This document shows positions 1-40,574 of a DNA stretch of 40,574 nt, in pieces; position 1 is the first letter of the stretch, and every line of letters starts with the position of its first letter. The position numbers and the translations under genes were made by a program. Origin of the DNA: Bacteroidales bacterium. Its GTDB lineage: Bacteria > Bacteroidota > Bacteroidia > Bacteroidales > UBA932. The stretch covers positions 1-40,574 of the forward strand of contig JAFTGA010000029.1 in assembly GCA_017458145.1 (NCBI GenBank), in the 5' to 3' direction. Under the pieces are notes generated by a model. It ran no database searches, was not told where the DNA came from, and was given only the letters and a program-made list of their open reading frames with translations.

Positions 1-2
1 AT

Positions 3-254
3 CTGCACATCAAGACCTTCTATGGAACCACCAAGAACGCGGTCTATACGCAAATCTGGATAGCCGTTTGCGACTATCTTCTGCTCATCATTGCGAAGAA
101 GCGGTATGGTCTGGTTCCAAGTCTTCATTCTATCTCTAACTCGATCGGACAGGTCCTCTTCCAGAGGGCTGATATCCGTGATCTTTATAATAAGCCGGCA
201 GCTTCTGTAATTGTTCCGGAGGCGGGCTCTGTCGAGCAACTTATGTTATGGTAA
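3..254 (+). CDS. IS4-type transposase, C-terminal end (partial)
   Basis: The reading frame is open from the first bases of the window and stops at TAA 252-254, giving the last 83 residues of a protein whose start lies outside. It begins LHIKTFYGTTKNAVYTQIWI and ends EQLMLW. This matches the region just after the catalytic Glu of IS4-superfamily DDE transposases from Bacteroidota, where a KTFYGTTKNAV segment follows the YREK signature and a hydrophobic helix (YLLLIIAKKRY) comes next. The DDE residues themselves are not in view, so activity cannot be judged. The element runs towards the truncated hipA gene, and the right end of the insertion sequence must lie between about 255 and 290. I could not define its terminal inverted repeat because the left end is missing. 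The family call is from recognition only. Confidence 0.72.
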   Translation: MHIKTFYGTTKNAVYTQIWIAVCDYLLLIIAKKRYGLVPSLHSISNSIGQVLFQRADIRDLYNKPAASVIVPEAGSVEQLMLW

Positions 255-289
255 AATTTCTCCGGACAGCAGTGCTTGCGTTAATGTAG

Positions 290-598
290 TCATCGCTGCC
301 CTCTTCCTTCTGCCTTTGCCATGAGACGCTCTCTACGGTCCAGCAGCAAACGTCCCCAGCGGTCAGGGAAAGAGTCCTTGACGAAACCGAATACGCTGTC
401 TGTGCCACGAGGATGCTGCATCGAAGGTACATTTATGAGATCACCGCTGAGCAGAATGCCACCATACTGCTTCAGCCACTGGTGGTCATACTCAAAGACA
501 AAATGGTCCTTGCCACGAACATGTTCATAGCCCAGTACTCCTACCACCTGGGGGAGCGAGATGAAGTCAAAGTCAGCGTATACCGTTATTGTTTTCAT
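290..598 (-). pseudogene. hipA: hipA toxin fragment, N-terminal domain only
   Basis: This 102-residue frame is the N-terminal subdomain of HipA-family Ser/Thr kinases: beta-rich, with GGILLSGDLINVP and then FVKDSFPDRWGRLLLDRRERLMAKAEGR. HipA proteins are normally above 400 residues and carry the kinase core downstream. Here the frame stops after EGRGQR, next to the end of an IS4-type element, and no kinase motifs follow in any frame before the transposase. The start ATG (598-596) overlaps the hipB stop codon by four bases, as in intact hipBA operons. The likeliest history is disruption by the insertion sequence or by a rearrangement at its end. The fragment should have no kinase activity, although it may still fold and bind HipB. 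Confidence 0.78.
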
Positions 599-894
599 CG
601 TCTTAATAGTTCTGCATCCTGCAGCTGGCGGCCCAGGGCGTCGTCGGCCGCCAGCAGAGTAAGGTCATTTTCCAGATTGAGCGCAAATAATACTCGCGCA
701 TAGATTCCTATGGAGACGGTGGGATCTCCGTGTTCCACTTTGGAGACAGTGAGCCGGGTAACCGTTGCCCTGTCTGCTATATCCTGCATGGACAGATGCC
801 TGCGCTTACGCGCCAGCATAATCTGTTCGCCCATGATTTGCAGGTTCTGGCTCAATGTCCGAGGCATCGTTTTTCCGAATGTATTCTTTCCCAT
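595..894 (-). CDS. hipB: HipB-like antitoxin, Xre-family HTH regulator
   Basis: A 99-residue protein with a single Xre/Cro helix-turn-helix at about residues 23-75 (LSMQDIADRATVTRLTVSKVEHGDPTV as two overlapping helices). Size, position and the ATGA overlap with the following hipA fragment identify it as the antitoxin and autorepressor of a hipBA module. HipB normally binds operator DNA and holds HipA inactive; with HipA cut to one domain, only the regulatory function would remain. An alternative start at Met10 (MPRTLSQN) is possible and would shorten the protein by nine residues. A good promoter and a 22-bp imperfect palindrome lie just upstream at 914-949, fitting autoregulation. Confidence 0.82.
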   Translation of the reverse strand: MGKNTFGKTMPRTLSQNLQIMGEQIMLARKRRHLSMQDIADRATVTRLTVSKVEHGDPTVSIGIYARVLFALNLENDLTLLAADDALGRQLQDAELLRR

Positions 895-913
895 AATTGT
901 TTCTTATTGGGCA

Positions 914-949
914 CAAAGATAGGCAAAAATGATTACTATAACAATCATT
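914..949 (-). promoter_or_regulatory. hipBA promoter with palindromic operator
   Basis: On the minus strand a TATCTTTG -7 box (921-914) follows a TTG -33 element (944-942) at 20 bp, the Bacteroidales arrangement. The -33 element sits inside an imperfect palindrome, AATGATT-N8-AATCATT with a TATA centre (928-949, 18 of 22 positions symmetric). A repressor bound there would block the -33 contact, which suits an autorepressing HipB. HipB binding is inferred. Confidence 0.6.
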
Positions 950-967
950 TACACTTGGGCATTGGCC

Positions 968-3520
968 TCAGTCCACCCAGATCTCATCGATGAAGATGAA
1001 GCCGGGGTTGCCGGCGCCCGGGTGCCAGGCGGGGATGGTGCCGATGTTCTTGGCGAAGACCTTGACATAGCGGGCCTGCACGTCCGCGGGGACCTCGCAG
1101 TCCCAGATCCGGACGGAGTAGTCCTGTTCGTCCATCGTGTTGTCCACGCGGGCGAGCGGCGAGAAGTGTTCCCCGTCGTCGGAGACGGAGAATTCGACGT
1201 AGCGCGGCATCCAGATCCAGGAACGCGCGTCCTGGCAGAAGCCGGCGCCGACCTGCGAGAGGTGCCGGACGGAGCGCAGGTCCACCACGGCCTCGAAATC
1301 GGTGTCCTGGTAACCCTGCCAGCCGCCGGTGCGCCAGTTGAGCCCGCCCCGGAAGCCGTCGATCAGCCCCTCCGGACCGCCGGCGGTGTATTGGCGGCTG
1401 TAGCGGGAGCTGATGTCGATGGCCCGGTCGCGGGCGATCTGGTGGACGGCGCAGCGGGTGGTGAAGCTGCGGCGCGCCCCGACCTGCGAATAGGCCTCCA
1501 TCGTGCAGGGATCACTGACCGTGAAAGGCCCGTCGTAGCGCCGGAAGGCGTCCGCGCCGATGCGGTACCAGATCTCCCCCTCGCCGCTGAGCGCGACGGA
1601 GAGCGAGTCGGTGAAGATGTCGCTTTCCAGCTCGAATGCGGGGTTGGTGACAATCGTCCTGGGGATGCGGGTGATCATTTCATCCTTCAGGCCCGGGGTG
1701 ACGGGATAGCGGCCGAGGGCCGACAGCACGTACCAGGCTGACATCTGTCCGCAGTCGTCGTTGCCGCAGAGGCCGTCGGGGGCGGAGGAATAAAGCGTCT
1801 CGAGGATCTGCTCTACGCGGGCCTGCCGCTTGTCGGGCCGTCCGGCGTAGTCATACAGGAAGGCCACGTGGTGGCTCGGTTCATTGCCCTGCGCGTACTG
1901 CCCGATGGTGCCGGTGATGTCGGCCTGCGTACGGCCGGTGTTGCCCTCCGGGGCGTCGAACATCGCGTCCAGACGCGCCTCCAGCGCCTCCGCGCCGCCC
2001 AGCGCATCCATCAGCCCCGCGATGTCCTGCGGCACGAACAGGCTGTACTGCCAGGAGTTGGCTTCGGTGTAGTTGTTGTTGACCTCGCGCGGGTCGAAGG
2101 GCGTGAACCAGCGGCCGTTGAGCCGGGCGCGCATAAAGCCCGTGGCCGGATCGAAGACATTGCGCCAGTACTGCGCGGAGGTCATATACCGCTCATAGAC
2201 GTCCATCCGGCCGAGATACTTCGCCACCTGGGCGGTACACCAGTCGTCGTAGGCGTATTCGAGCGTCTTGGACACGCTCTCGTGTTCGTCGTCGGCGAGC
2301 ACCAGGCCGTTCGCGCGGAAGCTGTCCAGTCCGAACTCCGGCCGCGTGGAAGAGGCGATCAGCGCCTCCAGCGCCTTTTCGACATCGAAATCCGTGAACC
2401 CGCGCGCGAGCGCGTCCGCAATGACCGGGGCGGCGTTGTAGCCGATCATGCAGTTGGTTTCGTAGCCGGAGAGTTCCCAGACGGGCAGTTTCCCGCATTC
2501 GTCGTAGATGGACAGGAAGGTCTTCAGGAAATCATAGCTCCGCTCCGGTTCGATCTCCCAGAGCAGCGGGTGCTCGCCGCGGAAGGTGTCCCACAGCGAG
2601 AGCACGGTGTAGCGCTCCCAGCCCTCGGCGCGGTGGACCCGGCGGTCCATGCCGCGGTATTCGCCGTTCGCGTCGGAATACAGCGAAGGGTGGATCCCCG
2701 TGTGGTAGAGGGCGGTGTAGAAGCGCCGCAGGTGCTCATCGTCGCTCCAGGGGCAGCGGAGCTTGCCCAGGTACTGCTCCCAGGCGGCCTGTGTCAGCGC
2801 GCGCTGGCCCTCGAAACTGGCCGGGTATTCGGCGAGCAGGTTCTGCCGGGCGTTCTCCTCCGACACGGAGGAAATCGCTACGCGCACCGTGACCGTCCGC
2901 GCGCTGCGCGGAAAGGTGAACACGGCCCGCTTGCCGTCGGCGGAGAGCCTGCAGCGGGCGTCGGCCGAGAATTCCATCCAGAAATAGACATCCTGCCCGC
3001 GCGCCCAGCTGTTGGAGCGCCGCCAGCCGCTGACGCCGCCCTTGAAGGGCGTGATGCGCCAGCCGTCCACGGGATCGCGGTGACTGAGATCGAGGGTGAT
3101 CTGCGGCTTCACGCCGGCGGGGAAGGTGTATTCGTGTACGCCGACCCGCCGTCCGGCGGTCAGCCGCGCAAGCACCTGCGGGCCGTCCAGGAAGACTTCG
3201 TAATAGCCCGGGGCAGCCTTCTCGCGCTCGTGGGAGAAGGCGGACGGCTGCGTGCCGGGAAGCAGCAGGACGTCGCACCAGTCGTCACAGCCGGTGCCGC
3301 TCAGGTGCGTGTGCGAAAAGCCATAGATGACCGTGTCGCTGTAGTGGTAGCCGCTGCAGCCGTCCCAGTCGCCCGCGTCGGGGCGGGTGTCCGGGCTGAG
3401 CTGCACCATCCCGAAGGGGGCGACGGCGCCGGGGAAAGTATGGCCGTGGGCGTCCGTGCCCACGAAGGGATTGACGTAGGAAACCAGGGAGGCGAGGGCG
3501 GACAGCAGCAGGGTCAGCAT
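968..3520 (-). CDS. GH92 family alpha-mannosidase, secreted
   Basis: An 850-residue glycoside hydrolase family 92 enzyme. The N-terminus reads VNPFVGTDAHGHTFPGAVAP soon after a short hydrophobic signal peptide (MLTLLLSALASLVS), followed by GCSGYHYSDTVIYGFSHTHL, both hallmarks of the family. Catalytic-region residues are Glu547 in QGNEPSHH and Asp588/Asp589 in GNDDCGQMSAWY. The last 130 or so residues (from about AIDISSRYS to IDEIWVD) look like an F5/8 type C (discoidin) carbohydrate-binding domain. GH92 enzymes are calcium-dependent exo-alpha-mannosidases, often alpha-1,2, acting on N-glycans and fungal or yeast mannan; the exact linkage cannot be read from sequence. It lies 18 bp after the sulfatase in the same direction, so it is probably the last gene of a C69-sulfatase-GH92 operon. 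It should act in the periplasm or at the outer surface. Confidence 0.93.
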   Translation of the reverse strand: MLTLLLSALASLVSYVNPFVGTDAHGHTFPGAVAPFGMVQLSPDTRPDAGDWDGCSGYHYSDTVIYGFSHTHLSGTGCDDWCDVLLLPGTQPSAFSHEREKAAPGYYEVFLDGPQVLARLTAGRRVGVHEYTFPAGVKPQITLDLSHRDPVDGWRITPFKGGVSGWRRSNSWARGQDVYFWMEFSADARCRLSADGKRAVFTFPRSARTVTVRVAISSVSEENARQNLLAEYPASFEGQRALTQAAWEQYLGKLRCPWSDDEHLRRFYTALYHTGIHPSLYSDANGEYRGMDRRVHRAEGWERYTVLSLWDTFRGEHPLLWEIEPERSYDFLKTFLSIYDECGKLPVWELSGYETNCMIGYNAAPVIADALARGFTDFDVEKALEALIASSTRPEFGLDSFRANGLVLADDEHESVSKTLEYAYDDWCTAQVAKYLGRMDVYERYMTSAQYWRNVFDPATGFMRARLNGRWFTPFDPREVNNNYTEANSWQYSLFVPQDIAGLMDALGGAEALEARLDAMFDAPEGNTGRTQADITGTIGQYAQGNEPSHHVAFLYDYAGRPDKRQARVEQILETLYSSAPDGLCGNDDCGQMSAWYVLSALGRYPVTPGLKDEMITRIPRTIVTNPAFELESDIFTDSLSVALSGEGEIWYRIGADAFRRYDGPFTVSDPCTMEAYSQVGARRSFTTRCAVHQIARDRAIDISSRYSRQYTAGGPEGLIDGFRGGLNWRTGGWQGYQDTDFEAVVDLRSVRHLSQVGAGFCQDARSWIWMPRYVEFSVSDDGEHFSPLARVDNTMDEQDYSVRIWDCEVPADVQARYVKVFAKNIGTIPAWHPGAGNPGFIFIDEIWVD

Positions 3521-3538
3521 AGCGTGAAGGGGTGATGG

Positions 3539-5008
3539 CTATTCCCCCGCGAATAGCGGGAAGATGTGATTGGGGACGTGCTCCCGGACCAGGACGGATT
3601 TCAGCTCCTCGACCTTGTCGGGGTAGTCGGCAATCACGTCATGCTCCTCGCCCGGATCCTCGTCCAGGTTGTAGAGTTCATAGTGGTCGGCCGGGGAGTT
3701 GATGCCGAGGCGGACCAGTTTCCAGGGGCCGATGCGGGCGGCCTGGCTGTTGCGCTCGGCGAACTCGAAGTACAGGAAGTCGTGCTCCGCCTGGTCCTGG
3801 CTGCGGCCTTCCAGCAGCGGCAGGAGGCTGATGCCGTCCATATCCGCCACCTGGGCATTGTGGTCCAGCACGGTGCGGAATGTGGGCATCATATCCCAGA
3901 AGGTGCACATGAAGTCGGACTCCGTCCCGGCGGCGACGTGGCCCGGCCAGGAGACGATCATCGGCACGCGGACGCCGCCCTCGTAGAGGTCGCGCTTGTA
4001 GCCGCGCCAGGGTCCGTTGGAGTCGAAGAAATCCGGATCGGCGCCGCCTTCCTGGTGGGGACCGTTGTCGCTGGCGAAGAGGATGATGGTGTTGTCATAC
4101 ACCCCCAGTTCCTTGAGTTTGTCCACGATCTCGCCCACGTACTTGTCCAGGCGCGAGACCATCGCGGCGAAGGTCGCGTGCGGCTCCGCGCAGGAGCCGT
4201 AGCCGCCGATGCGGAAGCGCGGGTGCCCCTGGTCCTGACCGGCCCACGGCGTCTCGTCGGGGAATTTTGCGCGGTATTTCCGGATGATCTCGTCCTCCGG
4301 GACGATCAGCTCGGCGTGCGGGATGGTGGTCGGATACCACATAAAGAACGGCTTGCCGTCCGCGACGGCCTGTTCGATGAATTCCAGCGACTTGCTGTGG
4401 ATCAGGTCGCCGCTGTAGGTGCCCTGCCCGTAGGGGATTTCGGGGACATTGTCCTCCAGCAGGATCTTGGTGTCGTTCTCCCAGAGATGGTCCGGGTAGT
4501 AGCTGTGTGCGAGGGTCTGGCAGTTGTAGCCGAAGAACTCGTCCACGCCCATCGCCTTCGGGTTGCCCTCCGTGGTGATATAACCGAGGCCCCATTTGCC
4601 GAAGGCGCCGGTGCGGTAGCCCGCTTCGCGGAAATCGTGGAAGATGGTGCGGCTGCCCTCCGGGAGTTCCTGCTGGCCTTCCGGGATGCCGGGACGTCCC
4701 TTGGCGGGGAGGTTGCCGCGGATGGCGGTGTGGCCGCTGTGCGTGCCGGTGAGCAGGCAGGAGCGCGACGGGGCGCTGACGGCGGTGCCGGAGTAGCACT
4801 GGGTGAACCGGATGCCGGTGCCGGCGAGAGCGTCGATGTTGGGGGTCTCGATGAGCCGCTGTCCGTAGCAACCCAGATCGCCCCAGCCCAGGTCGTCGGC
4901 CAGGATGAACACGACGTTGGGACGCGGGGCCTCCTGTTTCTGGCCGCAGCCGGTCAATGCGCCGCCGGCGGCCACCAGGGCTCCTGCTTTCAAGAAGTTG
5001 TTGTTCAT
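3539..5008 (-). CDS. Sulfatase lipoprotein, Ser-type (formylglycine-dependent)
   Basis: A 489-residue arylsulfatase-like enzyme. I place the start at ATG 5008-5006 because it opens a lipoprotein signal ending in the lipobox LTGC (Cys21); the longer upstream frame has no signal and runs through the C69 gene. The core begins PNVVFILADDLGWGDLGCYG with the metal-binding Asp pair. The catalytic motif is Ser78-Ala-Pro-Ser-Arg82, so the nucleophile is a Ser that must be converted to formylglycine by a radical SAM anSME, usual for anaerobic Bacteroidota; no anSME gene is in this window. The sequence resembles sulfatases annotated as N-acetylgalactosamine-6-sulfatase (family S1), but the substrate is unproven. 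Sixteen bases separate it from the C69 peptidase stop. Together with GH92 it suggests degradation of sulfated host glycans or glycoproteins. Confidence 0.9.
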   Translation of the reverse strand: MNNNFLKAGALVAAGGALTGCGQKQEAPRPNVVFILADDLGWGDLGCYGQRLIETPNIDALAGTGIRFTQCYSGTAVSAPSRSCLLTGTHSGHTAIRGNLPAKGRPGIPEGQQELPEGSRTIFHDFREAGYRTGAFGKWGLGYITTEGNPKAMGVDEFFGYNCQTLAHSYYPDHLWENDTKILLEDNVPEIPYGQGTYSGDLIHSKSLEFIEQAVADGKPFFMWYPTTIPHAELIVPEDEIIRKYRAKFPDETPWAGQDQGHPRFRIGGYGSCAEPHATFAAMVSRLDKYVGEIVDKLKELGVYDNTIILFASDNGPHQEGGADPDFFDSNGPWRGYKRDLYEGGVRVPMIVSWPGHVAAGTESDFMCTFWDMMPTFRTVLDHNAQVADMDGISLLPLLEGRSQDQAEHDFLYFEFAERNSQAARIGPWKLVRLGINSPADHYELYNLDEDPGEEHDVIADYPDKVEELKSVLVREHVPNHIFPLFAGE

Positions 5009-5024
5009 ATACGGATGATTTTGG

Positions 5025-6722
5025 TTATTTGGATTCGAGGATTTTGGCGTGGGGATCCCGGGCCACGGCGGCTTTCCAGATCTCATTGTAGCCGCCGTAT
5101 TCGAGTTTGTCGGGGAAGCCGGGTCCGTATTCCGTGTGCAGGAAGGAGCCGTCTTCGGCCTGGGCCTTGATGTTGCCGTCGATGAACTTGACAAGCAGCA
5201 GCTCCTCCAGCTTCGTCCAGGCAGCGAACTGGGCTTGGGCCGTCTCCACGCTGTATTTCGTCATCAGCCTGCGGGCCTTGCGGAGGCGCCCGCGTTCCAC
5301 GAGCTGCGTCAGGCGGGCGTCCATCTCCGGGATGCCGCGCTCCAGCTGGTCGCGCTCGAAGCGGTCCGCCGCCTCACGGGCCACCGGCGCCATCCGGTCG
5401 TACATCTTGTAGCAGGCGTTCGCCACGCGGTTGCACATCCAGAACTGTGCAGTGGGGCTGTAGTGGAGGATGTCCCCGTTGCCCTCACGCAGGCACTCCG
5501 GCACGGCGGTCGAATTGGCATAGATCGGCGTCAGGTAGGAAGTGGCGGCGTCGTCGCAGCCGAACCAGATCAGGGCGCCGACCTCGTCGGGCAGCCATCC
5601 GCGCGCCTGGGCGACGAACCAGAAACCCGTCTGCTGCGTGGCGATGGCCCGCTCGTTGAGGTAGGTCTTCCCGTCCGCGCGGAAACTCATCGGACGCCAG
5701 CGGTACGGGAGTCCGTTGCCGCCCGCGCCGATGTCGGTGGTCATATCCATCGGGGTGCCCTCATAGTGGTCGCGCATCACGTCGGCCACGTCCTTGACGC
5801 TCACCTTGCCGGCGGGCTTGATCCAGAGGGGCATCTCCCCCTGCAGGTCATAGCCCATCGCGTAGTCCAGCCAGTCGTTCGCGGGGCGGGTGACCTCCCG
5901 GCCGCCCTCCTCATAGGTGAAGCTGCCCTTGCCCAGAATATTGAAGGCGCTCCAGGCGCGGGCGTCGCAGGCGCGGGCCCCGCCGAAGTCGAGCGGATTG
6001 TAAACGTCGCGGAAGCTGAATTCCTCGTCGCTCCCCGCATACCAGCCCTGCTCGCGGGCAAAACTGATCACGTCCGGGGCATAGAGGCAGTTCTCGGGAT
6101 CGTCCAGCGGGAAACGCGTGATGCGGGCCTGGTTGGCGTGGGCGCAGATGTAGCCGTCGGGGATGCGGCGGGCCACCCACACGATGCCCCGGTTGGAGGC
6201 GCCCTTGCCCACGAGGTCCATCACCCACGCTTCCTGCGGGTCGGCGATGGAGAAGGATTCCCCTTCGGAAGGATAACCGTAGCGGCCAGCCAGGTCCACG
6301 ATGGTCCGGATGGCCTCGCGGGCCGTGCGGGCGCGCTGCAGGGTGACATAGATCAGCGAGCCGTAGTCCATGATGCCCGCCGGATCGGCCTGCTCCTCGC
6401 GGCCACCCCAGGTGGTCTCGGCGATAATGAGCTGGTGCTCGTTCATGTTGCCGACCGTCTGCCAGGTGCGCTCCACCTGCGCGATGCTGCCCAGGGGCCT
6501 GCCGGTATCCCATTCGCGGATGGGGAGGAGGCTGCCCGCGCCGAAGCGCGCCGCGGGACGGAAATACAGCTCGCCGAAGAGCCCGTGGGAGTCGGCGGCA
6601 TAGGAGATCAGGCTGGAGCCGTCGGCGCTGGCGCCTGGGGTCACGATGATGTTCGTACAGGCGTCCGTCCGCCCGGCTGCGAGCAGCGCGAGGGAGAGGA
6701 TGGTGCACAGAAATTTTCTCAT
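5025..6722 (-). CDS. C69 family dipeptidase, secreted
   Basis: A 565-residue N-terminal-nucleophile peptidase of family C69 (PepD-like). A signal peptide (MRKFLCTILSLALLAAG) leads to DACTNIIVTPGASADGSSLI, where Cys22 is the expected nucleophile exposed by processing; the following ISYAADSHG is typical. The body has the family features QTVGNMNEHQLIIAETTWGG and WVMDLVGKG. Family members hydrolyse a broad range of dipeptides. It is the first gene of a probable three-gene operon with the sulfatase (16-bp gap) and GH92, so peptide, sulfate and mannose release may be coordinated during use of glycoprotein. The upstream region shared with the divergent gene holds two palindromic repeats and only weak promoter candidates. 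Confidence 0.9.
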   Translation of the reverse strand: MRKFLCTILSLALLAAGRTDACTNIIVTPGASADGSSLISYAADSHGLFGELYFRPAARFGAGSLLPIREWDTGRPLGSIAQVERTWQTVGNMNEHQLIIAETTWGGREEQADPAGIMDYGSLIYVTLQRARTAREAIRTIVDLAGRYGYPSEGESFSIADPQEAWVMDLVGKGASNRGIVWVARRIPDGYICAHANQARITRFPLDDPENCLYAPDVISFAREQGWYAGSDEEFSFRDVYNPLDFGGARACDARAWSAFNILGKGSFTYEEGGREVTRPANDWLDYAMGYDLQGEMPLWIKPAGKVSVKDVADVMRDHYEGTPMDMTTDIGAGGNGLPYRWRPMSFRADGKTYLNERAIATQQTGFWFVAQARGWLPDEVGALIWFGCDDAATSYLTPIYANSTAVPECLREGNGDILHYSPTAQFWMCNRVANACYKMYDRMAPVAREAADRFERDQLERGIPEMDARLTQLVERGRLRKARRLMTKYSVETAQAQFAAWTKLEELLLVKFIDGNIKAQAEDGSFLHTEYGPGFPDKLEYGGYNEIWKAAVARDPHAKILESK

Positions 6723-6754
6723 TTTATCTTTTATTTATAAATTTGCAGTTCAAT

Positions 6755-6811
6755 GTCATTCCGGGCCTGATCCGGAAACAGGTTCATCGTCATTCCGGGC
6801 TTGACCCGGAA
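6755..6811. repeat. Two copies of the GTCATTCCGG palindrome
   Basis: Two direct copies, 6755-6777 and 6789-6811, share the pattern GTCATTCCGGGC-TGA-CCGGAA; the second has a perfect TTCCGGG-N5-CCCGGAA stem. They fill the gap between the divergent C69 and 6823 genes and would be transcribed in either 5' leader. Further copies of the family lie at 7256-7278, 15585-15612 and 35483-35505. Candidate -7 boxes flank them: TAAATTTG at 6738-6745 (plus) and TAGATTTG at 6838-6831 (minus). Neither has a clear -33 element, so I rate those promoters low. Confidence 0.75.
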
Positions 6812-6822
6812 ACTTATAAAGT

Positions 6823-7236
6823 ATGAAGTACAAATCTATAAAAATTTTCGGGATTTGCGCCCTGTTGCTCCTGCCTTTCGCGGCGGCGGCCCAGCAGCAG
6901 GATCCCGATGCGGAAGAGATCAAGCAGCTGCGCGAAGTCATCGACAAGACCGTCGAGAACTACGAGTCCCTGCTGGACCTGGAGGTCTGGCAGTCGTTCT
7001 ACCTGGACTCCATCCTGACCCACGACTATGATGCGATGCGTCTGGAGCTCAAAGGGTTGCGTGACGCGAAAGTGAGCAATTCCGATGCCTACATCCGCGT
7101 CCAGGACAAGTGGTCGGAGCAGATTTACAACTCCCTGCAGAAGGTGTTCAACGAAGAGCAGTGGGCCAAGTATCTCAAGACCGGTGCCGCCCGGGACAAG
7201 AAAAACCGCGACAAGCGCGCGGCCAAACGCAATTAA
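6823..7236 (+). CDS. Small secreted protein of unknown function
   Basis: A 137-residue protein with a clear signal peptide (MKYKSIKIFGICALLLLPFAAAAQ, cleavage likely after AAA). The mature part is mostly charged and helical (EEIKQLREVIDKTVENYESL), contains EVWQSFYLDSILTHDYDAMR, and ends in a very basic tail (DKKNRDKRAAKRN). I recognise it only as the kind of short periplasmic protein seen near housekeeping genes in Bacteroidales and assign no function. The gene is followed by a palindromic repeat and then pheS 51 bp downstream on the same strand, so the two may be co-transcribed. The ATG at 6823 is the first in frame and gives a proper signal peptide. Confidence 0.75.
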   Translation: MKYKSIKIFGICALLLLPFAAAAQQQDPDAEEIKQLREVIDKTVENYESLLDLEVWQSFYLDSILTHDYDAMRLELKGLRDAKVSNSDAYIRVQDKWSEQIYNSLQKVFNEEQWAKYLKTGAARDKKNRDKRAAKRN

Positions 7237-7255
7237 CATCATTTGCAAGCAAATA

Positions 7256-7281
7256 GTCATTCCGGGCTGGCCCCGGAATCT
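7256..7281. repeat. GTCATTCCGG palindrome, copy 3
   Basis: GTCATTCCGGG-CTGGC-CCCGGAAT with a perfect 8-bp stem (ATTCCGGG/CCCGGAAT), ending seven bases before the pheS start codon. A separate perfect palindrome, ATTTGC-AA-GCAAAT, precedes it at 7241-7254. The hairpin would lie in the ribosome entry region of pheS if transcription comes from upstream. Confidence 0.75.
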
Positions 7282-7287
7282 AATGAA

Positions 7288-8325
7288 ATGAAAAGAGAAG
7301 ATATCGACAGAGTCCTTGCGGAGTTGAAGGAACTCCAGTGCAAGACGCAGAAGGAAGTCGAGGAGGCGCGGGTGCGCTTCCTCGGCAAGAAAGGTGAGAT
7401 CACGGCGCTCTTCGACGAGTTCCGCAACGTGGACAAGGAGATGAAGCGCGAGTTCGGCCGTACGCTCAACGAGCTCAAGAACGCTGCGCTCGAGACGATC
7501 GACCGCCTGCGCGAGACCGTGGCTGAAGAGGGCGGCAACGAGGGCCCGAAACAGGACCTCACGATGCCCGGGGATCCGCTCGAGCTGGGCTCCCGGCATC
7601 CCGTGTCCATTGTCCGCCAGCAGATTGTGGATATCTTCCGCAAGTTCGGCTACGACGTCGCCGAAGGCCCCGAAATCGAGGACGACTACCACGTCTTCGA
7701 GGCCCTGAACTTCCCGCCGAACCATCCGGCGCGCGATATGCAGGACACGTTCTTCGTCTCCACGGGCCATCCGAACCCGCTGCTGCTCCGCACGCACACG
7801 TCCAGCGTGCAGGTGCGCACGATGGAGCGGATGAAACCGCCCATCCGCGTGATCTGCCCGGGCCGCGTGTTCCGCAACGAAGCCATCAGCGCCCGGGCGC
7901 ACTGCATCTTCCACCAGGTCGAGGGCCTCTACATTGACGAAGACGTGACCTTCGCCGACCTCAAGCAGGCCATCCTCCTGTTCGCCCGCGAGATGTTCGG
8001 TCCCGACACCCAGATCCGGATGCGGCCGTCCTTCTTCCCCTTCACCGAACCGTCCGCCGAGGTGGACGTCAGCTGCAACATCTGCCACGGCAAGGGCTGC
8101 AACATCTGCAAGGGGACCGGCTGGCTGGAGATCCTGGGCTGCGGAATGGTGGACCCCAACGTGCTGGAAGCCAGCGGGATCGACTCCAAGAAATACAGCG
8201 GCTTCGCCTTCGGTATGGGCCTGGAGCGCATTGCGATGCTCAAGTGGCGGGTCAACGACCTGCGGCACTACTTCGAGAACGACATGCGCTTCCTGCAGGA
8301 GTTCAACACCGCCGTCGAAGTTTAG
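7288..8325 (+). CDS. pheS: Phenylalanine-tRNA ligase alpha subunit
   Basis: A 345-residue class II aminoacyl-tRNA synthetase alpha subunit. The N-terminal coiled coil (about residues 1-90) precedes the catalytic core, with motif 2 region FRNEAISARAHCIFHQVEGLYI and motif 3 GFAFGMGLERIAMLKW. A Cys-rich insert, CNICHGKGCNICKGTGWLEI, is typical of Bacteroidota PheS and may bind a metal. PheS pairs with PheT, which is not in this window, so the two subunit genes are separate here. I chose ATG 7288 because the frame upstream is only a palindromic repeat read through from a TTG codon. It transfers Phe to tRNA-Phe in the cytoplasm. A terminator-like hairpin follows at 8333. Confidence 0.95.
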   Translation: MKREDIDRVLAELKELQCKTQKEVEEARVRFLGKKGEITALFDEFRNVDKEMKREFGRTLNELKNAALETIDRLRETVAEEGGNEGPKQDLTMPGDPLELGSRHPVSIVRQQIVDIFRKFGYDVAEGPEIEDDYHVFEALNFPPNHPARDMQDTFFVSTGHPNPLLLRTHTSSVQVRTMERMKPPIRVICPGRVFRNEAISARAHCIFHQVEGLYIDEDVTFADLKQAILLFAREMFGPDTQIRMRPSFFPFTEPSAEVDVSCNICHGKGCNICKGTGWLEILGCGMVDPNVLEASGIDSKKYSGFAFGMGLERIAMLKWRVNDLRHYFENDMRFLQEFNTAVEV

Positions 8326-8332
8326 AAATAAA

Positions 8333-8367
8333 GGGACCCGCGCCCGGACTTGACAGGGCGCGGGCCC
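8333..8367 (+). terminator. Hairpin terminator after pheS
   Basis: A GC-rich inverted repeat, CCCGCGCCC...GGGCGCGGG, with an outer GGG/CCC extension lies seven bases after the pheS stop. The tail (TGTGTTCTTG) is only moderately T-rich, so termination may be partial and the queuosine genes could be reached by read-through. Confidence 0.65.
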
Positions 8368-8401
8368 TGTGTTCTTGAAACCACGTAAAAAACAAGAAAA
8401 A

Positions 8402-9100
8402 ATGTCAAAAAAAGTTTTCACTCCCAGATTTCTGGTGATGGCGGTCACGCTCATCGTCTGCCTGATCACCTCCAATTTCTTCGTCCCGCGCCTCTGGCAG
8501 GTTGCCGGGCTTCCCCTGCAGCTTTCCGGCGCCGTCCTGCTGTTCCCCGTGTCCTACATCCTCAATGACTGTATCACGGAGGTGTATGGCTACCGCAAGG
8601 CCCGGATGGTCATCTGGCTGGCCTTCCTGCTCAGCCTGTTCGTGTCGCTGATGGCCCAGCTGGTCTGCTGGCTGCCGGCGCCGCTCCAGGAGAACAGCCG
8701 GCCCATCGCTGAGAGCTTCAATTCCCTGTTCGCGATGGTCCCCAAGACGGCCGTCACCTCGCTGGTCGCCTTCTTCTGCGGATCCACGGTCAATGCCTGG
8801 ATCATGAGCCGGATGAAGGTCAGTTCGCAGGGCCGCGCCTTCGGCCTGCGCGCCATCCTCTCCTCGCTCGGCGGCGAGATCCTGGATTCCGCGATTTTTT
8901 TCCCGATCGTCTTCTGGGGTATCCTCTCCCTGCCCGAGGCTCTCAAGCTCGCGGCCCTGCAGGTCTGTGCCAAGATCCTCTACGAGATCATCGTACTGCC
9001 GTTTACGACCTGGTTCGTCGGCCACGTCAAGCGGGTGGAAGAAATTGATACCTTCGACGAGAATATCTCTTACAACCCTTTCAGAATCAAAGATATTTAA
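8402..9100 (+). CDS. yhhQ: Queuosine precursor transporter (YhhQ/VUT family)
   Basis: A 232-residue integral membrane protein of the VUT/YhhQ family with about six hydrophobic helices, including FLVMAVTLIVCLITSNFF and LQLSGAVLLFPVSYILNDCI. The family signature SYILNDCITEVYGYRKAR (about residues 48-65) and a later LGGEILDSAIFFPIVFW are present. The family imports queuosine precursors such as preQ0/preQ1. An upstream GTG at 8369 is in frame but lies at the foot of the pheS terminator hairpin, so I prefer ATG 8402. Only three bases separate it from queF, which supports a role in tRNA queuosine supply. No preQ1 riboswitch could be recognised upstream. Confidence 0.9.
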   Translation: MSKKVFTPRFLVMAVTLIVCLITSNFFVPRLWQVAGLPLQLSGAVLLFPVSYILNDCITEVYGYRKARMVIWLAFLLSLFVSLMAQLVCWLPAPLQENSRPIAESFNSLFAMVPKTAVTSLVAFFCGSTVNAWIMSRMKVSSQGRAFGLRAILSSLGGEILDSAIFFPIVFWGILSLPEALKLAALQVCAKILYEIIVLPFTTWFVGHVKRVEEIDTFDENISYNPFRIKDI

Positions 9101-9103
9101 GAT

Positions 9104-9559
9104 ATGGACAGAAGTTCCGACGGCCTGCAGTCCCTGGGCCACCAGACCCCTTACAGCCAGAACTACGATCCCGGCGTGCTCGAGACGTTCGAGAACAAGC
9201 ACCGGGACAACGATTACTGGGTGCGCTTCAACTGCCCCGAGTTCACGACCCTCTGCCCCATTACCGGGCAGCCGGATTTTGCGGAGATCCGCATCAGCTA
9301 CATCCCTGACGTGCGGATGGTGGAGAGCAAGAGCCTCAAGCTCTATCTCTTCAGTTTCCGCAGCCACGGCGACTTCCACGAGGATTGCGTGAACACGATC
9401 ATGAAGGACCTGATCGCCTTGATGGATCCCAAGTACATCGAGGTCACAGGCTTCTTTACCCCGCGTGGCGGCATCTCCATCTATCCCTACGCCAATTACG
9501 GCCGTCCGGGCACGAAATACGAGGCCCTCGCGCAGCAGCGTTTCGCGGTCCACGAATAG
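9104..9559 (+). CDS. queF: NADPH-dependent 7-cyano-7-deazaguanine reductase QueF, type I
   Basis: A 151-residue enzyme of the tunnel-fold family that reduces preQ0 to preQ1 with NADPH in queuosine biosynthesis. The QueF motif is clear: the nucleophilic Cys in [13 protein letters not shown] (about residue 51), the [13 protein letters not shown] signature and HGDFHEDC. Its length is that of unimodular (type I) QueF. It is the second gene of a two-gene unit with the precursor transporter, sharing transcription through a 3-bp gap. The other queuosine genes (queC, queD, queE, tgt, queA) are not in view. The 178-bp gap after it holds a large palindromic repeat and the promoter of the SDR gene. Confidence 0.95.
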
Positions 9560-9573
9560 ACCCGGCGCTGTTT

Positions 9574-9665
9574 CGACGAGCGGAGTCTTCCAGACGGGCG
9601 GCCGGAAATTATTTTTCGGACAAGTTTGCCGAAAAACCAGTTTCCGCTCCGCTTTCCGCTCGTCG
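9574..9665. repeat. Palindromic element, copy A (intergenic)
   Basis: A 49-nt core (9604-9652) is an imperfect palindrome: outer arms GGAAATT/AGTTTCC, inner arms TTTTTCGG/CCGAAAAA (perfect, 8 bp) and loop ACAAGTTTG. The core matches 17271-17319 (other strand, inside trpC) at 44 of 49 positions. A further perfect 11-bp inverted repeat, CGACGAGCGGA (9574-9584) and TCCGCTCGTCG (9655-9665), encloses it. The copy lies between the queF stop and the SDR promoter and could also end queF transcription. Confidence 0.85.
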
Positions 9666-9680
9666 CGAAGAGTACCCGGA

Positions 9681-9710
9681 TTGGATTCGTCGGGAATATT
9701 TAGTATCTTG
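9681..9710 (+). promoter_or_regulatory. Promoter of the SDR gene
   Basis: TTG at 9681-9683 and TATCTTG at 9704-9710 stand 20 bp apart, a close match to the TTG-N19/20-TAnnTTTG pattern. The predicted transcript starts near 9715 and has a leader of about 23 nt before ATG 9738. Confidence 0.55.
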
Positions 9711-9737
9711 CAGAACTAAAACTACTATCCTGTCATA

Positions 9738-10508
9738 ATGAAGAATTATTTCGATCTCACGGGACGCGTCGCTGTCGTAACCGGCGCTTCCACCGGCCTG
9801 GGCCTGCAGATGGCCAAGGCTTTCGCCAGCCAGAGCGCCAACCTGGTGCTCCTCGCCCGCCGCATGAACCTCCTGGAAGAGAACGCCAAAGCCATCACCG
9901 CCGAGTTCGGCGTGGAGGTCCTGCCGTTCGCCTGCGACATCACCGACACGGAGAAAGTCAAGGCGGCCGTCGCCGCCACGATGGAGCGTTTCGGCCGCGT
10001 GGACATCCTGATGAACAACGCCGGCACGGGTGCCACCGGTCCCGCCGAGGAAATTACCGACGAGCAGTTCAAGAAGGAGATGGACATCGACCTGTTCGGC
10101 ACCTTCAACTGCGCCCGGGAGTTCGGCAAGGAGATGATCAAGGCCGGCTACGGCCGCGTCATCAACATCGCGTCGATGTACGGCCTGGTGGGCAACCTCA
10201 TCGTGGGATCCGCCCCGTATCACGCTGCCAAGGGCGGCGTGGTGAACCTGACGCGCGCCCTCGCCGCCGAGTGGGGCAAATACGGCATCACGGTCAACAG
10301 CATCTGCCCGGGCTACTTCTATACCGACCTGACGACCGCCACCCTGGATTCCGACTATTTCCAGGCCATCGCCAAGAACAGTATCCCGATGGCCCGCTAC
10401 GGCAAGGAAGGAGAACTCGACACCTGCGCCCTCTTCCTCGCTTCTCCGGCATCCACCTACGTCAACGGCCAGAACATCGCCGTGGACGGCGGCTATACCT
10501 GCATATAG
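9738..10508 (+). CDS. Short-chain dehydrogenase/reductase (gluconate 5-dehydrogenase-like)
   Basis: A 256-residue classical SDR enzyme. The Rossmann glycine motif TGASTGLG (about residues 15-22), the NNAG motif, and the catalytic Tyr161 and Lys165 of YHAAK are all present. An acidic residue closely following the second beta strand is not seen (LLARRMN), which favours NADP(H). The closest general resemblance is to SDRs annotated as gluconate 5-dehydrogenase, KduD-like or 3-oxoacyl-ACP reductase. The substrate cannot be told from sequence and no pathway genes adjoin it. It appears monocistronic, with a promoter at 9681-9710 and a terminator at 10528-10572. Confidence 0.88.
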   Translation: MKNYFDLTGRVAVVTGASTGLGLQMAKAFASQSANLVLLARRMNLLEENAKAITAEFGVEVLPFACDITDTEKVKAAVAATMERFGRVDILMNNAGTGATGPAEEITDEQFKKEMDIDLFGTFNCAREFGKEMIKAGYGRVINIASMYGLVGNLIVGSAPYHAAKGGVVNLTRALAAEWGKYGITVNSICPGYFYTDLTTATLDSDYFQAIAKNSIPMARYGKEGELDTCALFLASPASTYVNGQNIAVDGGYTCI

Positions 10509-10527
10509 CAAGACCTGTCCGCCCCAT

Positions 10528-10572
10528 CAGCCACCCGGCCGAATCGCGGGAGCGAAGCGGCCGGGTTGGCTG
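10528..10572 (+). terminator. Intrinsic terminator after the SDR gene
   Basis: CAGCC-A-CCCGGCCG pairs with CGGCCGGG-TT-GGCTG around a 17-nt loop, followed shortly by a T-run (GATTTTGGGCTTTTTT). It is strong and well placed 19 bp after the stop codon. Confidence 0.8.
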
Positions 10573-10785
10573 ATTTTGGGCTTTTTTCGCTCAGGCGGCG
10601 GCCGGCCCGACGCGCGTCCGGCGCACGGACCGCCGCAATCAACAGAAAACGGGTAATAAAATAAAAGAATAAACGGACTAATAGTTATAAATAATAATTA
10701 ATCGAATAAATTAAGCGGTTTTCTGATTTTTTACGGTTAAATATCAATTAGTTATAAAAACGTTTTTATTAATGAAATTTTTGAC

Positions 10786-10793
10786 TATCTTTG
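10786..10793 (+). promoter_or_regulatory. Promoter (-7 box) of acn-icd-gltA
   Basis: TATCTTTG is a perfect -7 box; the -33 region is T-rich (CGTTTTTATT) without a clean TTG. The predicted start is near 10797, giving a leader of about 76 nt. The rest of the 300-bp gap between the SDR terminator and acn consists of a GC-rich stretch (10580-10635) and about 150 bp of A/T-rich DNA (10640-10785), in which I see no gene. Confidence 0.55.
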
Positions 10794-10872
10794 TGCCTGT
10801 CAGTTCCCGGTCCACTTGGGGCGGATGACGGGAGCGCGGTTAGTCAGTAGTGTTTTTTGGTTAGAAGACCGT

Positions 10873-13068
10873 ATGTTCGATTTGGACAACGTAAAGTCCT
10901 TCTATAAGGACTATGGGAAGCGTGTCGCTGCCGTCCGGCGTATGCTGGGACGGCCGCTGACGCTTTCTGAAAAGATTCTGTTTTCCCACGTGTACAATCC
11001 CGATGATCTCCGTCCACTGCGGCGCCTGGAGGATTTCGGTGAGTTCCGCCCCGATCGCGTGGCGATGCAGGATGCGACGGCGCAGATGGCTCTGCTGCAG
11101 TTCATGAGTACGGGGCGGGATGCCGTCAGCGTACCCGCGACTGTCCATTGCGACCACCTGGTCTGCGCCTGTAACGGGGCGGAGGAGGACCTGGCGGATG
11201 CGCAGCGCAGCAATGCCGAAGTCTATGATTTCCTGGCATCTGCTTCGGCCCGCTACGGGATCGGCTTCTGGAAGCCCGGTGCCGGGATCATCCATCAGAT
11301 CGTGCTGGAAAATTATGCTTTCCCCGGCGGAATGTTGGTCGGCACGGATTCCCACACGCCCAATGCCGGCGGCATGGGGATGCTGGCCATCGGCGTGGGC
11401 GGCGCGGACGCCGTGGACGTGTTGACCGGGATGCCCTGGGAGTTGCGCCTGCCGCGTCTGATCGGCGTTCGCCTGACCGGCTCCCTCAAGGGCTGGGCCT
11501 CCCCCAAGGACGTGATCCTCAAGCTGGCGGGCCTGCTGACCGTCAAGGGCGGCACCAATGCCATTCTCGAATACTTCGGCCCCGGGACGGAGAACCTGTC
11601 CTGCACCGGCAAGGCTACGATCTGCAACATGGGCGCGGAGGTGGGCGCCACGAGCTCCATCTTCCCCTTTGGGGTCCACATTGCCGAGTATCTGATGGCC
11701 ACCGGCCGTGCGGAGGTGGCCGCGATGGCCTCTTCCGTGAGCGAGGAACTCCGCGCCGACGATGCCGTGGTCATGCATCCGGAGAAATTCTACGACGAGG
11801 TGGTGCAGATCAACCTGTCTGAGCTGGAGCCTTATATCAACGGCCCCTTCACCCCGGATGCGGCTTGTCCCGTCAGCGGCATGAAGGACCGCCAGGCGCA
11901 GGAGCGTTTCCCGCACCGCGTGGAAGTGAGCCTGATCGGTTCCTGCACCAATTCCTCCTACCAGGACCTGGCCCGGGCGGCCTCTGTCGCACGCGGTGCC
12001 CTGGATGCCGGCCTGAAGCCGAAGGCGAAACTGATCGTCATTCCGGGCAGCGCGCAGATCCGCGCCACCGCCGAACGGGACGGCCTGCTGGACACGCTCC
12101 GCGAGGCCGGGGCCCTGGTGATGGCCAATGCCTGCGGCCCCTGCATCGGACAGTGGGAGCGGCAGACCGACGATCCGGTGCGCCGCAACTCCATCGTGAC
12201 GAGTTTCAACCGGAATTTCTCGAAACGGGCGGACGGCAACCCCAATACGCACGCGTTCATCGCCTCGCCGGAGATGGCCGTGGCGCTCGCCTTCGCCGGC
12301 GTGCTGGACTACGATCCGCGGGTGGATACCGTGGACGGCGTGTGGCTTCAGGCTCCGCGCGGCAACGAGCTGCCGCCACGCGGCTTTGTGGGCGACACTT
12401 CCGGCTACGTGGCTCCGGCGCCCGGCAGCCCGGAACCGGTGATCCGTCCGGACAGCGCGCGCCTGCAGCGCCTGGTACCGTTCGCTCCCTGGGACGGCCG
12501 GGATTTCGAGGACCTGCCGCTGCTGATCAAGGTTAAGGGCAAGTGTACCACCGATCACATCTCGATGGCCGGCCCCTGGCTGAAGTTCCGCGGCCACCTG
12601 GAGAACATTTCCGACAACCTGCTGCTCGGCGCCGTGGATGCCTTCACCGGCAAATCCGGCCCCGTGGCCCCGCGTGCAAAAGAACTGCGCGACGCCGGCA
12701 CAGGCAGCATCGTCGTGGCGGAAGACAACTATGGCGAGGGATCCAGCCGCGAGCATGCGGCGATGGAGCCCCGCTTCCTGGGGGTGCGCGCCGTGCTCGC
12801 CAAAAGTTTCGCGCGCATCCACGAGACCAATCTCAAGAAGCAGGGCGTCCTGGCCCTGACCTTCGCGGATCCGGCCGACTACGCCAGGGTGCGTGCCGAA
12901 GACCGGCTGGACGTCCGCTGCGCCGGCATGGCACCCGGACAGCCCGTTGCCGTGGTCCTGCACCATGCCGACGGCTCGCAGGAGAGCATCCTGGCGCGTC
13001 ACAGTTACACTCCGCAGCAGATCGCCTGGTTCCGGGCGGGCTCTGCCCTCAATACCCTGTCGAAATGA
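10873..13068 (+). CDS. acn: Aconitate hydratase
   Basis: A 731-residue aconitase of the mitochondrial-like type found in Bacteroidota. The [4Fe-4S] ligands are Cys358 (LIGSCTNSS), Cys421 and Cys424 ([11 protein letters not shown]); the 63- and 3-residue spacing equals that of mitochondrial aconitase. The C-terminal swivel domain starts near [17 protein letters not shown] and contains [16 protein letters not shown]. It interconverts citrate and isocitrate. I use ATG 10873 (MFDLDNVK) because the 19 codons upstream are not conserved-looking. The stop overlaps the icd start as ATGA (13065-13068), so the genes are translationally coupled; with icd and gltA it makes the citrate-to-2-oxoglutarate branch for glutamate synthesis. 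Confidence 0.95.
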
Positions 13069-14207
13069 TCACGAAGACGATTCCCTACATCCCCGGCGAC
13101 GGCGTGGGACCCGAGGTGACCACCGCGATGCGCCGCATCCTGGACGCCGCGGTCGCGAAGGCCTACGGTGGCGCCCGCAGACTCGAATGGATGGAACTCC
13201 CCGCCGGACAAAAAGCCTTCGATACCCTTGGCACCTGGCTTCCGGATGAGACTGTGCGGGCATTCCGGGACCACAAAATCGGCATCAAGGGGCCGCTCAC
13301 GACTCCGGTGGGCGGAGGCATCCGCTCCCTCAACGTGGCCCTGCGCCAGGGGCTTGACCTCTATGTCTGCCTGCGCCCGGTGCGCTGGTTCCAGGGCGTC
13401 ATCTCGCCGGTGAAGCATCCCGAGCGAGTGGATATGGTGATCTTCCGGGAGAACACCGAGGACATCTACGCCGGCATTGAATGGGAGGCCGGCACGCCCC
13501 AGGCGGAGAAATTCGGCCGTTTCCTGCGCGAGGAGATGGGTGTGGACAAGGTCCGCTTCCCGGAGAGTTCCTCCTACGGGGTGAAGCCCGTCTCGCGTGA
13601 GGGCACGCGCCGGCTCGTCCGCGCCGCCTGCCGCTATGCGCTCGACCACGGCCGCCCCTCCGTCACGCTGGTGCACAAGGGCAACATCATGAAATACACC
13701 GAAGGCGGCTTCAAGCGCTGGGGCTACGAGCTTGCGCAGGAAGAATTCGGGGCGGAGATCGCCTCGGGCCGCCTCGTTATCAAGGACTGCATCGCCGACG
13801 CCTTCCTGCAGAACGCCCTGCTCCGGCCGGAGGACTATTCGGTGATCGCCACGCTCAACCTCAACGGCGACTACATCTCCGATATGCTGGCCGCGCAGGT
13901 CGGCGGCATCGGGATCGCGCCGGGCGCCAACATCAATTACGACACCGGCGCCGCCCTGTTCGAGGCCACGCACGGTACGGCCCCGGACATTGCCGGACAG
14001 GACCTGGCGAACCCCTGTTCCAACCTGCTCTCCGGCGTGATGATGCTGGAGCACTTGGGTTGGAATGAAGCCGGAACGCTCATTACCGCCGCGCTGGAGC
14101 GATCCTTCTCGGCGGGCTTTGCCACGGCGGATCTCGCCCGCCTGATGCCGGACGGCAAGCCGCTTGGCACCGTCGCTTTCACGGACCATATCCTCTCGCT
14201 GCTATGA
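13065..14207 (+). CDS. icd: Isocitrate dehydrogenase, NAD-type specificity residues
   Basis: A 380-residue isocitrate/isopropylmalate dehydrogenase family enzyme. Substrate-binding Ser88 in [13 protein letters not shown] corresponds to Ser113 of E. coli Icd, and [16 protein letters not shown] is diagnostic for isocitrate dehydrogenase. In the cofactor loop, E. coli Icd has Lys344-Tyr345...Val351; here the same segment reads [15 protein letters not shown], with Asp308, Ile309 and Ala315 at those positions. This is the combination found in NAD-dependent enzymes, so I predict NAD rather than NADP as cofactor. It is about 35 residues shorter than E. coli Icd. The frame remains open far upstream inside acn, but ATG 13065 starts the conserved N-terminus. 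Both ends overlap neighbours by four bases (acn, gltA). Confidence 0.93.
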
Positions 14208-15562
14208 CCACCAAGACCAAGAAGGAATATCTCATCTACAAGCTCTCCGACGAGATGAAGGGGAGCACGCGGATGGACGCCGCCCTGTTCAAGAAGCTGG
14301 ACGTCAAGCGCGGCCTGCGCAACGAAGACGGCACCGGCGTGCTCGTCGGCCTGACGAACATCGGCAACGTCGTGGGTTACGAGCGCGCGGCGGACGGCAG
14401 CATCGTCCCGATCGAGGGGGAATTGTATTTCCGCGGCTACGAAGTCAAGGACCTGGTCCACGCCATCATGGCCGAGAAGCGTTTCGGCTACGAGGAGATC
14501 TGCTTCCTGCTGCTTTCCGGGCGCCTTCCGGACGCGGAGGAGCTGCAGTCCTTCAAGGACCTGATTTTCGAGAACATGCCCCTGGAGCAGAAGACCATCC
14601 TGCACATCATCGAGATGGAGGGGGACGACATCATGAACATCCTGGCACGCAGCGTGATGGAGTTCTATACCTTCGACGAGAATCCGGACGACGTGTCCCG
14701 TGACAACCTGATGCGCCAGAGCATCGAGCTGATCTCCAAGTTCCCGACCACCATCGCCTATGCGTTCAATATGTACCGGCACCACCACCATGGCCGCTCG
14801 CTGCACATCCGCGACGCGCAGCCGGGCTTGTCGCTGGCGGAGAATTTTCTCTACATGCTCAAGGGGGCCGACTACACGCCGCTGGACGCCCGCACGCTCG
14901 ACTTGCTGCTGATCCTGCATTCCGAGCACGGCGGCGGCAACAATTCCACTTTCACGGTGCGCGTGACCTCCTCCACCGGCACGGACACCTTCTCGTCCAT
15001 CGCCGCGGGCATCGGCTCGCTCAAGGGTCCCAAGCACGGCGGCGCCAACCTCAAGGTCTGCGACATGATCGCCTTCATGAAGGAGGAGATCGGCGACTGG
15101 AACGACGAGGAGGAGATCGCCTCCTGCGTACGCCGGCTGCTTGCCGGCGAGGCGTTCGACCGTTCCGGCCTGATCTACGGCATCGGCCATGCGGTCTATA
15201 CGAAATCCGATCCGCGCGCCGTGCTGCTCAAGGAGATGGCCCGGGAGCTGGCCGTCGAGAAGGGGCGCCTGTCGGAATTCGAGTTCATGGAACTCATCGA
15301 GAAGGTGGCCATCGAGACGATCTACGCCGTCAAGGGGAAGGGCAAGACCCTCTGCGCCAACGTCGATTTCTATTCCGGCTTCGTCTATGACCTGATCGGC
15401 ATCCCGCGCGAGATCTACACCCCGCTCTTCGCCATGGCGAGGATCGTGGGCTGGTGCGCCCACCGCAATGAGGAACTCAACTTCGAGGGCCGCCGCATCA
15501 TCCGCCCCGCCTACCGCTGCGTCACCGACGCCCAGACTTATATCGCAATGAAGGACCGGTAG
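14204..15562 (+). CDS. gltA: Citrate synthase
   Basis: A 452-residue citrate synthase of the large Bacteroidota/eukaryote-like type. Catalytic residues are His242 (LHSEHGGG), His329 ([13 protein letters not shown]) and Asp388 (NVDFYSGF). It condenses acetyl-CoA and oxaloacetate to citrate, the first step of the branch completed by acn and icd. The start ATG overlaps the icd stop (ATGA), and the stop TAG (15560-15562) touches a hairpin shared with the convergent trp operon. No genes for 2-oxoglutarate oxidation are nearby, so the unit probably serves biosynthesis. Confidence 0.95.
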
Positions 15563-15612
15563 GAGATTCCGGGATTCGTTGTTCGTCATTCCGGGCTTGA
15601 CCCGGAATCTCC
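15562..15612. terminator. Bidirectional terminator, palindrome copy 4
   Basis: A perfect 12-bp inverted repeat, GGAGATTCCGGG (15562-15573) and CCCGGAATCTCC (15601-15612), spans the 23 bp between gltA and trpA and reaches into both stop regions. Inside it lies a GTCATTCCGGG-N5-CCCGGAAT repeat (15585-15609) that can form its own 8-bp hairpin. There is no clear T-run, so termination might need Rho or the collision of convergent polymerases. Confidence 0.65.
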
Positions 15613-16389
15613 TCCAAGACCGATATCCCCCTTCAAGCGCCGGATGGCACTGAGGGCGTCGCCGTCGGCTTCCTTGAGCAGGGTGACGAAGCGGCTGCCG
15701 ATGATGCCGCCGCTGGCGTAGGAGCAGGCGGCATCGAAGGTCTGCTTGTTGCTGATGCCGAATCCGACCATGCGCGGGATGCGCAGGTGCATGTCTTCGA
15801 TGCGTTGGAAGTAAGCCTGTTTCTGCGCGTCGAAGTTTTTTTGCGCGCCGGTCGTGGCGGCAGAGGAGACCATGTAGATGAAGCCGGAGGTGTTCCCGTC
15901 GATCAGGCGCACACGTTCCTCGGAAGTCTCCGGGGTGATCAGCATGATGAAACGCAGGCCATAGCGTTCGGCCACGCCTTTGTAGTTCTCCATATAGTCC
16001 TTGAAAGGCAGGTCCGGGATGATTATCCCGTCCACGCCCACCTCCACGCAGCGCCGGCAGAAGCGCTCGAAGCCGTAGCGGAACACCGGGTTGAGGTAGC
16101 CCATCAGGATGAGGGGGATGTCCACATCGGCGCGGATGCCGTCGAGTTGGGAGAAGAGTTTCTCCAGGGTCATCCCCCCGCGCAGGGCCTGCGCGGCGGC
16201 GTCCTGGATCACGGGGCCGTCTGCCATCGGGTCACTGAACGGGATGCCGATCTCGATCATGTCCACCCCTTCGCGGGCCAGGGTGCGGATCACGTCCGCC
16301 GTGCCGTCAGGCTTGGGCGCTCCGGCGCAGAAGTAGATGGAAAGCAGGCGCCTGGGATCGCTGCTGAAAAGTTGGTCTATGCGATTCAT
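15586..16389 (-). CDS. trpA: Tryptophan synthase alpha subunit
   Basis: A 267-residue TIM-barrel enzyme cleaving indole-3-glycerol phosphate to indole, which is channelled to TrpB. Catalytic Glu and Asp lie in MIEIGIPFSDPMADGPVIQ (about residues 46-58), and the phosphate-binding GFGISN and GIIGSRFV segments follow. The last eight residues (DSGSSPE and stop, preceded by Gly) are encoded by a GTCATTCCGG palindromic repeat rather than by trpA-like sequence, so the natural C-terminus was probably altered when the repeat arrived. It is the last gene of the trpBEGDCFA operon, four bases after trpF, and converges on gltA with 23 bp between the stops. Confidence 0.95.
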   Translation of the reverse strand: MNRIDQLFSSDPRRLLSIYFCAGAPKPDGTADVIRTLAREGVDMIEIGIPFSDPMADGPVIQDAAAQALRGGMTLEKLFSQLDGIRADVDIPLILMGYLNPVFRYGFERFCRRCVEVGVDGIIIPDLPFKDYMENYKGVAERYGLRFIMLITPETSEERVRLIDGNTSGFIYMVSSAATTGAQKNFDAQKQAYFQRIEDMHLRIPRMVGFGISNKQTFDAACSYASGGIIGSRFVTLLKEADGDALSAIRRLKGDIGLGGDSGSSPE

Positions 16390-16393
16390 TGTC

Positions 16394-17017
16394 TTATCGT
16401 TGCAGATTTTCCATAAATATTTCCAATAATTCGGGGTCCTTGATGCCCGGGGCCGTCTCGAAACGGCTGTTGAGGTCGAATCCCGCGAGGAAGGGGTAGA
16501 TGAAGTCGTGGAGAGTCGCCACCATATCCATGCCGATGCCTCCGCTCAGGATGAAGCGGGTCTTCTCCTCGTAGTCGTCCATGACGGACCAGTCGAAGCG
16601 CCGGCCGCTGCCGCCGTGGCCGGGAGTCTTGGTGTCGAACAGGAACAAATCACAGGCCCCTTCGTAGCCGACGACAGTGTTCCGCACGTCTTCGTCGGCG
16701 ATGCCGAAAGCCTTGATGACGCGCAGCCCGTCCTGTTCGCGCAGCCGTGCGCAGAACTCGGGAGACTCGTTGCCGTGAAGCTGGACATACGTGAACCCGA
16801 AGGTCTCGTTGCGGCGGAGGATCTCCTCGCGGGTCGCGTCCACGAAAACGCCCACCCGGCCGGCTTTCCGGGGCAGATAAGTAGGGACCTCCCGCACGAA
16901 TCTCGGTGATCCGGGCCAGAAGATGAAGCCGATCAGGTCCACGCCGAGGGCTTCGACGTCGCGGATGTTCTCTCCTTCGGTCATTCCGCAGACTTTGACG
17001 AGTTTGTTGTTGATCAT
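16394..17017 (-). CDS. trpF: Phosphoribosylanthranilate isomerase
   Basis: A 207-residue single-domain TrpF. The general base Cys lies in VKVCGMTEGENI (Cys10) and the general acid Asp in LFDTKTPGHGGSG (about residue 129); the phosphate site is LSGGIG. It isomerises phosphoribosylanthranilate to CdRP. The start overlaps the trpC stop by four bases (17014-17017) and trpA follows after four bases, so coupling is tight on both sides. Confidence 0.95.
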   Translation of the reverse strand: MINNKLVKVCGMTEGENIRDVEALGVDLIGFIFWPGSPRFVREVPTYLPRKAGRVGVFVDATREEILRRNETFGFTYVQLHGNESPEFCARLREQDGLRVIKAFGIADEDVRNTVVGYEGACDLFLFDTKTPGHGGSGRRFDWSVMDDYEEKTRFILSGGIGMDMVATLHDFIYPFLAGFDLNSRFETAPGIKDPELLEIFMENLQR

Positions 17018-17901
17018 AGGGCCTGGATGAATGCGGCCAGGGCGGCGCCCGGGTCGGGTTGTCTCATGAAATGTTCGCCCATCAGGAAACCGCGGTAGCC
17101 CGCGTCGCGCAGCGCCCGCACGGTCGCCGGGTCGCTGATCCCGCTCTCGGAAACGAATACCGGCGTGGCCGGCAGTCGTCCCGTGCCTGACAGACCGGGA
17201 GGCGTTCCCCCCGGACCCCCTGCGGCGCTTCGCTTCGACGGCCCCGCTGCGAGCGTTGGCGTTGTGAAGGGCGGAGCCGAAATTGGTTTTTCGGCAAATT
17301 TGTCCGGAAAATAATTTCGGTCCGTCTGCGAGGCAAGCAGCGGGGCCAGGTCAAATGAGGTCTGCACGTCCGTGACGAACGAGCCGAGGTGCCGGTTGTT
17401 CACGCCGACAACATCGACATCCGGAGTGATGTAGTCCAACTCGTCTGCGCTGTGGATTTCCAGCAGCACTTCCAGGCCGAGACGGCGGGCTTCGGCGGTC
17501 AGGGAAGCGCAGTCCGTCCGGCTCATGCACGCGGCGATGAGCAGCACGGCGTCCGCCCCCGCCTGGCGGGCTTCCACGAGCTGTACCGGGTCGATGATGA
17601 AGTCCTTGCGCAGGATGGGGATGTCCACGAGCGGGCGTACCCGCCGGATGAAGTCGAGGCTGCCGCCGAAATAGGATTCGTCGGTAAGGATGCTCAGCGC
17701 TGCAGCGCCTGCTGCCGCGTAGGCCGGTACGACCTGCTCCGGCACGGCCTCCGGGTGGATCCACCCTTTGGACGGGGATTTCCGCTTGAACTCCGCGATG
17801 ATTCCGGTCTCCGAGACAAGCAAAGCTTGCCTCAGCGACCGCCTTTTCCCGAATCGCAGCTCCTGCCGCTTGGTCTCCAGAATTTTGTCGAGGATATCCA
17901 T
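17014..17901 (-). CDS. trpC: Indole-3-glycerol phosphate synthase with an in-frame repeat insertion
   Basis: A 295-residue TrpC; family members are usually about 255-260. Standard segments are present: AEFKRKSPSKGWI (catalytic Lys/Glu region), ILRKDFIIDP, VLLIAACM, LLEIHS, VVGVNNRHL and, at Glu252, VFVSESGIS. Between DLAPLL (about residue 188) and LPATPVFVSESG (about 240) lie some 45-50 extra residues. They include RNYFPDKFAEKPISAP (195-210), encoded by a palindromic repeat with a second copy between queF and the SDR gene, then a Pro/Gly/Ala-rich stretch. By TIM-barrel topology the insert falls between helix 6 and strand 7, on the face away from the active site, so the enzyme may still work. 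No frameshift or stop is seen. It sits in the trp operon between trpD (6-bp gap) and trpF. Confidence 0.93.
   Translation of the reverse strand: MDILDKILETKRQELRFGKRRSLRQALLVSETGIIAEFKRKSPSKGWIHPEAVPEQVVPAYAAAGAAALSILTDESYFGGSLDFIRRVRPLVDIPILRKDFIIDPVQLVEARQAGADAVLLIAACMSRTDCASLTAEARRLGLEVLLEIHSADELDYITPDVDVVGVNNRHLGSFVTDVQTSFDLAPLLASQTDRNYFPDKFAEKPISAPPFTTPTLAAGPSKRSAAGGPGGTPPGLSGTGRLPATPVFVSESGISDPATVRALRDAGYRGFLMGEHFMRQPDPGAALAAFIQAL
17195..17347 (-). repeat. Palindromic element, copy B, inserted in trpC
   Basis: The 49-nt core (17271-17319, minus orientation) matches copy A at 44 of 49 bases. A perfect 11-bp inverted repeat, GGCCCCGCTGC (17240-17250) and GCAGCGGGGCC (17337-17347), encloses it; the 17337-17347 arm encodes native TrpC residues (LAPLL). 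A further hairpin, CCGGGAGG-CGTT-CCCCCCGG (17195-17214, one mismatch), lies on the far side. The extra DNA as a whole is roughly 140-155 nt and keeps the trpC frame. Its exact ends need a related trpC without the insert. Confidence 0.85.
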
Positions 17902-17907
17902 CGTACG

Positions 17908-18903
17908 CTAACTGTTGATTTGGACAAACTTCCGGAAAGCGGCAAGGGCCCGGCCGCTCTCCAGCGACTCGCGGCAGAGCGCGATCGATTCCTCCACCGA
18001 GAGATTGCGGTCGATCACCGAGATGCCGCAGGCGGCATTGGCGAGGATGACGGCGGTCTGGGCCTGGGAGGCCGTCCCTTCCAGCACGGCGTCGAAGATC
18101 CTTGCCGCCTCGGCCGCCGTGGCGCCGCCATAGATATCTTTCGGCTCCACATAGTTGAGGCCCAGGTCCTTGGGCGTGAAGACCTTCTCAAAGTGCGGGG
18201 TCACGAGCTTGAAGCCCGAGGTCAGCGAGATTTCGTCGTAGCCGTCGTAGCTGGTGACCACGCCCCAGTTGTCTCCGATCTTTTGGTGGGCCCGGACATA
18301 GAGCCGCTGCTGGGCCTGCGTAGCCGTGCCGTGCAAGGAATTCCGGGGCTGGCAGGGATTGACGAGCGGTCCCAGCAGGTTGAAGCAGGTGGGGACGCCC
18401 AGGGCGCGGCGCACGGGGCCGACGAACTTCATGCCGTAGGCGAAAAGCGGGGCGTGGAAATAGCAGATGCCGGCCTCGTCCAGCGAACGCCGGAGCACGC
18501 CCGGGTCGGCGCTGAACTTGACGCCGTGCTGCTCCAGGACGGTACTGGCACCGCTGACGGAGGTGCTCGCGCCGTTGCCGTGCTTGCTGACTTTGTAGCC
18601 GGCTCCGGCAATCACGAACGCTGCGCAGGTGGAGATGTTGAACGTGTTCTTGCCGTCGCCGCCCGTACCCACGATATCAAGCGTGTTGTAATCCGACAAG
18701 TCGATGTGCCGTCCGGTCTCGATCAGCCCGTCCCGGAAGCCGAGCAATTCATCCACGGTCACGCCACGGGCCTGGAGGGACATCAGCAGGGCGGCGATCT
18801 GGCAGTCGTTGTATTCCTGCCGGGTGATGCCGAGCAGAATGTCCCGGGTCTGGGAGCGGGAGAGGGATTCCCCCTCGATCAATTGTGCAAGATACTGTTT
18901 CAT
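17908..18903 (-). CDS. trpD: Anthranilate phosphoribosyltransferase
   Basis: A 331-residue class IV phosphoribosyltransferase joining anthranilate and PRPP. The PRPP-binding GTGGDGKNTFNIST (about residues 79-92) and KHGNGASTSVSGASTVLEQHG are present; the latter replaces the proteobacterial KHGNRSVSS form and is the Bacteroidota version. LGPLVNPCQP is also typical. It is a stand-alone TrpD, not fused to TrpG, and lies 15 bp after trpG and 6 bp before trpC. Confidence 0.95.
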   Translation of the reverse strand: MKQYLAQLIEGESLSRSQTRDILLGITRQEYNDCQIAALLMSLQARGVTVDELLGFRDGLIETGRHIDLSDYNTLDIVGTGGDGKNTFNISTCAAFVIAGAGYKVSKHGNGASTSVSGASTVLEQHGVKFSADPGVLRRSLDEAGICYFHAPLFAYGMKFVGPVRRALGVPTCFNLLGPLVNPCQPRNSLHGTATQAQQRLYVRAHQKIGDNWGVVTSYDGYDEISLTSGFKLVTPHFEKVFTPKDLGLNYVEPKDIYGGATAAEAARIFDAVLEGTASQAQTAVILANAACGISVIDRNLSVEESIALCRESLESGRALAAFRKFVQINS

Positions 18904-18918
18904 ATAGATTTACGGTTA

Positions 18919-19482
<564 letters not shown>

Positions 19483-19489
19483 TGGGTCG

Positions 19490-20884
19490 CTAAAATTGGG
19501 CGGCGAGCTCGATGGCTTTGCGGAGCGCGCCGAGTTTGTTGCTAACTTCCTGAAGCTCGTATTCCGGATCGCTCGCAGCGACGATGCCGCCGCCGGCCTG
19601 GAACCAGAGTTCTCCGCCGCGGCTGACGAACGAGCGGATGGTGATGGCCTGGTTGAGCGATCCGTCAAAGCCGATGCTTCCGACGCAGCCGCCGTACGCA
19701 CCGCGGCTGTGGGGCTCCAGTTCCGAGATGATCTGCATGGCGCGGACCTTCGGGGCACCCGAGAGCGTCCCTGCAGGGAAGGTATCGATGAAGGCCCGGA
19801 CCGGGTCTGCGCCTTCGTCAAGCACACCGCTGACGCGGCTGACCAGGTGGATCACGTGGGAGTAGTACTGCAATTCTTTGTAGAAATCCACCTGGACACC
19901 GTGGCAGTTGCGCGAGAGATCATTGCGCGCGAGGTCCACAAGCATGACATGTTCGGCATTCTCTTTGGGGTCGTCCCGCAGGAATTCCGCGCCTTTCGCG
20001 TCGGTGGCGTCATCGCCGGTGCGGCGGGTCGTGCCCGCGATGGGGTCGATAAAGGCGCGTCCGCCCTCGATGCGGCAATGGGTCTCGGGCGAGGATCCGA
20101 GGATGCGGTAACCGCCGAAGTCCATGTAGAACAGGTACGGCGACGGGTTGATGTTCCGCAGCGCGCGGTAGAGCTGGAAGTCGTCGCCCTCATAGCGCTG
20201 CACGAAACGGCGCGACAGTACAACCTGGAACACGTCGCCGCGGCGGCAGTGGGCGATGCCGCGGCGGATGTTCTCCCGGTGCTGCTCGTCCGTGAGCGGC
20301 GAGTTGACCGCGCCGACGGCGCGGAAATCGTACAGGTTGGCGGCGGCTCGACCCAGCAGGCGCTCGATGCGGGCGGACTCGGGACTGCCGCCTTCCGGGA
20401 CCAGTTCGTGCAGGGTCAGACGGTTACGGAAATGGTCGAATTCGAGCGTGAAGCGGAACAGGATGTAGAGCAGGTCCGGAGCGTCGTTTTCTGCGCGCGT
20501 CTCGTCTTTGACGGGGATGTCCTCGAAATAGCGGACGGCGTTGAAGCTCGTGAATCCCCAGAGGGCGGCGTGCGGGCTGTCCAGTGCGAAGCGTGCCATA
20601 AAGTCCCGGACGAGGCGGTCGGCGGGGTAATCGCGGGAGATGGCATGCTCCTGCGCGGATCCGTCCGGGAGATGGCAGAAGCCGGTGCCGTGCGTGATGC
20701 CCGCCTCGGCGAACGGCTCCAGCGCGATGAAGGAGCGTGAATCCCGGCCGGTATGGTAATCGCTGCTCTCCATCAGGATGGAACGCGTGGAGGCGTCCCG
20801 CAGGCGCAGGTAGGCCGACACGGGGGTGTGCAGGTCGCCGGGCAGCGGCCGGCTGACGAGGGTATAGCGGAAGGGAGTGTTCAT
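19490..20884 (-). CDS. trpE: Anthranilate synthase component I
   Basis: A 464-residue chorismate-utilising enzyme. The N-terminal LMESSDYH (about residues 38-45) matches the LLES motif that binds feedback Trp, suggesting allosteric inhibition. The C-terminal catalytic half has FQVVLSRRF, the segment RIEGGRAFIDPIAGTTRR, DLARNDLSR, PAGTLSGAPKVRAMQI and GGIVAASDPEYE. With TrpG it makes anthranilate. Its start overlaps the trpB stop by four bases (20881-20884), the trpB-trpE order being characteristic of Bacteroidota. Confidence 0.96.
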   Translation of the reverse strand: MNTPFRYTLVSRPLPGDLHTPVSAYLRLRDASTRSILMESSDYHTGRDSRSFIALEPFAEAGITHGTGFCHLPDGSAQEHAISRDYPADRLVRDFMARFALDSPHAALWGFTSFNAVRYFEDIPVKDETRAENDAPDLLYILFRFTLEFDHFRNRLTLHELVPEGGSPESARIERLLGRAAANLYDFRAVGAVNSPLTDEQHRENIRRGIAHCRRGDVFQVVLSRRFVQRYEGDDFQLYRALRNINPSPYLFYMDFGGYRILGSSPETHCRIEGGRAFIDPIAGTTRRTGDDATDAKGAEFLRDDPKENAEHVMLVDLARNDLSRNCHGVQVDFYKELQYYSHVIHLVSRVSGVLDEGADPVRAFIDTFPAGTLSGAPKVRAMQIISELEPHSRGAYGGCVGSIGFDGSLNQAITIRSFVSRGGELWFQAGGGIVAASDPEYELQEVSNKLGALRKAIELAAQF

Positions 20885-22065
20885 TTCTTGTAGTAGTTGA
20901 GGTAGGTTTCGATGTCCTTGTCGCCCCGTCCGGAGACGGTCAGTACGATGATGTCCTCGGGGCGGAACTGCATCTTGGACAGCGCCCCGAGTGCATGGGC
21001 GCTTTCCAGCGCCGGGATGATGCCTTCGAGGCGTGTGAGCTCGTAGGCGGCGGCCACGGCCTCGTCGTCGTTGACGGGAATGACGCGTGCGCGGCCCTGC
21101 GCCGCCAGGTTGGCGTGCATCGGGCCGATCCCTGGATAGTCCAGGCCGGCGCTGATGGAGTACGGCTCTTCGATCTGCCCGTCCGGACTCTGGATCACAT
21201 AGCTCTTGGCGCCGTGCAGGATGCCCACCTGCCCGAGGGCGATGGTGGCGGCGGTCTTTCCGCTGTCCACGCCCAGACCGCCGGCCTCCGCGAGGACGAT
21301 CTTCACGCGCGGGTCATCTATGTAATGATAGATGGTGCCGCCGGCGTTGGATCCGCCGCCCACGCAGGCCATCAGGTAATCCGGCCAGTCGCGTCCGGTC
21401 TGTTCCAGCAACTGGACCCTGATCTCCTCGCTGATGACGGATTGCAGCCGCGCCACCATGTCCGGGTACGGATGCGGTCCCACCGTGGAGCCGATGATGT
21501 AAAACGTGTCGGCGGGGTGACAGCACCAGTCCCGGATGGCTTCATTGGTGGCGTCCTTGAGCGTCTTGTTGCCGGAGGTCACGGGCTTGACCGTGGCGCC
21601 GAGCATTTTCATCTTCTCCACGTTGACGTGCTGGCGCTGCACGTCGGTTTCGCCCATATAGACAATGCATTCCATGTCCATCAGGGCGCAGACGGTGGCC
21701 GTGGCCACGCCGTGCTGCCCCGCTCCCGTCTCTGCGATGATGCGCCGCTTGCCCATCCGGCGGGCCACCAGGATCTGTCCCACGGTGTTGTTGATCTTGT
21801 GGGCGCCGGTATGATTGAGGTCCTCGCGTTTGAGCCAGATCTGCGTGCCGTAGCGCTCCGATAGGCGCCGGGCACGGTAGAGCGGGCTCGGACGACCGAC
21901 ATAGTCGCGCAGCAGGGCGCGGTATTCCTGCTGGAAGTCTTCGCTTCCGATGATGGGAAGATAGGCCTGCTGCAGGTCCTCCACGCATTGGTGGAGGATT
22001 TCGGGGACGTAGGCGCCACCGAATTCGCCGTAATAACCTTCCCGGTCCACTAAATAACTATCCAT
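20881..22065 (-). CDS. trpB: Tryptophan synthase beta subunit
   Basis: A 394-residue PLP enzyme of the TrpB1 type that joins indole and serine. PLP Lys90 lies in HTGAHKINNTVGQ, and the phosphate-binding ACVGGGSNAGGT follows. The N-terminus GYYGEFGGAYVPEIL is diagnostic. A frame 31 codons longer reads back through the attenuator hairpin; ATG 22065-22063, 31 nt after the terminator, is the real start. It is the first structural gene of trpBEGDCFA, far from its partner trpA at the other end of the operon. Confidence 0.96.
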   Translation of the reverse strand: MDSYLVDREGYYGEFGGAYVPEILHQCVEDLQQAYLPIIGSEDFQQEYRALLRDYVGRPSPLYRARRLSERYGTQIWLKREDLNHTGAHKINNTVGQILVARRMGKRRIIAETGAGQHGVATATVCALMDMECIVYMGETDVQRQHVNVEKMKMLGATVKPVTSGNKTLKDATNEAIRDWCCHPADTFYIIGSTVGPHPYPDMVARLQSVISEEIRVQLLEQTGRDWPDYLMACVGGGSNAGGTIYHYIDDPRVKIVLAEAGGLGVDSGKTAATIALGQVGILHGAKSYVIQSPDGQIEEPYSISAGLDYPGIGPMHANLAAQGRARVIPVNDDEAVAAAYELTRLEGIIPALESAHALGALSKMQFRPEDIIVLTVSGRGDKDIETYLNYYKK

Positions 22066-22095
22066 ATTCTTTTTTTGTTTGATTGTCTGTTGGCT

Positions 22096-22130
22096 GAAAA
22101 AGGGCCCTGTCGCATCGCGGCAGGGCCCTT
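22096..22130 (-). terminator. trp attenuator terminator
   Basis: On the minus strand AAGGGCCCTG pairs perfectly with CAGGGCCCTT; a CGC/GCG pair extends the stem inside the loop, and TTTTT follows. It lies between the trpL stop (22169) and the trpB start (22065), so it would end transcription before the structural genes. I found a candidate alternative helix (CAACTC with GAGGTTG around the end of trpL) but no convincing antiterminator that pairs with the 5' arm. Confidence 0.88.
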
Positions 22131-22168
22131 CATATACCTTTATACTGTTCAGATACACATACGGAGCG

Positions 22169-22237
22169 TCAACCTCTTACGACTTCTGGGAGTTGTAACA
22201 GGCGCCACCACCAATATGCGCTCGCGTGATAATTCAT
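22169..22237 (-). CDS. trpL: trp operon leader peptide with three tandem Trp codons
   Basis: A 22-codon frame starts ATG 22237-22235, reads MNYHASAYWWWR and on to VVRG, and stops at TGA 22171-22169. Codons 9-11 (22213-22205) are TGG-TGG-TGG. Three Trp codons in a row in a 22-residue frame, placed between a canonical promoter and a strong hairpin with a T-run in front of trpB, mark it as a classical attenuation leader peptide. Ribosome stalling at these codons under Trp shortage should prevent the terminator at 22096-22130 from forming. The start lies only seven bases after the -7 box, so the mRNA would have about four bases before AUG and translation would be close to leaderless. Too short for standard gene finders. 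Confidence 0.88.
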   Translation of the reverse strand: MNYHASAYWWWRLLQLPEVVRG

Positions 22238-22244
22238 ACTTTCG

Positions 22245-22274
22245 CAAATGTATGAATTCCATTTGGAAATACAA
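22245..22274 (-). promoter_or_regulatory. trp operon promoter
   Basis: TTG (22274-22272) and a perfect TACATTTG -7 box (22252-22245) are separated by 19 bp, the best promoter in the window. The spacer contains a short inverted repeat, TTCCA-TT-TGGAA (22257-22268 on the plus strand), possibly an operator. The predicted transcript start is near 22241. Confidence 0.82.
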
Positions 22275-22318
22275 GGAAAAAAAGCTCTTTTTTCGTAACT
22301 TTCGCTTCCAAAAAATCA

Positions 22319-25147
22319 ATGGAAATGAAGAGACTCTCACTTGTCTTAGTTTTGGTTGCAATTGTTTTTTGCGCCGACGGCGGCTCCGCGTGGGCCCGGA
22401 AGAAACCCCTCGACCACAGTGTCTATGACGGCTGGCAGTCCGTCCGTGCCGTCCGGCTCTCTCCGGACGGGCGGCTGCTTTCTTACGAAGTCGTGCCCCA
22501 GGAGGGCGACGGCATCCTGTATGTGAAGAACCTGCAGAGCGGGGCGGAGCTCGCCGTGGAGCGCGGGACCGGCCTGAAATGGGCGCAGGATGCGTCCTGG
22601 GGACTCTTCACGGTCAAGGCTCCCTTCGCGGATGTGCGCCAGGCAAAAATTGACAAAAAGAAGAAGGAGGACCAGCCCAAGGACAGCCTGGCCCGGCTGG
22701 ACCTGCGCACCCTGGCGTGGGAGATGGTCGGCGCCGACGGCACGGCGGACCTGGGCTACGACGCCGCGCCCTACCTGTTTGCCGCCCAGGAGGTCAAGGG
22801 CCGCAAGTCCAGGAGCCTGCTGGTATACAACACGGCTACGGGCAGCACGGACACGCTGAAGAACGTCTCGAAGTTCCTGGCGTCGAAGTCCGGAGACCGC
22901 CTGGCGGTCATCACCGCCAAGGAGGAGAAGGACTCGCTTTCGCGCAGCGCGGTGATCCTCTATGATTTCACGAAAGGGAGCATCGACACGCTCTCCAGCG
23001 GCCGCAAGACCTACGACAATATTCGCTTCAGCGCCGGCGGCGACCGGCTCCTCTTCACGGCCACCGACCAGGAAGAAAAGACGGACGGCACGCCCGCCCA
23101 CGCCATTTTCCTGGCGCAGGAGAAGCTGTTGAAGAAGGCCACGCGCCGCGCCCCCGCCCAGACGCAGTGGAGCGCCTGCGAGCTGCTTGCCGCGGATGCT
23201 GCCGCGCTGCCGCAGGGCTGGATCGTAGCCGCATCGAGCCGGCCCGCCTTCTCCAACGCCGCTTCGCGCGTGGTGCTGGATCTGGCCGAATACGTCCCGG
23301 CCCGGGACACGACGGTCTATGACTTCGAGGCCGCCCAGCTGGACATCTGGGTTTGGGACAAGCAGACCGTCCCGCCGATGGACAAGGTGGCGCGCGGGCG
23401 GGCCCGCACCCGCAAGGCGGTGGTAAACCTGGACCGTCCGGGCGAACTCGTCGTCCTGTCGAAGAACCCGTCCGACCGGATCAATTTCTTCGCCGGCGCG
23501 GAGGCGGACTATGCCCTGTCTTCCGACAGCGAGGCCTATGCGATCGACAATATGTGGTCGGCGGATTCCCGCGCGGACATCTCCCTGGTAAGCCTGCGTG
23601 ACGGCAGCCGCACGGTGCTTGCGGAAGGCGCCACCGGCTACCCGATGCCTTCGCTGTATGGCAAGTACCTTGCCTGGTTCAACACCCGGGACGGCAACTG
23701 GTACAGCTGGAACCTGGCGACGGGCGCGAGCATCAACCTGACCGGCGGCACCGGCGTGAACTTCTGGGACGAGGAGGATGACCACCCGATCCCGGGCTAC
23801 ACCCCCGTGGGCCGCGCCGTCTGGGCCGGAGAGGACGATGCCGTGCTGCTGACGGACCGCTACGATGTCTGGAAATTCCAGCCGGACGGCAGGAAGGCGG
23901 AGTGCCTGACCCGGGGGGCCGGGCGCCGCGACCGCGTGGAGTACCGCATCGTGCAGCTCGGACAGCCGAATGACCCCTATCTCTACCAGAACCTCAACAC
24001 CCTACCCCTCAAGGGCGGCATCACCCTGTCCTCCTTCGACGTGCAGTCCAAGCGCAACGGCTACGCCACGGTGGACATCGCCCGGGGAGGCGAGCCGCAG
24101 GGCTTCCTCCGGGAGAATTCCTTCACGCAGCTGGTCAAGGCCGAGCGGTCTGACGTGATCGCCTACCTCAAGGGGGATTTCCGTCACCCGATGGATCTCT
24201 ACACCGCCCGGGCCGACTGGTCCGGCGAGCAGAAGCTGACCGCCATCAATCCCCAGCAGGCGGACTACCGCTGGGGTGAGGTGCAGCTGGTCCATTGGGA
24301 CGCCTATGACGGCACGCCGCTCGACGGGCTGCTCTTCACGCCGGACGATCTGGATCCCGGCCGGAAATATCCGATGATGATCTACTTCTACGAGAAGAAT
24401 TCCGAGACGATGTATGACTACCGCGCCCCGGCGCCGAGCCGTTCGATCATCAACATCCCCTTCTACGTGAGCCGTGGCTACGTGGTCTTCGTCCCGGACA
24501 TCGTCTACAAGGACGGCCACCCGGGCGAGAGCGCCTGGAACTGCATCTGCGCGGGCGCGGAGGCGATGTGCCGGCAGTTCTCCTTCATCGACAAATCGAA
24601 GATGGCCATCCAGGGCCAGAGCTGGGGCGGCTACCAGACCGCCTACCTGGTCACGCGCACCGATATGTTCGCCGCCGCGGGTGCGGGTGCGCCCGTCGGC
24701 AACATGACGAGTGCCTACGGTGGCATCCGCTGGGAGTCCGGCAGCAGCCGCATCGGCCAGTACGAGCACGGCCAGAGCCGCATCGGCAAGACGCTCTGGG
24801 AGGACGGCGGACTGGAGCTCTACATCGAGAACTCCCCGGTCTTCCACACGCCCAACGTAACCACGCCGGTGCTCATCATGCACAACGACGCGGACGGGGC
24901 CGTGCCCTGGTACCAGGGGATCGAGTTCTTCATGGGCCTGCGCCGCCTGGGCAAGCCGGCCTGGCTGCTGGAATACAACAACGAGGCGCACAACCTGCTG
25001 GAGCGGCGCAACTGCAAGGACCTGTCGGTCCGCCTGCAGCAGTTTTTCGACCACTATCTCCAGGGCGCCCCGGAGCCGGTGTGGATGAAAGAGGGAATCC
25101 CCTACGCCCGGAAAGGGAATTACTTCGCGACAGAGTACGCGAAGTAA
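22319..25147 (+). CDS. S9 family peptidase (prolyl oligopeptidase-like), secreted
   Basis: A 942-residue secreted serine peptidase. A signal peptide (KRLSLVLVLVAIVFCADGGSAWA) is followed by a long beta-propeller-like region (about 40-650) and a C-terminal alpha/beta hydrolase. The catalytic triad is Ser768 (GQSWGGYQ), Asp859 (HNDADGAVPW) and His891 (NNEAHNL). In such enzymes the propeller restricts entry to short peptides; specificity cannot be read, though the family generally prefers proline or acyl-peptide sites. ATG 22319 and ATG 22325 are both possible starts. A weak -7 box, TAACTTTC (22296-22303), lies upstream, back to back with the trp promoter. A hairpin terminator at 25150 follows. 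Confidence 0.92.
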   Translation: MEMKRLSLVLVLVAIVFCADGGSAWARKKPLDHSVYDGWQSVRAVRLSPDGRLLSYEVVPQEGDGILYVKNLQSGAELAVERGTGLKWAQDASWGLFTVKAPFADVRQAKIDKKKKEDQPKDSLARLDLRTLAWEMVGADGTADLGYDAAPYLFAAQEVKGRKSRSLLVYNTATGSTDTLKNVSKFLASKSGDRLAVITAKEEKDSLSRSAVILYDFTKGSIDTLSSGRKTYDNIRFSAGGDRLLFTATDQEEKTDGTPAHAIFLAQEKLLKKATRRAPAQTQWSACELLAADAAALPQGWIVAASSRPAFSNAASRVVLDLAEYVPARDTTVYDFEAAQLDIWVWDKQTVPPMDKVARGRARTRKAVVNLDRPGELVVLSKNPSDRINFFAGAEADYALSSDSEAYAIDNMWSADSRADISLVSLRDGSRTVLAEGATGYPMPSLYGKYLAWFNTRDGNWYSWNLATGASINLTGGTGVNFWDEEDDHPIPGYTPVGRAVWAGEDDAVLLTDRYDVWKFQPDGRKAECLTRGAGRRDRVEYRIVQLGQPNDPYLYQNLNTLPLKGGITLSSFDVQSKRNGYATVDIARGGEPQGFLRENSFTQLVKAERSDVIAYLKGDFRHPMDLYTARADWSGEQKLTAINPQQADYRWGEVQLVHWDAYDGTPLDGLLFTPDDLDPGRKYPMMIYFYEKNSETMYDYRAPAPSRSIINIPFYVSRGYVVFVPDIVYKDGHPGESAWNCICAGAEAMCRQFSFIDKSKMAIQGQSWGGYQTAYLVTRTDMFAAAGAGAPVGNMTSAYGGIRWESGSSRIGQYEHGQSRIGKTLWEDGGLELYIENSPVFHTPNVTTPVLIMHNDADGAVPWYQGIEFFMGLRRLGKPAWLLEYNNEAHNLLERRNCKDLSVRLQQFFDHYLQGAPEPVWMKEGIPYARKGNYFATEYAK

Positions 25148-25149
25148 TG

Positions 25150-25187
25150 AAAAAACAGCGCTCCGGTCTTTCCGGGCGCTGTTTTTT
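25150..25187. terminator. Bidirectional terminator between the S9 peptidase and the lyase gene
   Basis: AAAAAACAGCGC pairs with GCGCTGTTTTTT, with an inner CCGG/CCGG and loop TCTTT. There is a T-run on both strands, so it can end both convergent genes; its right end touches the stop codon of the minus-strand lyase gene. Confidence 0.9.
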
Positions 25188-26635
25188 TACAACGAATCGC
25201 CGAAGTCCTCGCGGAACTTCTTGACGAGCTCTTCCTGCCAGTAGCCGATTTCTTTCATCCGGCCGAAGAAGAAGCGCAGCACCTTGGGCTCGGACACCCA
25301 CTGCAGGCCGCCGATGATCCCGCGGTTGTCCCACAGCCACTTCACGCGGTCGGCGCAGTACTTGACCTGGGAGAGCGTGAAGACGCGGCGCGGCATGGCG
25401 AGGCGCTGGAGCTCCAGTTCCGCGAAGCGCTCCGTGCCGTCCGGCTCGCGCTGTTCGCTGACGGTACCGCGCTCCATGCCGCGGATTCCGCCGGCGATAT
25501 AGAGCGCGGCGCCCACCGCGGCGGCGGGGTACTGGTCGTGCGGGATGTCCGGAACGATCTCGGAGCAGTTGAGGTGGGCACCGAGGCCGCCGGCGGGCTT
25601 GATCACCGGCACGCCGTAGTCGTCCAGCTCCTTGACCAGGTAGGCGATGAACTCGGGGCCCTGGCTGATGTATTCCATGTCGAGGGACTCGTACAGGCCG
25701 ACGGCCATGGCCTCCATCGAGCGGACTTCCATGCCGCCGTAGGTGAGGAAGCCCTCATAGAGCGGCACGAACTCCATCATTTCGTCGGTGAACTTCTTGT
25801 CGTGCGCCGTGATGATGCCGCCGCGGGAGAAGCCGAGCTTGCGGGCCGAGAAGTAAATGATATCGAAGCGGTCCGCCAGCACGTGATAGATCTCCTTGGT
25901 AGTCATGAACTTGCAGCGCGGCTCGCGGGTCTTCATGAAGTAGACGTTGTCCTGCAGCAGGGAGGCGTCGAGGACGCTCTTGACGCCGAACTCATGGCAG
26001 ATGTCCGTCACGGCGAGCATGTTCTCCAGCGAGACCGGCTGGCCGCCGATCAGGTTGGTGCCCGCTTCCACGCGCACGAAGGCGACCTTCTCCGGACCGA
26101 GGTCCTTGATGGTCTTGCGCAGGAGTTTCAGGTCGAAGTTGCCCTTGAACGGATCGTCGCTCTGCGGCACGAGGCCTTTCTTGTCCACCAGCTCGATCAC
26201 CTCGCCTCCCAGGCGGGTGATGTGGGCCTTGGTGGTGGTGAAGTGGAAGTTCATCAGGGTGTACATCCCCGGCTTCACGTAGGCCTCCGCGAGGATGTTC
26301 TCGGCCGCGCGGCCCTGGTGGGCGGGCAGCACGTTCTCCGTGCCGAAGACCTCCCTGACGGCGGCCTTGACGCGGTTGAAGGTCTCCGAGCCGGCATAGG
26401 AGTCGTCCGCAATGCTCATCGAGGCCACCTGCTCGTCGGACATGCCGTTCACGCCGGAGTCCGTGAGCATATCCATGTAAATGTCCTTGTTCTGGAGCAG
26501 GAAGGTGTTGTTGCCTGCCTCCTGGATGCGTTTGAGGCGTTCTTCTACGGGGAGAAGGGTAAGTTTCTGGACGACACGCACCTTGTGCATCTCGAGAGGG
26601 ACCTGGTTATCAGGCTGATAGAATTTGACTGCCAT
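25187..26635 (-). CDS. tnaA: Beta-eliminating lyase, tryptophanase/tyrosine phenol-lyase family
   Basis: A 482-residue PLP enzyme of the beta-eliminating lyase family. Family features are LTDSGVNGMSD, ADDSYAGSETF, PAHQGRAAENI, HFTTTKAHITRLGG and LTYGGMEVRSMEA. The PLP Lys should be the one in IYFSARKLGFSRGG; TnaA of E. coli and Bacteroides carries SAKKD at this site, so this protein belongs to a separate branch that is usually annotated as tryptophanase. Tryptophan (to indole and pyruvate) or tyrosine (to phenol) are the likely substrates. ATG 26635-26633 (MAVKFYQPDNQVPLEMHKV) is chosen because the 47 codons upstream cover the divergent promoter. Its promoter overlaps that of the DUF554 gene. 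The gene symbol is tentative. Confidence 0.85.
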   Translation of the reverse strand: MAVKFYQPDNQVPLEMHKVRVVQKLTLLPVEERLKRIQEAGNNTFLLQNKDIYMDMLTDSGVNGMSDEQVASMSIADDSYAGSETFNRVKAAVREVFGTENVLPAHQGRAAENILAEAYVKPGMYTLMNFHFTTTKAHITRLGGEVIELVDKKGLVPQSDDPFKGNFDLKLLRKTIKDLGPEKVAFVRVEAGTNLIGGQPVSLENMLAVTDICHEFGVKSVLDASLLQDNVYFMKTREPRCKFMTTKEIYHVLADRFDIIYFSARKLGFSRGGIITAHDKKFTDEMMEFVPLYEGFLTYGGMEVRSMEAMAVGLYESLDMEYISQGPEFIAYLVKELDDYGVPVIKPAGGLGAHLNCSEIVPDIPHDQYPAAAVGAALYIAGGIRGMERGTVSEQREPDGTERFAELELQRLAMPRRVFTLSQVKYCADRVKWLWDNRGIIGGLQWVSEPKVLRFFFGRMKEIGYWQEELVKKFREDFGDSL

Positions 26636-26675
26636 AAGTCTATAGAATATGATGATATTTCTCGCAAACGGGAGA

Positions 26676-26706
26676 CCAAGGTAGAAAAAACTTGGTATAT
26701 TTGCAA
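26676..26706. promoter_or_regulatory. Overlapping divergent promoters of the lyase and DUF554 genes
   Basis: Minus strand: TTG (26706-26704), 20-bp spacer, TACCTTGG (26683-26676). Plus strand: a perfect TATATTTG -7 box (26696-26703), lying inside the minus spacer. An inverted repeat CCAAG-N10-CTTGG (26676-26695) links the two -7 boxes. The two promoters cannot both be occupied by polymerase at once. Confidence 0.6.
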
Positions 26707-26711
26707 TTGTT

Positions 26712-27404
26712 ATGTTAGGAACCCTAGTCAATACCGGGTGTATTATCGTCGGCTCCGTGGTGGGAAGCCTGCTCAAGAAAGGCCTCGGCGAGAAATATCA
26801 GAACGTCCTGTACAATGCGATGGGACTTGCTTCGCTGGCACTGGGCGCCAACACCTTCGTCCAGAATATGCCGAAGAGCGAGTTCCCGGTGCTCTTTATC
26901 ATCAGCATCGCGCTCGGCGGCATTGCCGGCACGGCGCTTGACCTGGACGGCCGCACCCAGCGGCTGATCGCCCGGCGGGGTGGCGAAGGCCTCGCAAACG
27001 GACTCATCACCGCCACCCTCCTCTTCTGTGTCGGGACCTTCTCCATCGTCGGCCCCATCCTGAGCGCAACCACCGGCGACAACACCTTCCTCTACACCAA
27101 CGCCACCCTCGACCTGGTGACTTCGATGGTCTTCGCCACCACCTACGGCATCGGCATCATCATCGCGGCCCCGATTCTCTTCTGCTGGCAGGGGATGTTC
27201 TGGCTGATCGGCAAGTTCGCCGCCTCCTCCCCGGTCGTTGAAGGCACGATGATCAATGAAATGGCCATCGTGGGCGGCCTGCTCATCATCTCGTCGGGCC
27301 TGTCGCTCCTGCAGCTCAAGGACTGCAAGACGCTGAACTATATCCCCGCCCTGCTCGTACCGGCCCTCTGGTTCCTGGTCAAGGGCGTTTTCGGGATTGC
27401 TTGA
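26712..27404 (+). CDS. DUF554 family membrane protein
   Basis: A 230-residue membrane protein of the DUF554 (YdfK-like) family. It begins MLGTLVNTGCIIVGSVVGSLL, the family signature, and shows six or seven hydrophobic segments separated by short loops, with LLIISSGLSLLQLKD near the C-terminus. Function is unknown; members are thought to be transporters on the basis of topology only. The -7 box TATATTTG ends eight bases before the ATG, so the transcript has a leader of only about five bases. The S9B peptidase gene starts 23 bp downstream and may be read from the same promoter. Divergence from a tryptophanase-family gene raises the possibility of a linked substrate or product, which is inference. 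Confidence 0.85.
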   Translation: MLGTLVNTGCIIVGSVVGSLLKKGLGEKYQNVLYNAMGLASLALGANTFVQNMPKSEFPVLFIISIALGGIAGTALDLDGRTQRLIARRGGEGLANGLITATLLFCVGTFSIVGPILSATTGDNTFLYTNATLDLVTSMVFATTYGIGIIIAAPILFCWQGMFWLIGKFAASSPVVEGTMINEMAIVGGLLIISSGLSLLQLKDCKTLNYIPALLVPALWFLVKGVFGIA

Positions 27405-27427
27405 TTCAATTCAATTCAGACCAAGAT

Positions 27428-29908
27428 ATGAAACGCTCAGTCATTCTCGCCCTGGCGCTGCTCATAGCCGTTTCCGGCGTGGCCCAGCCCAAACGGCAGC
27501 CCCGGGTCAGGCCCAATTACGATCTGGCATCGCAGTTCTCCGCGAAGCGCATCAACCAGATGGTCTTTTCGACCACCCTTCAGCCGAACTGGTTCCGCGA
27601 TTCGGACAAGTTCTGGTATGAGTGGAAGACCCCGCAGGGCACGCAGTATTGGATCGTGGATCCCGAGACGGGCCGCAAGACGCCGGCTTTCGATATGGAG
27701 AAGCTCGCGATGGAGATCACCGTCATCGTGCGGGACCCTTTCGATGCGCAGCACCTTCCGATCGAGGCGCTCAGGCTCAAGGACGACAAGTACTTCCAGT
27801 TCGACATCCGGAGCACGCAGGAGGTCCCCGACACGCTGGCGGCCAAGCGCGCCGACCGGGAGCGGAAGGACGGAGACAAGGCGCCCAAAGGGCCCCGGGC
27901 GCCGAAGATGACCCGGAAGGTCTTCCACTTCCAGTATGAGATCGCGAGCGGAAAGCTGACCGAATACAAGCCCGAGAAGCGCGAATATCCGATGTGGGCA
28001 AGCGTCTCTCCGGACGGGGAGGTCGGCGTCTATGTCAAGAACGCCAACCTTTTCTGGATGGACCGCGAGAATATGAAAAAGGCCGTCGAGGACGACAAGG
28101 ACTCCACCCTCGTGGAGCACCGCCTAACTTCCGACGGCATCCGCCAGTGGGGCTTCGGCGGCGACAATTATATGGGCGACACGGAGACGGACACCACCCG
28201 GCGCACGATGGCGCGCGGTCTCGTCTGGTCTCCGGACGGACGGCATTTCGTGGCGGTCAAGACCGATATGCGCGGCATCAAGGACTTCTGGGTGATCAAT
28301 TCCCTGAGCCAGCCCCGCCCGACGCTCGAGACCTACAAGTACCAGATGCCGGGAGAGCCCGGTCCCGCGGAGGAGCTCTATGTGTTCTCGATGCCCGACG
28401 GCGGCCGCAAGCGCTATCAGGTCAACGCTTTCAAGGACCAGACCTTCGAGGTCGCCACGCGCCCGCGCACGCATCGCGAGACCTATGACAAATACCGTTC
28501 GCGCGTGTGGCTGGGCGACAACGACGGCTTCTATCTGACGCGCGGCTCCCGCGACCTGCACCGGATGGACGTGTGCCGCGTGGACCTCGCCTCCGATTCT
28601 ACGAAGACGATCCTCACGGAGCGGATGAACACCTACATCGAGGACCGCCAGCTGCACCTGCTCGGCGGCGGCCGCCAGATCCTCCAGTGGTCCGAGCGCA
28701 ACGGCTGGGCCAACCTGTATCTCTACAACGCCGACGGCACCCTGGTGCGCAACCTCACGGAAGGCGCCTGGCATGTCGACGACGTGATCGCGGTCAATGA
28801 AAAGGAGGGCTATGTGCTCTTTTCCGCCTGCGGCGTCAACAAGGACGAGAATCCGTACCAGATGCATATCTACCGCGTGGCCCTCTCGGGCGGACCGATC
28901 CGGCAGCTGGACATGGACGATATGAACGTGGCCGCCTCCGCGAGCGACGACGGCCGCTGGGTGGTCGGCAACTGCTCCCGCGTGGACTATGCGCCCGAGG
29001 CCTGGCTGATCGGCCGCGACGGCCGGCGCGTCCTGCTGGACAAGGCCGACCTGAGCCTGCTCTACGCCGCCGGATACAAGATGCCGGAGCGCTTCAAGGT
29101 CAAGGCGGCCGACGGCGTGACGGACCTGTACGGCGCCATGTACAAGCCGTTCGATTTCGACTCCACCAAGGTCTATCCGATCATCGATTACGTCTATCCC
29201 GGGCCGCAGGTGGAAGCCAACAACATCGCCTGGTCCAAGAGCATGGTCCGCACTGACCGACTGGCCCAGGTGGGCTTTATCGTGATCACGGTGGGCAACC
29301 GCGGCGGCCATCCGAACCGCTCCAAGTGGTATCACAACTATGGCTACGGCAACCTGCGCGACTATGGCCTGGAGGACCAGAAATATGCCATCCAGCAGCT
29401 GGCGGGCAGGTACGGTTTCATCGACGGCGGCCGCGTGGGCATCCACGGACACTCCGGCGGCGGCTTCATGTCCACGGCGGCCATCCTCAAGTATCCCGAT
29501 TTCTTCAAGGCGGCCGTCTCCTGTGCCGGCAACCACGACAACCGCATCTACAACCGCTGGTGGAGCGAGACGCACCACGGCGTGACGGAGAAGGTGGCGC
29601 AGGGCGACACGACCTTCGTCTATCACATCGAGACCAATCCCGAGATCGCGGCCAACCTCAAGGGCCACCTGATGCTGGTCCACGGCGACATCGACAACAA
29701 CGTCAATCCCGCCAATACGATCCGCGTGGTGAATGCCCTGATCCGGGCGGGCAAGCGCTTCGACCTGCTGATCCTGCCCGGACAGCGCCACGGCTTCGGC
29801 GACATGAACGAGTACTTCTTCTACCGCCTCGCCGACTACTTCTCCGAATGGCTGCTGGGCGAGAGCAAACGCGCCGAAGTGGACGTCCGGGAGCTGAACA
29901 ACGACTGA
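27428..29908 (+). CDS. S9B family dipeptidyl peptidase IV-like, secreted
   Basis: An 826-residue secreted peptidase. A signal peptide ([20 protein letters not shown]) precedes a DPP IV-type beta-propeller (about 60-560) and an alpha/beta hydrolase domain. The triad is Ser676 (GHSGGGF), Asp756 (HGDIDNNV) and His788 (GQRHGFGD). The active-site flank [10 protein letters not shown] resembles the oxyanion Tyr segment of S9B enzymes. DPP IV homologues release Xaa-Pro dipeptides, and Bacteroidota use several for peptide nutrition. A TTG codon 27 bases upstream also opens the frame, but ATG 27428 gives the proper signal peptide. No promoter was found in the 23-bp gap after DUF554, so it is probably co-transcribed. 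Confidence 0.92.
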
Positions 29909-29939
29909 CAATTTGTCAGTGGCTCAACATTTGAGCGCG

Positions 29940-29971
29940 AAATCGTCGGTCCACTAAAGGGCCGGCGATTT
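29940..29971 (+). terminator. Hairpin between the S9B peptidase and clpB
   Basis: AAATCGTCGGTCC pairs fully with GGGCCGGCGATTT, allowing two G-T pairs, around an ACTAAA loop, with TTTT at the end. It ends six bases before the clpB start codon, so it either terminates the peptidase transcript or folds over the clpB ribosome site. No promoter is visible between it and clpB. Confidence 0.7.
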
Positions 29972-29977
29972 TGATTT

Positions 29978-32029
29978 ATGGAAAGCAAGTACGAATTTCT
30001 CAGCAAGTATGCTGTGGACCTCAACGAGGCCGCAGCCAAAGGTAAGCTCGACCCGGTCATCGGCCGCGACGAGGAAATCCGTCGCGTGCTGCAGATCCTG
30101 AGCCGGAGAACCAAGAACAACCCGATCCTGGTCGGAGAGCCGGGTGTCGGCAAGACCGCCATCTCGGAAGGAATCGCCGCCAAGATCGTCAACGGGCAGG
30201 TGCCCGAGAATCTGAAGAGCCGCAAGGTCTATTCCCTGGACATGGGGGCGCTGATTGCGGGCGCGAAGTACCAGGGAGAGTTCGAGGAGCGGCTGAAAGG
30301 GGTGGTCAAGGAAGTCGTCGACAGCGACGGCGAGATCATCCTGTTCATCGACGAAATCCACACGCTGGTGGGCGCAGGCCGCTCGTCAGGTGCGATGGAT
30401 GCATCCAATATCCTCAAGCCCGCGCTCGCGCGCGGCGAACTGCGGACCATCGGTTCCACCACCCTGGACGAATACCAGAAGTACTTCGAGCAGGACAAGG
30501 CCCTGGAGCGCCGCTTCCAGAAGGTGATGGTGGACGAGCCGAGCCCGGCCGAGTCCATCGCCATCCTGCGCGGCCTGAAAGAGAAGTATGAGAACCATCA
30601 CCGCGTGAGCATCGAGGACGACGCCCTGATTGCGGCCGTGAACCTCAGCCACCGCTACATCAACAACCGTTTCCTGCCCGACAAGGCCATCGACCTCGTG
30701 GACGAAGCTGCCTCCAAGCTGCGTCTGGAGATGAATTCCGTCCCGGAGCCGATCGACGTGCTGGACAGCCGGATCCGTCAGCTGGAGATAGAGAAGGAGG
30801 CCATCAAGCGCGAAGGTGTGAGCCTGAAGAGCGAGAAGATCGAAGAGGAGCTCAAGAACGCCAAGTCCGAGCGCGCCGCCCTGGCGAAGCGCTGGGACGA
30901 GGAGAAGGGTATCGTGACCGAACTCAACAATACCCGCCAGCAGATCGAGGACTACAAGCGCGAAGCGGCCATTGCCGAGCGCGGCGGAGACTATGGCAAG
31001 GTGGCCGAAATCCGCTACGGCAAGCTTGCCGCGGCCCAGAAGCGCATTGAGGATCTGACTGCGAAGCAGGCCGCCATCAAGGACCCGATCATCACCGAGG
31101 CCGTCACGCCCGAAGACATCGCGGAGGTCGTGGCCCGCTGGACCGGCATCCCCGTGAACCGGATGCTGGAGAGCGAGAAGGAGAAGCTGCTGCGGATGGA
31201 GACCGAGCTGCATAAGCGCGTCGTGGGGCAGGACAAGGCCATCGCGGCCGTGTCGGATGCCGTACGACGCAGCCGGGCGGGCCTGTCCAACGAGCACCGT
31301 CCCATCGGATCGTTCCTCTTCCTGGGCACCACCGGCGTGGGTAAGACCGAACTCGCCAAGGCGCTCGCGGAGTTCCTCTTCAACGACGAGACGATGATGA
31401 CGCGCATCGATATGAGCGAATACCAGGAGAGCCATACCGTCAGCCGGCTGATCGGCGCCCCTCCGGGATACATCGGCTACGACGAAGGCGGACAGCTGAC
31501 CGAAGCAGTGCGGCGCAAGCCCTACTCCGTGGTCCTGCTGGACGAGATCGAGAAGGCGCATCCGGATGTATTCAACATTCTGCTGCAGGTGCTTGACGAC
31601 GGCCGCCTGACTGACAACAAAGGCCGCACGGTGGACTTCAAGAACACCATCCTCATCATGACCTCCAACCTCAAGGAGGAGGAACTGCGCCTGCGGATGC
31701 GGCCGGAGTTCCTGAACCGTATCGACGAGATCGTGGTCTTCGACGCCCTCACCCCGGAGAACATCCGCGAAATCGTGCGCATCCAGATGGAGATCCTGCG
31801 CCGCAAACTCGAGAACGAGAACGTGGCGCTGACCTTCACCCGCGCCTTTGAGGACGATATGGTCGAGAACGGTTACGACCCGGTGTACGGCGCCCGGCCG
31901 GTCAAGCGGCTGATCCAGCGGGAACTGGTCAACAAGCTGGCCCGCGAAATCCTCGAGGGCAAAATCCACAGGGATTCCGCCATCGAAGTCGATTGCGTGG
32001 AAGGGCAGACCGTGCTGCGCAACCGCTGA
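29978..32029 (+). CDS. clpB: ClpB disaggregase lacking the N-terminal domain
   Basis: A 683-residue Hsp100 ATPase; full-length ClpB is about 860. The protein opens at [20 protein letters not shown], the junction just before the first AAA domain, so the Clp_N repeat domain (about 150 residues) is absent, as in the short ClpB form made by internal initiation elsewhere. NBD1 has Walker A GEPGVGKT (Lys59) and pore loop [14 protein letters not shown]. The coiled-coil middle domain specific to ClpB is complete ([12 protein letters not shown] to RWTGIPV). NBD2 has [10 protein letters not shown] (Lys456), pore loop [10 protein letters not shown] and [10 protein letters not shown]. After IMTSNL (562-565) about 25 residues normally present before RPEFLNR are missing. 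It acts with DnaK to unfold aggregates. The upstream gene is an unrelated peptidase, so no N domain is encoded nearby. Confidence 0.93.
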
Positions 32030-32671
32030 TTACTTCTGGCAATAGCCGACCGTCTGGCCGAGCACGACCACAAGCGACTGGCGGAGACCGAGCGTCTCCG
32101 TCAGTTTTTTCTGGTCCCAGCCGCCGCGGGCGCGGCTGCCGATGCCGGCGTTGGCGCAGGCCAGATAAACATTCTGGGAGACATAGCCCACGTCCACGTA
32201 GGAGACGGTAGCGGCTCCGCCGCCGTCCGGGTTCTCACCCTTCGTCGTGTCGGTATCCGCAAAGAAGAGCAGGTCCAGGGCGGCACCCGCGGCTTCGCCC
32301 CGCCCGGTCAGGCTGCGGAAATCGCCTTCCTTGACGAGTTCGAGCGTATGGTCCTTGAAATTATAATAATAGGCACCGGTCTTGAAGAAGGCATACACTT
32401 CGATCTCCTGGCGGTTGGAGCCGGTCGGTGCCGTGCGCCTGCCGTCCTCGCGGTTCACGCCCACGGCGGCCCACAGGATGTTGGAGAGGTCCTGCAGGGG
32501 GATTTCCCTGTCCGTGAATCCGGAAGAGGATTTGCGCTCCTTGAGCGCCTGGAGCAGCGTCAGGCCTTCGCTGTAGGAGGGTTCGAGCAGGCGGATGACT
32601 TTGGGGGCCTTCTGGGCACAGGCGGTCAGGCTTATCAGCACGACGGCCAGCAGGATGGAGATACGTTTCAT
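32030..32671 (-). CDS. Nitroreductase-like (SagB-type) lipoprotein
   Basis: A 213-residue lipoprotein (MKRISILLAVVLISLTAC, lipobox Cys18) whose mature part is a nitroreductase/SagB-type oxidoreductase fold: ERKSSSGFTDREIPLQDLSNILWAAVGVNR, GRRTAPTGSNRQEIEVYAF and YVDVGYVSQNVYLACANAGIGS. Such proteins bind FMN; the exported form is common in Bacteroidota and its substrate is unknown. The stop codon (32032-32030) directly abuts the clpB stop from the other strand with no base between, and no terminator is visible. The -7 box TATCTTTG ends five bases before ATG 32671-32669, so the mRNA would have a leader of about two bases. Confidence 0.87.
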   Translation of the reverse strand: MKRISILLAVVLISLTACAQKAPKVIRLLEPSYSEGLTLLQALKERKSSSGFTDREIPLQDLSNILWAAVGVNREDGRRTAPTGSNRQEIEVYAFFKTGAYYYNFKDHTLELVKEGDFRSLTGRGEAAGAALDLLFFADTDTTKGENPDGGGAATVSYVDVGYVSQNVYLACANAGIGSRARGGWDQKKLTETLGLRQSLVVVLGQTVGYCQK

Positions 32672-32676
32672 AGCAG

Positions 32677-32684
32677 CAAAGATA
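32677..32684 (-). promoter_or_regulatory. -7 box of the nitroreductase-like gene
   Basis: A perfect TATCTTTG (32684-32677) lies five bases before the start codon. No TTG is seen at the usual -33 spacing. Confidence 0.5.
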
Positions 32685-32766
32685 GCAAAAAAACACGTTC
32701 GGGACGCGCCGACGGCCTTTCGTGAGCCCCTGCGGGGACACAAAGCGAAAAAAGTGACAAAAAATT

Positions 32767-32796
32767 TTGGTGTTTCGAAAAATGTTCCTACCTTTG
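32767..32796 (+). promoter_or_regulatory. tRNA-Gly promoter
   Basis: TTG (32767-32769, within TTTTGG) and TACCTTTG (32789-32796) are separated by 19 bp. The predicted start is near 32800, 25 bp before the mature tRNA. The rest of the 150-bp gap from the nitroreductase gene shows no gene. Confidence 0.75.
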
Positions 32797-32824
32797 TGGT
32801 CCCAACGCTAAGCAATAAGGTTTT

Positions 32825-32900
32825 GCGGAAATAGCTCAGTTGGTAGAGCGCAACCTTGCCAAGGTTGAGGTCGCGGGTCCGAGCCCCGTTTTCCGCTCCA
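32825..32900 (+). tRNA. tRNA-Gly (anticodon GCC)
   Basis: A 76-nt cloverleaf: acceptor GCGGAAA/TTTCCGC, D arm with AGCTCAGTTGGTAGAGC, anticodon stem-loop CAACC-TTGCCAA-GGTTG with anticodon GCC, and T arm GCGGG-TCCGAGC-CCCGT. Discriminator T and an encoded CCA end it. It reads GGC and GGU glycine codons, heavily used in this GC-rich genome. It appears to be a single-tRNA unit with its own promoter (32767-32796) and terminator (32903-32933). Confidence 0.97.
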
Positions 32901-32902
32901 AA

Positions 32903-32933
32903 ACAAACGACTGCCCTTGTGGCGGTCGTTTGT
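32903..32933 (+). terminator. Terminator after tRNA-Gly
   Basis: ACAAACGAC pairs with GTCGTTTGT around a TGCCCTTGTGGCG loop, followed by CGTTTTG. It lies three bases after the tRNA CCA end. Confidence 0.82.
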
Positions 32934-32973
32934 CGTTTTGCGGTATTTTGTTCCGGGACGGCGCGGTGTATTA

Positions 32974-33004
32974 TTGTTATTATGGATAATAATGTTGATA
33001 TTTG
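32974..33004 (+). promoter_or_regulatory. Promoter of the Gfo/Idh operon with operator-like palindrome
   Basis: TTG (32974-32976), a 20-bp spacer and GATATTTG (32997-33004, one mismatch to TAnnTTTG). The spacer contains a perfect palindrome TTATTAT-GG-ATAATAA (32977-32992) directly after the -33 element, where a bound regulator would exclude polymerase. The transcript would start near 33008 with a leader of about 38 nt. Confidence 0.62.
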
Positions 33005-33045
33005 CAGAAGTATCCGTAAAACCAATTAATAACACCTTTCACCCT

Positions 33046-34395
33046 ATGGACAGAAGAGAATTTATCAGGAAGGCGGGCTATGCAGCCGCCGGGATGGCCA
33101 TTGGCACGACCGGACTGAGCGCCGCCAGCTACCGCAGGATCCAGGGAGCGAATGACCGGGTCAATGTCGCCGTTGTCGGCTACTCGGACCGCTTCAAGGG
33201 ATCCCTTCTCCCGGCATTCCAGGCCAATTGCGAGAAGCAGAATTTCGACATCATCGGCGTGTCCGACCTTTGGCGGCTCCGCCGGGAGGAAGCCAAGTCC
33301 ACGATGGAGACGCGCTTCGGCCACCAGATCCGGACCTACGTCAACAACGAGAAGATGTACGAAGACAAGGACATCGACGCCGTGATCATCTCGACGGCCG
33401 ACTTCCAGCACGCCCTCCACACCGCCGAGGCCGCCGACAATGGCAAGGACGCCTATGTGGAGAAGCCGTTTGCCGAAACGATGGCGGACGCCCGCGTGGC
33501 GAAGGCCGCGATTGAGAAGGCCGGGACCATCGTGCAGATCGGCTCCCAGCGCCGCAGCGCTCCCAACTACCACGCCGCCAATGACTTCCTGCGTTCCGGC
33601 AAGTTCGGGGACATCGTGATGGTGGAGATGACGTGGAATGTCAATCAGCCCGGCCGCTGGCGCCGTCCCAACACCGTTCCCCTCCTGAAGGCCGAGGACA
33701 CCGACTGGAAGCGCTATCTGATGAATCGTCCCTGGCAGGACTTCGATCCCCGGAAGTACCTGGAGTTCCGTCTGTTCTGGCCGTTCTCTTCCGGTATCCC
33801 CGGGCAGTGGATGGCCCACCAGATCGACACGGTGCACTGGTTCACCGGCTACAATTATCCGCGCAGCGTGGCGGCGAACGGCGGAATCTATCTCTGGAAC
33901 GACGGCCGCACCAATTATGACACGATGACCGCCGTGCTGGACTATGGCCCGCAGGACAATCCTGCCAAGGGTTTCCAGGTCATCTACTCTTCCCGTTTCA
34001 CCAACAGCGCCGGCGGCGTAAAGGAGATTTATTACTCCAACGGCGGCGAACTCAACCTCGACACCAATATGGTCACGCCCAACGGAGGCATGGCCGCCCG
34101 CGATGCCGCTGCCATGGGTATGCAGGAGAACAAACTTGACTCCTTCTCCCTCTCGCAGGCCGCCAAGGTCTCCACGGAGGCCAACACCGGCGGCGATCCG
34201 ATGACGGTCGCCCACATGCTCAACTGGATGGAGTGCGTGCGGAGCCGCAAGCAGCCCAACGCCAACTACATGGCCGGCTACAACCACTCCATCGCCTGCA
34301 TTATGGTCACGGCCGCCCTGCGTACTCACGAATTCACGGTCTTCGATCCTGCCACGCAGGAGGTGATGGCCGGAGGCAAACCTTTCCAATATTGA
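33046..34395 (+). CDS. Tat-exported Gfo/Idh/MocA family oxidoreductase
   Basis: A 449-residue protein with a twin-arginine signal ([20 protein letters not shown]) followed by a Rossmann domain ([21 protein letters not shown]) and a C-terminal Gfo/Idh/MocA alpha/beta domain. [16 protein letters not shown] carries the family EKP motif (catalytic Lys region). Export through Tat implies that it folds with bound NAD(P) in the cytoplasm. Related Tat-exported proteins include GH109 glycosidases, which use NAD in hydrolysis, and sugar dehydrogenases; I cannot decide between them. ATG 33046 is chosen because it starts the Tat signal. It shares an operon with a DUF6807 lipoprotein four bases downstream, a pairing seen in Bacteroidota, probably for sugar or polyol catabolism. 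Confidence 0.87.
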
Positions 34396-34399
34396 TCGT

Positions 34400-35425
34400 A
34401 TGAAACGGATTCTTTATTTCCTGCTGCCCGTATGCGCGCTGCTGGGTGCCTGCAAGGCGGAGAACGGGGCGGACGTGGTCTTCGTCCGGGATGACGCCGC
34501 CCGCAAGGTGGACGTCCGGATCGGCGGCTCGCTGTTCACCTCTTATATTTATCCCACCGACATGGAGAAGCAGGTGCTGTGGCCGATCCAGACCGCTTCC
34601 GGCCAGGAGATCACCCGGGGATATCCCCGGGCTCCCCGTGCTTTCGAAAGCACGGATCACCCGCACCATGTCGGCCTGTGGTTCAACTTCGGCGATGTCA
34701 ACGGACTGGATTTCTGGAACAACTCCTTTGCGATTCCTGCCGAACGCAAGCCCTTCTACGGTTCCGTCGTCTTCGACCGGATCGTCTCGGCCGAAGGGAA
34801 CCGGCTCGTCACGCTGGCCAACTGGGTGGACAACGACGGCAAGGTGCTGATGACCGAAGAGACAACCTTTACCTTCGCGGGCACGGCGGACGAGCGTTCC
34901 GTCGTGCGCTCCGCCCGTCTGACGGCCGTCGTGCCGGTCCTCTTCAAGGAGAACAAGGAAGGCATCCTTGGCCTGCGCGTGGACCGTGCATTCCAGCAGC
35001 CGTCCGACAAGCCCCAGCGCTACACGGACGCCAACGGGATCGTGACGGAAGTCGCCACGGTCAACAACGAGGGCGTCTGCGGCGAGTATGTCAACAGCCT
35101 GGGAGACAAGGGCGACGCCGTCTGGTCGAAACGGGCGGAGTGGACGATGCTCAACGGCACGAAGGAAGGGGACGAGATCTCGATCCTGATCATCGACTCC
35201 AGGGACAATCCCAACTATCCGGCCTGGTCCCACGCACGCGGCTACGGTCTGTTCGCCGTCAACAGCATGGGCGGCAAGGACTTCGACAGCACGCTGACGG
35301 AGCCGGTCGAACTCCGGCTGGAGCCGGGGGAGAGCGCCACCTTCTCCTACAAGCTCATCATCAAGAACGGCGGATTCCTGACCTCCGTCCAGGCCGACGA
35401 GCGCGCAAAGGCATTCAACCGGTAG
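34400..35425 (+). CDS. DUF6807 (PmoA-like) lipoprotein
   Basis: A 341-residue lipoprotein ([18 protein letters not shown], lipobox Cys18) of the DUF6807 family, often labelled PmoA-like though unrelated in function to methane oxygenase. Recognisable parts are [14 protein letters not shown] (about residue 35), [28 protein letters not shown] with a His cluster that may bind a metal or substrate, and [20 protein letters not shown] near the end, where a galactose-mutarotase-like beta-sandwich is expected. Four bases separate it from the oxidoreductase gene. Exported oxidoreductase plus DUF6807 suggests a periplasmic carbohydrate step; the reaction is unknown. Confidence 0.83.
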
Positions 35426-35444
35426 TGCGGCCGCAGCTGCAATG

Positions 35445-35476
35445 AAAACGCCCGGGGCGATTGCCTCGGGCGTTTT
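35445..35476. terminator. Bidirectional terminator after the DUF6807 gene
   Basis: AAAACGCCCG pairs perfectly with CGGGCGTTTT, with T-runs on both strands, 20 bp after the DUF6807 stop. It can also serve the convergent secG operon ending at 35514. Confidence 0.85.
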
Positions 35477-35482
35477 CGCAGG

Positions 35483-35505
35483 TTCCGGATCAAATCCGGA
35501 ATGAC
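35483..35505 (-). repeat. GTCATTCCGG palindrome, copy 5
   Basis: Read on the minus strand it is GTCATTCCGGAT-TTG-ATCCGGAA, with a perfect 8-bp stem (TTCCGGAT/ATCCGGAA). It lies between the terminator and the secG stop. Like copy 4 it sits just outside the 3' end of a minus-strand operon. Confidence 0.75.
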
Positions 35506-35513
35506 AGGGGGGA

Positions 35514-35849
35514 TTATTCCGTCGGAGCGTCCTGCTGGATCGGGGCGGACGGGAAGGCGGGCTGGGCGTCTCCGGCGACGTTCTCGATCTGGTCGGTCAC
35601 GTCGATGGCCGTGCCGTTGGTGCCGGTCATGAAGGAGGAGACGATGGAAATGACGAGGATGAAGGCCACGAGCCCCCAGGTGATCTTCTCAAGGATGTCG
35701 GCGGTCTGGCGGACACCGAAGGTCTGGTTGCCGGCCACGAAGTTGCTGGCCATACCCTCTCCCTTGCCGTTTTGGAGCAGCACCACGATGATGAGCAGGG
35801 CGGCGGCGATCACGATCAATACGGTCAAAATCACAAACAGTGCATTCAT
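35514..35849 (-). CDS. secG: Preprotein translocase subunit SecG
   Basis: A 111-residue SecG. Two membrane helices (about residues 3-25 and 54-76) flank the conserved VVLLQNGKGEGMASNFVAGNQTFGVRQTADILEKITW. A polar tail (DQIENVAGDAQPAFPSAPIQQ) follows, as in many Bacteroidota. It assists SecYE in protein export. ATG 35849-35847 is used rather than the TTG two codons earlier. It starts two bases after the TPR protein stop and ends the sigma54 activator-lptE-TPR-secG unit. Confidence 0.93.
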   Translation of the reverse strand: MNALFVILTVLIVIAAALLIIVVLLQNGKGEGMASNFVAGNQTFGVRQTADILEKITWGLVAFILVISIVSSFMTGTNGTAIDVTDQIENVAGDAQPAFPSAPIQQDAPTE

Positions 35850-35851
35850 AA

Positions 35852-36433
35852 TCAATTATCTTTTTTATTTATTTCCTCAATAAGGGCTGCAAAGTAAACA
35901 CTTTTTTCCGGATATCGCAAACTTAGTTTCGAATAAATATCGACGGCTTCGTCCTGATAACCCTGTTCGAGATAGATTTTTGCAAGGGTCTCGGTGTAGA
36001 AATGTTCCGTATCCGCGGGGGGCTCCGCGGGCACTTCCGGCTGGTTCTGCCCGGCGGCGAACTTGGAGAAGATCGCGTCGCCATCCTGCCGGACATCCTC
36101 GTACTGCGACTGGGAGAAATAATCTCCACCGACCACGTAGATGCGGCGCTGCGGGGCGGCTTCCGGCTCTTGCTGGGGCATGATGGCTTCCATCAGGGCG
36201 CGGGCGTCCTTGTCCGAAAAGTCCACGGACCGGCCTTCTTGCAGCAGGTCGGCCAGCATTTCCCGCCGGCCCAGATGCAGGGCCGTCTCTGCGATCTGCG
36301 ATTCCGACAGGGCGCCCAGGGCGGCCATCCTGCGGCAGAGTTCCATCCGGGCGCCTCCGTACCAGGGGTACAGGGCGATCACGCCGGAAAGCTCCTCGAG
36401 CGTGAGTTTGTGTATGTCGATCGGGTTTACCAT
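35852..36433 (-). CDS. Conserved TPR-like protein of the lptE-secG unit
   Basis: A 193-residue protein without a signal peptide. The N-terminal part (MVNPIDIHKLTLEELSGVIALYPWYGGARMELCRRM) is a helical region conserved between lptE and secG in Bacteroidales. A Pro/Glu/Ala-rich linker (about 100-145) is followed by a TPR-type motif (FYTETLAKIYLEQGYQDEAVDIYSKLSLRYPEKSVYFAALI). Function is unknown; position suggests a role at the envelope assembly interface. Its start overlaps the lptE stop by seven bases. Confidence 0.82.
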   Translation of the reverse strand: MVNPIDIHKLTLEELSGVIALYPWYGGARMELCRRMAALGALSESQIAETALHLGRREMLADLLQEGRSVDFSDKDARALMEAIMPQQEPEAAPQRRIYVVGGDYFSQSQYEDVRQDGDAIFSKFAAGQNQPEVPAEPPADTEHFYTETLAKIYLEQGYQDEAVDIYSKLSLRYPEKSVYFAALIEEINKKDN

Positions 36434-36936
36434 TGGGCGACGGTGGCGTTGAAAATGTCTTCGATGATTTTCTCGATAATTTCTTCGCAGAGGGAATTCT
36501 CCACGGAATCGAGCGAGTTGGTGGAGTCGTAGTCGGCATAGCCGGAGAAGGTCTGGCCGTCGAAGTCGTCCTCCGGATGCTTGCGGTTGACGAAACTTAC
36601 CTTCACCGTGACGGTAAGGCGGTTGCGGGCGGCCACTTCGTCGGCCGTAATGGCGGTCGGGGCCACGTTGTAGCCCGTGACCTCCCCGGTGATCTCCAGG
36701 TCTCCGTCCAGGTCCACCTGCTCGAGCCGGGTCGAACGGCGGAAGCGGGTGCGCAGCGCCTCGGTCAGGTCGTTGCTCAGGTTCGGGTTCACCTTGAGGG
36801 CCTTGTATTCGAAGTAGTTGATCGTGATGCTGTTGACGTCGCTGTCGATCGAGGTCCCCGTGAAGGAATAAATCCCGCAGGCACCGAGCGTGAGCACGGC
36901 GGCGGCCAGGCAGAATATGCGTGCGGCACGGGTCAT
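36427..36936 (-). CDS. lptE: LptE-like LPS assembly lipoprotein
   Basis: A 169-residue lipoprotein (MTRAARIFCLAAAVLTLGAC, Cys20) followed by GIYSFTGTSIDSDVNSITINYFEYKA, the LptE-type start found in Bacteroidota, then LTEALRTRFRRSTRLEQVDLDGDLEITGEV. LptE plugs the LptD barrel that inserts LPS in the outer membrane. ATG 36936-36934 overlaps the sigma54 activator stop as ATGA; a start eight codons earlier would put charged residues before the signal. The downstream TPR gene overlaps its stop. Confidence 0.88.
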   Translation of the reverse strand: MTRAARIFCLAAAVLTLGACGIYSFTGTSIDSDVNSITINYFEYKALKVNPNLSNDLTEALRTRFRRSTRLEQVDLDGDLEITGEVTGYNVAPTAITADEVAARNRLTVTVKVSFVNRKHPEDDFDGQTFSGYADYDSTNSLDSVENSLCEEIIEKIIEDIFNATVAQW

Positions 36937-38147
36937 ATCTTCTTTCCTTTTTCTTTCCATTCGGCCAGCTTGCGGTAGATGGTGCGTTCGGAGATGCCCA
37001 GTTCGGCGGCGGCGGGCTTGACCTTGCCGCCGTGCTTGAGCAGGCTCCGCTCGATCAGGTCGTCGCCGGCCTTTCGGTAGGAGATGCCCTCGGATGCGGC
37101 ATCCGGCTCGATCAACTGCTCTTCGGGTTCGCTTTCCGGGACCGGCACATAGTGCGGCAGGGCGGCCTGTCCGGCCGGGGCCTGGAATGCGCCGGTCTCC
37201 ACGATGCTCTTGAGCCGGTCGACCTCCTGCTTGAGATCGAGGATGGCCTTGACGATGGCCTGCTTGTCGCTTTCGGACATCCCTCCGCCGGGCGCGGCGG
37301 GCCCGGTCGTGGCCGGGAGCATCGAGTCCTGCTCGTCCGGCAGGTAGCGCATCAGGGCGGCCGGGCCGATCTCCACGCGCTCGGATGAGGGCGTGACGGG
37401 GCGCGATTCGAGCGCCGTGACCGTCTCGGCGATGTTTTTGAGCTGGCGGATATTCCCGGGCCAGCGGTAGCCCGTCAGCAGGGAGATGGCGTCGTGGTTC
37501 AAGCTGACCTTGCAGAGGTTGTAGCGCTCGGAGAAGTCGGAAGTGAACTTGCGGAACAGCAGGTAGATGTCATCCTTGTTGCGCTCGCGCAGGGCGGGCA
37601 TCTGGATCTGGATGCCGGTCAGCCGGTAGTACAGGTCTTCGCGGAACTTGCCCGTGGCCATGGCATACGAGAGGTTCACGTTGGTGGCGGCGATGATGCG
37701 CACGTCCGTCTTTTCCACCTTGGAAGAACCGACCTTCATGTACTCGCCGTTCTGCAGGACGCGCAGAAGCAGGGCCTGCGTCTCCTTGGGCAGTTCGCCG
37801 ATCTCGTCCAGGAAGAGGGTGCCGCCGTTTGCCTCCTCGAAATAGCCCTTGCGCTCGCCGATGGCGCCGGTGAACGCGCCTTTCTCGTGGCCGAACAGCT
37901 CGGCGTTGATGGTGCCTTCCGGGATGGCGCCGCAGTTGACGGCCAGGTATTTGCCCGTCCGGCGGCGGCTGTTCTGGTGGATGATCTGCGGGATCGTCTC
38001 CTTGCCCACGCCGCTCTCGCCCGTGATCAGGACGGTCAGGTCCGTGGGAGCCACGGCCACGGCCGTCTCCAGGGCGCGGTTGAGCGCGGCGTCGTTCCCG
38101 ATGATGTCGAATTTATTTTTGAGCCGTTGGAGTTCTTGCATGTCCAT
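36933..38147 (-). CDS. Sigma54-dependent activator without a receiver domain
   Basis: A 404-residue AAA+ enhancer-binding protein. The ATPase domain starts almost at the N-terminus (NKFDIIGNDAALNRALETA), with Walker A GESGVGKE (about residue 43), GAFTGA at 90-95 (sigma54 contact), Walker B GGTLFLDEIGEL and Arg finger region FREDLYYRL. After a Pro/Glu-rich linker (about 265-355) comes a Fis-type HTH (GDDLIERSLLKHGGKVKPAAAELGISERTIYRKL). There is no receiver, GAF or PAS input domain, so regulation must come from expression or a partner. ATG 38147 lies six bases after a perfect -7 box (TAACTTTG, 38161-38154), giving a leader of about three bases. It heads the operon with lptE, the TPR gene and secG. 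Confidence 0.93.
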   Translation of the reverse strand: MDMQELQRLKNKFDIIGNDAALNRALETAVAVAPTDLTVLITGESGVGKETIPQIIHQNSRRRTGKYLAVNCGAIPEGTINAELFGHEKGAFTGAIGERKGYFEEANGGTLFLDEIGELPKETQALLLRVLQNGEYMKVGSSKVEKTDVRIIAATNVNLSYAMATGKFREDLYYRLTGIQIQMPALRERNKDDIYLLFRKFTSDFSERYNLCKVSLNHDAISLLTGYRWPGNIRQLKNIAETVTALESRPVTPSSERVEIGPAALMRYLPDEQDSMLPATTGPAAPGGGMSESDKQAIVKAILDLKQEVDRLKSIVETGAFQAPAGQAALPHYVPVPESEPEEQLIEPDAASEGISYRKAGDDLIERSLLKHGGKVKPAAAELGISERTIYRKLAEWKEKGKKI

Positions 38148-38153
38148 AGAGAG

Positions 38154-38181
38154 CAAAGTTAAGGATTTTCTTTTATATTTG
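38154..38181. promoter_or_regulatory. Divergent -7 boxes of the sigma54 activator and the OmpA-like gene
   Basis: Minus strand TAACTTTG (38161-38154) and plus strand TATATTTG (38174-38181) lie 12 bp apart back to back. Neither has a clear TTG at the -33 position. The minus transcript would start about three bases before ATG 38147; the plus transcript has a leader of about 28 nt. Confidence 0.5.
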
Positions 38182-38212
38182 TAAATTGATAATACCAAAA
38201 CAGTATCCTGTT

Positions 38213-39859
38213 ATGAAAAATAGTTTCTTCAAAGTCATTTTCCTTTGCGCCGCCGCCGTCGTGGCCGCCGCGTGTTCCAAATCCCGGGCCGAGCAGATGC
38301 AGCTGGCCGAGCGGGTCAGCATCGGCTGCAACCCCGAAGTCCTCGCGCTGGTCGGCGACAAGATTCCCGTCGAGCTGACGGTGACCTATCCTTCCGGCTA
38401 TTTCCATCCCAAAGCCATGATGGACGTGACGCCCGTGCTGGTGTACGGCGGTCAGGAGCAGGAGGGCCCGACCTTCACCTACCAGGGCGAGAAGGTCCTG
38501 GACAACTTCAAAATCGTGCCGAGCTCCGGCGGGACCGTCCGCGAGCGCTTTTCCTTCGATTATGACGAAGGCGTAGAGCAGGCCTACCTCGAGCTGCGCG
38601 GCGTGGCCCGCTACAACGGCAAGGCCATCGCCATCCCGGCCGTCAAGGTGGCCGACGGCACCGTCCTGACCCAGCTGATGGCCAGCCCGCACGGCACCTA
38701 CAGCTATAAGCAGGACGCCTACCAGGCCGTCATCCACGAGCAGACCGAGGGTCAGGTGATGTACGACTACAACTCCTCCACCATCAAGGGCAGCGAACTC
38801 CGCTCCTCCTCGATCAAGGAGCTGCAGGCGGCCCTGGCGGAGATCGCCTCCAACCCGCGCTATACGGTCAGGGGCACTTCCGTCGTGGCATACGCCTCCC
38901 CGGAAGGCGGGCAGGACTACAACGCCAAGCTCTCCGACCAGCGCGCCGCCTCCGCCCAGAAGGCCTGGAGCAAAGTCACGGGCGGCAAGGAGCCGGACAA
39001 CCTGGAGGTGCGCAGCATCGGCCAGGACTGGGAAGGCTTCAAGGAAGCTATCGAGAAGTCCGATCTCGAGGACAAGCACCTCATCCTCCGCGTCCTGTCG
39101 ATGTACAGCGATCCGGCCGTGCGCGAGAGCGAGATCAAGAACATGTCCCAGGTCTATACCGAGATCAACAAAAATGTCTTCCCGGAGCTGCGGCGCGCCC
39201 GTTTCATCACGGAGGTGGACTACCAGAACTTCACCGACGAGGAGCTGCTGACCGTGTCCCGCCAGGCGATCGACGTGCTGGACGAGGAAGGTCTGCTGCG
39301 GGTGGCCTCCATTGCGGACAGCCCCGCACGCAAGGCGGAAATCTACCGGCAGGCGGTCTCCAAGTACGACTCCGACCGCGCGCGGTTCAATCTGGCCGCC
39401 CTCGCGCTGGATGACGAGCGTCCGGATGCAGCCGCCCGCGAACTGGCCGCCATCAAGACGCCGGATGCCGACGTGCTCAACGCCAGGGGCGTGGTCGAGT
39501 TGCAGCGCGGCGACCGTAAGGCGGCGGCCGAACTGTTCCGCAAGGCCGGCACGCCCGAAGCCAAGGCCAACCTGGGCCTGATCGAGCTGCTGGACGGCAA
39601 CTACGCCGCCGCGGCCGACCAGCTGAAAGCGACCGGCGGGCTGAACGCCGCCGTGGCTGACATCCTGGCCGGAAGGCTCTCGGATGCCGAAGCCGCCCTC
39701 CAGGGCGACGGTGCGCAGGAGGAGTATCTGCGCGCCATCATCGCCGCCCGCCGGGGGAATGCCGCCGGGGTCAGGACCCACCTGGACGCCGTATCCCGGA
39801 AAGACCAGCGGCTTTACGAGCAATCCCGCCGGGATGTAGAGTTCGCGAAATTCAGGTAG
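38213..39859 (+). CDS. OmpA/TPR-like outer membrane lipoprotein
   Basis: A 548-residue lipoprotein (MKNSFFKVIFLCAAAVVAAAC, lipobox Cys21). The first part (about 30-180) is beta-rich; the middle (about 185-350) resembles an OmpA-C peptidoglycan-binding fold (IKELQAALAEIASNPRYTVRGTSVVAYASPEGGQDYNAKLSDQRAASAQKAW gives the usual series of an A/G-S-P-E-G turn followed by LSDQRA). The last 200 residues are TPR-like helical repeats (RAFNLAAL-type, DADVLNARGVVELQRGDRKAAAELF, KANLGLIELLDGNYAAAADQL). It may tie the outer membrane to peptidoglycan. ATG 38213 starts the lipoprotein signal; the nine codons before it do not belong. Family-level call only. Confidence 0.82.
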   Translation: MKNSFFKVIFLCAAAVVAAACSKSRAEQMQLAERVSIGCNPEVLALVGDKIPVELTVTYPSGYFHPKAMMDVTPVLVYGGQEQEGPTFTYQGEKVLDNFKIVPSSGGTVRERFSFDYDEGVEQAYLELRGVARYNGKAIAIPAVKVADGTVLTQLMASPHGTYSYKQDAYQAVIHEQTEGQVMYDYNSSTIKGSELRSSSIKELQAALAEIASNPRYTVRGTSVVAYASPEGGQDYNAKLSDQRAASAQKAWSKVTGGKEPDNLEVRSIGQDWEGFKEAIEKSDLEDKHLILRVLSMYSDPAVRESEIKNMSQVYTEINKNVFPELRRARFITEVDYQNFTDEELLTVSRQAIDVLDEEGLLRVASIADSPARKAEIYRQAVSKYDSDRARFNLAALALDDERPDAAARELAAIKTPDADVLNARGVVELQRGDRKAAAELFRKAGTPEAKANLGLIELLDGNYAAAADQLKATGGLNAAVADILAGRLSDAEAALQGDGAQEEYLRAIIAARRGNAAGVRTHLDAVSRKDQRLYEQSRRDVEFAKFR

Positions 39860-39875
39860 TTAGCGTGCCCGGATT

Positions 39876-39905
39876 TTGTGATTTGCAAGATTTTGCGTAT
39901 ATTTG
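39876..39905 (+). promoter_or_regulatory. str operon (rpsL) promoter
   Basis: TTG (39876-39878, in TTTTG), a 19-bp spacer and a perfect TATATTTG (39898-39905). The predicted transcription start is near 39909, leaving a 5' leader of about 48 nt before rpsL. Confidence 0.82.
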
Positions 39906-39907
39906 CA

Positions 39908-39931
39908 GCCCCCGAAAACCGGGGGCTTTTT
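39908..39931 (+). terminator. Hairpin with T-run at the rpsL transcription start
   Basis: GCCCCCG-AAAAC-CGGGGGC followed by TTTTT has all the features of an intrinsic terminator. It overlaps the predicted start of the rpsL transcript. It can end the upstream OmpA-like transcript; for transcripts starting at 39908-39910 it would be either a 5'-terminal hairpin or an early attenuator. Confidence 0.75.
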
Positions 39932-39956
39932 ATAACTTATTTATTAACAATTATTT

Positions 39957-40328
39957 ATGCCAACAATTCAACAATTGGTTCGCAAAGGACGCGAGGTGAT
40001 CGAAGTCAAATCGAAATCTCGTGCGTTGGATGCTTGCCCTCAGAAGCGTGGTGTCTGCCTGCGCGTCTACACGACGACGCCCAAGAAGCCGAACTCCGCT
40101 ATGCGTAAAGTCGCGCGTGTTCGCCTGACGAACGCCAAAGAGGTCAATGCCTACATCCCGGGTGAGGGACACAACCTCCAGGAGCACTCCATCGTGCTCG
40201 TGCGTGGTGGCCGTGTCAAGGACCTCCCTGGTGTACGTTACCACATCCTCCGCGGTGCTTTGGATACTGCCGGCGTGGAAGGAAGGACCCAGTCCCGTTC
40301 CCTCTACGGCGCCAAGAGGCCGAAGTAA
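39957..40328 (+). CDS. rpsL: 30S ribosomal protein S12
   Basis: A 123-residue S12 of standard length. It starts [20 protein letters not shown] and holds the decoding-centre segments [15 protein letters not shown] and [26 protein letters not shown], then [13 protein letters not shown]. The Lys pair of TTPKKPNS is unchanged, as in streptomycin-sensitive ribosomes. It is the first gene of the str operon, 40 bp before rpsG. Confidence 0.98.
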
Positions 40329-40368
40329 TTGCCGAAGGATGGTTTTAATTCATTAATTTTTCACAACA

Positions 40369-40574
40369 ATGAGAAAAGCAAAGCCTAAGAAGAGGATTCT
40401 ACTTCCTGATCCGAAGTTCCACGACACCCAGGTTACCCGGTTCGTGAACAACCTTATGTTGCAGGGGAAGAAGAGTATCGCGTATTCTATTTTTTACGAT
40501 GCCATTGACATGGTAGGCGAGAAGATGAAAGATTCTGACAAGGCTCCTCTGGATATTTGGAGGAAGGCGCTCGA
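40369..40574 (+). CDS. rpsG: 30S ribosomal protein S7 (partial, 3' end outside)
   Basis: ATG 40369 opens a frame to the window end: MRKAKPKKRILLPDPKFHDT, then VTRFVNNLMLQGKKSIAYSIFYDAIDMV and APLDIWRKAL. This is the N-terminal 68 residues of S7, which nucleates assembly of the 16S 3' domain. The codon mix is less GC-rich than in neighbours, as is usual for highly expressed ribosomal protein genes. fusA would be expected downstream. Confidence 0.97.
   Translation, partial: MRKAKPKKRILLPDPKFHDTQVTRFVNNLMLQGKKSIAYSIFYDAIDMVGEKMKDSDKAPLDIWRKAL

What the first reader, a model, noticed from the sequence alone, without database searches (positions are those of the whole stretch)
17195..17347. A palindromic repeat inserted in frame inside trpC, enlarging a core biosynthetic enzyme
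TrpC here is 295 residues, about 40 above normal, and all the excess lies between DLAPLL and LPATPVFVSESG. The inserted DNA contains a 49-nt palindromic core (17271-17319) also present between queF and the SDR gene (9604-9652), 44 of 49 identical, on the other strand. In trpC it is read as RNYFPDKFAEKPISAP. The frame is intact and all TrpC motifs remain. From the TIM-barrel fold the insertion point is between helix 6 and strand 7, away from the active-site face, where extra sequence would be tolerated. Known parallels are the Rickettsia palindromic elements that insert in frame into protein genes; I know of no described equivalent in Bacteroidales, though I cannot search.
Basis: partly seen in the sequence, partly recalled or inferred. 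Interest (0 to 1): 0.88.

Follow-up and report, generated by a model that had tools for sequence, protein, structure and literature searches.

The report
Palindromic DNA repeat inside essential enzymes
A short hairpin-forming DNA repeat has inserted itself, without breaking the reading frame, into loops of many core enzymes in a group of rumen bacteria, including the tryptophan enzyme TrpC, showing that mobile DNA can reshape essential proteins outside the few bacteria where this was known.

Summary
Confirmed and much extended. trpC in the window is 295 aa. Residues 190-242 have no counterpart in the best solved IGPS and include a hairpin repeat shared with 9574-9665 (44/49 in the core).

The own genome has 6 copies. 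The loci from the genome scans held 96 true copies in 17 genomes, 15 of the 16 named ones Bacteroidales or Bacteroidia MAGs, mostly from ruminants. In the window's genus, 59 of 400 genomes match a covariance model. I count 30 of the 96 copies in frame in proteins: TrpC, AtpG (twice in one protein), PrmC, IspG, RimO, DapF, MetH, HemW, ManA, RmlD and others. Sister species show empty loops, in-frame scars without the core, inverted copies, and unrelated palindromes at the same loops. At eight loops, 102 of 102 distinct sequences are in frame without stops.

The stem covaries and is as perfect in ORF copies (594/600 Watson-Crick, no GU) as elsewhere. Many copies have private complementary arms of about 11 bp. 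TrpC spacers are inverted between similar arms. I infer a non-autonomous REP/MITE-like element, translated as protein, kept palindromic by template switching. It resembles Rickettsia palindromic elements; the mobilising enzyme is unknown.

The parts
17014..17901 (-). trpC (indole-3-glycerol phosphate synthase), 295 aa, carrying the insert
17240..17347 (-). type B hairpin element in frame in trpC, outer arms included
   Evidence: sequence; fold; arms; CM hit 17267-17330
17337..17347 (-). 5' outer arm GGCCCCGCTGC (within the codons of LAPLL)
17240..17250 (-). 3' outer arm GCAGCGGGGCC, 11/11 complementary to the 5' arm
17195..17239 (-). second, G/C-rich repeat ('PPG' type) joined to the hairpin inside the same insert
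   Evidence: pattern hit 17207-17223
9574..9665 (+). type A copy between queF and the SDR gene, outer arms CGACGAGCGGA/TCCGCTCGTCG
   Evidence: CM hit 9593-9656

Best explanation
The insert is one copy of a dispersed, non-autonomous palindromic element (REP/MITE-like). It moves in a clade of mostly ruminant Bacteroidales and is kept when it lands in frame in a loop of a protein. Shown: many copies; in-frame copies in unrelated core proteins; empty, filled, inverted and core-deleted states of the same loop in sister species; strong pairing covariation; three forward and two reverse frames open, so either orientation can be translated. Inferred: the extra residues are translated and tolerated. 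Inferred: the hairpin is a DNA hairpin whose arms are homogenised, and whose spacer is sometimes inverted, by polymerase template switching, so the palindrome stays near-perfect even inside genes. Inferred and weak: mobility needs a trans-acting enzyme acting on single-stranded hairpins; the RAYT-like Y1 transposases of these genomes are only candidates.
For: Six copies in the own genome. 96 true copies of 113 distinct pattern hits, in 17 genomes with up to 21 each. 59 of 400 genus genomes match the model, at most 13 candidates scored per genome. Pfam matches run across the insert or lie on both sides of it in TrpC, AtpG (domain 3-332 across two inserts), two PrmC, two IspG, RimO, DapF, ManA, HemW, RmlD, two MetH and GSCFA. 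Loop states in sisters. 102 of 102 loop sequences in frame, 0 with a stop. Covariation: 98.3% of cells paired; 83 double changes against 23.0 +/- 3.2 in shuffles; slid controls 32-65% paired. ORF copies 594/600 Watson-Crick, 0 GU; others 1256/1280, 9 GU. Arms paired above the cross-copy control out to about 11 bp, then background. Spacer inverted in G135 and G166 relative to G000 and G193. Arm homogenisation plus spacer inversion is the published signature of template switching (PMC8604942, abstract; PMC8794818, abstract).
Against: No movement was observed; one genome per species was available. No transposase is tied to the element: Y1 hits are in 18 of 24 genomes, element-poor ones included, and there is none in the carrier G135; the eight proteins scanned score below the RAYT cut-off (29-41 versus 80 bits). 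Not every copy has arms: runs of 3 bp or fewer in 21 of 30 type B and 23 of 54 type A unique-arm copies at fixed offsets, part of this from indels and from copies with an extra hairpin. Over all 11 arm positions the mean pairing is 0.67 in both ORF and other copies against 0.54 between copies. G166 arms match at only 6 of 11 in fixed register. Translation of the insert is not shown experimentally. Four of the 30 ORF copies sit near N termini (L006, L092, L101, L124), where the true start could lie downstream.
Confidence: 0.7

Rival explanations
1. The hairpin is kept by selection for an RNA function (mRNA stability, termination or attenuation); compensatory changes reflect RNA structure.
For: Strong covariation; a number of copies are intergenic, close behind stop codons (by inspection).
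Against: Pairing is as perfect inside ORFs of unrelated enzymes, in both orientations. GU cells are not favoured: 9 GU against 21 mismatches overall, 0 GU in 600 ORF cells. No Rfam match for the element.
Confidence: 0.12
2. The outer arms arise at insertion, as an inverted copy of the target flank or because the element lands in the loop of an existing palindrome.
For: Left arms in TrpC and RimO look like native codons (LAP and LPG); some type B arms equal CGTC-REP arms (ATTCGCCGGC), e.g. L304.
Against: At the L002 locus neither arm is present in the two empty relatives shown, and at L056 in five of six (the sixth, L385, keeps a short CGGCAG). Arms at one locus upstream of a purB-like gene differ between species yet stay complementary, so they change after insertion unless the insertions are independent.
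Confidence: 0.13
3. The hairpin is removed from the product by translational bypassing or RNA processing, so no insert is present in the protein.
For: Mobile hairpins that are bypassed exist in yeast mitochondria (recalled, not checked).
Against: 102 of 102 loop sequences keep frame and lack stops, which bypassing would not require; element-less scars are also in frame.
Confidence: 0.03
4. These are ordinary lineage-specific loop extensions without mobility.
For: The same loops are extended in many species.
Against: The same DNA core lies in many unrelated genes, in several reading frames, on both strands and between genes.
Confidence: 0.02

Closest known systems
Rickettsia palindromic elements (RPE-1 and others)
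   Same: Palindromic repeats of about 150 bp in ten families, many inserted in frame in unrelated metabolic genes; described in PMC10969869 (passages read).
   Different: No sequence relation was tested or claimed. Host is Bacteroidales, not an obligate intracellular bacterium. RPEs are said to lose repeat identity over time (PMC6649704, passage read), whereas ORF copies here keep 99% pairing.
REP elements (GTAG- and CGTC-tagged) and RAYT
   Same: Short palindromes, high copy, also reported inside ORFs (O. terrae, R. conorii and others; section 15 of PMC3733652 read); CGTC type reported in Bacteroidetes (passage).
   Different: REP stems are 5-13 bp with an unpaired tag (Table 1 passage); here the model has 21 pairs with two internal loops plus private arms, no fixed tag, and no demonstrated RAYT link.
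Inverted-repeat arm homogenisation by template switching
   Same: Arms made complementary and spacer inverted, also in coding DNA (PMC8604942, abstract).
   Different: There it acts on inverted repeats of 39 yeast genes; here on a dispersed repeat family inside enzymes.

Membership tests
Rickettsia palindromic elements | palindromic repeat inserted in frame in unrelated protein genes | tested here: met
Rickettsia palindromic elements | sequence homology to an RPE family | not tested
   no RPE sequence was fetched or compared
Rickettsia palindromic elements | CGTC at one end (stated for R. conorii RPEs in PMC3733652) | tested here: not met
   the four nt at the left foot are GACG in 48 of 92 copies, otherwise mostly CGCG, ACGG, AGCG; not a fixed tag
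GTAG/CGTC REP | unpaired GTAG or CGTC tag at one end | tested here: not met
   GTAG left or CTAC right in the searched flanks of 17 of 92, CGTC left or GACG right in 42 of 92, no fixed place required
GTAG/CGTC REP | short stem of 5-13 bp | tested here: not met
   21 pairs in the model, plus arms
RAYT-mobilised repeat | copies flanking a RAYT gene | tested here: inconclusive
   7 loose arm matches within 1 kb of 12 RAYT-like genes (22.2 kb), about 2.9 expected; a stricter pattern showed the loose one to be noisy; one real composite copy 192 nt upstream of the RAYT-like start in L304
MITE | terminal inverted repeats of a parent IS and target-site duplication | tested here: inconclusive
   arms are private to each copy rather than a fixed TIR; no parent IS sought beyond PF01797; target duplications not scored

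The most novel reading that the evidence does not exclude
The element is a self-repairing, invertible protein-coding palindrome. Because both strands are open and template switching homogenises arms and flips the spacer, a whole 25-30 aa loop segment of an essential enzyme can be replaced in one step by a different peptide without loss of frame, giving a continuing, non-adaptive source of loop diversity across many core proteins.
Probability: 0.3. Interest if true: 0.85.

Novelty: new variant of a known kind. Interest (0 to 1): 0.72.

Why it matters
A 2024 review calls it conceivable that RPE-like protein remodelling occurs in other prokaryotes (PMC10969869, passage read); this is such a case, outside intracellular bacteria and in core enzymes (ATP synthase gamma, IspG, PrmC, TrpC). 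The sister species with filled, empty, inverted and scarred states of one loop make the gain, loss and rewriting of coding hairpins testable. It also warns that covariation, normally read as evidence of RNA function, can arise here inside genes without an evident RNA role.

Tried and rejected
Rfam (window plus L139 and L134), phage and plasmid searches gave nothing for the element (Rfam found only a tRNA at 32825-32897). One viral contig matched the 21-nt core pattern but fails the flank rule. A first own-genome pattern was badly written and found nothing. RAYT association was looked for and is inconclusive. Inverted target duplication was my working model for the arms and was dropped. In the genus pattern scan 23 of 101 genomes match with up to 2 mismatches; the reversed-pattern control gives 3 hits; the many single hits with 2 mismatches were not examined and are not counted as copies. 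From 113 hits, 17 failed the flank rule and were dropped; at least five of these (L072, L074, L097, L115, L165) are composite relatives carrying the right half of the element with another repeat in the left half.

Of 26 copies that qualified for the DNA flank test, 18 were prepared, 9 were sent, and 4 (L002, L056, L123, L006) were aligned. There the script left out matched stretches of 700 nt or more, so L373 is not shown. The result was clear for L002 and nearly so for L056, and ambiguous for L123 and L006.

Full report
OBSERVATION. trpC (17014-17901, minus) encodes 295 aa and matches Pfam IGPS. Its best solved relative, 6y88, aligns to residues 25-189 and 243-289 with no chain residues left between them, so residues 190-242 (53 aa) are extra. 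The inserted DNA holds a hairpin whose 49-nt core matches 9604-9652 at 44 of 49, the first-listed inverted pair of the window. In trpC the hairpin proper is 17240-17347, with 11/11 complementary outer arms, followed by a second G/C-rich repeat (17195-17239).

COPIES. The own genome (G000, 2.18 Mb in 64 contigs, 81% complete) has 6 copies at up to 3 mismatches. An exact 21-nt pattern scan of the species-genome collection gave 110 stretches and of viral contigs 1. In all loci then held (these, the own-genome loci and the genus-scan loci), 113 distinct hits were found; 96 pass a flank rule. They come from 17 genomes, with 21 copies in RGIG7610, 17 in RUG14425 and 10 in SRR8387718_bin.64. Of the 16 named genomes 15 are titled Bacteroidales or Bacteroidia, many from rumen or omasum; one 3.4-kb contig is titled Clostridia and may be misbinned. 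In 400 genomes of the window's genus (name not given by the tools) the covariance model finds 59 with a match at E<=0.001 (at most 13 candidates were scored per genome, so copy numbers are lower bounds). Other species carry forms with the same stem but other apical loops (20 regions fetched, seen).

ANATOMY. From 71 distinct 64-nt copies (of 76 distinct ones) the consensus is one hairpin with two conserved internal asymmetries and a conserved 9-nt loop region. 98.3% of cells pair. 83 cells are changed on both sides against 23.0 +/- 3.2 in shuffles, and slid controls pair 32-65%. The 24-40 pair lies inside my search pattern, which allowed but did not force pairing. Outside the core, two subfamilies differ: A, with CGGAGTCTTCCAGACGGG on the left, and B, with CCGCCCTCCACAACGCC on the right (55 A, 28 B, 2 both, 11 neither). 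Beyond these, many copies have private outer arms. In type B, positions 2, 4 and 5 of the arm pair in 80% of copies against 29-41% between different copies, with little shared sequence (0.27-0.44 bits); both types fall to background at about 12 bp. Many copies lack a continuous arm at fixed offset: runs of 3 bp or fewer in 21 of 30 type B and 23 of 54 type A unique-arm copies. The two inner type A positions are themselves conserved, so there the cross-copy control is high (0.63-0.74).

IN-FRAME COPIES. I count 30 of 96 copies as lying in a protein frame (list). Pfam supports 17 of them, in 16 proteins (20 proteins scanned, the other four being L063, L160, L123 and L105, which I do not count): TrpC, both AtpG inserts of one 333-aa protein (one domain match 3-332), two PrmC, two IspG, RimO, DapF, ManA, HemW, RmlD, two MetH at different sites, GSCFA, a Porin_10 protein and a pectate lyase. 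In the last two the insert is N-terminal to the domain. The other 13 rest on shared motifs or likeness to those. Four copies are near N termini (L006, L092, L101, L124) and less certain. The element is read in three forward frames (NYFSDKFAEKP, EIIFRTGLPKNQF, ELFSGQVCRKTN) and backwards (AERKLVFRQTCPKNNF); one reverse frame has a stop, by inspection.

LOOP HOTSPOTS. Taking all genomes whose loops were printed. TrpC, 12 genomes of the clade: element in gene orientation in 4 (G000, G416, G193, G380), inverted in 2 (G135, G166), type A variant in 1 (G124), another palindrome in 1 (G266), scars with outer parts but no core in 2 (G299, G074), empty in 2 (G008, G081). PrmC, 15 genomes: element in 4 (one inverted), a truncated remnant in 1 (G000), other repeats in 5, short loop in 5. 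IspG, 17 genomes: element in 2, other repeat families in 7, partial remnants in 2, short loop in 6. AtpG first site, 11 genomes: element or loop variant in 5, remnants in 2, other families in 4. These labels are by inspection. At eight loops the distinct sequences between anchors number 102; all 102 are in frame and none has a stop, with lengths from 24 to 423 nt.

MECHANISM. Pairing of the inner hairpin is 594/600 Watson-Crick with 0 GU in the 30 ORF copies and 1256/1280 with 9 GU in 64 others (two of the 96 copies, L083 and L157, are cut by the end of the stretch). An RNA-level constraint should tolerate GU and should not apply to unrelated ORFs on either strand. In TrpC the spacer of G135 and G166 aligns inverted to that of G193 (scores 76 and 65 against 31 and 23 direct), while G000 aligns direct (63 against 27), between similar arms (10 of 11 complementary in G135, 6 of 11 in fixed register in G166). 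In G000 the arm pair carries C/G where the core-less scar of G299 carries T/A: a synonymous Leu codon on the left and its complement on the right. Upstream of a purB-like gene (gene name recalled from its sequence), copies in four species (L056, L062, L068, L116) have arms that differ among the species, except L062 and L068, yet are complementary, and L056 is in opposite orientation (sequences, by inspection). Homogenised arms plus inverted spacers are the signature described for template switching (PMC8604942, abstract), which can also create and maintain hairpins (PMC8794818, abstract). I therefore infer template switching as the force that keeps these palindromes perfect. My earlier idea, inverted duplication of target flank at insertion, is not supported: at L002 neither arm is present in the two empty relatives shown, and at L056 in five of six, although TrpC and RimO left arms do resemble native codons. 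How copies move is not shown; RAYT-like Y1 proteins exist but also in element-poor genomes, not in the carrier G135, score below the family cut-off, and have no consistent copies beside them.

KNOWN OR NEW. In-frame palindromes are known from Rickettsia (RPE; passages of PMC10969869 and PMC6649704 read) and as intragenic REPs in several bacteria (PMC3733652, section 15 and passages read; it also lists CGTC repeats in Bacteroidetes). I found no report of this element or of in-frame palindromes in Bacteroidales in my searches, whose library holds only openly licensed papers and of which I saw listings capped at 10-20 titles. The element lacks the fixed tag and short stem of REPs and was not compared in sequence with RPEs. 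I file it as a new variant of a known kind: it works like RPEs, is not shown to be one, and adds hotspot loops shared by several palindrome families, both orientations in one loop, in-frame core loss, and near-perfect hairpins in coding copies.

Noticed in passing
window 15578-15610: A small palindrome (CGTCATTCCGGGCTTGACCCGGAATCT, like published CGTC-REPs) supplies the last residues (DSGSSPE) and the stop codon of the upstream trpA-like ORF (15586-16389, minus); relatives lie at 6748-6780, 6782-6814 and 7249-7281.
   Followed up: partly
IspG, AtpG, PrmC and HemW loops in L246-L253, L236-L243, L259-L263, L336-L347: At least four other repeat families are also inserted in frame at the same loops: EAKSASxDRPGPGTL, EGSAAAGFVAPNPVPAPAGSEDGSRAAG (whose flanking arms also differ yet pair, by inspection), SPFQGECALHSVPGGDSTAAVSSGN and SFAGLTGES.
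   Followed up: partly
L104 (MetH, 1032 aa): One MetH protein seems to carry three palindromic inserts, and RmlD in L142 two (by inspection).
   Followed up: no
L304, 1222-1376: A composite type B copy with CGTC-REP-like arms lies 192 nt upstream of the start of a RAYT-like Y1 transposase gene in RUG14425.
   Followed up: partly
L126 (MetH), L142 (RmlD), L331 (HemW): Peptides such as CHPERSEG, LRQAQE and CHPELAEG mark further repeats read inside proteins.
   Followed up: no
L112: A 3.4-kb contig titled Clostridia carries the element at its end; G+C 0.61 against 0.62 in the window, so it may be misbinned.
   Followed up: no
L063, L075, L109, L151 and others: A third form (C) has an extra nested hairpin (GGGGTCCCCGAAAATCTGTGATTTTTGGGG) between the left arm and the core, also read in frame in RimO.
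   Followed up: no
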